This document shows, piece after piece, positions 1-64,000 of a stretch of DNA of 64,000 nucleotides (position 1 is the stretch's first letter; the number at the start of each line of letters is the position of its first letter). Position numbers and translations under genes: made by a program. Source of the DNA: Sipunculus nudus (lineage: Eukaryota; Annelida; Sipuncula; Golfingiida; Sipunculidae). The notes below the pieces were generated by a model. That model was not told where the DNA came from. It made no database searches and saw only the letters and a list, made by a program, of their open reading frames with translations. The DNA lies in NCBI GenBank assembly GCA_026874595.1, contig CM049313.1, forward strand, positions 37,352,659 through 37,416,658, read 5' to 3'.

Positions 1-1080
1 TCAATTTTATTTTTCTTCTGCAACCTCGGGGCAAGGGGATCAAGTATGTCCGTTTCATTAATTTGTTTTTTTTCTTAGTTTAGCATGTATAACAACAGGC
101 TTATCTGAAAGGGATATAATCGGGAACAATACTTTGACTTTTCTTTCACACTATCATTTCAGTTTTGCAAAGTTTCCCAGCAAAACCACCTCAACACACA
201 GTCTCATTACATCGTATATGGCTGTTTAACACCTTGTTTTGGGACTGAGTGTTGGTAAACACAGTCCACGTGTGTCTGTTTACCATAACAAGGGCGTGAC
301 CAGAGGACTGATCATAAGGCTTAACAGGCGGTGTTTCAGCCAGCGGGAACATGTATTACATTTTTTGGGCTAAATTAGTCAGGATATCGCCGGATTGACG
401 TGGTTTGGCGGGCGATAAAGCGCTGTGTTTATGTTGACACCATTGATCGCGCCCGGTCCACTGTTTTTAACATTGTTAACAGGATTAAGCAAACGGTTTC
501 AGGGCAATATTTTGGCAGGTACAAATTTATTTTAAAGGGAAGAAACTATTTTTCGTGTTAATTCAATATGCTTTATAGGTGATTTTGCCCCTTTAAGATA
601 TATAACCCTGTGGCTGTTTTGTCACAAAATCTTTCTGCGCATGTGGAGTTCGTATATGCCTATGGTAAGGAAGCAGCTGGCAGGGGACGTTTTGTGTGAT
701 TTTTTAAACGTATAAAACATTTGAAATTATCAATAATTCCGGCTTTAAATCGGTAGCGTTATATGATTCCGCTGTTCTCTATTTGAGTCATGAAACATTT
801 ATTATAACATACCCTTCTCATATCCTACTATTTTTTTCCAGATTTGAACGAACGTGAGCAATGTCACTTTAGAGATGTTTTCAATATTTCCCAGCTTTAA
901 CACTGACATAAAAAAATCCTTAAGTCCCTGGCGTTTGTCGAAGTATGATCGTTGTGTGCCTATTAAATAATCCACCCTGCACGTTCTTTGGAATAAGTTG
1001 AAGTGCATAATTAGCTTACCAGTTCAGTGTTACCAGTTCCAGTAAAGAAAGAACAAAACAGAACTCCAAAAATATTTACA
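1..1080. other. Unannotated AT-rich stretch
   Basis: No ORF here looks like an exon. I see no element ends, tandem repeats or RNA gene. The only structure is ordinary AT-rich sequence with short T runs. Confidence 0.5.
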
Positions 1081-1084
1081 GTTC

Positions 1085-1250
1085 GGGGGGGGGGGGGTTC
1101 CACGGGGTCAGGACCCTCCTCCCCCCTTATTCATCAGAAACAACTTTTTTTAAGGGCTTCAGGCAAAATTTTGCGGCCTGGACCCCCCTTTTTTTAGACC
1201 TGGGAACCTTTTTTTTAGGGTTTTCATTAGTCCACCTGGGTTTGACCCTT
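1085..1250. repeat. G-run/C-run rich repeat fragment
   Basis: A run of about 13 G is followed by C-rich and T-rich runs and by phrases such as 'cctggacccccc' and 'gacctgggaacc'. This resembles the G-rich MITE at 2.4-2.6 kb in style, but I cannot see terminal inverted repeats, so it is only called a probable degenerate repeat. Confidence 0.3.
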
Positions 1251-1765
1251 AATATCAATTTGTTATTTTAATGACATGTTATCCAACCATTACATCTGTC
1301 TTAATCTCAATGAAGAAGTTCCTTGAATATGAATGTGTCAGAGCCTTAATATAAATAGTTTTAAAAGTCCAATTAGAAGAGACACATATGATGAGTCAGG
1401 AGTTCCGCAGTTAAATATTAATAAAGCAGTTTTTACTTTAAATACCACCATCTTGTTTGTTACTCGACATTTAGAGTGAAACGTTTGCTTTAAGATTTGA
1501 ACTTTTGACTTGTAATAGGTTCTCTTCCAAGGATCGGTTTTTATCATGAATGCCTTGTGTAAGAAGAAATATTAGAGAGTCATGTATTGTACAGACAAAC
1601 ATTGAGAAACTTCCAGGAAAAAATCAACCAAAAGTTTAATCTAACTAAAATATCGGTCCTTTTTTTTATTATGTATAGTAATTACTGTTAATGTTATGCA
1701 ACCAACAAGTTAATTTGCAAAGCAAAGTAATCAGAAACCATCCAATCACACAGTGTGTACTCATG

Positions 1766-1768
<3 letters not shown>

Positions 1769-1815
<47 letters not shown>
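1769..1815. repeat. (TA)n microsatellite
   Basis: An uninterrupted TA dinucleotide array of about 47 bp. The short reading frame running through it (Tyr-Ile repeats) is an artefact of the repeat. Confidence 0.97.
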
Positions 1816-1819
<4 letters not shown>

Positions 1820-2176
1820 GAACATCTCTTTGAAACGACGTCAAAGGTATCATCCCTTAAACCATCTTTTATTTCTTGATCATGTGACGGACCTATCATG
1901 ACGATATATGTATATATATTTATTTTATACTCTAACACATGAACAATTCACGAGCACATTAACGTGGAACCCTCAGACTCTTTATATAACTTTTTATGTG
2001 AGGAGTACTCGATGACCGAACAACTCTTTAAGAATACCAAATCACATAAAGAAACATATGTTAGTTTGACCTCTGTCCTGTCTGGCCGTTTGTATACTTG
2101 CGTTGTGAGGGACACTTTTCTCTGAATACTGTCCTATGTATATTATATATTATATATACCCCCTGTGTTCACAATC

Positions 2177-2277
2177 CGTTCGTTTGTGTTTGAGTGTGTG
2201 TGTGTTTGTTCACATTTTAACTTAAAAAATCCTGAAGAAAACCCGTGAAATATGCAGGGCCAAATAAGAATCGATTA
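2177..2277 (+). repeat. Dispersed GT-containing repeat, copy 1
   Basis: It holds 'ccgttcgtttgtgtttgag', a (GT)n run, 'tgtttgttcaca', then 'gaaatatgcagggccaaat' and 'aagaatcgatt'. The same order of phrases occurs at 39945-40067 on the plus strand and at 50162-50280 on the minus strand, so this is an interspersed family whose GT tract is internal. The family name and type are unknown. Confidence 0.6.
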
Positions 2278-2414
2278 TACTTTGGTATGTTTCGGTCACA
2301 TGATCCGGATTCAGAAATGTCATCAAGGAATATTCACAAATGTAAAGTCACTTATGCAAGAATGGAATAAGTGAATATAAAGGCGGTTTGGGAAGCATCC
2401 CACAATAGGGTCGC

Positions 2415-2556
2415 AGGCGCGGATCCAGGATATTTGCAGGGAGGGGTCAACGGGTGTCATGCCTAAAATTGTCTAAAAAAAGGTCGTTGGTTGATAGTGG
2501 GGGGGGGGGGGGGGGGGGGGTTAGACCCCCAAAACCCAACCTCTGGATCCGCGCCT
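2415..2556. mobile_element. Small G-rich MITE with terminal inverted repeats
   Basis: The left end AGGCGCGGATCCAG (2415) is matched by the inverted right end CTGGATCCGCGCCT (2543-2556). The element is about 142 bp, has no coding capacity and holds a run of about 21 G (2500-2520) followed by a C-rich segment. The terminal inversion and short size point to a non-autonomous DNA element. No target duplication is obvious, so the superfamily is unknown. Confidence 0.7.
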
Positions 2557-2559
2557 TGG

Positions 2560-3950
2560 GGACGATCCACATGGCGGAGGCTGGTATTCCTTAGAATGCA
2601 GATTCCTTGTGTTATAACTTTTATTGTGGGAACATTACTAAATTACCTGGATACTGATTTATGTAACAGTCATTTCTTTTCCGGATGAACCCAGTGATAT
2701 TGAACGATACCGTCTTAGCCAATTACACGTAAAATTGTAATCTTATGAAGAACTAGTGCTTTTAAAGCTCATTCAGTTATCAGGCCAATTTTCCTGTTGA
2801 GCACGATAACATACGAGACATAAATAACGTAAATTGGGTTCATTGCATTTACCTCAGTTTTATCTTTTAAGGCAAATGAGTGAGAATGAATTCTTTTACG
2901 TAAGATATAGCGCATTATGGCATCATAGGCAATCATTAAATAATATATAAAAATAAGGTCTCCTTCACTTTTTGTCGTTATTTCAAACAGGTTACGTAAT
3001 GTGTCATATTTTTTTGTAAATTTTACTCCTCTAAATTCCAATATGAATTCAAAGTTTAAAAAAAAAATAAAAATTTCCCGTAACGGTTAAAATGAGCTGA
3101 CAAGGTCATTTACATGTTTTACTTCATTAATTTACGCACTCGCATAAATAGGAGACATTAATTGTAATATTTTTGGTGTTCTTGTTCTGTCCTTATCATG
3201 GGAATGATGCTGAAAATACCAATTCCCTCACGCCAGCGTCCTGTTTAATTTATCATCGCCAACTATAATCACACAGGTATGACTACCTTAATGGGCTCAG
3301 GTAGCCAGCGGGTGTCAGAAAATGTGGACCCGTTAATTAATGGTTGCTCTATAGATGCGATGATATACAATGAGAAAGTGAAGACAGGATAGCGGTGTGT
3401 GCTGATAGTTTTTTTTTAATTTGTCCTTGGCACAGATAAATATATGTTCTAGTGATGTAAATCTCCCGAGTGAAAAGTTGCATGCTGCTTTAATACTTAC
3501 TCTTTCTTCATAGTAACACATCGTAATGAAAAAGACGACCCACGTGTTGCCTACATTTTTTATCTAATCTCTGGGGGAATTCTATCTGTAAATAATGGGA
3601 AAATAAGAGCTTTAGAAGGATGGTCCTATACTTCTTGAATAATTCCATTGAAGAAACAGCTTTCTCCATTTTTTTCAAATTTTCTAACATCAGTGGTAGT
3701 TTACTATTAGGACTACACAGGAGTATATCTATTTTTATATAATTAGGTAACTACGAACAGACACCTCAAAAGCAAAATTACATATTGAGAACTTTTTTTT
3801 CAGAAAATATAAGTCTAATTATTACCAACCCTCGCAAAAACATTCCCACAGTCTGTGTCTTCATCCAGGTCTCTTCGTGTGACTTTTTGCTTTCTGTTTA
3901 TTGCAGGGTGGGAATCTTTAATTTCGGCATGACATTGGTCAGTTCCGTAT
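2560..3950. other. Unannotated AT-rich stretch
   Basis: Short ORFs on both strands (up to about 90 codons) have no recognisable domain and no exon-like composition. No repeat ends were seen. Confidence 0.45.
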
Positions 3951-5040
3951 ATCTGTCTGTCTGTCTGTTTGTCTGTCCCCGCTCTACAGGCCACAATTTT
4001 AAATAAATGGCTCTGAAGTTTATAAAGTTGATAGGAAAACCAAAAGTTCTTGGAGTTTTTGGTCGAAATATATCAAAGGTCATAAAAAATTCAAAATGCA
4101 TTTTTCTATATATCTTTGTCACAAATAGTCGTAGCCACATAATCTGTAGCTCAAAATATTCGTCATTCCAAGGCCTTTCATTTTGCTGTAAAATTGTCTC
4201 ATTGTGCTGTTACCATTATTACATTTTTTCGGGAAATTCGTGAAATTTGAAAATTAGACCTTTATTTTTTACTTTTTTTTATTTTGAAGCTAGCTATTTC
4301 AAATGTTTTGTATCATATAGTGTTTAATAAGTTTTTATACGATTTATTTAAGTCTCTCGAAGTCTCGCACCGTTTCTCGTCACATGAGATTCCGAGATTT
4401 CGCTTAATGTCGCCGCAGAAGACGCGAATGTGCTGCAATCGTTTTGAAACTGATTTATCTTATCTACTGCCATAGTGTCTCGAAACTAATTTTTCGTTTT
4501 TCAAAAATAGCCACCAGGGGGCGCTACATTTCAAAAACCTTAAAAGTCACCTTTTATGTCATATTTCCGAACTTTAGGCAATATGACAACTTTTTTCCCA
4601 GCATCTGAACCTAGGATGAATAGCCTTATATTACTAGGGGAATTCGGCCTTATTTCACCGTTGCAATGGTAGCCTATTCTAGGGTAAACTTTCGAAGTTT
4701 TAAAGGGTAATTTTCTACCTTTGTCACCTGCAATAATGTTGAGGAAATCGTTGGTATATATCTATTATCAATCAAAGCCTACTGTTCTCGAGCAAAATCG
4801 AATAGCGGTCAAGGCCAAGGTCATCGAAAAACCTCTGCATTTTACATTCCTCATAACTTTGCCAATAATTGTCCTATCTGCACAGATATTTGCTAATTTT
4901 CTTCCACTATGCATTCTGCATATCTTGTTTTGGTTTGTCATGAAGGTTATGTCATTTTGTCAGTACCTCATCCTTTTCGTCTATTGTTGTCAGCTTCGTC
5001 GGCCATCTTGTTCTTTTGTCTGACGTATTTCATTCCACCG
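3951..5040. repeat. Probable old interspersed repeat region
   Basis: It begins with a CTGT-rich tract ('atctgtctgtctgtctgttt', 3951-3970), and its phrasing is typical of decayed interspersed repeats in invertebrate genomes. I cannot find a second copy in this window or define its ends. It contains the CTCF-like site at 4508-4526. A 100-codon ORF at 4721-5023 has no recognisable domain. Confidence 0.3.
4508..4526 (+). promoter_or_regulatory. CTCF-like binding motif
   Basis: The sequence TAGCCACCAGGGGGCGCTA carries the whole canonical CTCF core CCACCAGGGGGCGCTA as known from vertebrates. CTCF is conserved in Bilateria, so a functional site is possible. Nothing in the sequence shows occupancy. 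Confidence 0.55.
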
Positions 5041-7690
5041 GCCACAGTTTCAAAGCAATCGCTGTGAAATTAAAGAAAAAAGATCAGAAAATCGACTATA
5101 CTGTCTATCTGAAATACTAATTCAACTTCCGACAAGCGCTCGACCTATGACCATTTGATTTGTATTTTAAAGGATATCGTAAGATGCTGCAGATGAGCTG
5201 ATTGAAAAAGGATAATCTGTGAAAAGGCACGCCCCGACACAAATAAAATTATTGGGTCTGATTTAAAAGTCCCTTCTCTATAGATGTTAGTCTGTTTAAA
5301 TACAGTTACCAGTATGGTACCGCCATCTGGCAGTGACACTGGTACTATAAGGTTGCCACTGGGCGAATGTTGAATGAAAAAGTGAGGTGACCTGGATAAT
5401 GTGAATTATTATCAATGTGAATTGCCGTATCTTGGTGATCTGTCATCTTTACAGTGAATCGTAAATTCCATGCTACTTTTTGTCAGGCTGTGATGGAACC
5501 CCGTCCACTTCGGTGCATACCTTATATTCTTTATGCGACGGGGGAAGGCGAAAGACAAATGTGAAATCTGGTGAGTTTGACAAAGTAAAAACAGATAGTT
5601 GATTGGCCGTTGATGTCGATTTTCTATCTTTTTCTTAACTTGCTGGGGTTAACTATTGCCATGACTTGTATAAAAAAATTTGATATGGCAGTAATGTAAT
5701 AGTTTTTCCAAATTAATATAGATTTTTTGAGTCATTTATGACAAGAGCTGCAGATGGATTTAATTTCTTTACTGAGTGTGGTAGGGGTTACATTTCATTC
5801 GAGGCAGCAAAACTCAAACCGCCGACTTCATCCACTCGGCCCAGGCTTTTTCCAGGCGTGTGTCATATTTTCCTGGCATGTCAGCCACAGCTGGCTTGGT
5901 CATGACAATTTTATCACCATTATTAATTAAAAAAAAATCAGACGGAAGAACATTCAGTTAATGTTACAGTTAATGTGTAAAACAAGGAAAAACACGTATT
6001 TCCTGAAACTTGCAATAAATACATGTAATTTCCTAATTCACCCGGGTATTTACTGAAAACCATAGGAAATTCACGTATATCCTGAAATTGAGGGTTAATT
6101 TTTACCAAGATCCATTAAGGGCTTTAAAGGATGAAAGCAGAAGAATGACGGGTCCAGAGAATCACTGTTATGTCATTTATATACCTTGGCTTAACAGAGC
6201 GGCGTTAAGGGAAGGTATTAGTAGCCCCCGATTGAGTGATAACGCTGATAACATCATCATCATGATTTGCTTTATGGAGTTCAGAATATATACTGACTCC
6301 AGATCCAAGCAGTTGCTCCAAACAATGATACTGGTTTTGAGATTTCACTCCTCGATCTGTTAGGCAAATATACATGCAATGAATATTTATGTGTAAGACC
6401 CCATACAGAAAAAAAAAAACAAAGCGGGGGGGGGGGCACGAGTTTAATCTGAAAACCATCTTTTTTAAAGATGATTTCTGCAGTCACCACTGAAGAAGAC
6501 TATAATGAAAACACAAGGTGAGGGCAAAACCCTATCGCTGAATACCTCAGCCTCCTCGATATTGTTATATCAACAGCTATATAGTTAGTTCAAAGGGCGG
6601 GAATTCTCGCTTAAAGGGCTGCTACCTACATAGAAAATAGCTTACCTCACTTTAGATATTTGTATAAATATATATAATTTATATGTTAGAAATCAGGTAA
6701 ACACGCTGAAACATCTCATTTCAATCATAATATATAATTAAATATTTAGATTTAATTTTAAATATTAAGAGAGCTAATGATACATCTCATTTTGGAAACC
6801 ATGGGCATGGTTCAATATTAGTAATATTATATAAGAGGTTATTTCAAAAAATATACTTTGTATGTGTATATTTAATCATTTGTGAGCGCTTACATAAAGA
6901 ATGTAAACAATTAAATGAAACTGAATAAAATGGGGAAAAAAAACGATCATTTTTGGTGAAATTGCTTAAATGCCACAATGCTTCTTGATGTAAAAAAAAT
7001 AATATGCTTAAATAATCCTGATTTAATCGCAATATAAATGAAACCCTTCCTCTTTGTTGGTTGTCACAAACCACCCTTTTAATGGTATGATTAACTTAAG
7101 GTTCGAGAACTAGCTCAGTGTTTGTTGGATCTTTTTGAAATATTTAACAGGTTATACAGAAATGCCATATGCATAATGATCAATAATAAGTTTAACCTTT
7201 ATATATTGTATCGGATGTAACAGTGCCGACTACATTAAACCACTGGGCTTCGCGATAGTCTAAATTAGAATTTTATGAAAAATGGCCACCAGAGCAGAAT
7301 CGTTAATTTTTTTTGCACTCACTGTGTGAAAGAGGATGTTTTAAATAGTCTGATATTTTCAAATGACATGGGGATTGGCGCTATGAGGGCTCCGGTCTTA
7401 CCGGATCACAGAACAGTTTGATATCCAGTAAGAAAGTCTGAGTAAAATCGGTTAATTTCGTTCTGGAACAGAGAAAGGGATATGTGCTGTCACATCTTTG
7501 GGCTCCAAGCAATTATTTTCAAAATTCTTTCGCGTTTATTACATAAGTGCAACCTTTGAGATGTTGCCGTTATTTTTCTACAATTGGACCCTTTTAGATT
7601 CTTTGTGGTATTCAAACCAATCTGACATCGAAAACAGCCACATGGCCATTGCCGGAGGCTGTAATGAGGACCTTAACGGTCCCAATCATT
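5041..7690. other. Unannotated stretch
   Basis: No supported gene. A G run occurs at 6426-6436 and AT-rich tracts at 6660-6780. Short ORFs at 5145-5339, 6088-6490 and 6844-7074 have no recognisable domains and look like chance frames. Confidence 0.45.
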
Positions 7691-7698
7691 TCTGGTTT

Positions 7699-7863
7699 CT
7701 CAGAAAATGTACGTAGACTTATTATGAGTGAGAAATCTCAGAAAAAAGTACGGAGAATCATTATTAGGGCGAAATCTAAGAAAAGCACGGAGAATCATTA
7801 TGAGGGCGAAATCTAAGAAAAAGCACGGAGATTCATTATAAGGGCGAATTCTCAGAAAAAGTA
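7699..7863 (+). repeat. 38-bp tandem repeat, about 4 copies
   Basis: Four successive units of about 37-39 bp share 'cggagaatcattat', 'agggcgaaatct' and 'agaaaa'. The units differ by a few substitutions and by the length of the A run, as in a young imperfect minisatellite. Confidence 0.85.
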
Positions 7864-8940
7864 TCGCATGAAGAAAGTTTTATCATTAAGGTTATGGGTC
7901 TTTACGAAAGTGGTGACAATATTTAGCCCCAGTGTCATGATTCCGGATATACTGTCTGGAAAATATTGATTAAAAGGAATATTCACAAAGTACATGGCAT
8001 GCGATTCGCCACAGTGCGACATTGTTATTTTGCTTGTAATGGTTCTATTGATAATGTTTAACAATACCTACATTTCAACCTTCCATAATTTAATATCCAA
8101 AGTCTGACTTGTATTGGTACTGCCATATTGTAGATACAAAGCCCACTTTAGTGGTAAACTACTCTTATTAAAAACAGGTCGAATTTTACTTCCCCTTTGT
8201 TCCCGTTCTAAATAGGGAGCAAAATTCGACCGATAATTTAATTTGAGAAGTGATAAACATGCACCTTGGTTTCGATAGCTAACGCTTTGTCTCTAAAGAT
8301 AAAAAAAGATTCCTGTAGATGATCGATGACAATGAAATACGAATCAAAAGGGAAATCACTGGGATTAAGTCAACACGCTCAATATTTAATCGCTTGAGTT
8401 TAAAGTAACTGTCTTGCTGGATTAAGAAGGAGCGATGAAGAGCCGCAGAAATGTCGTGTTTATGCTATAAATAGATATGACAAAAAACATGTGGATGAAA
8501 TCTAGTATGATTACAATTAAGTTTAATATGGTTTCTTGTTTACATACAATAGCTGTCAGTTCAATGGAAGCATCCCTGTTTAAAATAGCCCGGCAGTCTA
8601 GTGCAACTTTAGTCCGGATCCGATAAAAGGTGAACTCTTAAAATAAGATAGAATCAGGCTGAGGATCCGAGTGCATCCTTTGTATGTACAGCCTCTGCTG
8701 ATTAAATGTAACTTACAGATTCCTACCTCAGATAAAACTTTCAGTTAAGAGATAATTCCAGGCCTTTGAATGAAAGTAATAAATGAATCACCACGGAAGG
8801 CTTTGATATTAAGGCTGACGTCAAAAGTACATCACGAAAAAACCGCAGTGAATGGGTCACCAGGGCCATTCTGATTATCCCATAAACTGCGTGAAATGAA
8901 TATCCATGGCCTTCGCAATGGTTATCATTGAAATATTGAA
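7864..8940. other. Unannotated stretch
   Basis: No exon-like ORF and no repeat boundary seen. The sequence is ordinary AT-rich DNA. Confidence 0.45.
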
Positions 8941-8942
8941 CC

Positions 8943-8987
8943 TCTCTCTCCCTCTGTATCTCTCTCTCTCTCTCTCCCTCTCTCTCA
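8943..8987. repeat. CT-rich microsatellite
   Basis: An imperfect (CT)n array interrupted by CCCTCTGTAT and CCC segments. It lies about 90 bp before the TRIM compound. Confidence 0.9.
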
Positions 8988-9076
8988 CACAATTTGTCTA
9001 TGATACCTCGCATGTCCCAGGCATGGATATACAGTGAGTCCTGTGTAATAAGACCACCGAACAAACGAGGGACTGG

Positions 9077-9233
9077 TGTTATGGGGTGATATAAAAGCGG
9101 ACCGAACTGTCTCGCTAGGAAAGCTTGCTTTTCTAGCGAAGCGGTTGGGACGCCGGACTTGTGCGCCACCGACCTGGGTTCGACTCCCGGATCGGCCCAG
9201 GATTTTTCCCCTCAACAATTTGTCTTAGTAACA
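9077..9233 (+). repeat. TRIM 5' LTR (copy A)
   Basis: It starts TGTTATGGGG and ends GTAACA, giving 5-bp inverted ends TGTTA/TAACA. The TATA-like TATAAAAG lies at 9090-9097. The four bases before it (CTGG, 9073-9076) recur right after the inverted LTR at 9637-9640, giving a 4-bp target duplication for the whole 9077-9636 compound. Confidence 0.85.
9134..9187 (+). promoter_or_regulatory. tRNA-like Pol III internal promoter in LTR A
   Basis: An A-box match TAGCGAAGCGGT (9134-9145) is followed 31 bp later by a B-box match GGTTCGACTCC (9177-9187). Both fit the tRNA-gene consensus, and the spacing is tRNA-like. The T-arm CTGGGTTCGACTCCCGG can pair, but the anticodon arm is degenerate, so this is a tRNA-derived promoter module and not a tRNA gene. 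Confidence 0.75.
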
Positions 9234-9236
9234 AAA

Positions 9237-9248
9237 TGGGGGCTCGTC
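9237..9248 (+). other. Primer-binding site, tRNA-Pro type
   Basis: TGGGGGCTCGTC, three bases after LTR A, is the complement of the conserved cytosolic tRNA-Pro acceptor end including CCA. Use of tRNA-Pro as primer is well known for some retroelements. The copies at 9512-9524 and 27562-27574 extend the match to TGGGGGCTCGTCC. Confidence 0.8.
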
Positions 9249-9352
9249 TAACGTGACGGTTAACTTTGTAGCCCAAGGAATAAGCTCACCACAGTGTGAC
9301 GCCTGGGATATTTAGTCTTGTTCTGATAGCAGAACGCTCTTAAGAGGGGGTG

Positions 9353-9508
9353 TGTTACGGGGTGACATAAAAGCGGACCGAACTGCCGCGCTAGTGAAGC
9401 TTGCTTTTCTAGCGAAGCGGATGGGCGCCGGACTTGTGCGCCATCGACCTGGGTTCGACTCCCGGATCGGCCCAAGATTTTTTCCCTCAACAATTTGTCT
9501 TCGTAACA
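9353..9508 (+). repeat. TRIM 3' LTR (copy B), with its own PBS downstream
   Basis: It runs from TGTTACGGGG to CGTAACA, with A box TAGCGAAGCGG (9410-9420) and B box GGTTCGACTCC (9452-9462). Unusually, it is followed by AAA and another tRNA-Pro primer-binding site (9512-9524), so it acts as a 5' LTR as well. That is expected in a tandem element or a recombination product. Confidence 0.8.
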
Positions 9509-9521
9509 AAATGGGGGCTCG

Positions 9522-9636
9522 TCCGGGAGTCGAACCCAGGTCGGTGGCACACAAGTCCGGCGTCCCAACCGCTTCGCTAGAAAAGCAAGCTTCCCTAGCG
9601 AGACAGTTCGGTCCGCTTTTATGTCACCCCGTAACA
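9522..9636 (-). repeat. Inverted, 3'-truncated TRIM LTR (copy C)
   Basis: Read on the minus strand it starts TGTTACGGGGTGACATAAAA and runs through the A box to the B box, then stops at CCCGGA. There the sequence becomes the complement of the PBS (CGAGCCCCCA). The junction lies inside sequence shared by the PBS and the antisense T-arm of the LTR. With copy B it forms an inverted repeat with arms of about 115 bp. Confidence 0.8.
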
Positions 9637-9640
9637 CTGG

Positions 9641-11060
9641 ACAAAAGTGGTCTGATCCCCAGGGGGTCTTGTTAGACAGGTCAGTTAAAACCAATGTGAA
9701 AGCAGTTCGGTTCGATCAAGGTTGGTCTTATATGAAAGATGGTCTTTCATACACGTTAAGCTAGATTTTATCAACTCGAACATTCTTAACCATTTTGCGT
9801 AACTTGAAAATGTTTGCAAACCGTTAAATCAAAATGTTTAATAATGTATTTCTTTATGTAAAACTTTGCACGATTCAGATCGGACCAACAAAATAAGCAT
9901 GGTAGTCGGAAGTCTTCTTTTAAATTTCAGTGTTTATTATAAGTCTGAAGACCTTAGGTATAAACCGGTTAATTTATGGCCACGTGCATATGTACGAGAT
10001 ATGATTTTGAAATAGACAATAGCTACAGCTAAAGTCCTGCTGCCTTGTCTGAATTCAGAAACCGATAATTAACAGAGGGTCTTCCTCTAAGTACTGGTGA
10101 CCAAAGCTAGCCATGTTGCCAACATAATTTTGTCTGACGTTAATAGAAAGAGGGGCGTTTTTTCTATTGGCAAACAGCCTATTTGATTTTACCAGGAAGA
10201 CATTGTCAGATGTTTAACCCATATATTTTGATCCTTTGTAGTATACAAACCGTCAATATTTTGTCAGCATGTTTGTTCTCTCACAGCATCCTGCCCATTC
10301 CATGTATCGTGACTGATTGCATCCCACGCACGGTCTTCTAGCTCCGCGGTCCCAGCTTTAGCCACGGGTCGCCGTTTCTACAGAATCATATATGCTCCGG
10401 CGAGGAAAACCTCCGCACAGTTAAAATAAAACTTTTAATTCCACACGACTCAAAGCAAAGATGACATATCCTGTGAGGTTCTTGACAGAAATAACTGAGA
10501 GGATTTACTAAATCAAGGTGCGTCATGACGACATGGTACTACCTGGACAGGTATATTGATTAAAGTCATTAAAATAGAGAGCCGAGTACCAGTCTGAATA
10601 CGTATTTCTATGCACTTGAAGCGGTGCGGGGTACATTTGACTATATGCTTCATGTTTCCCTGTCCGTGGTTTACCTTGACGTAACCACTGACATTAAAAT
10701 GTTTGTTGATGAATACAGTAAAACCTTAAGTTGCGGCCACTCATCCATTATGAACATCTCTCTACATCAGTTCTTAAATGGCCGTTTGAAAGGTTAAAAA
10801 CGAGGTTAATTCGTAATCTGTCTATAGTACTACACTCGACTCCTGTCTATTACGACCAAAGAGTCCGTATAACTTGGGAAATACTTTGTGGTGTATATGT
10901 TTTACCTATACATGAAAAGAGCACAACAATTATGAAAATTATATTACATTCATACACTGAATCAAGTTTTTTTTTAAAATTTTTTGTTCGATTTTGCGCC
11001 TTCCTCCAGAGTGAGTCACATGATATCAACCTAAACAATAACAAAAATATGAAATGAATA
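9641..11060. other. Unannotated stretch
   Basis: No supported gene. A 108-codon frame at 10731-11057 has no recognisable domain and AT-rich, exon-unlike composition. No further element ends seen. Confidence 0.4.
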
Positions 11061-11068
11061 TTAGAACT

Positions 11069-11240
11069 GTCAGTTAATTCCGCCGAGAAGGTTATGATTT
11101 CACTAGCGTCTGTTTGTTTGTTTGTTTGTTTGTAACATTTTCAGGAGGGTTATGATACGGGTCATGGCAGATTATTTAAATGTTGGTGCAGATCCAGTAA
11201 AGCGTCTTTTCGGATTGTTTTACCTTCGCGGAGGTAATTA
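11069..11240 (+). repeat. Interspersed repeat with (GTTT)n and inverted ends
   Basis: It starts 'tccgccgagaaggttatg', holds a (GTTT)5 tract (11109-11130) and ends 'ttaccttcgcggaggtaatt'. The ends are roughly inverted (CGCCGAGAAGG versus CCTTCGCGG). This arrangement resembles a short DNA-element repeat widespread in aquatic animals; that comparison is from memory. Confidence 0.5.
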
Positions 11241-14200
11241 GTTTCTAGCTGTTATTATGCCATTTCAATACGACGATGACAGAGCATGTGACAAATGAAC
11301 CGTTACAGTGTTATTACGTAATGTATCAGTTTCTCTTTATAAATCGATTCACTGATTCAGCCCTAGTTAAGATGCTCCAAAAACGACTAAAAGTGTAAGT
11401 AGAACAGAAAGTGAAAGTGAAGTTTAATAATAACTCCTGAATTATTGCATCTGAAGTATCAATATAAGAGCGAAACTTTTATTTAACCTTGTCTGCATTA
11501 ATTTGTCTTTAAAACACTTTTGATTTTGACATATTCCAACATACGGTGCAAGGCAATCGGTACGAGCGAATGTTGTAAATTTTGGTTTGACCACGCCTAA
11601 GAGTATGGACAGGTCCAGTCCAAAGCAAAATAAGAAATTTAAATTTATCAATGACAAAACATCGTTGTTTCTTACCTATGAAAAGAGTGTTCTCAACAAA
11701 GGCAGTAACAACTATTTAGGGGCCACGATTGGCAATTAAACACTCACCAATGAAGTGTATTTGCTAAACCATAAAGGACTCGCCCCAAATACGGAGAATT
11801 TGATGCTGATGAGCAATCCAGACGATAATTTTGTACTGTCTTCTCCGACGATGAGTTGGTACCTACCTTGAGCACTAGATGGCGTAACTACATAAAGGTA
11901 CAAAGTCTTGACGGGGTCAGTTCATAATACCTATGACTGACAAGCAAAATGTTGCCGTCTCTGTTTTTCTAACATTCATGCATAAAATCAACATATTGAT
12001 ATTAATTTTTAAACATTACACTTTCTTTAATACTAACAATTCCAATACTTTTAGTATAACTAGTGACATATAAAAACAATATGTTGTTTTTGTGTCATTG
12101 TCATTGTTTTTATTGTTACCATGTATTATAAAACTTAAGCAGACCTGAATAATATACTGTTCAAGATGTTAACAAATACTTCTCAAAACAAAGAAATAAA
12201 TGTAATAAATCCTTTGCGCTGCAAAGTTAAAGGTGGAAGAAATAAATTTATATGCCGAGATAGATTTTAAACCCCAAGTCCATCTGGCCTCATCTCTTAA
12301 TTTTTCAGTATATAAAGTCTAGAGAATGCAGGTTGCGCAAATTCAGGAGGGAGAATTCTAAATAAAACCAGAATATCTTACGATGCAATATGATAGAAAA
12401 ATTCTATGCCATGCTTTATTCCATGCACTTACGACATGTACACAACAATATAACATACTAAGTAATCAGTCGTAGTCACGTGAACAAACAGCCAGCTACA
12501 GGGACTCGGGACCTTTGTCCCTTCACATAGCTGTCACGTGCTTCATACATAGAAGATGATTCGCTGAATTTCCAAACAAATGATTTAAACAATTTGCCAC
12601 GAGGCTCAGCAGAAGCGGACACACTACTATTGGCCATTGATAAAATTTGGAGCTGACAGACGTAGCATATCCTGAGTACGCTCTTTACACAGCGCTTTTC
12701 GTATATGCCTACTTCCTATATCGTAAGCGCTCTTTGTTATGACCTCGTATCCTGAATTGCTACACCAGAGGGGAGCACTGTATGTTTGTCCAATCAGATG
12801 AGACCCTGTACTGGAAGACACAGCCAAGCAAGGAATACACGGAGCCAATCATGTTCATTTCGTTTTGAGTGACAGCTAATTGCCCCGGTAACCGTCTGAA
12901 CAGGCCACCGGCTTAGAGAGAATTGCCCCAGACGTGGTTTGCTTAGGACCTTGGGCACATAGGATGCCCGGCCGGTGAGCTGTAATTCAAACGAAACGTA
13001 ACAACAAAGGCTGCGGTGCACATCTCGCTGCCTGGTTTCAGTTCTGCAGTTAACAGATACACGGCTACGCTAATACAGTTATAATGTCATAATCGAATCG
13101 GTCGATGATGCGCGAATGCAGAGGGAGCAATTAAAATTCGACCATAAACTGTCATCAAGCGGCGCTATGGGCGGAGCCAGGATGCCTGTCGAGTGTTTGT
13201 TTATTGGCATCTGGTTGGCTGCTTGTCACATCATACGCACGTGTATTTCAGCGAACAACGAACCGCCATCTGGTGTCTAAATATATCATAAACGGTCAAA
13301 GCAGGCAGCGTGAAAATCAGTCTTCTTTAGAAGCGCAAGATTTCCGCTGCCTCGGGAGCGTAGTCCTGAGATGTATGTATTCGGAACACTCCTCATAAAA
13401 CTCGTTGAATACTTACCCAATTACGTACAAATGTTGTTCAGATGCTAATCGAGTGACAGATGTACGTTAATATAATTATTATGAACTTATTCGAAATAAC
13501 CTTGAACGCTGGGCAAAGTCTCTCAGGGTGCTCGAAATCATGGTTTAGTCCAGTAGCTCGCAGAATATCAAGGACTTTTTTGGATTTATTGTCAGTGACC
13601 GATGACAGATGACTTTCATATTAATATATTAAGAATTGAAATATATTTTAAATATTTCAAGTCTCATTTAAAAAGGAAAAGAAATGACATGTCAACTAAA
13701 ACATAAACGGGAAATATTCGAGCCATTTCGACTTAAGCTGAAACATTTTTAGGGGTAGGTGTCCCGGGAGCCAATTTTGAAAAGCTGCTTACAGGCAATT
13801 AACCAGCACACATTAACGAGCGTTACATTCGGTCGGTCATCACTGTCAACTTCATGGCAACTTCTCACCAGCAAAGGATCGTAAAGTAAGATTAACGTCA
13901 TCAAGAATCCCAAAGTGTTATATCAACTCTCCACAGTTTTATAGGCAAACGCCAATAAACGCTGCACTATCTTCTCTTATAGCTGTTTGGGAATTGCAGA
14001 TCACGGAATTTAGTGTCAAAAAGTAGATTAACCCCTCAAGTGTTTATGATGATTATCCAATGCACGGGAATTGCAGAGTTCCTTCAAATAGACTCTTATA
14101 AATGTAGCCAATAGCGTGAAGAGAGATTTGATACCACAAATTTGGTATGAAAAAAAAAATAACCATTACTGAATTTAAATATTGAGATCATTAAGCTGGA

Positions 14201-14490
14201 GATAGAATAGAAAACCCGTCCGCTTTGACATTCCTTTTGCGGATTGAATAATTCAGCTTTGCCAAAGATCTAGTCATTAATTTTGATTTATATTGGAATG
14301 TGATGTACGGCGTTGGCAGGCTGGAAATCATTTCTTAAGAATTTTTCTTAGTTTAGTGAAATCATCCAAAAGAGTGTTGAATCTTCAAATAGGAATCTCT
14401 TATTTGTCATTCGTTTAATTGTTTCCTAAAGCAGGCTGGATTTAAAATTATAGATTCTTTAATGAGACCAGACAGTTGTGATTGGTTGAA
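11241..14490. other. Unannotated stretch, GC-richer at 12.5-13.4 kb
   Basis: No exon can be supported. The part from about 12480 to 13400 is less AT-rich than its surroundings and has short ORFs on both strands, none with a known domain. A weak CTCF-like word GCACTAGATGGCG lies at 11871-11883. The rest is AT-rich without visible structure. Confidence 0.4.
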
Positions 14491-14494
14491 AGTA

Positions 14495-14496
<2 letters not shown>

Positions 14497-14549
<53 letters not shown>

Positions 14550-14556
14550 GGGGGGG
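14497..14556. repeat. (AT)n array followed by a G run
   Basis: About 50 bp of AT dinucleotides pass directly into nine G's. It lies about 60 bp upstream of the SINE. Confidence 0.95.
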
Positions 14557-14615
14557 GTCTTGTGAGTTTTTTTATCATCAAGATATTAATAAACACATCA
14601 ATGTTGACAAGTGGG

Positions 14616-15028
14616 TACCGGTTTTTGTGGCTCAGGGGTAGAGCGCAGGACTAAAAGCCGGGAGATCGTGAGACCGAATCTCAGCCGAGGCGGTGAGGTT
14701 TTTCACGGTCGGCCCCCACCCAGGGTGAGCGCTCTGCAGGCTTAATGGGAAGGTCGTGCCCAACGGCCGTGTTTCACTCACAAACGAGTGCGCCTTTCGG
14801 GGGTCCTCGGTGGTATGATTACCAACCCAGGGCCCGCAGGTGCAGTAGTCACCGGGCCTGGTTAACGCCAGGATATAAAATGAGAGGAAGCGTGTGATAC
14901 TGCCCTGTCACGTAGTCCGAAACCGGAATGGAAATCTGCAGATGTACATATACTTAGTTAAGGCAGCATTAAAAAAATGGAGGCGGTTACCTCCGACAAA
15001 AAAAATATATTAAAAAAAAAAAAAAAAA
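14616..15028 (+). mobile_element. Full-length tRNA-derived SINE
   Basis: The 5' part has an A box TGGCTCAGGGGT (14628-14639) and a weaker B box AGACCGAATCT (14671-14681), as in a tRNA-derived head. A body of about 300 bp follows, then an A-rich tail ending in about 17 A's. The exact 13-bp sequence GTTGACAAGTGGG flanks it at 14603-14615 and 15029-15041, which is the target-site duplication made by LINE-type retrotransposition. The body is shared with the minus-strand copy at 52003-52284 (for example 'cccaacggccgtgtttcac' and 'gttaacgccaggatataaaa'). It has no coding capacity and would depend on a LINE partner, which cannot be identified here. Confidence 0.9.
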
Positions 15029-15041
15029 GTTGACAAGTGGG

Positions 15042-18000
15042 GAAAAATCATTAATAATAAAGATATGGTAGTTAATCTGTATTGATTTTCAACCTTAATA
15101 CCTCAAACGTTCAACAGTATATAGCTGCTGCATATGTTATTTCGCTTTAATCTTAAATTTCTAACGCCAGTCAAAGGAATTAGTGCTTGCAATGATAGGG
15201 TTATGGGAAATTTAAACTTGAAGACGAGGTGTCATATTGAATATACGTCAGAAAAAACGTAACTTTAAGATTCTGCATGCGTGCTTTGTGGAATGCATTA
15301 TTCATATAAACTGTCATCAGTGATATTTCAATAACACTGTTTGATTTATTATCTGTATTTCATAATACATCTTAATCTTCAATAATCTAGTAAAAAGGAA
15401 TAAAAGTGCAACGTAAAAATTGATATATGACCAACGTGGAACGAAAACCATCAACACAATCCAAACATTGACGCAGTTTTAATTTGACGCATTTTTATGT
15501 TCTAATCAGAAGGTATATATTGAAGGGTAGTGTTAATTGGTAAAAGTCACTGTTATATGATTTAGCTCAAAAGAGAAAAATCCAGTTTCATAGACTTGTA
15601 GAACGTCAAAGAAAAACACTCTTAATTTATTATCTGTTATCAAAATGTCGTCTACTAAACGTCTTAAGTTTTACATCTGACACACATGAAGCATCAGTTT
15701 CTACATTCACCGGTCATAAGAGCCACCTAGCGGGCAGTGTTTTGATGAACGACAGGGTTGTTCACCTCTTCTTCTAGTCCTTGTTATGGGAGTTATTTGT
15801 GCCTGTATTAAGCCAAATAAATCTTTCTTCGTGTTTCTCAACAACATTCCATGGTCACAAGTGTCGCTTTTATACAAAAAACCAAACACGTTTCCTTATG
15901 AGAGCAATGGCCACATCTATAAGACTACCAGACTAATTTGTTGAGGCTTGTCTGGTTTTCCAATTGACAGGATAAAGACAAGGTTGATTTAAGCCCGAAT
16001 GGAATGGCCACGGGATGTCTAAGGCTGTTATTTACCTCTCGAAAGTCTCTTAACTCCGGCAAAATCTAACCGATCGACAAACCAGCGGGAAAGCAGACAG
16101 TTATAGATTTTGGTGTCAAGGTTTATTCTACGGACTGTATTTAGCTTACCACCTTGACCTGCAATCAATGGTGCACGTTCATTCAACCCAGATAACATGT
16201 AATTAGGTATAAATAAGTATTCTTAAGCCTCTTTCATGCGGCTATCGATACGCTGGAAAGCAATGTGCAGACATCAGTAATTATTCCCGCTGGTGCCACC
16301 ATTAACCTAAACGTCATTAACTCATTCGTCAATAAATAATTCGTTATCCGTTTTTATCGGTCTTGAAAATGAAAAAAAAAACACGACAAAGCAAACTCTA
16401 GTATTGGGACTGCCATCCCGGATTTTACGGAATATATGTGTAAAACCTTTAGAGGAAAAGTACATAATTATCTGAAATAAGAAAAAACCAATGACATCTG
16501 TCTGTAGTTTACTGTAATTGATTTATATGTAAGTTACTGTATTGGATGCTTCATAAGTTCTTAGGATTAATTTTTTTCTGTATTGGAAAGAACACTAGCG
16601 ATATCAGAGTAAAACATTTATTTGAAAATGTAACTATTTTGTTAGATTTACATTTCATCGTATCAATCACTTTTCCGACTTCTGAAATATATTGGTAAAC
16701 AGCCTAAAATCACGATCTTATAGATGGATGATTCGGGCAAATATACATCTTTTCCACCTGAAAAGTAGCCTTATAGAAAAAGAAGATAACACTTAATAAG
16801 CATGACCGTGACAGGAGATGGATTACCCGATAGCTCCCGTCCTTTCATAGTAAACTACAAAAAGCAGGACTTTTTATGGAGCACTGGCCCGGAGATTCTC
16901 CTTCGACACGTCAATTCTTCAGAGTCACATAAAAGCCTGGCCTGTGGGAAAATCGAAGTCCCTTCCTTTTAGGTAATGTCAGTGTGGCAGACCAGACGGT
17001 GTAGTCCCGTCGTCAGATAGTTTGTTTTATCAGAATTGAGACCGAGATCGGAAACCAGCTCTTTTTTAGGGGGTAACACTTCGGAATGACGTAAAATACG
17101 TTATGTTTTATATCTTTAAACTCTCGACATAAATGGAGAACCCTGGAGATGTTTTTTTTCTTGTAACAACCTACGGTAGATATCTTATATAAATACGTCA
17201 CTTCATAGGAGATGACAACGTGAGAAAAAACACTGAGGTCTATTTTTCTCTGTCCAAGGACGCTCAAATTACCTTCAGCACTTGAATTATCTGCTGGTAA
17301 AATAGCCTCAAACAAATGCGGCCACGCAGTTCTTTATGGATTTACTGGTGGCGCATCAGTTATAGTCAAGCAAATAACAATACTTTTATGATTCACTATT
17401 TTTTGTGTAATTTGTTTTCTTCAGTGCCATGAAATTCCTCTCTTGAAGTAACATCTATATCAATCAGCTTTATTTTTTTTTTATTTTCTTTTGTGTAACA
17501 GGAATAATCAGAGCCTCTGTGAGGCAAGGATCTTTCACGGTCTGATCCTGCATGAAGCAAAAAAACGGAACAGGAATGCTCTATCTCATATATGTTCTTG
17601 TATATTTTACTAGCTTTCTAAAGCGATTATAAATCAGATTATATTATATCATAATTATTTTTTTCTTATTTAAACAAATGTACATCTCAAAGTAAACAGT
17701 ATTCTCAACGTCTGTCTATAGTATCGTGAATTACTGTTAGTATTTATGTTTGATTGATAGGGCGTACTTTGATTCGTGACCCCAGTCATACGGAAACATG
17801 CACTACAGTGGCCATCCATCCTGTTACAAAAAATACAGTCTCGTGGCCGGTAAAACGTAATGTTACTAGTCTACTAGTGAGAAATTATCACAAAAGAATA
17901 CATGTAAATGTGAAATATGAGAGCACAATGAGAATGGCAACAGATTATCCTCAGATATCGACTAATGTCCACATTTGGTTTGACTGATTTACATAAAAGT

Positions 18001-21000
18001 GGTGTCGACTATTTTCTCTCAGTCAGTGAATATTCATGCTTGCTAAATTAATGGATTGTCTTCATTGGGATTTAACTTATTTATATATGACTGGCGCGAC
18101 TACATTATAACTACATTGGAACAGCGTCCGCTCTTATTATGGGATTTTTTTTTCTAAAAAGAACACACTGTTTAAAACGCTGTTGTTTTTATTCCTGATT
18201 TGAGGGAACATGTGACTATCAGGAAATGTAGATTTATGTAATAAAATGTATTATTCCATGCATTAAACCATTTAGTGCCACTAGTACCACAATGCTTATT
18301 TATTATCCACGGTTTCTATTATATTTGTCATTACTTCAGTTGTTTTCCGTGCAGATATATGAGTACGATATTCATTCATGAACATATTTACTTATTCATT
18401 TACGGGCATATCATGTTATATGATCATATTTTAACGAGCACCTACAGAACGTGTGCGAAACAAACATCAGACAAGTATCTGCCTCAAATGGTGAAATAAT
18501 ACATTTCCTTTCAGTTGACTACCGGATGTCGTAACCGCATATGCCCTTAATTAAAATTCACATGTAAAAAATGTTAAATGTTTCAAAATTCAGTGTTTGG
18601 TCCAACAGATAGTGAAATTTAGAATCGTTTGTACAAATTTCATAGAATAAACTTCACCACGGACTGCTATTGACATTTTCATACAGAAAAAAATTACCAT
18701 TTCCAAACATCTGCTTGAAATCAGTTTCCATTGATAATCTTATACGTGATGGTACATCAAATTCTCACAAATATGGATATAAACCTACAGAAAAGAAAGA
18801 TCACCGTCAATGAAATAAATTTTTCAGGAAATGGCGGGAGTATATCCGTGAAATGTCACATTTCCTGTGTTTTATCACGGATTTGAGAAATGTCATAGAT
18901 AAATTCGTTATTATGTGAACTGTTATAAATTCCTTCCTTATTTTATTACAAGGCAGACTTTGGCTGAGCTTGCTCGTTGGCTCTTAGAGACCCCAGTTTC
19001 GGTTGACAGGCTATCAAACCTTTGTTCAGGAAAGGCAAACGAAAATTTAAGATCCATTTATGCCTACTGCACAAGGTGTTTTAAACCCGAACATCGGATG
19101 ATAGTTTGTCTAAAGAGAGAGAAAACCTGTCAATGAGTGTCTGTGGATCAAGACAGTGGCTCAAGTTTTCTGTTTACCGGTACATAACATTATTTGAGAT
19201 ATCCTGGTTTTTTAATTAGAAGTTGGAAATTCAAGCCTCTTTTAACGGAAACTGTGTTGGTATTTGTTTTTGTGTCCTTATAAATATCCGGAGTCAATGA
19301 TGAAATAGCATTGTCTGCAAAAAGGATGACACTTCCAATTCCAGAAAAACTCTGCCGTTTGGAAATTGAGCACAGTTTTTAAATAAAAGTGTTTTCTTGA
19401 GCTAGAAGATTACCGCGTTTGAGAATATGCTGGAAAAATCCTGGTCCATAACCAAAGCCTTCCTGCTAAAATGATGAGGTCATCGATGGAAGTTGAACCT
19501 GCAACCAGAATGTATTTGTTGTGAAGCATATTAGTACCACCATAAATAGCACCACGAGCTTCTTCTAGGAAAAAGCAATGGAAACTTTGAAGCAAACTAT
19601 ATTAAAGATTATTATAAGAAATTAACAGGTTAAAAACTGCCTCATGAGGAATAAACGATTAGCATTATCCGCATTGTCCCTCTAGTAATTTTCGTAAAAT
19701 GAATCTACTTTTGATCGTTTTGACATTGAGGACATTGTGATATATCAGTTAAAAGAAAGCAAGTTTTGATTGCCAGCTCTAATTACTACACTTGCCGCGT
19801 TCGATACAAAATATTTCATTTAGATTAACATTGTTCGTGCCACGTTGCATACATGACTTAATCAACTCTATGTTGAATATAATTACAACGGTAGTCACGG
19901 TATGCTCATGATCCAGCACCTTTTGATAGCTTTCAAATATTTCTTTGAATCCCCAATCTATGAGGGAATGTCAAAGTTCAAGAATGAAGCCCATTAATAA
20001 TGAAGTCTCAATAACATTTGTAGTTTCGCTGCCGAGCAAACCCTTGTCACCCTTACAGAACAAGGCCCACTGATTGAAAACGGATGATCTGGAGTTTTAA
20101 ATGCTGAATGCCCCCTACATGCACTCTTTATAGTGGCTATATTTAACTCATACAATCCCCATAAAAAGAAACTTTAAACCTATGAACTAATATGACATTT
20201 GAAGAAAAATCTTTGCATGTAACTGTTTGGTTGGTTTTACTATTTTCAGTTATTTTAAAGATCAAAATAGACATTACTTGTAAAACACAACAAATCATAA
20301 TCATAATCCTCTAATTAATGCCAAAAAAATCATCTCTTCAATCTGGTATCGTTAATATAATTATCTGAGAACATCTGACGTCCCTGTCACATGGATTCGA
20401 AGCTCTGTGTTTCACTTTTAAGGTAACATTCCTAACTGCTTTGCGTTTGACTGCTGATGACGAAAAAACTTGCTAAAACTTGCACAACTGGGAAACCCGG
20501 TTAATACGGTTCAAATGGCCGAAACCGCAAGTACAAGGGCTATGGGTCTCGAAACAGTGTCGTTCACCAGATCGAGTTCGGCTCTCGAATGGCATGGCTG
20601 GGTCTCCGCTGCTGGGATCGGTAGAGGGAATGTGGGTTGCTTCTGGCTTTGTGGCTGTGGATGCTGTAGCTTTCTAAAAAAGGTCACCGGCTCGGGATGG
20701 ACGATGGCGGCCTTTGCGGCTTCCTGCTTGGCTTGGCGTGGCACTGCGACTGTTGGCTCAGAGAACATGCTTAAGGAGCGCACAGGGCTGAGGTCTTGAC
20801 CGCAGCAACCTGTAGCTGCTCGATGAGCGTATACCTCTTTTGGCTTTGGCTTTGCGTTTAACATTACTGGCGATCCTTGAAGTATATTTAGGAAGGACCC
20901 TGGAATCCACTGCACCAGGACAATGTTGGCTTGATGCGTGACTAATGGAATTTCCGCGATACATATAAAATATGGGGAATATAAACATGGGTTATACCTG

Positions 21001-21275
21001 CTCACAATCGACACTGTCTATTTGTAATTTAAGGGACCGAATACCATATTCTATAATTGTTTAAGGAACACGATATTCGACTAGCTTCATTGGTTGCTCA
21101 TGCTTTTTTTGGCACATTGTTATTTCGGGTTTTCATGAGTATGTTTTGAAAGAGTAATTACAGAATAAATATGTTATTAAAATAATAAATGATTAATGTA
21201 ATAGGATTTCGCTCAGGCCGAATAGTTGACTGTAATAGACTGTAATAGTTTATAGGTTTTAGCTTATTTTACATA
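15042..21275. other. Unannotated stretch
   Basis: About 6 kb without a supported gene. Reading frames at 17013-17315 (100 codons, minus) and 20511-21014 (minus, listed separately) are the longest. No tandem repeats or element ends were recognised. Confidence 0.4.
20511..21014 (-). other. Unrecognised 167-codon open frame
   Basis: This is one of the longest non-repetitive open frames in the window, in a locally GC-richer segment. The predicted protein has a Lys/Ala/Pro-rich middle ('NAKPKPKEVYAHRAATG') and a Pro/Gln-rich part ('KLQHPQPQSQKQPTFPLP'). The opposite strand is also open for 109 codons over the same segment, which argues for base composition and not selection. I recognise no domain, signal peptide or membrane segment. 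It could be a chance frame, an exon of an unknown gene or an element remnant. Confidence 0.15.
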
Positions 21276-21290
21276 GGGAAATCTATTGAA

Positions 21291-21946
21291 ATCACCAAAA
21301 ATACAAGGAAAGTTTCATTTTCAGATAATGAATGCTGACTTCAAAACATAATTTTCCAGACAATCACGGTACCTCCGGAGAAATGAACTCAAATATAAAA
21401 ATAAATCATACAAAGTATTTATGTACAGCAAACGTCATGGGAATATGAGTAAAGCCAGATCCCATGACAAATTCTTTTCATTTCTTAATTATAATACCTT
21501 GGTGCTTACAGAAATGTTCGACATCTCAAGTTAATTTTGTGATTAATAGGGGTCTCATCTCATCGAGGAGCATTCAACATCAAATTTCAACTGGGTCTGC
21601 TTCTTTTAAAGGAAGTAAATCACCAAAAGAAAAAGGAAAATTTGATTAGTAGATATTGAATGCTGACTTTAAAACAGTCTTCAAGACAATCGCGGTACCT
21701 TCCGAGAGATGAAATAAAATATAAAAATAAATCATAAAAAGTATTGATGTATACTGGCTAGCGTCAAGGGAATATGAGGAAAACCAGATCCCGAGACTAA
21801 TTCCGTTCGTAATAAAATGAATATACCTTCTTGCTTACAGAAATGTTCGACATCTCAAGTTAATTTTATGATTGATAGGGGTCTTATCTCATCGACCTCA
21901 AATTTCAACTGGATCTTCTTCTTTAAAAGTAATTAAATTTCGAAAT
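21291..21946. repeat. 328-bp tandem duplication, two copies
   Basis: Copy 1 begins with ATCACCAAAA at 21291 and copy 2 with the same word at 21619. Both contain 'gaatgctgact', 'aaatataaaaataaatcata', 'cttacagaaatgttcgacat' and 'ctcaagttaatttt' in order. They have diverged by scattered substitutions and small deletions. Confidence 0.85.
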
Positions 21947-21949
21947 TTA

Positions 21950-23779
21950 AGTCGTACATCTTGGCCCTGTCGCAGGCCACGATTCCCACGACGGCGTCGT
22001 GTTTGACTTAAGTCACACTGGCACCACCGGAAGGAAACCAGCTGTCATAACCCCGTCTGCTAAGGGAATGCTCGTCATGCTTTAATAATATATTTCGATA
22101 TCATACGATTGTGGTGTAACCAAATAGGAAAGAGACACGTGAACAAAAGCATGGCTAAATGTGATACCTAATGCATACTAATCTTCAGTCTACCATGTCT
22201 GTGGCAACTTTTCACAGACCATGATTCAGTGAGCCTCAAAAATATTACAAAATATAAAAAATAGTATCTGGGCAAGTTGTGCTATTCTAAAAATATTCAA
22301 ATATCATAAAGTCAGTCCATCGGTATATGAAAAAGAAAGATTATTGGGGTAATTCTGAACTGAGCTTGTTAACTTTCTTTCCCAGAGATCCACCTGAACC
22401 TTAAAAACCGGTGGTTAAATGATTATTTGTTAAACTAGTCTAAAAATATGCATTTGATGCCGGGTTTGGAATAACATACAGATTAGGTACAGCAGTGCTA
22501 GATGACGGCCATGTTAACAAGAGCTCAGGGTCTGTATAAAATACGGGATAAAACCTCGGTGGTGTGAAAAGCTCTAGACGCACATATTAATTTCAATATT
22601 TATTATTAATATTAAATACCGGTTTCTAGGATTTTGGGCGTGGTCTAGAAAAATCGTTATTCTGCTTGAAACTTTGCCGATACACGTCCCCTTGCCGTCA
22701 TATCTCTCCGCAGACAGGTTTCCGTCTGGACGATGTCCTTCGAGTACTTTCTTGTTGAATCTCCGCGCCCCTATTAAACCCTGGCAGGTTATTTATTCCC
22801 AGTTTCTCGAAACCGCCCATTGGGGCTGCCATTTTGCGTACACAACAAATCCCGGATGACATCTATACCTCTAGTTAAAACAATGGAAGACCCGACAAGG
22901 AATCCACGATAAGGTTTCTACCAGATAATACTTTCTAAAATTTTTATATTTAACGGGAGAGATACAACGTATGATCATCTAAACAAAATCATACATATTA
23001 TTAACGTAAGTTACAAAAGAAATATCTCCATTTTAGACATGATGGATTGATCATAGACAATATACATACAGTATTATAATGAACTTATAATTATGAGAAT
23101 TATTCTGGGTAGCTCCTCCCTAAGCTTTATTTACACAATTCAGCCTTTTCTCTATTCAAGAATCAAAATGATGGGTCTACCCATGCTCCTTGGTCAACAG
23201 TACAAGGTACATCTTCTCAAGTCTACATATCTACCCAGTGCTACTTAACCACCTCATTAAGGCAATTTTATAATAATTTCTGTACAGCTTAAGACATTCA
23301 TTAAGGCATACAGAAATCTAAAAATCTAAAATTATTATGAAGTAAAAAACAAGCAAGGAGCCGACATTCCATTTAATACATGTTGGGATGAATTAACAAC
23401 GGATCACTTACCCATGGCGTGAAAAAAAAAACACCGACTCATGCTGAAAGCTTCTTAATTTACAAGAGAAAGATTGATTTGACCGAAAACCGTCTCTTGT
23501 TATTTTTCACCAAATCTCCGTGGCAGTTGGAACAGCCTTCTCTAATTATGTGCTCACAGACCTGGATGAAAGAGGACGCCGTAATTAACCCGGAAAGTCT
23601 GACCGCAAATAAACCCTTAAACGCAATTCAACTGTGCTGTCCAGTTCACTTAGCACTCTGACATTATGTCACACCTCTTCATTTTAGTTTTTGATTTTAC
23701 TACGCTGTTTTTACTCGGGTTATAAAATATATACATCTTTATTTGTTGAAATGAAACCCGAAAGATATTCCTGTGACCA

Positions 23780-23780
<1 letters not shown>
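21950..23780. other. Unannotated stretch
   Basis: Short frames at 22674-22859 and 23419-23661 have no recognisable domain. No element ends were seen. Confidence 0.4.

Positions 23781-23783
<3 letters not shown>

Positions 23784-23826
<43 letters not shown>
23784..23826. repeat. (GA)n microsatellite
   Basis: About 21 uninterrupted GA units. The Ser-Leu reading frame on the minus strand is an artefact of the repeat. Confidence 0.95.
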
Positions 23827-23827
<1 letters not shown>

Positions 23828-23829
23828 AC

Positions 23830-26800
23830 GTATCAAGAGAATAGAAAAAATATGCCACATACAGGATTGAGGGTAAATATAAAAAATAACCAATAGAAAT
23901 ATACAAACAGGTGATACAAGTGGGAGTAACATATGCATTAACATTCATCAAAGCTTATCTATGTCTTATATATATTCACATTGGTGTAGCTAACCATTAA
24001 ACGACATTGTTAAAGGATAACAATAAAGGTATGAAGTTAATAGGAAGTAGAAAAGTTAGTCGTGCAATTTACTGCCATGAAGTATTTTGCATGGTTCCGG
24101 AGAGGTCGTTGCAGTAACCGACCAAATTACCTTAATGTTACGTAAAGGCAACTTATATTTCGGTATGACCTTGTGAAGGTAACATAAATATCCTAACTGG
24201 TTGACCTTCTGGTAATACAACGACATTACCAGCACTTGAAAATAGCTCCTATCTGTGAGTGATCCGATAAGGCCAGCAGAAAGGTCTTAGGTGGGCGGTC
24301 TTTTAGCAAAGAAATAACATTGATCTTTGTTAACCTCACACTCAGCTACGACCGTTTGCTCAACCACCGTTGATTAGCGTTTATTTTTTGGGAGCAACAA
24401 AAGAAATCCAACGGACTGAATGGTTCTGTGACGTATAAACGGATCGGATTTGCTAGTCATCTAATTTAAAGTGTTTGAAAAATGGTGGACCGTTAACATC
24501 TTGGGTTTCTGGGATATGTATACTGCGGCCTGTACGTTTATGTAGGTTGACTTGACATATTTTACATGTTTTAAGGACAAAAACGAATGACATAACTCAG
24601 GGTTTCTGTGACCCTGATAATTCAATCAAATAGTATTAAGTGTTTCCCTAAATTTGGCACACATGGATTTCCAGATTGGCATTTATTCAGTTATTTTACA
24701 AAATAAGCACCTAATGTAGATACATAAATGCCGACCATGAGAATGCACAAGGTCGACAACTCATGTCGGACTTTTTTTTATCTTAAAAGATGAAATCTTA
24801 TAACCTGAATATTTTCATGTAATTTGTTTGTGGATTATTTAACAGAGGAACCAGTGATGCTTGTATCACATTTATTCTCCAGTTCCAGGGTGCGGTATCT
24901 TAACCTTTAAAACATAACCTTTGCAAGTTTCTTCCAGTTTTTACCCTTATTCAGATTAATAAGCTTGAAATTTTAAGCCTTAACGAAAATATTTGTCGGG
25001 AGGGAATATTCGGGATGTAAACACAACCTCCACTTCCAAAAAATCATCAATTTCTCGGGGTGGGGGGTGGTGGGGGGGGGATATTCCCTGTACCTCTATC
25101 ACCATAATAATATGTCTATAGGAAGGTCCCTGCTTCAGACAGAATAGACGCCTTTTGGTATCTAACGCTTTGTATCCCCCATTAAAATTCAAACAAATTA
25201 AAAAATGTAAAAAGGTAGAAGGTTTTATCTTACACCACGTTTTGTGTTCTCTTTCAGTAAAGAACTGTGTTCAGTGTGTTTGCATCTGTCATGTGTGTTC
25301 TATATACATACAAAGTATATGTTCGGCATACGCATAATACGTTTCAAGGTATTCATATTTAAGCTTTTATTATTAGAGCAAAACTCAGGGGTAAGTAAAA
25401 CAAGTGTCTCCTTTATAGCGGAGAGTAACCAAGATAAGTTACTGTTACTCTAATAAAGACATGTTAATAAGTCAGACTGTTTAATCATTTTGTTATTTTA
25501 AACGACGAACAATGTATTTATCACAATAGTATAAAAAATACATTAATTAATTTTTAAGATTAAAAAAGTTATGTATGTCCTTAACTCCTTAAACCCTATC
25601 AAGGCTATGTTGAACAAGCAAGGGTAGTTTCTACGTGTTGTGTTAGGTTTAATCTTGATGGAAAGAATTATTTTAGTCTACGTGGGTGCTGTTTTTTATG
25701 GTCATTTATCATTATATTACTGTCAAAAATAAAGATGATACCGCAAGACGAGCAGAAAAATGCTTTGCATCTGTTGTAATTACATAATAAATCTTGAGAA
25801 GTCTTAAGCAATCACCTCCTATATTATTGGTTAATTCGGCTGATGTTGTCAAGACGAGAAGTACAGGCTCAGTATTCGTAATCATGACTGTATCAACCTT
25901 TAAAGTTCGCTCGAATTTTTAACAGACATGTACCTCGATCGGCCGAATATGATATTTTTAGTTTTCAAGTATACAATAAAAAAGCTGTATTGAAGCGAGT
26001 GTGTCCTTTATTTTGTCCCGGAGAACGCCGTGGCAATAACAATTTGGGCCTTTAAACCGCTTCTTCTCTGTGCAGTTAGAAAGATTTTCTTAAGACCAGC
26101 GTATTTCAATTTTATTTAGAATGTTTCATCATTACAGCTTGTTTATAATTGTGTTAACTCAGGTTATACAATTAAACGCAAATGAGGTATTTATTTTGAT
26201 AAGAGAGAGAGTCACAGCAGCAAATAAAGAAACAAGATAAAAGCCGACAAGAGCCAAGTTTTTGCAAAGTTAAATTCATTTCTTTTACCCTGGCTTTGTG
26301 TAGTAAGATAGTAATATCTTTTTCACCTTTATACTCGTTTTCACTATCACAGATCTGTTAGCAACAAGACTGGCACATCAAGCAACCTTAGCATCTTGTT
26401 TTTCTTAATTACGTTTTGATAAACACAATATTAGGTTCATCTTATTACAAATTAGAAATCTAATGCTCCGATAAACGCCATCTAACTGAATGACTTCTGC
26501 CTGTAGTGCGCATTATCATCTTTATCTTTCATGTTACCCTTTAACTCGCGAGGAATTCAAAGGCACAAGTGCTAAATGTTAATTTAGTTATAGATACGTA
26601 TAATGTGAAGTCGGAATTCCCTGAGTAGTATTGCAGAAAACATAAATACTAAAATACCAATAACTTGTTCGGTGTAAGGCGTTTGCTCCTGCGCTAATTC
26701 CTGGATACGATCCCAAAGTAAGACAAGGGATCAATCCCGTGGCACACAGACACGGCATTCCTTAATTACGAACGCCACTCCCTTACTTTACCAGCCATAA

Positions 26801-27310
26801 AATAAAGCACCAAGAGATGTTACTGATTCAAGGGGATTATGAGACGAATTGGGAGCAAGGCGCTTCTGCCAAAATTCTTTCTACTCTAGAAAGTCACAGA
26901 AAAATACCTTTCACAGCTAAATTACTGGATCGATGAATTAGGGTTAGCACTAATAAAACCAGACACGGCCAATATCTTGCTGCCCTTAATGGAACTGTGT
27001 AGTCGATAAGGGTTCATGCCTGAGACCAAAACTTCTTGACTTAACGGCCGGCTCGCGTGATGATTTTATGACTTAAGCATTGGGAATATAATAAATGTCA
27101 ATTGTGTTATCAATACGGTCTGTGAAAAGGTCCTTCAGGGACTGGCTCTACGACTGGTTTATCACCAAACTTAAATATTGATGACGTCAGAATGGCATTT
27201 GCCATTATGTCGATCTTCTTTATAGATGAAAACAAAAACCAAAACAAAAAAGAAAAATTCTGTTTGAACGGTAGACATAAATTAAATAGCCTTATACTGC
27301 AGTATCAAGA
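23830..27310. other. Unannotated stretch
   Basis: Contains a G-rich tract at 25057-25080 (GGGG, GGGGGG, GG, then nine G's separated by single T's) that could form a G-quadruplex. No gene or mobile-element boundary can be supported. Confidence 0.4.
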
Positions 27311-27561
27311 AGAAACATGACATGTGAAGACAAATTGATCAGGGGAAAATACTTAGCCGATCTCGGATTCGTAGATGGCGAACAGGTCCGGCGTACCAAC
27401 CACTTCGCCAACTTCACTAGCGAGAGAGTTCGGTCCGCTTTTATGTCACCCCGTAACACATCCCCTCTTAAGGGCGTTCTGCTATCAGTACAAGACCAAT
27501 TTTCCCAGGAGTCACCCTTTGGTGAGCTTATTCCCTGGGCCACAAAGTTTACCGTCACGTT

Positions 27562-27574
27562 GGACGAGCCCCCA
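27562..27574 (-). other. Primer-binding site, tRNA-Pro type
   Basis: On the minus strand it reads TGGGGGCTCGTCC, a 13-base complement of the conserved tRNA-Pro 3' end including CCA. It starts three bases after the 5' LTR end CGTAACA, exactly as at 9237 and 9512. Confidence 0.8.
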
Positions 27575-27622
27575 TTTTGTTACGAAGACAAATTGCTCAG
27601 GAGAAAATACTTGGCCGATCCG

Positions 27623-27676
27623 GGATTCGAACCCATGTGGGTGGTGCACAAGTCCGGCGTACCAACCCTTTCGCTA
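27623..27676 (-). promoter_or_regulatory. tRNA-like Pol III promoter in TRIM LTR
   Basis: On the minus strand an A-box-like TAGCGAAAGGGT (27676-27665) is followed by a consensus B box GGTTCGAATCC (27633-27623). The spacing matches that at 9.1 kb. The A box has two changes from the other copies. Confidence 0.7.
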
Positions 27677-27939
27677 GAAAAGCAAGCTGCACTAGCGAGA
27701 CAGTTTGGTCCGCTTTTATGTCACCCCGTTACACACTGTTGTATCTTAATTCTATAGTCACTACATTAACCACAATTAGGTTTATTTACCTAAGGGAATG
27801 CTAAAGATTTACTTGATTAGTTTAAGAGAAAATTGTCATGAGACACTGCTATCAGATGCAGATGGTGATATGTCATAAAATCGGCTCATTAACATATCCC
27901 TAGGAGAGAGAGAGAGCGCGAGTGAGAGGTCTAAGGTCC

Positions 27940-28820
27940 GAGGCAGGATGTGATATTTTTAAATACGAGGATAACACTGCCATTCTCGGCAGAATCTTTG
28001 ATTTTGATGAATCTCACTACCGTCAAGAAATTGCAAACGCTATCACATGGAGTGATAAACATAATCTTTTACTTAATGTTAACAAGACCAAGGAAGTTGT
28101 AATTGAACCAAGAAATAGAACTACATGCTACTACACTGATTTCAATGATGGTAATGCTGTAGAGATTGTGCCTCAGTACAAATATCTTTACTGTTACTGA
28201 CGATAAACTTAAATGGTCAGATAACACGTACAGACGTCTGATGTATAAAAGGCGGTGAAAGGATGTTATTTCTTAGAAAATTTAAATGCTTTCATATTGA
28301 TGAGAAAATACTAACTTCGTTTTACACATCTGCTATACAAAGTGTGGTAACCTTTAGTATAATCTGCTGATGGAATAATTTGAGTGTCGCTAACAATGAA
28401 AGATTGGAAAGAACAAAGAAAACTACAGAACGTATTATTGGTGTAGACTTAGAAAACTTTGAGAGTATGTATTGTCTCAAGACACTGAGTAAGGTTAAAA
28501 CCATGATGAGATTCCAGCATCCGTTGAGTGTAGCAATCTGATGGTTGAAATCTGGAAGACGGAAACAGTCCATCATGTGCAAAACAAATCGTTTCAGGGA
28601 CTCATTCATGCCCAGTGCAGTGCGTTTGTTCAATAAGCATATGTATGTAAAGCATTAATATGTTTTCAAGTCGCTAATCATATGCTTTTACACAATATTA
28701 ATATTATTATTATTATAATAATGATTATTATTTTTATTATTTTCTTAGTTGTTCCGCATATCAGTTGCTTGATACCAAAATTCCTTGTTGGCAATAAATG
28801 ATATTTTATCTTATCTTATC
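27940..28820 (+). pseudogene. 5'-truncated LINE, reverse transcriptase C-terminal remnant
   Basis: The frame beginning about 27937 encodes the end of a non-LTR retrotransposon reverse transcriptase. The catalytic YADD box region reads FKYEDN (27958-27975), so both the A and the second D are lost. It is followed by 'EIANAITWSDKHNLLLNVNKT', the segment normally found after the catalytic box. A frameshift near 28185 precedes 'DKLKWSDN', and further conserved pieces continue with breaks to about 28640. The 3' end is a 5-bp simple tail (TATCT)n at 28803-28820, as in CR1/Rex-like LINEs. The upstream polymerase domain and any endonuclease are absent; the left edge abuts a GA-rich run (27904-27916). 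It is inactive. The exact clade is not assigned. Confidence 0.75.
28692..28750. repeat. (ATT)n-rich tract in the LINE 3' part
   Basis: An imperfect ATT/AAT run between the coding remnant and the TATCT tail of the LINE. Confidence 0.8.
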
Positions 28821-29879
28821 CATCTGAAAGCCATCCGACATCTGTACATCCTAGGACAGCCGTAAAAGGTCGCCTTGTCCGGAGACAGAAGCGGACGACG
28901 TCCTCCGAGACATTGTCACATTGTCTGTGTACGGTCATAAAATGTATATGTCCATAACGACGCCATGAAATGGCCGCCGGAAGCAGACGACTGATAATAA
29001 ATCTGGGTAACAAAGAACAGAACAGAGCATTTTGCACCTTTGGAAAACCCTGATTATCGTAAAAGCCAAATTTCTGTTCGTTTATGTCAAAATTCCGGTC
29101 CAAAGGGACAGACAAACAACACAAAAACATGGTAGTGCCAGCGAGAAATAAAATGAGCCGTCTCTTATAAATGCTTCTTGATGGAGAAGTAGCCAATTTT
29201 TTCCCCACAGTTCTATGTCTATTAATGAATATGTTTTTAATACATTGTGTTTTTTCATATTCACCTATTTTCCAGAGGGTAACCTTACTGGACGGGGATA
29301 TAGTGATGTTTTCTTGAGGAGACCTTTTACATGTGTAATGTTACATCTGTCTATGTTTTCGGTGCCTGGATTTGTCGCGTCTCCCGAGCAGGCTAATTTT
29401 GTTCTTTGAAGACCTAAAAATCAGAGGTAATGTGGTGTCTGTAACTTGTAAATTGGCCTTAAGATTGTCTTAACGAGGTGGCGGATAGCTGGCTGGGTAT
29501 ACACTACTGATGTCATCTGCGTAAACACAAAAACGTTGGTTTTACCAAGAAATACGGATTCTAAAATCGTACACGCTCACTTGTCAATATTTTCTGATTT
29601 CTGAACGAGTATGTAAAATGAATAATACAGACTTCTATTAAGTTCTTAAGTGGTTTCTTTAGTGCAGTATAATGTTGAATGAATAATAATATTAGTAATG
29701 ATTCTTTAAACAACACCTTTTTTAGTTTACTCCGTGACCTTTTGCGCTGGCGCAGCGTCCATCATCCACTATCCCCCTTCCCCGGTCTGTTACCTAATAT
29801 TTCAAAAGACGCAGCAGCTAACATCATGAACCTTTCCAGGCTTTTTTGTCATGTGATGAATATTCAAGAATAAGCTTTT
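28821..29879. other. Unannotated stretch
   Basis: Frames on the minus strand at 28816-29208 (130 codons) and on the plus strand at 29215-29409 show no recognisable domain. No element ends were seen. Confidence 0.4.
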
Positions 29880-30450
29880 GGTGGCGCCACCTGTGTTTAT
29901 CTACTTTCTGTAGAATTTAATGGCCCCTTCTGCTTTACCCAAGATATGTCATAAAGTATTAATATTTCGGCTTTCTTATCAAATTACACAATTTCTTAAA
30001 AGAAGGGTGAAAATGAGTATACATTTAGTCAAATTAATCATAAATATTTTGGAAACAGATAATGCTATTTATAAATAAGTCTATGCAAACATAACTGCCT
30101 CGCAAAATATTACAATTAGATGTAATGTATGTTACTAAATATATTTTATGAACTGCTCCAGCCTCCAGCACCAAAATTTACAAGAATATTGATCATGTGA
30201 CTGGTATTAGATGTTGATCTGCAGGTGGCGCCTCCTATGTTGACCTACTTTCCTCTGTCTGTAATAGACTTTTCTGCTTTTTTCCAAGATATGTCACAAA
30301 CTATTAATATTTAGGATTACATATCAAAGTAAACAATTCCTTAAAAGAAGGGGGATAAAATGAGTACACCTACAGTCAAATTAATCAATAAATATTTTGG
30401 AAAAAGAAAATGCTATTTCAAAATAAGTCTTTGCAATCATAACTGCCCCA
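29880..30450. repeat. About 340-bp tandem duplication
   Basis: Two copies begin around GGTGGCGCC (29881 and 30226) and share 'ccaagatatgtcacaaa', 'ttcttaaaagaaggg', 'aaaatgagtac' and 'gtcaaattaatca' in order. Each ends with the 'ttttggaaacagataatgct' module that founds the next repeat array. Confidence 0.8.
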
Positions 30451-30970
30451 TCACATTTTGAAAACAGGTAATACAAAATGTATCTAATTACCAATACCTG
30501 TCACAATCACGTTTTGGAAACAGATAATGTTACTGATAAAAAAAGTCTGTACAAACATAACTTCCCGATCACATTCTGGAAACAGTTAATACAAAATTTA
30601 CTTTATCAACATTGCCCGTCCTAATCACGTTTTGGCAAAAGATAGTATTACTGATCAATAAGTCTATGCAAACTTTACTACACCAATCACATTTTGGAAA
30701 CAGTTAATACAAAATGTACCCAATCAAAATTGCCTTCCCCAATCACGTTTTAGAAACAGATAATGTTACTGATAAATAACTCAATGCAAACATAACTGCC
30801 CTAATCACGTTTTGAAACAGTTGATACAAAATGTACATAGTCAAATGTGCCTGTCCCAGTCACGTTTTGGGAAAAGCCACCATCACTGATATTCCTGCGT
30901 CGGAAAAAGTTCATATAAACTGTACCTAATCAACATTGCCTGTCCCCATCACGTTTTGGAAACAGACAAG
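30395..30970 (+). repeat. Alternating two-module tandem repeat, about 130 bp period
   Basis: Module a ('cacgttttggaaacagataa', 'tgttactgataaataagtct', 'gcaaacataactgcc') alternates with module b ('cacattttggaaacagttaa', 'tacaaaatgtacc', 'aatcaacattgcc'). Four to five pairs occur, increasingly diverged toward 30900. Both modules begin with the same TTTTGGAAACAG word, so the dimer grew from a shorter monomer of about 65 bp. Confidence 0.85.
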
Positions 30971-30989
30971 GATGGTGAATGTATTTTTT

Positions 30990-31840
30990 TGTTTGTAAAG
31001 AGTTCAAATTGCATGGTAAAAATTGTCAAAGTTTCTATAGCAGGTATGTAGATCAAAAGTCAAAGAAAGTCCTCAAAGCGAAGGGGAATTATTAAGACTT
31101 GCTATATATTTGCTAAGTTTAGGAGACCAGTTTATATTCCCAAGACTGCATATACATCCTCAAAGTTGTGCAGTTCTGAACCAAGAATTTGTGTCTTCTT
31201 GATCCCTTGGCTATCTATTTGGCCCAGTGACCGGTCTTCTGTTAAAATAATAAGTCCATACAACGGTATAACTTCTTGTGGTTGCATTACGTATTTTGAC
31301 TGAGGCTCTTGTTGTGTTTCTTACCTATTCCTCTAATGTCACCAAGGGAAGTGAAAATGCCAAAATCGTGAGCTGTCTCTGAAGGCAATCTTCTTGGCAA
31401 ACATCTTCAATGACAGGAACTCGAGAACCAGAAACAGTGTATGCAAAATGAGGTTTCCGTTTTGGGCAGTGTTTTCGGATCTGCCGAAAGAGTAAACTTG
31501 TCACCTGTGATTCTCAGATAATGTTTCTTTATCTGAGACATAAATACATTTGAGACTTGTAATTTAATAATAGATTTCCCTTTGCCCGAACCACTGTAAA
31601 GCACATTATCTTAAAATGTAAAGGTAAGGGCACAGATTATATAATAGTTGGCAATACTACCAAGATATAATGACATTTACATTACTGATCACCTTTGACT
31701 TTGATGGTAAAGTTATAACTGTAAGAACTCATAGACAGCCATTAAGATGATCTATGATGTATGTGCCGGAAAAAAATCAAAAGTGGAGGAATAATTGGGA
31801 GAACAGAAAAGGAAGAAAAGGCGAATGATGTCAAGTTCAC
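30990..31840. other. Unannotated stretch
   Basis: No exon-like ORF or element ends; a 65-codon minus frame at 31407-31604 is not recognisable. Confidence 0.4.
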
Positions 31841-31846
31841 AATGAG

Positions 31847-32595
31847 AAAGAGAACAAGCATGTTGTTAAATGTTTAAAGAGATCAAGCATGTTGTTAGAT
31901 GTTTAAAGAGATCAAGCGTGTTGTTAAATGTTTAAAGAGATCCAGCATGTTGTTAAATAATAAAAGAGAACAAGCATGTTGTTAGATGTTTAAAGAGATC
32001 AAGCATGTTGTTAGATGTTGAAAGAGAACAAGCATGTTGTTAAATGTTTAAAGAGATCAAGCATGTTGTTAGATGTTTAAAGAGATCAAGCGTGTTGTTA
32101 AACGTTTAAAGTGATCCAACATGTTGTTAAATAATAAAAGAGAACAAGCATGTTGTTAGATGTTTAAAGAGATCAAGCATGTTGTTAGATGTTTAAAGAG
32201 ATCAAGCATGTTGTAAAATGTTTAAAGAGAACAAGCATGTTGTTAAATGTTTAAAGAGAACAAACATGTTGTTAAATGTTTAATGAGAACAAGCATGTTG
32301 TTAAATGTTTAAAGAGATCAAGCATGTTGTTAGATGTTTAAAGAGATCAAGCGTGTTGTTAAATGTTTAAAGAGATCAAGCATAGTGTTAGATGTTTAAA
32401 GAGATCAAGCGTGTTGTTAAATGTTTAAAGAGATCAAGCATGTTGTTAGATGTTTAAAGAGATCAAGCATGTTGTAAAATGTTTAAAGAGATCAAGCATG
32501 TTGTTAAATGTTTAAAGAGAAGAAACATGTTGTTAAATGTTTAATGAGAACAAGCATGTTGTTAGATGGTTTAAGAGATCAAGCATGTTGTTAAA
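31847..32595 (+). repeat. 29-bp minisatellite, about 26 units, with higher-order repeats
   Basis: The core is GATCAAGCATGTTGTTARAT followed by GTTTAAAGA. Variants differ at fixed positions: AACAAG versus ATCAAG, CATG versus CGTG, TTAGATG versus TTAAATG, and an AAATAATAA form. The first six units recur in the same order as units 7-12, a 174-bp higher-order unit. Units 12-16 resemble units 21-25. No coding frame persists because 29 is not a multiple of 3. Confidence 0.95.
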
Positions 32596-32808
32596 CAGGA
32601 CAAAATTGATACATGGACGTGAAAAGTTGAAATAACAGAGCAAGCCCCATAAACTCTCAACAAAACCTGACCATAGACCTAACCATGGTTAAGTGCTTCG
32701 GTACGTAATTACACAGTGTCACCAGCCATTCCTTAACATTTCACATTTGATTATTGCGGAAGCATGAAAACACGTGTTAATGTGTTACTGAACATTTTCG
32801 GTGTAAAC

Positions 32809-32812
<4 letters not shown>

Positions 32813-32861
<49 letters not shown>
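32813..32861. repeat. (TA)n microsatellite
   Basis: About 49 bp of TA repeats, directly followed by the module TCAAAGTAATACACA that is repeated at 33254. Confidence 0.97.
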
Positions 32862-32863
<2 letters not shown>

Positions 32864-32970
32864 AAGTAATACACATAGAAATTCAATACATCATAGTGAA
32901 GGTGCTCGACCATACATTAATAATGTATCATATACAGTTAGTTTTACTTCATGTACTACAGAACTGTTTC
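32862..32970 (+). repeat. Module copy 1 next to (TA)n
   Basis: It shares 'gaaattcaatacatcatagt', 'gtatcatatacagttagttt' and 'tacttcatgtactacagaac' with 33254-33373, about 390 bp downstream. Confidence 0.85.
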
Positions 32971-33159
32971 GTGAGTATACAGCTAACTAGCCGGCTCATT
33001 CCGGTAAGAATGGTGGGGTTCTACTGCTTTTGAATCCGTAAGTCTCTTGATGGTTGCAATCGGTGTTGGGGTTGAGGTAGTGGAATTCTCTCCAGTCTAA
33101 ACCGTTCATAATTTTTTCGGACTTTTCTATCAGGCATTTCAAGCAGTCTTCTTTCCTTG

Positions 33160-33178
33160 GCGGCGGGGGGGGGGGGGT
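33160..33178. repeat. GGC then poly-G run
   Basis: 'ggcggc' passes into about 15 G's. It lies inside an unrecognised minus-strand frame (33021-33275), which I do not call a gene. Confidence 0.8.
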
Positions 33179-33253
33179 TCTTTGTAGAGTAATTTAAACT
33201 TACTGGATCTATGATGATATGAAGAGTGCTCAACAAAATTAGGAGCATGATAA

Positions 33254-33373
33254 TCAAAGTAGGCCTAATACACACAGAAATTCAATACATCATAGTGAAA
33301 ATGCTCGAACATGCAGGGGAGCATTAGTATCATATACAGTTAGTTTTACTTCATGTACTACAGAACTGTTATG
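33254..33373 (+). repeat. Module copy 2 of the 32862 repeat
   Basis: It follows the same order of words as copy 1, with changes around 33295-33326. Its end overlaps the left arm and loop of the hairpin at 33327-33398. Confidence 0.85.
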
Positions 33374-33398
33374 AAGTAAAACTAACTGTATATGATAC
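33327..33398. repeat. Perfect hairpin, 28-bp stem
   Basis: The left arm 33327-33354 (GTATCATATACAG...TTCAT) is exactly complementary to the right arm 33371-33398 (ATGAAG...ATGATAC), with a 16-base loop. The right arm is an inverted copy of the end of the repeated module and runs into a (TA)n array. Confidence 0.95.
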
Positions 33399-33401
33399 AT
33401 G

Positions 33402-33402
<1 letters not shown>

Positions 33403-33451
<49 letters not shown>
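33403..33451. repeat. (TA)n microsatellite
   Basis: About 49 bp of TA repeats adjoining the inverted right arm of the hairpin. Its length is similar to the array at 32813-32861. Confidence 0.97.
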
Positions 33452-33453
<2 letters not shown>

Positions 33454-33454
33454 C

Positions 33455-35030
33455 CCTGTCGGCTCTAAATGTGTAGAATACCCTCTACTCTATAAGGTCA
33501 ATAGGTCTGTTTTTATATAGTCAATAAGTTTGTTAAGTTCATACGTGGTTGTAAACTGTAAAGTTTCATTGATTAAAATTTAAATGTTGTGTCATAAAGG
33601 ATCGTGTGTCTGCCTTCTGGATTTCTTTCCTTGAGGACTCTGCCTTCTTGCATGGTTATCTTGTTATAGCTACCTTTTTATTAATGTTATTTTATGTCCA
33701 AATCAAGGATCTGAGAGTCGAGACGTGGAAACTTTAAATTTATTATCGGAAATGGACCTACTTTGGACAGATAAAGCTTTCCTTTTAGTTGATTTACAGC
33801 TCACCTGGTGAAAAGTATAACATTGCAGTCAGCGTGAGCTCGTATCATTTAACCTAAGGTGGTTTTGAACCCCTAAGCTTAACCATGGCACTCTCTAATG
33901 TTTGAAGGAAAAAGTGCATTAAGGTGATTTAATAAAACCCACGTTCATTACCAACATTAGTCTGAAAGCAACGGTTTCAATTAAGGTTTCCCTGAAAAAA
34001 AAAATGTAGCGTAATTGCATCATCTCGGGAAAACACGGCCTGCAGGTTAAACTAAATCTTGCGGTCAGACTCCTGCATTTGAAAAGACATTCAACCATAA
34101 TGTGTGTAATTTATATTTTAAATCAGTACATTACTTTAAATTAATATTTTAATTTTCCGGTGGCTTATTTTTTGGTCGTGAAAAAAACATTTTTAGTTAA
34201 GGTTACTAGTATATCAATGAAGATATTTAATGTTACTCATATGTCATTTAATAAATGTAGGATATAAGTAGACTTCATTTGGTAGACCATTGTTTTCCGT
34301 ACAGCTCAAAATATATAATGAGTGTCACCAGCCATTCTTTTGTCTTGGAAGTAAATTACGTGACCATGACAAAATAAACATTTATTTATTTATTTATTAA
34401 AACATATTTATACAGGGTAGCCCGTTCAGACAAGATTGTCTGATCTGCAACAGGGCCCTGTTTGGATATACAGTTTATTCAATGTATAAAACATGCAAAA
34501 TGCAATCAGAATTAATAAAAGTGACTAAAGGTAAAATTATGCAGCAAAATGGGATATTTAACATGAAAATATATAACTATGACATTTAACGTAATACACA
34601 GCAAGATGTGATATTAAACATAAATATAAAACTCTGACATGCAACGTAATATACAAGGCAATCATGAGTGTGAAATAAATATGAAAGTTTGAAATAGCAT
34701 CTTGGTTTAAGGTACATATTAAAATCTGGTAAAATGGCACAACAATAGAGAGTAATCCCATTATGGCCAGTCCTTTTCCTGTATCATTAGTTGAGTGAAT
34801 AATTACTCTATGCGGTTCCCATTCATTAGAAGTAGATTAGTAACGGTGTAGACTAATTAACTAATTGTTGGATACTAATCAGGGAGAGTGGGCCACAAAA
34901 CGATGGGTGTAGAAATGTCGGCCCGCCCGTGCTACTTAACAGAAATTAATACAATTAACCAATATGAACATTAGCGGTATGAACAAATCAGCATTTTTTT
35001 TTGTTTTTGAGAAAATTATGATAATGATAC
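33455..35030. other. Mostly unannotated; repeat-like segment at 34378-34450
   Basis: At 34381-34400 an ATTT run is followed by 'tttatacagggtagcccgtt' and 'gtctgatctgcaacagggcc', which has the look of an interspersed-repeat end, but no second copy is present here. The rest has no supported feature. Confidence 0.35.
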
Positions 35031-35037
35031 CCGATAG

Positions 35038-35285
35038 AGGGGCGGATTTAGTCGGGGACGGGGGTGCCCCCTTTCTTCGACCTACAAATATAAAAAAAGA
35101 ACAAAATAAAGCTCCTTTCCAAAAAAAAAAAAAGCACAAAAATGTGAATTTCGCGCCACTTTCTTCCCTGCTGTTAGAGGCGCTGGTTATGTGTAAAGTC
35201 GACAGGCAGCCGGGATGACTTGTTCAACTGAACCAGGGTGTTGCGTCCCCACCCCACCCCCCTTCTGAGTCCTCTAACCGCCCCT
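35038..35285. mobile_element. MITE with AGGGGCGG inverted ends
   Basis: The left end AGGGGCGGATTTAG at 35038 is inverted at the right end (CTCTAACCGCCCCT, 35272-35285). It is about 248 bp, non-coding, and G-rich at the left and C-rich at the right. No clear target duplication was found. Confidence 0.55.
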
Positions 35286-36900
35286 ACAAAGCATGGATAT
35301 ATTTAGTACAGGTTTTGTCAACAGAGTATAATCTTTAACCGGAGAAGCGGTTAGTGGATGTTGTAATTCTGATAAATCCTGCTTCCTCGAAAAAAATCCA
35401 TGTTTTTTATGATAAATTACCCGAAAACATCTTCATAGGAAATGAATTACACGAAACAACTTCACTCACCAAGTCTCAGCATTTTTGCTACTTAGGTCTT
35501 GTAGCCGTTGATTTATGGCGGTTCAGCCTCAATCGCATGCGTCCTCATATTTCAAGACATTTTATTTGTAATAACATGATATCTTTTAAACGTGTTCAGG
35601 CAAGGTTTTTTGGAGGGACAGGAGTATTAGTAAACAAGGAAGCGGGTAACGTCATTACCCAGCTTACCAAACCCAAACTTGGAGCTAATCACGGGCCATT
35701 TCTGGGCCAACATTAAAAAAATAAACAGTTGACAAGCGACTTGGTGTATCCGCCGAAGTACAGGGACATAGAAAATGTTAGGCACGGACTGTCACTGCAT
35801 GGACTGTCTCCTGAAGTGACAGTCCTCAATAGTTGTGGCATCAGATACAAAAATATCCCAAGACGCACGGATTGACCAAACTAAAATAAATATTATAGAT
35901 GGCACCACCATAACAGTGAACCACTCTTCAGGTATGTGTGGATTTCACCAGAAACAAACTTGCATATTTACGCCACACGATAACGATACTAGTTGGCGCT
36001 ACAAGTCATATACACAATACAGCACTCCAATGCCATGTGGATGCACATTCCTGAAATAAGGGCATGAATTAATTCAACGATAAGGTGACAGTAGGTGACA
36101 GACTGATTCTTTCTCTACCGCTAGTTGGAAACGTGAATATGTTATAGGACAGAAGGAAACATTTTCGTCATAATTTCAATGAAAAGGGGTAAATCAAATT
36201 AATAATATCCTGATGTCGTCTTCAGGTGCCAAGACATACATGTCTCTAACTTTTGATTACAATTACATCGTTATTTCAGTTTTTCATATAAATGTATTTA
36301 CGATGTTATTTATAATATGTCCATTAAACTAGATTCGTATTTTCCATCAAAGACTTTTATAGGCATCAGCTCACATGTGACCCTATCAGGATATCAGAAA
36401 GATCCGTCCAGGGGTTTCAAGGGTCCCAGAGGTGTTCTTCTGAAACGAACGCCGCGACATCGGAACCCACACGGAAGCCTGATATTCACGGAACTTCGTT
36501 TCGTCGGATACAATTATCTATATAACAACACACCAAATGTGCAAGCTTAATTAACTCCATGTTTAATCCAACCATGAACATTTGTTACTTCTGATGTTCA
36601 GTGATACCCAGTCATTATCTTTTATGGTAATAGTATACGGATGACAAATTGCACATTGAATATTTGTAGAATGTATTTTAGGTTGCTCTAAGCAAAATGT
36701 TGTGTCTTAATTCATTAGTGTGCAGACAAACACAGAACACCAATCGGGAACAGGGGGGTGTTGATCATGTAATAAATATAAACTTTACATAAAATCATCA
36801 ACTTAGAATTTGTTTCATCTGACAAAATTTTACAATTCTCTTTCTGGAAACCTTAATGCTGCTATGTTAAGATGGATACGAACTGTCTCCCGCCACTTTC
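35286..36900. other. Unannotated stretch with a 120-codon frame
   Basis: The plus frame 35354-35716 (120 codons) has no recognisable domain, signal peptide or membrane segment. Frames at 35835-36059 and 36317-36550 are also unrecognised. Exons of an unknown gene cannot be excluded, but nothing supports them. Confidence 0.3.
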
Positions 36901-36928
36901 CACCTCAATTCTTCAAATGTTACAGTAC

Positions 36929-37579
36929 TTACAATTCCTGCCGTCTTTTGAACTTGCTGGTATATGGTGGTATATACCGGTTATATTCTACCTTATTTGC
37001 ATTCGATAAAGGTGATAGTGGGTGAAGTTGTATCGAAACACGAATGGAATAAATTTTGTTACAAAATCGCTGAAATCTCAAATCACGGATGCTTTGTAAT
37101 GGCTTTCTGTTAAACAAGCAAACCATTGCTGTAACTACTAACATTGGGGGGTTCTTCTCTCCCCATATGTGGACCTGTATTTGAATGTTTTTGGTGGATT
37201 GTATTCCACTGACATTATGGCAGCATGCAGAGTCCAAACACTCTTTGTTCACTCTCCATATCCCCTTGTTAAGCACGTCATCATATCCAGCATTAGCTCT
37301 CCCGATAGGAGATGGTCTCCATGGTATCTGTGATCGCTGCATTCATTAAAACTCAGTTCACCAGATAGGATGCTTGAGTTAAAGTACTCTTGCAGCCAGA
37401 CAGGAGGGGAGGGTGTCACCTACAGTAAAATCATGCAAGGCAAATAAATAAACTACTTTGATGTGCCAACTTTGCCAATTCAAGTAGGGGATGAATGCTT
37501 TACCGACACACATAAGTACCCGCTGCTGCCAAGATATCTGCGTGGGCGAGTAACTGCTTTGGTCTGTGCTTCCCACCAC
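36929..37579 (-). pseudogene. Decayed transposon-associated protein fragment
   Basis: Two minus-strand frames (37579-37379 and 37342-36929) appear to be one broken protein. The second contains 'PLQSIRDLRFQRFCNKI' followed by a 'LHPLSPLSNANKVEYNR' segment. In a repeated, uncharacterised protein family of molluscs and cnidarians I recall a similar order, ending in a Leu-Pro-Pro-Thr-Ser motif. The first frame has 'VGKAFIPYLN' and 'LHDFTVGDTLPS', loosely like the 'GK.F.YIP' and 'FHA.TGCDT' segments of the same family. Both are broken by stops and lack conserved residues. This identification is from memory of family patterns and is weak; the element type is not known. Confidence 0.35.
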
Positions 37580-39940
37580 ATTTTAGCAAACGGGACAACT
37601 GTACTGTATCATTCACACAAAGTTGTTTAGTGGCCATGTTAGATCATTTATGGTACCAGTAGCAGGGTGATAGCCTCTGAACTTCCGCCTTTGTGGACCA
37701 TATTTATGAGGTCAGATTAAAGAGGCCTCGTCACATTTACGCATGATATCTTTCTTTACAGAACTTAGTCCAAATGGATAAGAAAGCTGTATACAGCATG
37801 ACTGACATATGTTCTTATGCAAAGCTCTGTACATTAGTAGAGAATATGAACATGTTGGCTTTGAGGTTTTCCACTGTGGTTATTTTGCTCATTTAGCCAT
37901 GTCAATGACTGATTACGACATGAGTGTTCCTGAAACTCCGCCATTCGAAAACAGTCCACGCTTCATTCATTCTGATTTCTTTTGGCTCCACTAAGAACTT
38001 CATATTTAGCAGTATATGTCAATCTGGACGTAAACTCTTTGCATTTGCAAAGAATCCTGTCATGCTTTAGCTTGTTCCCATCATGCGGGTAAGTAACTCT
38101 GCATGCAAAGCAGTCTGCCTGAGAGTCAAATGTGATTTTGCAAGATTTTCATCTCATGTACCAATGCGCCCTTCCTTTTAGTTATTTATTGCATTTAACA
38201 TACTCTGTTATGAATATTCAATGCAACTTTAAGCCAAATACTGTTCCTAAATGACAACTAGGGCTGCTCCAAGCTGTGCAAACTTTTGCAATACCTACAC
38301 ATGCCTTTGGCGGAGGATCACAATTCATAATGTTCGGAGGTTGCGTACAGAATACACAGAAGTCCTTGCTATCGTTTCAGAAGTGGCAAGAAATACTAGT
38401 CAGAGGATACAGAAATTATAATGCTTTCGGGTAGCAAAATTTACAAATTACGAATTGAAATCTATCGGTTTAAAACATTAAAATATCAGGGTTATCCACC
38501 CTGCCACGGTAAACGTTAATGCTTGAGCTCTATCTATCTAGATTAACAACGTTTCAGCTGCTGGAGCTATCAGCCAAGCTCAAGGGCTGTAACACAACAA
38601 ACTTAAATGGAGTAAAAATTGTGACATTTTCAATTATTTCAAGCACGCGTAATCTAAAGAGGAAAGATTCATTACATCAAAACCAACAGGAAGCGCAACG
38701 GATTTAGGCACCTCAAATGCTAGAATCAGCAGGAAATGGATGTAAACATATTTTTGTTAAACAGATATTTTCAGGTAAGTTTATCCTTTATCTTGCCGAA
38801 GCAAAATGAGGGCTGTTAAGCGTGTTTGATTGATGTAGCATTCAGTTAATAAACGGGAGTTCTTTCCCGTTTCCTTTATTATGTTTATTTTATAATCACA
38901 TTAAATTTGATAGTTTCTGGTAATTCCGAAAATTAATCTTTACATTTTCCGCCTTTCTGTTCCATGGCCTCTGGTGAAAAAACTTTAAGGATTAGAAACA
39001 CTCAGCCGTTAAACTGGATCTTGCGTTTAGACATTTGACATCTGTCATTGGCTCTAATGTGCAATACATCAACGGAAAACATGAGAATTCTCAATCGGAG
39101 ACGGACAACATGAACAATCTATTAATTCAAGTGTATCACCTCATTTTATTCACCAAAGCTATTTTTTTATTATATAAAGTTCGTCATCCTTTACCTGATT
39201 TCAATGCAACACTTGAAATAATTACCTTCAAATAGGCATCACTTGCATCACACACCTACACGCGCGCGCAATCCCAATATATATTTATTCAAACATAATG
39301 GACTAATGCATTATTAAAAGTGATAAAAAATACAACTATGTTTCAATACACTTTAAAAAATAATGAATAAAAGCGGAAATTAAAACAAGTCTGATTTAAT
39401 TCCGCCTTTGCTCACTGTATTTTGCATCTTTCTGGACGCTAATTCATAAGTTGGTAACGAGAAATTTTCCTTTAAGTGGCTCAGTTCTTACACAAAAAAA
39501 ACTAAGACTGAACTTTGAAAGTCCTCTGTTCCTAGGCAACAGCAGTTGTGCCTATTGGTTTTCATCAACTCTACCAGTATGATACCTGTTGAGTAACGCT
39601 GCAGGGGTACTCGAAGGGAAAACGCTTATGATAGAACGTTAACGCCTGAATTGGAGAAATTCAAACTTCTTTTTGAACTGTCTCCTGTAAACTCAACCTT
39701 TATCTCCTTAAAGATAAGAACGACTTAATTAATCTGGTAGCATTCTTCACAGTATCAATTTTACTACTTTGAAAACCGAGTAGAATAGCCCTTAGCAGAG
39801 CAAATATACCTCAGTGGGACCAAAGAACAAGACTGAGGCCATAAATCCGAAACCATTGGATCCGAGATCTCATTTTTAGAGAGTGTAACGAGCAACTTTG
39901 CGGTTACAATCATTGCCTCCTCCAGTAGTGTATGCGTGGA
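37580..39940. other. Unannotated stretch
   Basis: May hold more of the decayed element upstream of 37579, but I cannot follow a frame. A short CG-rich run (acacgcgcgcgca) lies near 39255. No other structure was seen. Confidence 0.35.
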
Positions 39941-39944
39941 AAAA

Positions 39945-40067
39945 CCCGTTCGTGTGCGTGTGTGTGTTTGTTCGTGTGTTTGTTCCCAACATAACTCAAG
40001 CAATCATGAACGGAAACTCATGAAATGTACAGGATATTTCAGTAATGGGCCAATAAAGAATCGATTC
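39945..40067 (+). repeat. Dispersed GT-containing repeat, copy 2
   Basis: It reads 'cccgttcgtgtgcgtgtgtg', 'tgtttgttccca', 'caatcatgaacggaaa', 'catgaaatgtacagg' and 'gggccaataaagaatcgatt'. It ends about 20 bp before the 42-bp minisatellite. Confidence 0.65.
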
Positions 40068-40086
40068 GATTTTTTCTAGATTTAAA

Positions 40087-41676
40087 TGTACAAACCAAGA
40101 CAGCTACAGAGAAAATATACAGTCTGCATGTACACATGAAGACAGCTACAGAGAAAATATACAGTCTGCATGTACAAATGAAGACAGCTACAGGGAAAAT
40201 AAACAGTCTGCATATAAAGCACGACAGCGACAGGGAAAATATACAGTATGCATGTACAAAGCAATACAGCTACAGGAATAATGTACAGTCTGCAAGTACA
40301 AATCAAGACAGCTACAGGGAAAATATACATTCCGCATGTACAAATCAAGACAGCTACAGGGAAAATATACAGTCTGTCTGTACAAATCAAGACAGCTACA
40401 GAGAAAATATACAGTCTGCATGTACAAATGAAGACAGCTACAGAGAACATATACAGTCTGCATGTACAGATCAAGATAGCTACAGGAATAATATACAGTC
40501 TGTCTGTACAAATCAAGACAGCAATAGGGATAAAATACAGTCTGTACAAATCAAGACAGCTACAAGGATAATATACAGTCTGCATTTACAAATAAAGACA
40601 GCTACAGGAATAATATACAGTCTACATGTACAAATCAAGACAGCAATCGGAAAAATATACAGTCTGCATGTAGAAAATCAAGACAGCTACAGGAAAATAT
40701 ACAGTCTGTCCGTACAAATCAAGACAGCAATAGGAATAATATACAGTCTGCATGTACAAAGCAAGACAGCTACAGGGAAAATATACAGTCTGTACAAATC
40801 AAGACAGCTACAGGGATAAAATACAGTATGCATGTACAAATTAAGGGAGCTACAGGAATAATATACAGTCTGCATGTATAAATCAAGACAGCTACAGGAA
40901 AAATATACAGTCTGCATGTACAAATCAAGACAGCAATAGGGATAATATACAGTCTGTCTGTACAAATCAAGACAGCTACAGGAATAATATACAGTCTTTA
41001 CAAATCGATACAGCTACAGGGATAATATACAGTATGCATGTACAAATCAAAAGAGCAACAGAGATAATATACAGTCTTGATGTACAAATCAAGACAGCAA
41101 TAGGGATAATATACAGTCTGCATGTACAAATTCAAGACAGCAACAGGAATGATATACAGTCTGTACAAATCAAGACAGCTACAGGGATAATATACATTCT
41201 CTGTACAAATCAAGACAGCAATAGGAATAATATACAGTCTGTCTGTACAAATCAAGACAGCTACAGGGATAGTACACAGTCTGCATGTACACATCTAGAC
41301 AGCTACAGGGATATTACACAGTCTGCATGTACAAATCAAGACAGCTACAGGAATAATATACAGTCTGTCTGTACAAATCAAGACAGCTACAGGAATAATA
41401 TACAGTCTGTCTGTACAAATCAAGACAGCTGCGGGGAAAATATACAGTCTGTCTGTACAAATCAAGACAACAATAGGGATAAAATACAGTCTGCCTGTGC
41501 AAATCAAGACAGCTACAGGAATAATATACAGTCTGTCTGTACAAATCAAGACAGCTACAGGGAAATTATACAGCCTGCAAGTACAAAGCACGACAGCTAC
41601 AGGGAAAATATACAGTCTGCATGTATAAATCAAGACAGCTACATGGAAAATATACAGTCTGTATGTACAAACCAAA
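40087..41676 (+). repeat. 42-bp minisatellite, about 38-40 units
   Basis: The core GACAGCTACAGGRAWAATAT is followed by ACAGTCTGCATGTACAAATCA. Variant sites are regular: GCTACAGG versus GCAATAGG, GGAAAA versus GGAATAA or GGGATAA, and CTGCATGTAC versus CTGTCTGTAC or a 4-bp shorter CTGTAC. Because 42 is a multiple of three and most units lack stops, frames of 227, 236, 167 and 126 codons stay open on both strands (14-residue repeats such as NQDSYRENIQSACT). They begin and end where short units shift the frame, and their starts are internal, so I do not call them genes. Confidence 0.95.
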
Positions 41677-41679
41677 ACT

Positions 41680-42405
41680 CCTTAGTTTATAAACCAGAGA
41701 AAAGAGAAGCCGCTAATAATGTCCAAATAATGAATGAATCCTAAGCAAGACCCTTTGCAAAACTAACAGACGACGACTTTCAAAGTTGAACAGGTGTTTG
41801 TTCAACAATTTGCTTTCTCTGCTTGGAAATTAAGAAACAGCTGATTAGATAAGTGTCCAAATAATTGACCTCCCTGGTTTAATAGTAAAAGTCTGCAACA
41901 TCAGGAAAGGTTTTAATATATTTATACATCGTTTTAGTTTAATACTATTATATATATAGGCATTTTCATAAAGTGGACACCCATGCATAGTGGCCATTTT
42001 TTTTACCGGTCCCGTGCTTTTCCTCCTCATTATTAATGTTGCATGAACCACCTATATAACCATAAACCGACAGGATAATAACACCTCCTATGACAATATA
42101 TCGATCACCATCTCTCCCATATGATGTACAGTTAACAACTTACATATGCGCCTTTTTATCATGTATGAAAGGTAAGAAAAAAAAAATAAAATTTTGGCTG
42201 AAAATATTAAGGTAAGTGTTCTTTGAAAAAAATCATTATAACATTCTTAGAAAAGATAGGATAAAATATTGTTTCAGCGATTAAATTTATATTCAGTAGT
42301 TAAATATCCATTACGTGGCGTTTATATATTTATGTCAAGTCTGTTCAAGACAGTCCTTTGTGTCACATAAGTTTAACTTTTGTCATTAGCGTTTGAGTTT
42401 TAAAT
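41680..42405. other. Unannotated stretch
   Basis: AT-rich sequence between the minisatellite and the large solo LTR; no supported feature. Confidence 0.45.
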
Positions 42406-42409
42406 ACAT

Positions 42410-43252
42410 TGAAACACGTCTTTTTTTATTGTGTGACACGGGCGTAACTCTTGTTGTAGTGGCCTCGCCTAGCCGGGTGTTGCACTCTCAGTTGAATCCG
42501 TACTGGTTGAACTCTCGTTGTCAAGCTAGTCTGGGGCTTTCTCTCCTGGCAGAGCCGGGCGAGCTCACGTGTGAACCCTGATATGTAGAGACACGGCATT
42601 CGTTGTTCAGGATGTTTCCTGTAACGCGTGTGTACTGTGTATTAGGTTAGATTCTTTAGATTGTACGAGAAATAGAAAGTTCCCGGCCTGAGATGAGAAG
42701 CTGTAAATAGGGGCTGTGTTTTAAAGCCGAGAGAGAGGTGAGAGAACATTCCAGCGGACACAGAAGTGTGTAAGTCAGTTTGTGGGACCTATTCCTATAC
42801 TTGCGGCAATTATAGATTTTCTTCTGGATTTGTAACGAATCTTATTTGGTCTTCAGTTTACTTTCGGGATTGTTACAAGAGCTTTACATTGGAATGTTAT
42901 CCTCCGAGAGAATTTGTGTGAACTGTTCGTCTGGCTTATACATTTTAAAGGACTTGTCGCTTACACAGTGGAGGTATCCAGGTACTGTGCACTTAGTTTT
43001 TTTACTGTGTGATTGTATTGATTTGCTGTTATACTGCTGTTATACTGTGTCATTGTATTGATTAAGTGTATTGTAATGTTAGGGTTGTATTAAGAATAAA
43101 TCATGGTTATTTGTTAACATAAAACCACTGACTTCTTTATTCATTCCCCTAGACATTTCACGCTGCCTAGTGTTACCCGATCTTATTTTTTTTTCTTCAT
43201 TACAAATTTATGTTCATCGCGCATACGTGATCTGTTGATATTAGGTTCCGTT

Positions 43253-43255
<3 letters not shown>
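42410..43255 (+). mobile_element. Solo LTR of a large LTR-retrotransposon family, copy 1
   Basis: This 846-bp unit is shared with an inverted copy at 54927-55702. The 3' end is CCGTTACA. A TATA-like TGTAAATAG lies at 42702-42710, and the poly-A signal AATAAA at 43095-43100 is followed by T-rich sequence, giving the U3-R-U5 order of an LTR. It carries about 80 bp (around 42715-42815) that copy 2 lacks. No interior, PBS or coding sequence adjoins it, so it is a solo LTR. The 5' end (TGAAACAC) is mutated from TGTTACA and a target duplication is not clear. Gypsy-type is likely from the terminal sequence but unproven. Confidence 0.7.

Positions 43256-43309
<54 letters not shown>
43256..43309. repeat. 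(AT)n microsatellite between two LTRs
   Basis: About 54 bp of AT repeats starting right at the end of the large solo LTR and ending right at the TRIM LTR. The array resumes briefly after the TRIM LTR (43464-43472). Confidence 0.95.
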
Positions 43310-43313
<4 letters not shown>

Positions 43314-43463
43314 ACGGGGTGACATAAAAGCGGACCGAACTATCTCGCTAGTGAAGCTTGCTTTTCTAGCGAAGCGGTTGGTACGCAGGACTTGTGCGCC
43401 ACCCACATGGGTTCGAATCCGAGATCGGCCCGATGTTTCCCCTAAAAAATTGTCTTCGTAACA
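43310..43463 (+). mobile_element. Solo TRIM LTR inserted in (AT)n
   Basis: The 154-bp unit runs from TGTTACGGGG to CGTAACA. It has A box TAGCGAAGCGGT (43367-43378) and a perfect-consensus B box GGTTCGAATCC (43410-43420). The flanks are ATAT on both sides, consistent with a 4-bp target duplication but uninformative in a TA array. The interior and second LTR are gone, as expected from recombination between LTRs. Confidence 0.85.
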
Positions 43464-43910
43464 ATATATATAAACACAAGTAGAGCTATTTTAATTCCAT
43501 ATATCGTCATGTGAGGAATTTGGCCATTGTACACATAGCCATTGTCTGATGTTACAATATACAGTCGAGGGAGGCATTTATAAGGGAAGAATATTGTCCG
43601 AAAGTGTATATTCGCTGAAAGAGATTATTTTGAAGAGGGCGTTTTATTTCAGGGCAATTATTTCTTAACAACGAGAAACAGAATTTGGGAGAGCTAGAAC
43701 AGTTTGGGGTCACAGAAGAATCAAGAGAGGCTGTTTTTGGGTATGATCTAATCAAGCCCATCATTTAAATTCATAGGATGCGAGGTTGTAAGGAACGTCT
43801 TTAAATTAATATAACATATCAATTCATGGATCAATTACGCAATCATTTATTATTTAATGTCATTTCATATGCCTAAAATGTAATTCTTTTTTCATTTCCC
43901 CTAACTTTTA
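43464..43910. other. Unannotated stretch
   Basis: No supported feature between the TRIM LTR and the probable SINE. Confidence 0.45.
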
Positions 43911-43916
43911 TAGTCA

Positions 43917-44145
43917 GGTTGTGGAGCGTGGTAGGGACATGGTGTCAGCGCCTGACCTGTGACCGCAAGGTTGTGAGTTCGCGTCCCGTTTTGACTCCTG
44001 TATACGTTAAGACTGAGGCAAATGTAGACCAAATAACTTTCTGGCGCCTATCACGGCTGCTTGGGTTGTATGCTCCCCAGGGAGCTGAAGAAGAAAAGCT
44101 ACAAGAAGAACATTGCCTTAAGACAAGGAAGGCAAAGTGAAAATT
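43917..44145 (+). mobile_element. Probable tRNA-derived SINE, different family
   Basis: A tRNA-like head runs from 'gcgtggtagggacatggtgt' to 'gagttcgcgtcccg', the latter being B-box-like. It is followed by a body with 'ttgggttgtatgctccccag'. No second copy in the window and no clear target duplication were found, so the call rests on the B-box-like head alone. Confidence 0.4.
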
Positions 44146-44149
44146 CGAA

Positions 44150-45505
44150 ATCGTCGGTGATATCAGACTATAAACCCCCACCTTTTATTAAGGGAATAAA
44201 CTTTCAAAGCTATCTCTGCCAAGATTCCCCCAAGAACGGGATAGTTTAGTTATTTCTGTGTAATACTTTAATATCTTTTTGTACAAATAATCATTGTTAT
44301 AATAATTTCATGTGGGACTGATTTCCGATTTACACATGCCCATATTGGAATGTCTCTACTAAGTAACGATTTCGTGCTGAAATATTTAGAATAATTTAGA
44401 GTGATCAGGATTAGTTATTATGAGGTTAATCTGGATGTTCACGGGCGAGTTAACTATATGGTGAACATATAACTAGAATCAGATTCTTTCATTACCAATG
44501 AGCCAAGTGCTTGCAAACGTTCTTGAAGAAAAGCCACTGAAACATGTATAAGAAATTCTCTTAGTAACGTGCCATTATCATACCAGTCAAAGATTTTGAA
44601 TTATTGATTGCTAATAAAATGTGAGAGAATTATGTAAAGGTGACCTTCAATGTCCTAAATTAGTTAATCAGAACATCTATTTGTTAAATCACTTATTACG
44701 ACATACCAGTAGATGCCAGTGTCTTTTTATGCGGATGACATGAACCCTTATGATGGTTTGTGGTCTGTTATCATGATAATGTCAAATTTTATTTCAGTGA
44801 GTTATAGAGCTTTTGTGACGTTTCTCACCGTAGCAGTAATTTATGCCTACGACGTTTAAACACATAAACATCTGAGTTTTATCCCTCTGTTAAAGACCAT
44901 TTTCCTATTTCGCTCCTGCTCGATAGAACATGAGTCTGGTTAACATTTCAAAAGAAATTTTTATTTATAGTTTTTATGCTGTTTGATTTTATTACTTCAA
45001 GTTTTGGCAAAAATTGTTAAGAATAGATTTGGTATAAAATAAAAGTTATCATATTGTAAACTAATTTGATCTGTCCTTCACACTGACTGGGAGACAAAAC
45101 ATGTATTTTTGTTTAGAAAAATAAGAGAAACCTGGTGTTAAATAAACAAAGAAGACATGTTTACGGAAAACGACTGGGTTATCTGAATACCGGGAACACT
45201 TCCGGCGGGCAATAGTATGTACAAATCTTAATGCTGGTGGGCCGATGATATAAACAAAACAATGATACCGTTGGGCTGATGGTAGTGACTTTTGGTCGCT
45301 TTCATCAAATTTCTAAGGCCTGTTTTTCACTCCGGTGTAATCAGCCCAGTAATAACGTGACAAATCAATGAGATACACCAACGCACGTCTCAGAAATTCA
45401 CAGATCTTTAAACCGTGGAGAGTCGCTGCATAACCTCTCACTGTGAGAAGTCTAGGAAAGACCCTTTATCAGTATATTCCATGTGGTCTGTCTGTGTTTT
45501 TGCTG
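44150..45505. other. Unannotated stretch
   Basis: AT-rich sequence without exon-like frames or repeat ends. Confidence 0.45.
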
Positions 45506-45509
45506 TATT

Positions 45510-45675
45510 ATTTAGGTCGCTTGACCTTCTAGAGACTGTAACAAAAATAAACACGCCCTCTTACTCTCATTTCTGATACTCTCAGGGGAGTTCACCTTCC
45601 TTGTTTATTTAGAGACGGCACGTTCTATCCAGACGTCATGGCTCATACTAGGTCATGCATTATCTGCCATAAGCA
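45510..45675 (+). repeat. Duplicated segment, copy 1 (empty site)
   Basis: It matches 46620-46780 plus 47077-47100 through 'tgatactct', 'cttccttgttta', 'cacgttct', 'cagac' and 'aggtcatgcatta'. It lacks the MITE present in the other copy and so shows the pre-insertion state. Confidence 0.7.
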
Positions 45676-46560
45676 GCACACAAAGTAAAGACTTTGGAAT
45701 AAAACAAACCATATATATTACCGATATGTTGCACTTGGATGACGTTCTCATTGCCCCTTGACACGGTCACGTTTTGTTCTCATATACATCTTTTCGTGCT
45801 ATAATATTTGACTGTTGACGCTTCTCGTGAGGTCTTGGTCCTACTTAATAGGAGGTATTTAAGTACAGGATTAAACATACTAAACTGGGGATATCAAAAT
45901 AAAAATCAACATTTTAACATTATCGTATTATTTAGAACATTCGGACCAAACACACGTACCTAATGTGCATTTCAAATGTTGCCAGTTAGTTCAAATCCTT
46001 AACTGTCCTAATGAACGGATTAACGACATAAGGGATGGTTACTTTGATGTATTTATGAGAGAATTGTTTGGCTATTTCAGCGAGCAGCTTGCGAAATAAT
46101 TCGCCTATAACACTTTTGGACTTCCTGGAGTGACTGAAATGCCGACAAATATCATTTGGTGTAATTTCAAAGAAACATGCAGTTATTTAGTATAATTAGG
46201 GGGGAAACTGGATTTAACATTTTCTTAGCACTTACACAAATCAGATATTACACAAATATGAAAAAAAACACAGTTCTGATTCACTCCATGTGACTACCAT
46301 GAAAGTTTGTATTATTTTATTGCTAAGTCGCCGTTATGCCCTCTGTAAAACACCTTAAAACACGTTGTTTGTCTTCAGACATAAAGATCCATTTGCTTTC
46401 AAGGTTACTTAAAACAGTGCCTTCAGGGAACACTTATACTGCATGCACCTTTCGTCAAGTCCCAATCAATTAAAGAGAGAGTAACATTCACTGTTGAAAT
46501 CAATACGTCATGTATAAACGTGTGAATTGATGATGCTTAAATATGCTCATATACGTCTGT

Positions 46561-46572
46561 GGGGGGGGGGGG
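46561..46572. repeat. Poly-G run
   Basis: Twelve G's between 'gtctgt' and 'tccatg'. Confidence 0.9.
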
Positions 46573-46619
46573 TCCATGAAAATATGTGAGAGGATCTGGG
46601 AACATTTGTTTGCTCCTCA

Positions 46620-47100
46620 TTTTAAATTTATGATTCACTACTTGACTATGATTCTACAGACTATAATAATAATAAATACGTCTTATTCTTTACGTTCCTG
46701 ATACTCTTAGGAAGGTTCCCCTTCCTTTGTTATACAGATACAACACGTTCTGTTCAGACCTCATTAATGATTAGGCAAAAAAATTAAAGGGTATGGTTCT
46801 CAGGCACTTTTTTTCAGAAATCAATGCGGGCGGGCGGAATTTTATTTTTGACCCTTTTTTGTATGTTTCGATAAAATTTCATATGATCAGGGAAAAGCAT
46901 GTAAATGACAGGTTTCTTCTTCTAAACAGGTAAAAGCACTACATTACAAATGAAATCGTATCGAAATTGTATTATTTTACCATTTTGAATGATGAAATCA
47001 AAATAAAAATGTTTGATGCGGTGGGTTTAAATTGACGCGGGCGGTGCCTGAGAACCATACCTTTAATTTTTTTTTGGCTTTAGGTGTCATGCATTATTTA
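46620..47100 (+). repeat. Duplicated segment, copy 2, interrupted by a MITE
   Basis: The segment homologous to 45510-45675 is split at 'gattaggc / ggctttaggtgtcatgcatt' by the element at 46784-47066. Confidence 0.65.
46784..47066. mobile_element. MITE with near-perfect TIRs and TTAA flanks
   Basis: TTAA (46784-46787) is followed by AGGGTATGGTTCTCAGGCAC (46788-46807). The right end is GTGCCTGAGAACCATACCT (47044-47062) followed by TTAA (47063-47066). The inverted ends differ by a single G. The body of about 275 bp has a GCGGGCGGG-type word near each end and no coding capacity. TTAA targets are typical of piggyBac-like and some other transposases; the terminal bases are not the usual piggyBac CCC, so the superfamily is open. 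Confidence 0.8.
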
Positions 47101-47104
47101 TTTC

Positions 47105-48460
47105 AGTGCAACTGATGGAATAAAATCACTATACAATATAAAAACATATTTTATCTAGATAATATTTTTAATAGTTCTTGGTATTAAATTTACCGTACTT
47201 TTGCACAAGAAAATGTTTTTTTTAATATTTAACTTACAAATAGATTTTTCCCACATCAAAAGCTTAAACCGTTTACCTGGATGACAATGATGTTTAAAGA
47301 AAGAAAGTCCAGGTACATAAAAACTATGTCATTTAAATCCGCTCTTCAGGGCAAACCTTATTAATTGTTACTTGACGTCTCTCATTAATCTATTTTTTAA
47401 GGCTTGTACAGGCGAAATCCTTAATATAATAATATTGATATTCCTAAATAAAATACTTTTAAATATCATATGCTTTATCATTTTCTGTAGCCCTAACATT
47501 ATAAAGACTATAATCAGTTGGTTTTCTTCAGAGCACATCGTACGACTACAGGAACATGGTAACCTCCAAACAGTGTCCGTGTCTTGAGGCCTGACATGAG
47601 TTATCGTTAACCTATAATATTTACGAGGGAAACTAGCTGTAATCGCCCACGCCTATAGCTGATAACTTCCCATGGAGAATATTAAATCAGCTTAAATGGA
47701 AATGGGCAATTTCGCAGTTACACGCCAGTTATGCCAGTATAATGTAGAAATCTCTGAATTTAAAGGTTTTTAAAGCAGCCGTGTGGAACAGTGATTAAAA
47801 AATTGAAATTATCTCCAAATTAACTTGAGCCAGTGGAATTAACACTATTTTATTATTTGACTAATTAGGAGCCGTAAACATCCAGGGTTAAACGTCACGC
47901 GGTGATCCACTTTATAAATAAACTTCCAGGTCATGTTCTCCCGGGGGACTTAAAACACCGCCAACGGGAATAAATCTCAGTCACTTACTGTAGGTTTAAA
48001 TGGATTCCAGCAGAGAAACATCCGATGTTGAAATTTATGCTGCAGTTTTTAATGGAGATACTGAATAATGTTCACATAGATTAATTAGATTAATTACTTG
48101 GTGTAAATAAGGGAAAGCAACGGGATTTATGCTTGGAAGAGGCATTTGAGAAAACCTGACCAAATATACAATTTTCTGAATCTCAAAATTATATAATTAT
48201 GGAAATTAATTGGAATTTAAAAATTTAAATATTTTCTATGAGTCTAAATTAATATCGATGTTTAGAAGGAGGTGAATATTGTCAATACGACTTTTACATA
48301 CACGTCTTTTGGTCAAAGTTAAAACAAACAAAAGCCAACATTAAAGACTTTGTGATACGCGATCATTTTGATTAACGTTTTAAACTAGCATTTGTTGTTC
48401 TATAAATTGTTTAAATTGCATGTGTCCAATTAAAAGCGGATCTGCAGCCTGTTAAAACGA
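47105..48460. other. Unannotated AT-rich stretch
   Basis: No supported feature. A 71-codon frame at 47372-47587 is Ile/Leu/Phe-rich, as expected from AT-rich DNA. Confidence 0.45.
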
Positions 48461-48462
48461 CA

Positions 48463-48465
<3 letters not shown>

Positions 48466-48553
<88 letters not shown>
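48466..48553. repeat. Longest (TA)n microsatellite
   Basis: About 88 bp of uninterrupted TA, the longest in the window. Arrays of this length tend to form cruciforms and to be unstable in assemblies. Confidence 0.97.
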
Positions 48554-48556
<3 letters not shown>

Positions 48557-48559
48557 GGC

Positions 48560-50155
48560 AGAGTTACCCTCCGTTGTAAAGTGCTATATGGCCTACACAC
48601 TATAGGCCAGAGCGGTATAACTGAAGAAAAACAACACTGTAAATTCACAACAGTCTGTTTCATGGGATGCGATCTGATTGTCAGGTGAATGTGGTTAGAA
48701 TCACATTCACTGGATATAATATTCCAAATTATGTTAACAATCAACATCACCTAATGTTTTTAATGGACTTGAATGAATTAATGTGGAATGTCTGGATATC
48801 GGTTGATTAACTTTTGAGGCGTGCCTGGATGCTTTTACAGGTGGAGGTGTGCGCTCTGTGATCGTTTTCTATTTTTTGAAGGTTACCAATGTTTGACATA
48901 TTTTGTGACATTTACCGTTACTCAGATTTTTAAATACTTTGATTTGTTTAAAAGGAGGTAAATATTGTAACTTTTTTTTACCTTGAGTTTTCCTTACAAC
49001 ATATATGTCTAATCGTGACCTTTCCAGTTGAAGCAAAGTATCCCACCAAACCAGGTTGATTCTATGTTGCAGCCTTTTAAAACGAACAACCGCCAATAAA
49101 AGCTAAAGTTCATAACTCGATCTCACTCGTGAAATTAACAAGAAACTATAATGTTTTTACGTTCAAGTTATCAAAATATATTTATCCATTCGGTTGATTA
49201 TTTTGCAGTCACTGTATTCTTGCAAACGTTTGTGTGATTTGTACCATACATTGTGTGTCATTTAAATTAACCATGCATCAAAATTAGGAAATTTTGTAAT
49301 AAACACTAGCATGGAATGAATAATCTGGCCTGAATTCGTTTGGTTTGTTTTGATGCCGCCGGATACAATAGCTCCCGGTTAGAATAATTTCTGATTGATT
49401 TAAAAGGATCCTGGTTAAAAACACATTCGAATTTAAATTGGCAGATCCTTTCACTGCAACTTTTAATAAGTGACAGGGTTAATGCGCGTTAAAACAGTTA
49501 TTCCATTTCACTTCACAGAGTTTTAACTCATCACAACAGGGGGCATTTCTAATAAAAAGAACTCTGGTGCTTTGTTTATAACAGGTAAATTGAAACCACC
49601 AGAGTATTTCAAACACCTCGAAATATACTCATAATGAGAACTCCCCGCTATTATATATACAGTCTACACAGCTCCAGCCACCGTTAATAAATGTTCACAA
49701 CTGCTGAATTCCGAACAGTCCGGTTACATATATATATATATATGTTAAAATTAAGGTGTTCAATGCTTTTCGTTAGCTTGAACTTGGACGTATTTCGACC
49801 AAAATTACCATATACTTACAAAACTCCTATTGTTAAAATTTTCGCAAACCCTGCATGGGAAGAATCTCATCAAGAACTCATCTAACAGACTTCCTACAGT
49901 TCATTAATAGATAGGTCCCATTAATATTATGATCAGTAATTCAAATCTTAAACCCTTACTAGAAAAATGCATTCTCAGGAATGCAGGCCTCCGCCATGTG
50001 CGCGGTCATGAATGTAGGGTACTCCGCAACCCGTGTTTTCATTCACTTAATGAGCCTATATTCCAAGGTTTATGTGTGCATATGTGACTGTTAATTTCTG
50101 TATAATGCTGGAAGTCCTTCTTGGAGCCGGATCATTTGCCGCATGCACCCACGCC
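48560..50155. other. Unannotated stretch with a short (TA)8 at 49728-49743
   Basis: No gene or element boundary can be supported. Confidence 0.45.
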
Positions 50156-50161
50156 AAAATC

Positions 50162-50280
50162 TAATCGATTCTCCATTAACCTATCCCCTAGCAGCCCTGA
50201 AAATGTCATGGGATTCCGTTCATGATTGATTGGGGTATACTGTGAACACACACACACACACACACACACCCACACACGGG
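50162..50280 (-). repeat. Dispersed GT-containing repeat, copy 3
   Basis: On the plus strand it reads 'taatcgattct', 'gaaaatgtcatggga', 'ttccgttcatgattg', 'tgtgaacacacacacac' and 'cacacacgggtttt', the reverse complement of the 39945-40067 copy. The (AC)n tract is at 50247-50270. Confidence 0.65.
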
Positions 50281-50284
50281 TTTT

Positions 50285-51030
50285 CTTTTCAAATATCTAC
50301 TTTATTTGTACCTCAGAAATGACAAATAAGAATGAATTAATGGTGTTTTGCTTCATGAATTATTAAAGCATTTTCTCAAATTTTAAAGGATTATATGCAA
50401 TTTCACACAAGCCTGGACAAGTTTGTTAGAATCAAGATTCAGCACAGACAGTACTTATACTCAGTATTCAGTATATACTCCAAGCAGGGTTCAAATGTGT
50501 GTGCTTGGAACGACCCGTCCTTCTTAATATTCACACTTCAGAATATTGATTGCTATAGTTCATTATTAATCGGTTGAATGTTGCTTCAATATTAAAGTTA
50601 ACGGATTTCTTATCAAACTGATCCTAGCCTAAAATTTTAAAACAGGAACCCCTGTAAAGGCATTATTCTATGCGAGAATGTCTGGGATCCTCTGAAAACT
50701 GATATCTTCGTACAAGGACGTATACGGGCCGCAACAGTTGACTACGGGGCTCGCTTGATGTAGTTTGCCCAATATTGTAGATGGGGATGTATTTCCGTAG
50801 GAATTTGATATCCAAATCGCAAAAATGATTGATTAAGGATAAACAGGATAGGAACTAATTAACAATGTTATTTTACAAATGTTCAGATTCCTCTAACACC
50901 GAAATTCCAATTATTGAGTAATTGCGATATAGTGTACTTGTACGTGTAACAGAACGACGACCTCTTAGGAATTGAATAAGATAGTGTTTGTATTAAGTTT
51001 ATTTACACTGAAGCTGATGAATGAATGCAG
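50285..51030. other. Unannotated stretch
   Basis: No supported feature. Confidence 0.45.
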
Positions 51031-51034
51031 GTTA

Positions 51035-51345
51035 TAATTTTTAATGCATCCTGTGACCCCAAGGAATCCAAGAAGACCACCGTTGCAGTATTAAGATAGA
51101 GATAATGCTTTTATAATGTAACTGTCGCTAAAAACTATATGATATTGGATAGAATTATACTTTTTGAATGTGTTCTGTCGATTGTAACTAAAAAGGAAAT
51201 TTTTATGAGCTGTTTGACCCAAGGCAACCCAAAAGGGGGCCATGGCATTCTTAACAAACAGATAATGATAATATAGTGCAACTGTCGCATAAAACTTAAT
51301 GATGTTAGATAATTCGATCGATTTATACTTTTTTAATATTTCATG
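51035..51345. repeat. 160-bp tandem duplication, two diverged copies
   Basis: GATAATG at 51101 and 51261 begin matching stretches ('ataatgtaactgtcgc' / 'atatagtgcaactgtcgc', 'aattatactttttga' / 'gatttatactttttta'). The upstream halves share a 'ccaagg.a.cc' phrase. Confidence 0.65.
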
Positions 51346-51349
51346 TAAA

Positions 51350-51990
51350 ATGCAACTTACCAGGAGTTGTCGGAAGCTCACAAGAGGGTACGCAAGGTCT
51401 AAGTCAAATGTATGTACTAATGTATGTACACTGTCATATGTTATATGATATAATGATCAAAAGGAAATAGACCTTATAAAATTGATGCTTGTGATCTCCC
51501 TTACTTTATTACTGATTCTCTCATAGTATTACTACATGGTCTAGAAGCCTGCCATATTAAAAAAAACTAGAATCAATTTGTGTGGTTATATGAAAGATTC
51601 CAAGATTCCCAAAGCCTTGTTGGTGGTCTTGATGCAGAAATATTCATGTCATATTTATCTATTCTAGGTACCTTGTAGAAAAGGGGGATCGGTAGAAAAC
51701 GTCTGGATAATTTATATTACTATGCAGTTTATCTAAATGTGAGCTGACACAGGTTTTATTGTTACAAGTTATAGATAAGGTACTTCTAAAAGATAAAAAG
51801 AGACAAATATACACAAAAAACTAATCAGCCATATTTTATCATCAGATCAGAAGGCACGTCTGCATATGTAAAATGGCATATTGGCACGCATTATTCCTAA
51901 AGGAAAATTGCACATTTTGGGAATACAAATATCATTACGGTACACTCATTGGATTAATGACTATGTAGATCTGGGCATTAAGCCAACACC
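51350..51990. other. Unannotated stretch
   Basis: No supported feature. Confidence 0.45.
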
Positions 51991-52002
51991 ACTGATGGAA
52001 TC

Positions 52003-52284
52003 TTTTTTTATAATTTTTTTTGGTGGAGGTAGCCGCCTTCATCTTTTAATGCAAACTTAGCTACATATATGTACCTCTGCAGATTTCTTTTCCGGTTTAG
52101 GACTACGTGACAGGGCTTCACACGCTTCCTCTTATTTTATATCCTGGCGTTAACAAAGCCTCAGTGACTACTGCACCTGCGGGTTATGGTGCGTAACCAT
52201 CCCCATTGCGTGGTTACACCACCGGTGATCCCCCGAAAGGCGAGTGAAACACGGCCGTTGGGCAGGACTTTCCCATTACGCCGG
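52003..52284 (-). mobile_element. 5'-truncated SINE, same family as 14616-15028
   Basis: On the minus strand it starts within the body ('taatgggaaagtcctgcc') and continues through 'caacggccgtgtttcactcg', 'aggtgcagtagtcact' and 'gttaacgccaggatataaaa' to an A-rich tail. GATGGAATC flanks it at 51994-52002 and 52285-52293, a 9-bp target duplication. The tRNA-like head is missing, so it cannot be transcribed by Pol III from its own promoter. Confidence 0.85.
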
Positions 52285-52294
52285 GATGGAATCA

Positions 52295-53734
52295 CTGTTG
52301 AGTGTGCATCAACCTAGCCGTGACAAACACGACTCAGTTAGGAACCCCTACTGAGTCCTGACACAAGCCAAATTTAGAACCGCCCTGCAAGTCCACGCCA
52401 CGCTTTATAACCGTGTCTCCGCATACAGTCAGCAGACAGACCGCAGGCAGAAATCTCCGATACAACAGAACAATATACGAATATATTGGGTTATAACAGA
52501 ATATTTTACACACATGGTAGGTGTCGTTGGAGAGATAAGAAACTTATTAAAATGTCTAGTGGGTTTATTTAAAGTGACACGATATTGGTAAGCAATGAGG
52601 CGTTGTCAAAAATGACGAAAATATTTGCATCCTCATTAACTCGATCCTCAGAGTTAGATATCCAGGCACTCTGGCAAGCCAGTAATCTGGCCATAATGTC
52701 AGAGGGCCGATCTGGCCCTAGCATCAACATGGGGATGCAAATATCATAATAATGTAAACCATCAGCTGTTTCCAGTGGTAAATACCCCCCCCCCTCGGCC
52801 AATTGCGCACTGACACCTCTCATGTTATTTGATCTTTTCACATTTATTCCTGATTATTTCTTACACGTGCTCTGCCTAGACTGCAGAAGTAATTAATTTG
52901 CAACGTTAAACATAGACTTCCATATCAATGATTTACCACGAATATTTAATTAAGGTGTTAATATTTTGAAAGTGGTTAACTTGGATGCGCATTTTCACCG
53001 AGAAATCAACATGTAACATACAATTGAATGTATGGACTGTGCAGTTTATATCCTTAGTTTTAACTTGTAAAAATATAAATATTAAAGCTAAGCCCCACTT
53101 AGGTTTCACCACATTATCCAAAAACCTTTAATGGAATAATAGTTGTGGAGCAGAAAATCCCTACATTTCTTACGTGAATAATGCCTCAAAATATTCCACT
53201 TTAAATTGCACATTTAAAACGTCTCCCTAAACAGGAGGCATAATTTATACCAAGGTTTTCAATATCGTGTGCACAAAGAAAACGTCTGGGGCCTTTATCA
53301 TGCGATTATACTACCTTGTTATTACAGGAAATGACAACTAATTTCAACATATTTTTGAATTTCAGTGTCTTTGATCCCCCGATATTACCAACATATATAA
53401 CAGGTATGTAATAAAGAGTATGATCATGCAGTAAGTAGAGTGTTTCCAAATTAAGGAGGGAACCTTCACCAGAGATCTTCCATTGTTTCTCGAATTCAAG
53501 GAGAGCGGCGCAGATTGCCCAATTTTACACTTAATCTGTTACACAGCATCATCGGCCTCCGTAGATGATTGGTGAAAGGTTTCACCAAATAATTTATAAA
53601 TAGGAATGTAGCAGAATACAAGTTTTTCCGGTGTTCCGGTGTTCCGACTGTCTTTCAGGCAATTGCTGTCCTTTAGGATTGATATGTAATACATAATTTC
53701 ATGTTCAAGATAAATCCATGTTAACTCAACCTAT
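52295..53734. other. Unannotated stretch
   Basis: The minus frame 52569-52841 (90 codons) has no recognisable domain. No element ends were seen. Confidence 0.4.
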
Positions 53735-53738
53735 ATAC

Positions 53739-53882
53739 TTTTACGGGGTGACATAAAAGCGGACCGAAATGTCTCGCTTTTCTAGCGAAGCGGTTGATAC
53801 GCCGGACTTGTGCGCCACCAACATGGGTTCAAAACCGGGATCGGCCCAATGTTTGCCCCTGAGCAATTTGACTTTCGTAACA
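53739..53882 (+). mobile_element. Solo TRIM LTR with 4-bp target duplication
   Basis: The 144-bp LTR runs from TTTTACGGGG (TGTTACG with G to T) to CGTAACA and lacks about 10 bp around the GTGAAGCTTG segment. A box TAGCGAAGCGGT is at 53783-53794; the B box is damaged (GGTTCAAAACC, 53826-53836). ATAC flanks it at 53735-53738 and 53883-53886. Confidence 0.85.
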
Positions 53883-53889
53883 ATACATA

Positions 53890-54920
53890 TAAATGGTCAT
53901 TTGAAAAAGTTATCCTTATTTTATATATTCCACTGCCTTTCTTAATATTATTCGAATACGTTCTAAGCGTATCTGATAACAAGGTGCTGTGGCATTCTGG
54001 TTTTCCTATGCACGCGCATCTTCTGGTCGAAGTAGGCCTGATAGTAATTCCTGATATTATCATCCGTGGTAGTGGTATCTAAATCTTGAGGTTGCTGGTC
54101 CCGATTATCCGACATAAACCTACGGGGTTCTTAAATGTACATGACCGCCTTTCTTTTGTCAGGGCAAATTTTTTTTCCATTTTACTCTTTCAATCTTTTT
54201 ATGTGACAATAACAATAATAACTGACCTATTTCCGCCCATATTAAGGTAAACTGCAAATATATCCAGACAAAAGTTTCTACATGCAACACATAAATTTCA
54301 TGTTTTAAAGGGGCCCAATCACCTATCTGACCTTTATAAACTAAGGATAATCCCTAGGAGATTTTATACAAAATAAGCGAGAAAACGTGGATACAATGGC
54401 ATCGGACAGCATGTCAGATAGGCGAGGGTTTTGCAAATGGCGTTTTGCCTCCGCATATATGCCACATACCATGTTAGGTTATATTTATCTCCTTTTGTCA
54501 ACATTGCTGTTTTTACAAACATGTTGATGATCAACAAGTTCATCAATCTTTCAAGGAGGTATTTTAAGAACTTTCCAAAACCAGAATTACCTTTAGATCA
54601 TTAATATATAAACAGAGAAGCCAGATATCACAAATGCTTTTTAAAAAAGGTAGGTGAGTAGGCACCTTAAAGGTCCATTTGAGAACCAAATGACAGTATC
54701 TTAGTGTAATATATTTAAATTTCGTCACAATGCTATATTATTCTGCCAAGACAATTATTAATACTTTTTACTATTTAAAAACCATATTGCATAATATATG
54801 ACAGCGTTGTACCCAATATGTCTCATGTTATTTTTAAGATCGAAGGAAGGTAATTATGTTTGACTTAGACCTTGAATACCCTCCCTAACCTTTGGACAGC
54901 TCCTGGAGTAGTTGGTATTA
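53890..54920. other. Unannotated stretch
   Basis: AT-rich; no supported feature. Confidence 0.45.
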
Positions 54921-54926
54921 CCAGTA

Positions 54927-55702
54927 GAGGTTACGGAACCTTATATCAACAGATCACGTATGCGTGATGAACATAAATTTTGTAATGAAAAAAAAATAAG
55001 ATCGGGTAACACTAGGCAGCGTGAAATGTCTAGGGGAATGAATAAAGAAGTCAGTGTTTTTTTTTGTTAACAAATAACGTTAATTTATTCTTTAAAAAAA
55101 AACCCTAACATTACAATACACTAAATCAATACAATGGCACAGTATTACAGCAGTATAACAGCAAATCAATACAATCACACAGTAAAAAAAAACCAAAGTG
55201 CACAGTACCTGGATATCACCACTGTCACAGCGATAAGTCCTTTAAAATGTATAAGCCGGATGAAAAGTTCACACAAATTCTCTCGGAGATTAACAGTCCA
55301 ATGTAAAGCTCTTGTAACAATCCAGGAAGTAAACTGAAGACCAAATAAGATTCGTCACAAAATCCAGAAGAAAACTTGAAGAAAGTCAATAACACAGCCC
55401 CCTATTTATAACTTCTCACCTCCAGCCGAGAATCTTCCATTTCTCGAACAGTCTAAAGAATCTAACATAATACACAGTACACACGCGTTACAGGAACCAT
55501 CTAGAAAACGAATGCTGTGTCTCTACATATCAGGGTTCACAAGTCAGCCGACCCGGCTCGGCCAGGCGATGAAGCCCCAAGCTAGCATGACAAGGAGTGT
55601 TCAACCAGTACGGATTAAATTAAGAATGCAATACCCGGCCAGGCGAGGCCGTTACAACAAGAGTTAAGCCTGTGTCACACAATAAAAAAGACATCTGTAA
55701 CA
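54927..55702 (-). mobile_element. Solo LTR of the large LTR family, copy 2 (inverted)
   Basis: On the minus strand it begins TGTTACAGATG and ends near CCGTAACC. It matches 42410-43255 along its length except for an internal segment of about 80 bp it lacks. A TATA box (TATAAATAG on the minus strand, at 55402-55410) and an AATAAA signal upstream of the conserved 3' part are present. CAGTA flanks it at 54922-54926 and 55703-55707, a 5-bp target duplication if two bases beyond the expected end are included. No interior region remains. Confidence 0.75.
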
Positions 55703-56635
55703 CAGTACATATTAAAAATCTTATAAATCGATCCAATGTTATTCATTTTGATGCGATAGTTACAATATCAAAGCAATGTCTAGGCTATATTTTATTATGA
55801 TGGCGGCCATCTTGGATTTTGGAGGTCAGGGGGTTGATAAAATTCGTTACCTAAATTATTCCATCAGCTTACACGTGAATTGCTATCTCAATTTGGGCAT
55901 TCAATTCCTACGAGATTGGTAATTTGCTACATGAGCGACTACACTGCAACCCTTGTGTATTGGGTCTTGGGGTCACAGACTTCAATGACAGTCTCGTATA
56001 AAAGGCCATTGCCTTTCATTATTCCGGTGTGCATTTGTATACAATTAAACACCGGCATATTCAAGTTTTTGCTTCACTTAATTTGTGTTGTAAGACATAT
56101 TTGATCCAAATATATCCAAATCTGAGTTCATTACAATCAGGGCCAGTAAAGCACAACAGCTGTCGCTACGAGGCCCCAAGGTATTACTCCACTGCCGTGG
56201 TACGGTCACAGACGAGGTTCAGCCGCATCACTCATCTCGTCCACGGCCTCCGCACGGAGCATCATTTACTACTTTGTTTACAAACGTTGAAGTCTCCGCA
56301 GTCCTCTGTGCACCTGACTGCCATTCATACCAATATTTGTTGACGTCTTCAGGGACCTCCGACTTGTCCAGCCCGCCTAAGGTTGACATCTAGGCTACAA
56401 GTGGGGTAACAGTAAAGTATTGAACCTTTTGATGTTTGATATTTAATGTTCCGCCTCTCCTTTCTATCTACTTATGTACATGTCCGTGAACGGTTTATAA
56501 ATCATTATATTTTCATGTCAGTTGTGGCAAAGCAGGCATTAATTCGCCCAATTGAAGAAAATGAGGAACACAAAACCATTTATTCAATAGTAAAACACAA
56601 CGGCAGTAAAGGATGACTTTATAAGCAAAACAACA
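55703..56635. other. Mostly unannotated; YY1-like word at 55800-55817
   Basis: The sequence GATGGCGGCCATCTTGGA contains the GATGGCGGC and GCCATCTT words typical of YY1 sites. A 104-codon plus frame (56029-56343) has no recognisable domain. Confidence 0.3.
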
Positions 56636-56693
56636 CTGACTCCAAGGGCCTCCGAGAGTGGGGGGGGGGGGGGGGGGGGCGGAGGGCCGAAAA

Positions 56694-57550
56694 GGGGCCC
56701 GGGCTGGCGAAAAATTTCCAAGAACGCATAAAAAAGTTGAAAGTATATAAGACTCATCTAAATTATTTATTTAAGTGACAGTGACACTTAATCCGGATTC
56801 CGGAGTGCAAAGAAAGGGCCCGGCAGCCCAGGATTTTCACAGGACCCTATGCAAAGCATGAACATTATATTTTTAACGTATATATAAAGTGGGCCAGTTG
56901 TTAAAGGGGACTCTATAGTGAATACATTGTCCAAAAAAAACTTGTAACTGAAAATAAGGAAGACTTTCTTTTTTGCAATAACTTATACGTGTTTTGAATA
57001 AGGGAGGTCTGTGGGGCCCGGACCACCAAGGAGTTGTATTGGGCCCCATGGACTATATGTATATTTCATGTGTTTGTCTGTTACATGGTTTCAATCAGGA
57101 GGATGTGAGGTGCCCTTTGGAGACCAAAGGTTTTATCAGTCTAAAAATTACTTTAAATGACAATTATTTTTTGGTTTGTGTGTATCTTTTTGTATGACTT
57201 TAATCATGCGGGACCGTTTAAGGGGCTCGGGCTGGCCATAGTTTTCTGGGGAAGTTGGACCTAAATACATAAAATATAGAATATGTTTAATTTGTTTTTA
57301 AGGGTTATTATGCTTTTAAACCAGACTGATCGCTGCGAGGTTGGGGGGGGGGATGGTTGTCAAAGGGGGCCCGGCCTGGTGAAAGTGTCTTAATTAAGGC
57401 CCAATAAAAACTGGAAATAGGTCTATGGGGAGACTTTAATATTTGAGTTATGTTTGAACAGGGTCTATATACGAGTTGACCCGGGAGAGTCCAAGAGGGC
57501 CCGGCCGCCCAGGAGCCCCGGGTTACCAAGAAATTCTCTCTAGGGCCCGA
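56694..57550 (+). repeat. Subterminal GGGCCCGG repeat array of the hAT element
   Basis: GGGCCCGG or one-base variants start at 56695, 56816, 57014, 57223, 57367, 57497 and 57543, several with a longer shared context (CTGG or CCCAGGA following). One more copy lies near the right end at 61848. Subterminal repeats in hAT elements are known transposase-binding sites; that role here is inferred. Confidence 0.7.
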
Positions 57551-58109
57551 TAGTCTTTTTTTGTTACCTTACGCATGTTTATAATGTTCTTCAGGTCAGG
57601 AGGCTCTTAGTGGGCCATCTGACTAAGAAAGTGAAACAAAACCGCGAGGAGCGTCCACACAATAATGACCACACTTCACGTGAAAACTGAACACATATTG
57701 GCATTGCTTGAAACACCTCATATACAGTGGGATCGGCCACTTTGGCTTTCCGTTTTTTCACTAAAGGTACGTACATTTTTCTAACTGGCTTACTGCTATA
57801 TCAGTTTGTGTTTTAATTACTTTAAATTAAAAAATTTCCGTTTTTAGTCTGTCTTGCTTTTTATCCTTTGCAAACCAGATGAACGAGGGTTTGGCATAAT
57901 TTTATTATTATTATGATAGTTATTTGTAATACTTTATAGTGTTTGATAATATCTCAACTATTAGTCTATGATTGTCTTTTTTTACCATATTGTTCAATCA
58001 TTAATGGTGCGGCTGATAATACGACTACGGTCAATACACTGCTACAAGTACTAGTGTACCAATGCTACTACCACTAGTAAAAATAATGCTACTTATAATA
58101 ATAGTAATA

Positions 58110-58137
58110 CTGATTATTATTATTATTATTATTATTT
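58110..58137. repeat. (ATT)n tract inside the hAT element
   Basis: A short ATT run upstream of the transposase start. Confidence 0.85.
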
Positions 58138-58219
58138 CATATTTATTTTATATCAAATTTGTTTCTTTTACTCTTAGTTTCAGATATGAAAAGTCAAAAG
58201 TGTAAAATAGCTGTTCAAC

Positions 58220-60774
58220 ATGTATTCACACAAATCAGGAGCACAGAAACGTAAAGAAAGGAAAGAAAAACAAGAAAATGAAACAAAGGGACAGCAGGCG
58301 CTCTTTCAACAGGGATTAGGACCACCGAAAAATGAACACTTATCGAGCAGATCTGCAGAACTGGAGAAGGGAGAAACTATTGGAATCCAAAGTGATAAAC
58401 CAGGAGCAGTTGATTTTGATAATCGGGACGTGGCTGAAGGATCTCATACAAAAACTGAAACTCTGTCTGAAAGTGAACAAAAGAAGGAAAGTATTATAGG
58501 GGGTCATGAGCATTTGGAAGATGAGGGTGATAATGTTGGTCATGACATTGGATGCCTAAAAACTGAGTTTTCTCCTCAAACAGAAATTGAAAAGTATATT
58601 GTGAATGGTCACATTTCATTACCGAAAACATTCCCCAAAGATACAAACAATCAAGTTTACCAGAGAGTGTTTTCAAATTTCGCAGCTGTAACGGAGAACA
58701 GCATACACGAGACTTGCTTGCCTGGAGCCATGAGAAACAAGCTTTGTATTGTTTTCCATGTCGGTTATTTTGGCATAAAAGTAGTACCTCTGTATCCAAG
58801 TCCGCTTTGGCATTAGCTGACGGCTGGGCAGTAAACGCAAAATGGCGTAAGCTTTCAAACAGAGTACCAGAACACGAGAGTGTTACCTGGCGTGGAGGGA
58901 ATTAAAGAGGCGGCTGTTATCTGGGAAAGGAGTTGATAGTATCTTAGAATCGTCAATCCAAGCTGAATCCCTGATATGGTATAATATCCTGAGGCGTATC
59001 ATTGATGTTGTACATTTCTTGGGAGAAAGTGGTCTAGCTTTTGCTGGATCATGCCATCGCATTGGGGATTCAAACAATGGAAACTTTTTAGGACTCGTTG
59101 AACTGCTGTCTAGGTGGGACCCCATACTTCAGGAACATGTGCTACGTGTGCAGGAGTCGCAGGAACGAGGTGAACGACTTCAGGTTCATTGTTTGTCCCC
59201 TGATTTACAAAATGAATTTATAGCAGAATGCCCCGATCTTGTTTAACAACATATATTACATGAAAGACGGTCTGCAAATTACTTTGCAGTAATAGTCGAT
59301 GCAACACTAGATTCATCCCGTACTTTACAAACAACGTTTCTTTTGAGATACGTGATATTAAAAGAAAGACAGTATGAAATTCAAGAGAGATTTTTCAAGT
59401 TTGCAGACTGTACTAATAAAGAGGACTTTGCTTAGTTGATCACTGATACCTTGGAAGAACATGCTATTCCTCTAAATGAGTGTAGAGCACAAGCCTATTA
59501 CAACGGGACAAACATGGCTGGAAGATGGTGCACAAGCTAAAATACAAGAACAGTGCCAAACAGCATTATTTTCACCTTGTGGTTGTCACACACTCAACTT
59601 GTGTCGAAATGATGCTGCTGAATGTATACCTGAAGCAATAACGTTCTTTGGAACGATACAAACGATCTACAACCTGTTTAGTTCTAGTCCCAAGCGATGG
59701 GAAATACTGCAGAAAAACATTGGCTGCTCTCTTCATGGAAAATGTGACACAAGATGGTCAGATCGTGTTGAAGGTGTAAAGCCTTTTGCTGCTCATCTGC
59801 CGGGCATTAAACTTGCACTAGAAGAACTGCTAGAGCTAAATTTGACGGCCAAAACAAGACATGATGTAAATGGAGCTTTAGGTTATGTAACAACCTTTAC
59901 CTGTGTATAAATGTCAGCTGTGTGGTTCAAAGTACTAGTTCGCATAGATATCTGCAACAAGGTAATCCAAACCAGAAACGCAACATTGGATGTCGAGGTA
60001 GAAAACATCGAAACTAAAGAATCTGGCGATACTCCGAGACAAATGGAAGAGCTTGTGGAATGAAGCAAAAGCGGTTGCTTCCAGTCTCCACATAGAACCA
60101 CAATTTTCCAGTGGTCACGGACGTAGTGGGGTAAGGCGGAATAGAGAAAAGACAGCATGATGACAACACACCTGATGCCGAGTTGATGGAAATGAATGAC
60201 ACTGATGAATCGCCAGAGGATGCCTACTTTAGAAAGACTGTGATCTACGTTTTGCTAGATAATGTTATTGCAAGTTTAACTATCCGCTCCAAATCTGTTA
60301 AGCAGTTGGCCGATAAGTTTTATTTTTTATGGAAATATCTTGATATGTCTGAAGGTGATGTGGAAACAAGAGCCTTGTCTTTGGCGAGTCAATATCCTGA
60401 TGATCTTAATGGCCAGGAGTTGTTGACAGAAATGAGGCATCTACCTACAGTACATCAAGCAAACTTTGGCAAAACACATTTGAACCCATTAGAATTGTTG
60501 AACTTGATAACAGAATTCAGACTTGGTGAACTCTTTCCAAATGTGTGCATCAGTTTACGCATACTGTTAACTATGCCTGCAACAGTAGCTTCTGCAGAAA
60601 GGTCTTTCAGCAAATTGAACCTGATCAAGAATTTTTTTAAGGATGACAATGGCACAAGGTAGTCTTGTTGATTTGGCCAGATTGAGCATTGAGTCGAAAC
60701 TTGCCCGATCAATTGATTTCGATCTTGTCATCATAAACATTTCACAAAGAAAGGCAAGGAAAGCCCATTTTTAG
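58220..60774 (+). pseudogene. hAT transposase pseudogene (ZMYM/DUF4371-like)
   Basis: The order of recognisable parts is that of a hAT transposase. A charged, Lys/Glu-rich N-terminus (58220-58560) is followed by a zinc-finger-like segment with 'SHEKQALYCFPCRLFW' (58726-58773). Next comes the catalytic-core start with 'VIVDATLDSSRTLQTTFLLR' (59290-59349), then an 'YYNGTNMAG' segment (59496-59522), 'CGCHTLNLC' (59578-59604) and the C-terminal dimerisation domain with 'MPATVASAERSFSKLNLIKN' (60572-60631). Reading is broken by frameshifts near 58700, 58876, 59521, 60015, 60150 and 60642 and by in-frame stops at 59244, 59433 and 59908. The intact length would be about 800 residues, normal for the family. 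In life such proteins bind the element ends in the nucleus and cut and paste it. It is clearly non-functional. Confidence 0.9.
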
Positions 60775-61775
60775 CACAGCTGAAGGTCAGCCATGCCAAG
60801 AATGGGCCTCGGTCTAACAGCATACATATCATAACCGTCATTCCTTGATGCTATGACTAATGAGCTCTCCTTGAAAATCTAAATTATATTTTAGCTGTAT
60901 TGTTAACTATGAGTTATTACATATGTTTACTATTATTGGTCCAATCTGAGTGAAACAATATTCAAAATCAGCAATGATAATTTCTCTTTCAATGACCTTG
61001 CAATTAATGTATTCATTATAATTGTGTTTGCCTTCTTTGTAATACCGATGTAAGCTGATGTTGTCATCTGAATTCTGTTGCTTTGATTACAAGGTTTATG
61101 CAAACTCCTAAACTGCCATTGACGTTTCTGAGTAAATACACATTCACAAGCGCCTGTGGTTTGGTTATTGTCTGCATGAAAGTGTTTAATTTAAAGAAAG
61201 TACACTTCTTGTCAGCCTGTCACCAAACGAAATATGAAAATGATTCATAATGCCCATTATACAGAATTTATCCATATATGACCAGGAACTTTTTCCGAAC
61301 AAAATTGCTAAAATTTACCAAAAGTGGCTGCACCAAGGGTCCAATGGTATCTGTATTGACAGTTTTATCGGCTAGGTTATAGTGTATGTGGCCTCGACTA
61401 CATTTCATGTTTCTATTTCTTTAAAGCTATGATACATATTGAAATTTATATCCACATTCCCATTAACTCCATATCCCCATCACCATACAACATATGGACA
61501 ATCAAACTGCTCTGTTATTTAGATCTAGACTTTTGGACTTTTTGTATTTCTTTTCTATTTTTTTTATGTGGTGCTTTCAATCAAATGTTCTCAGTTACGT
61601 GTCACAAATAAGGCAACTAGTGCTAATCAGCTGCCCGATAGGTAATTTACCTATTGGTGACGTATAAACGGTATAATTGATTTTAATATGTGCCACCCAT
61701 ATTTTTAAATATGATTTTCTCGGGTTTTTCATGACGTGTATTCCTAATTAAACCGTCTTTTCATAGTTTTTAATA
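60775..61775. other. hAT 3' non-coding region
   Basis: Lies between the transposase stop and the right-hand AAT array. No second gene was seen. Confidence 0.5.
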
Positions 61776-61778
61776 TAT

Positions 61779-61794
61779 AATAATAATAATGATG

Positions 61795-61830
<36 letters not shown>

Positions 61831-61831
61831 G
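61779..61831. repeat. (AAT)n microsatellite near the hAT right end
   Basis: About 53 bp of AAT with one GATGAT interruption, just before the right subterminal GGGCCCGG word. Confidence 0.95.
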
Positions 61832-61907
61832 TTCTGGGAGGGGGCAGGGGCCCGGCAACGTTTTTGTACCGCCTTAAAATAATCCTCTCGGAGGCCCTGC
61901 TGACTCC

Positions 61908-64000
61908 CATTGGACCATTGTTATGGTCACGAAATCGGTTCTCTGTAGGTAACTGGCCGAAAGAGGACAACACTCACTTTTACACAAGACAGAGACAGAA
62001 CCACCCTTACCTTAAGTCATAACTTCAAAATATAAAGATCTTTTAAACGGATAAAGTACCTGAAGTGGGTCAAGTAAACATGCTTTCGGTCAGATGATAT
62101 GGGGTATTAAAGAAACGGAAGAGGCAAGTTCCGTGGAATGTTAGTATCCACAGCGACTTTCCTTTTCTTTTGCTAATGCGCTCCCCGAAGGACCAGCATA
62201 ATGATCAGCTACGGCTAAATAATAATAATCATTCCATTTTCGAATACATCTTTCTGCCACTTTGGTGATTTTAAAATCTTAATTGCTGAATTAATTTATT
62301 GGTAGGAGAAATCCTACTAGGTTGTTCACAAGGAAAATTTCTCGCATCGGCCTGATTTCAGGGACTACAGGAATACGTGATACCCTCGTTATATAGAAGT
62401 CGGAGCAAATCACTTTTGTGCTCTTGCTTTTGGAGGACAATAAAAGAGCATAATTCCCGTAATAGCCAGTTACGGTGGTTCCGTCACACAGTTAAAATTT
62501 AAGTATCTCGATATTCTCAATAAAAATCTTCCAATATAAATCTCGTAGTGAGACATGTTCTTATAAGGTATGCACACTTCGGTCACCCTGCGGTCCGATC
62601 GGCGGTTATTTTGGAATGAATCGTAACCCTTTGATTTGTAACTATTAACTTAACATCCAGGAAGGTGCTGAGACATTGAAATCGGTAACTAAGTCACAGA
62701 GACCTATATTTCACGTGAGAACTCGGAGAATTCTCACTATGAAAGTCGGACTATAATACATAATCACAAATAGTTAATAATTAAGTAATACAAAGGGCTG
62801 CAATTCCGAATATTTAGGTTCATATTATTTAGAGGACTGGTATCCTTGCCATCACACGGTAAATACATGTAATGTCCAATCAGAAACCTCTCATTTTCGT
62901 CCGTTATCGATTGAATTTTTGCCACACAATACTCTGATTAGCCATTGCATTTGGAGAAAAAAAACTTTCGTAAAAAAAGATGTCTATATGCATTCTTTGA
63001 GTTATAATTGATGAATTAATGTGAAGCCGTCCAATCTTGGTTCTTTCTCTACCTAGCCATTGAAAGCATATGTATATTTCGACAAACACGGACTTGGCAA
63101 AATAATGCAAGCGTTATATACACAATGTTACCATATGTTACCATAGAAATTAATCATGTTTAAGCACTGTTAACGTCCTTGGACCTCAGTCTAAAATATT
63201 AAGGTTTTTTTCCTGAATAAATTGGCTTAACTTTAAATTGTACTGGGACCATGGTGCTTAATTTTCACGTAATTAAAAAACGTTTCAAAGTATATTTTTG
63301 CAATAACTTTTCAAAGCTTCTCGATATCACAAGTCTCGCCAAAGAGAACTCATCTTTCACATGTCCGTTATCCGATGTACAAAGTGCGAGCCCTTCAAAT
63401 TAAGCACGCTTGCAAAGAGATTCCGCGAAGTAATTTGCTCTAAGATGAAAACATCCAAACTATAATACGTTCTTTGTTATATTGTGGAGATAAAATCTGC
63501 CCCGAAGAAGTTAGGCAGAGAAACCAGACTTCAAACAAGCTAGCTAACGTCACACTGTTCTATGAAAATGAGCGCATGTAGTGTCTAAGATGTAGCTTTG
63601 TAATGCAGCAAGTAATTTCAAAATAGGCACACTATTCAAACATGAAACCTTCAGGGGGTTCTCAACTAATCATTAATTCTTAAGTTAGGCTCGATCACTG
63701 TCTGACCTTAAAAATTCTCAGTGTGGCGGCTTTCTCTGTGGATGGAGCTGAACTATGATCAAGTGGCTTTCCATTTATCAGATATGTTCTCACATATTAA
63801 GTCTTTTTATTTGAGTAGATATATTTTGAGATACAACAGCGGACAGTTCAAAAGAAGTTTGAATTTCCTCAACTCGGGCGTTAACTTCATATTATTAGCC
63901 TTATGTGACTTCGTACACCTCCGTCATGTAACTTCACTAGTATCATACTGTGTTAGTTAATGGAAACCCCCAGGCACTAATGCTGTCCTGTTTTTTTATG
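61908..64000. other. Unannotated stretch to window end
   Basis: A 79-codon plus frame at 63721-63960 and a 68-codon minus frame at 62904-63110 have no recognisable domain. No repeats or element ends were seen. Confidence 0.4.

Follow-up and report, generated by a model that had tools for sequence, protein, structure and literature searches.

The locus studied here raises the question of what kind of mobile element carries A and B boxes in its LTRs, where this element ends and how its present form arose. It lies in a 64,000-nucleotide stretch of contig CM049313.1 of Sipunculus nudus (the window, to which all positions refer), and a preliminary description had placed a miniature LTR retroelement at 9077-9508. 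The features identified in this region are as follows.

9073-9076, no strand: left target-site duplication (TSD) CTGG, from the letters flanking the insertion
9077-9233, plus strand: 5′ LTR, 157 bp, from LTR alignment
9089-9097, plus strand: TATA-like motif of the 5′ LTR, ATATAAAAG (ACATAAAAG in most copies)
9134-9144, plus strand: A box of the 5′ LTR, TAGCGAAGCGG, from an A+B box pattern match
9177-9187, plus strand: B box of the 5′ LTR, GGTTCGACTCC, from an A+B box pattern match
9203-9207, plus strand: T5 run, candidate Pol III terminator
9234-9352, plus strand: non-coding interior, 119 bp
9237-9248, plus strand: primer-binding site (PBS) TGGGGGCTCGTC, 12 nt complementary to the tRNA-Pro 3′ end
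9342-9350, plus strand: polypurine tract (PPT) AAGAGGGGG
9353-9508, plus strand: 3′ LTR, 156 bp, from LTR alignment
9410-9420, plus strand: A box of the 3′ LTR, from an A+B box pattern match
9452-9462, plus strand: B box of the 3′ LTR, from an A+B box pattern match
9478-9483, plus strand: T6 run, candidate Pol III terminator
9512-9528, plus strand: 17 nt matching the tRNA-Pro 3′ end (the 12-nt PBS and CGGGA), the fold-back joint
9522-9636, minus strand: LTR copy in inverted orientation, from LTR position 114 to 1, sharing TCCGGGA with the tRNA piece
9526-9579, minus strand: third A+B box pair, within the inverted LTR copy, from an A+B box pattern match
9637-9640, no strand: right TSD CTGG, from the letters flanking the insertion

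Structure and classification of the element

The LTR-interior-LTR part of the element comprises 432 bp. Its LTRs of 157 and 156 bp are 92% identical and correspond to the direct repeats of about 155 bp in the preliminary description; the tRNA-Pro PBS (9237-9248), the 119-bp non-coding interior (9234-9352) and the purine tract (9342-9350) named there were all located. The interior begins with AAA followed by TGGGGGCTCGTC and ends with AAGAGGGGG followed by TG. With at most one mismatch, the PBS 12-mer was found three times in the window (0.07 matches expected). The TATA-like box and the A and B boxes at tRNA-like spacing reported earlier for each LTR were also borne out: the search for both boxes at tRNA spacing gave four matches in the window, all inside LTRs of the Helenus-type family discussed below, compared with none in 100 shuffles, and in the window LTRs the B box starts 42-43 bp past the start of the A box.

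The coordinates given earlier proved too short. An element end at 9508 was rejected, since there is no TSD at this position; downstream of the 3′ LTR there follow AAA, 17 nt of the tRNA-Pro 3′ end and then an inverted LTR, and the insertion reaches 9636, with a single TSD (CTGG, at 9073-9076 and 9637-9640) around the whole. The PBS of the interior reads TGGGGGCTCGTC-TAACG, and the joint reads TGGGGGCTCGTC-CGGGA, as in tRNA-Pro.

TRIMs whose LTR includes a tRNA-derived sequence, and which have a PBS and a PPT, are described in the available part of one paper as Helenus, for which the name TRIMp3 was proposed (Kojima 2024, PMC10886601). As stated there, Helenus elements of animals have 4-bp TSDs and are reported from six animal phyla, tRNA-Pro is one of the primers of the bivalve families, tandem arrays were noted for one family, and the tRNA-like sequence of the LTR does not contribute to initiation. 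The window element shares with them a short non-coding LTR structure, A and B boxes in the LTRs, a tRNA PBS, a PPT, a 4-bp TSD and tandem forms, and it is a Helenus-type TRIM, a placement made by structural features. It differs by its fold-backs, by tRNA sequence copied past the PBS and by joints to a putative helper, none of which is described in the available part of PMC10886601. The evidence for a tRNA derivation of the LTR module consists of the boxes and their spacing; no tRNA model matches. The earlier view of the element as an animal counterpart of Cassandra built on a tRNA-like module holds as regards its TRIM type and the A and B boxes of each LTR, but the suggestion that the family was undescribed does not, given Helenus (PMC10886601).

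Two other groups of TRIMs were considered. As far as the available text of PMC7215508 and PMC10886601 shows, Cassandra of plants is similar in having a Pol III-type LTR module, a candidate terminator and tandem arrays, but its module is a 5S rRNA sequence and it belongs to land plants, whereas the window element has a tRNA-like module. Rfam gave no 5S rRNA match in the window at the gathering score, nor in 8900-9800 at E up to 10, and membership in Cassandra was rejected, the LTR being without 5S rRNA sequence. The biv-TRIM elements of bivalves (PMC6934838, available part) are also animal TRIMs with solo and tandem forms; their TDRs measure 202-218 bp, their interior measures 77-80 bp and no canonical PBS was found in them. 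The corresponding sizes in the window are 156 and 119 bp, with an evident PBS, and membership was rejected on these sizes.

The kind of element is thus already known, as Helenus. Neither fold-backs that include primer tRNA sequence nor joints with a second LTR family appear to have been reported, to judge from the text available in a literature search of mostly open-access papers, which returned no report of either. In retroviruses, tRNA letters between LTRs are known.

Related copies of the element are also present elsewhere in the window:

27326-27733, minus strand: second, more diverged LTR-interior-LTR copy, whose LTRs share 86% and 75% identity with the 3′ LTR
43310-43463, plus strand: related solo LTR (87% identity), with no interior match
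53741-53882, plus strand: related LTR, more diverged (77%), with no interior match

Two other parts of the window may be mentioned: the long open frames at 40046-41744 are degenerate tandem repeats, and a 175-aa open frame at 60135-60662 resembles, on inspection by eye, a C-terminal portion of a hAT transposase.

The S. nudus assembly comprises 1.43 Gb in 153 contigs, and its 17 large contigs, with a sum of about 1.40 Gb, suggest 17 chromosomes. A search of the genome with the 432-bp query gave 56 matches among the best 40 of 3053 first-look candidates. The resulting copy set (the window and 39 further loci) comprises the copies nearest to that of the window and is not an unbiased sample. Exact 4-bp TSDs flank 23 of the 32 clusters in which both ends are complete (window included; eight without a complete end were left out), compared with a mean of 1.46 and a maximum of 6 in 2000 shuffles. 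Of 54 interiors, 36 have the 12-nt PBS without change and 42 have the purine tract and its flanking letters, TTAAGAGGGGGTG.

Three or four near-complete LTRs are arranged in tandem at 7 of the 40 loci; inverted adjoining copies also occur (e.g. locus L016). The mean difference between LTRs is 8.3% within a locus (32 pairs) and 9.9% between loci (91 LTR copies), so that the sampled copies are not recent. No extra cluster was found in 76,738 flank bases under a merging rule that absorbs near neighbours, and this figure was therefore set aside as a measure of copy density. An LTR motif gave no match in viral contigs.

The tRNA-like module of the LTR

ARAGORN, which does detect the tRNA-Pro gene at locus L105, returned no tRNA for the window or for any of 44 loci. 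Comparison with tRNA covariance models, as proposed in the preliminary description, gave no Rfam tRNA family in 8900-9800 at E up to 10. A functional tRNA gene was rejected for want of an ARAGORN cloverleaf or an Rfam tRNA match, and so was a tRNA-like fold of 9396-9484, which folds no better than shuffled sequences (z 0.12).

Pol III transcription of the window element is putative; the available text of PMC10886601 leaves open whether Helenus has a functional Pol III promoter. The boxes may instead be the passive remnant of a SINE that landed in the LTR, with Pol II transcription from the TATA-like box, and we give this reading slightly less than an even chance. It is consistent with the presence of both intact boxes in just 49 of 91 LTR copies and with the position of the TATA-like motif among the least variable LTR stretches. 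As regards the conservation beyond neutral decay that was envisaged earlier, the boxes vary less at non-CpG sites (0.028) than do the other non-CpG sites (0.0575), but because 19 of 155 circular shifts are as low, this is within chance and only suggestive, which again speaks for a remnant. It is less easily reconciled with a remnant that the 18 specified box positions include none of the 21 sites that vary frequently (about 2.4 expected by simple arithmetic) and that the one variable site in the B box, 107, corresponds to the free N of the motif.

A T run of at least 4 lies downstream of the B box in 84 of the 91 LTR copies, so a Pol III transcript would tend to end inside the LTR. Such stops in the 5′ LTR would again be in line with a SINE remnant. 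Termination at these runs had been overlooked in the earlier reading of the locus. According to the available part of PMC10886601, a Cassandra transcript that continues past the first LTR and terminates in the second has short repeats at both ends; by analogy, a read-through Pol III transcript of the window element that ended in the second LTR would carry short terminal repeats.

The fold-back joint

The joint was first found at other loci by a search with the window junction. A joint pattern, AAAATGGGGGCTCGTCCGGGANTCGAAC, was searched genome-wide with up to two mismatches and gave 55 matches, compared with none for the reversed pattern that served as a control; 52 of the 55 were inspected. 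The inverted LTR follows directly after the joint, at about LTR position 114, in 42 of these 52 loci, which is not an unbiased rate since the pattern includes T-arm letters. Upstream of the joint there is a Helenus LTR end in 35 loci, the end of another LTR family in 7 and, by the rule used, neither in 10. One of the 52, L105, is the tRNA-Pro gene and contains no joint; L052 has a joint with two extra letters, which lies outside the pattern. Four pairs of loci (L048/L054, L051/L056, L073/L074 and L084/L085) are 97.8-98.8% alike over the fetched length or most of it and are duplicated segments, since this likeness extends over the flanks.

After deduplication, and with fold-backs without two complete ends left out, eight fold-backs could be examined for TSDs. 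Six have exact TSDs (window CTGG, L051 TGGC, L065 CCTT, L070 ACAG, L081 ATAT and L087 ACAG), compared with a mean of 0.99 and a maximum of 5 in 5000 shuffles, and L050 and L097 match at 3 of 4 positions. Exact TSDs were also recognized by eye at L048 (AACA), L049 (ATAT), L079 (AGGA) and L093 (ATAT), although ATAT in A+T-rich flanks weighs little.

One explanation of the inverted arm would be a separate later event, either the insertion of an inverted solo LTR alongside the element or a genomic inversion. Inverted neighbouring copies such as that at L016 are known, and a PBS ending in CGGGA is found in ordinary elements (15 of 20 sampled loci; see below). Nevertheless, this explanation is very unlikely in view of the same joint at about LTR position 114 in 42 of 52 loci and of the one exact TSD around the whole structure, seen in the window and in five of the other seven fold-backs with two complete ends; an LTR that had inserted on its own would be complete and have its own TSD.

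The reading that we favor, with a probability of roughly 0.78, is that the window copy of this Helenus-type TRIM is an aberrant reverse-transcription product in which strong-stop DNA folded onto the T arm of the LTR. The element would borrow gag-pol in trans, its minus strand would be primed by tRNA-Pro, and it would integrate with 4-bp duplications. Plus-strand strong-stop DNA, composed of the LTR and a copy of the primer tRNA, would run about 17-18 nt into tRNA-Pro, up to the methylated A58. The strong-stop end TCCGGGA would then pair with TCCCGGA, which lies in the T arm of an LTR's tRNA-like module, and synthesis from the paired end would continue as far as the LTR 5′ terminus. This would yield a molecule with LTR termini on both sides, to be integrated with the TSD CTGG. 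The anatomy, the TSDs, the repeated occurrence of the joint and the joints to a second LTR family are observed, and we infer both the order of these steps and the role assigned to tRNA methylation.

The available part of PMC13191261 describes a comparable strong stop in retroviruses: synthesis of the plus strand proceeds into the 3′ end of the primer tRNA and halts at m1A58, which is listed there for tRNA-Pro among the primer tRNAs. The retroviral end transfers to the PBS; that of a fold-back would instead move to a site in the LTR resembling the T arm. A single TCCGGGA is present in the window 3′ LTR and interior, on the LTR antisense strand at the T arm. The landing site TCCCGGA is kept in 63 of 91 LTR copies, a value counted against the fold-back model. 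The window inverted arm differs from the 5′ LTR at 4 and from the 3′ LTR at 6 of 99 sites, values too similar for its template to be named.

It is improbable, though less so than a later event, that the fold-back form is a mobile family copied from a master and not a set of independent accidents. The inverted arms of L049, L050, L051 and L065 are only 6-10% apart and lie near each other in the tree, so that some of them may descend from one composite, and composites can propagate, as shown by the approximately 1.25 kb that L147 and L116 share (see below). Copying from a master is at odds with the variation in form (full element in front or not, second LTR family, arm length) and with the finding that the distance between the two halves is below their mean distance to other fold-backs in 6 of 8 comparisons (5 of 7 insertions, since the window counts twice), the exceptions being L049 and L061. 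In a tree of 107 tips, the halves are nearest neighbours in none of six tested fold-backs: among 106 tips, half 1 ranks second to half 2 in two cases, fourth in one, 12th in the window, 42nd in L049 and 103rd in L048. Since the halves are not always nearest relatives, some joints were formed between molecules or have been altered since.

A further possibility is self-priming, in which the plus strand would copy the whole of a primer that is not tRNA-Pro but an RNA derived from the LTR, its 3′ end resembling that of tRNA-Pro. The minus-strand inverted arm is indeed LTR sequence ending in CGAGCCCCCA. Self-priming would require C at LTR position 115, which is T in 90 of 91 copies (the commonest letters there are TCGGCCC, in 63 of 91), and the arm reaches the LTR 5′ terminus, which would lie upstream of any likely Pol III start. 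Moreover, L096, L100, L104 and L132 carry from 38 to approximately 62 nt of tRNA-Pro sequence, and we regard this origin as exceedingly improbable.

Long tRNA-Pro copies and joints to a second LTR family

A wider pattern, consisting of the LTR end and 17 nt of tRNA-Pro without T-arm letters (up to two mismatches), gave 499 genomic matches, compared with 0 for the control. All of the 100 listed matches are without mismatch; 12 of these are T-arm joints, and 20 of the remaining 88 were sampled, picked by eye along the list. At 15 of the 20 loci the 17 nt are followed by a Helenus interior, in some cases with a damaged or missing 5′ LTR, and the PBS reads CGGGA where that of the window reads TAACG. 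Since these 15 loci encode a 17-nt PBS before the interior, CGGGA alone is no proof of tRNA copying; in an ordinary PBS it may fit either inheritance from the tRNA or an older form of the PBS. Only the long tRNA-Pro copies require the tRNA itself as template. In the other five sampled loci, L134 and L144 have a gag-like leader after the Helenus LTR, L132 has a long tRNA-Pro copy and two contain an unrelated repeat. At L135 and L142, a different repeat with GTAACATTTTGGGGGCTCGTCCGGGA is present near position 401, with no match to Helenus or to the second LTR family.

Five long tRNA-Pro copies were identified (L095, L096, L100, L104 and L132). By manual count, those of L096 (38 nt), L100 and L104 (both 39 nt) end at tRNA position 39 or 38, adjoining G37; the copy in L095, which is shorter, and that in L132 end at neither. 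The L132 copy, from about 401-430 onward, follows a Helenus LTR and comprises approximately 62 nt of tRNA-Pro, in which the letter opposite A58 is changed. G37 was read from the L105 gene and is presumably methylated in tRNA-Pro; with five long-copy cases, a stop at this position is a lead, not a result.

In 7 of the 52 inspected loci, the tRNA piece is preceded by the end of a second LTR family, typically TTCCGTAACA. An inverted Helenus LTR is joined to it in six of the seven, directly in five (L080, L090, L099, L101 and L107) and after a short gap in L094, and L104 combines the second-family LTR end with a long tRNA-Pro copy. The second family has LTRs of 766-817 bp, with AATAAA recognized by eye and 4-bp TSDs in 4 of 6 solo LTRs examined; a genome search for it gave 5071 first-look candidates, the best 40 of which were scored. 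The flanks of the composites were checked in three of the seven loci, their left ends being recognized by likeness to known LTR starts: exact GTAT is present on both sides of L107 (with L110) and exact GGTA on both sides of L090 (with L108), whose first part is a Helenus LTR, and the flanks of L080 (with L109) match at 3 of 4 positions.

Comparison of L147 (1-1266) with the reverse strand of L116 revealed approximately 1.25 kb in common (78%). This composite consists of a PBS, a gag-like leader, part of a second-family LTR and a Helenus interior and LTR, with a Helenus LTR in front; L148 and L146 contain parts of it. A stretch, GGTGGTTTGAAGTAATT, is common to L078 and L130, where it lies inside the Helenus interior, and to L116, where it lies past the second-family LTR; given these three contexts, it is perhaps another mobile element.

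The simplest reading suggested by the second-family joints is that two RNAs were present in one particle, i.e. that the second family was co-packaged and may act as a helper. Its gag-like pieces, so called by eye, gave no Pfam match above the cut-off, and no pol, RT or integrase domain was found in the family, so its role as a helper is a matter of inference. In the available part of PMC10886601, the helpers of Helenus were deduced mainly from PBS similarity, with one shared interior in addition, and there is no indication of a helper for Cassandra. Animal Helenus elements are ascribed to mobilization by Gypsy elements, and the second family, which is joined to Helenus, has a tRNA-Pro piece and makes 4-bp TSDs, would be expected to belong to Gypsy.

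More generally, the tRNA-like module may act in another way in addition to any promoter role: because its T arm matches the primer tRNA, it may give strong-stop DNA an alternative landing site, so that LTR palindromes are regularly made and integrated, and the insertions may record the stops of reverse transcription (at A58, then G37) as well as co-packaged LTR RNAs. We propose this tentatively, as somewhat more doubtful than not. If true, the insertions would make visible some steps of reverse transcription that are otherwise lost, by showing the priming tRNA, the length copied, possible modification stops and a possible protein supplier. They would also open a sequence-only route to the helper of a non-autonomous LTR element, and they raise the question of whether the resemblance of an LTR module to the primer tRNA comes at a cost.
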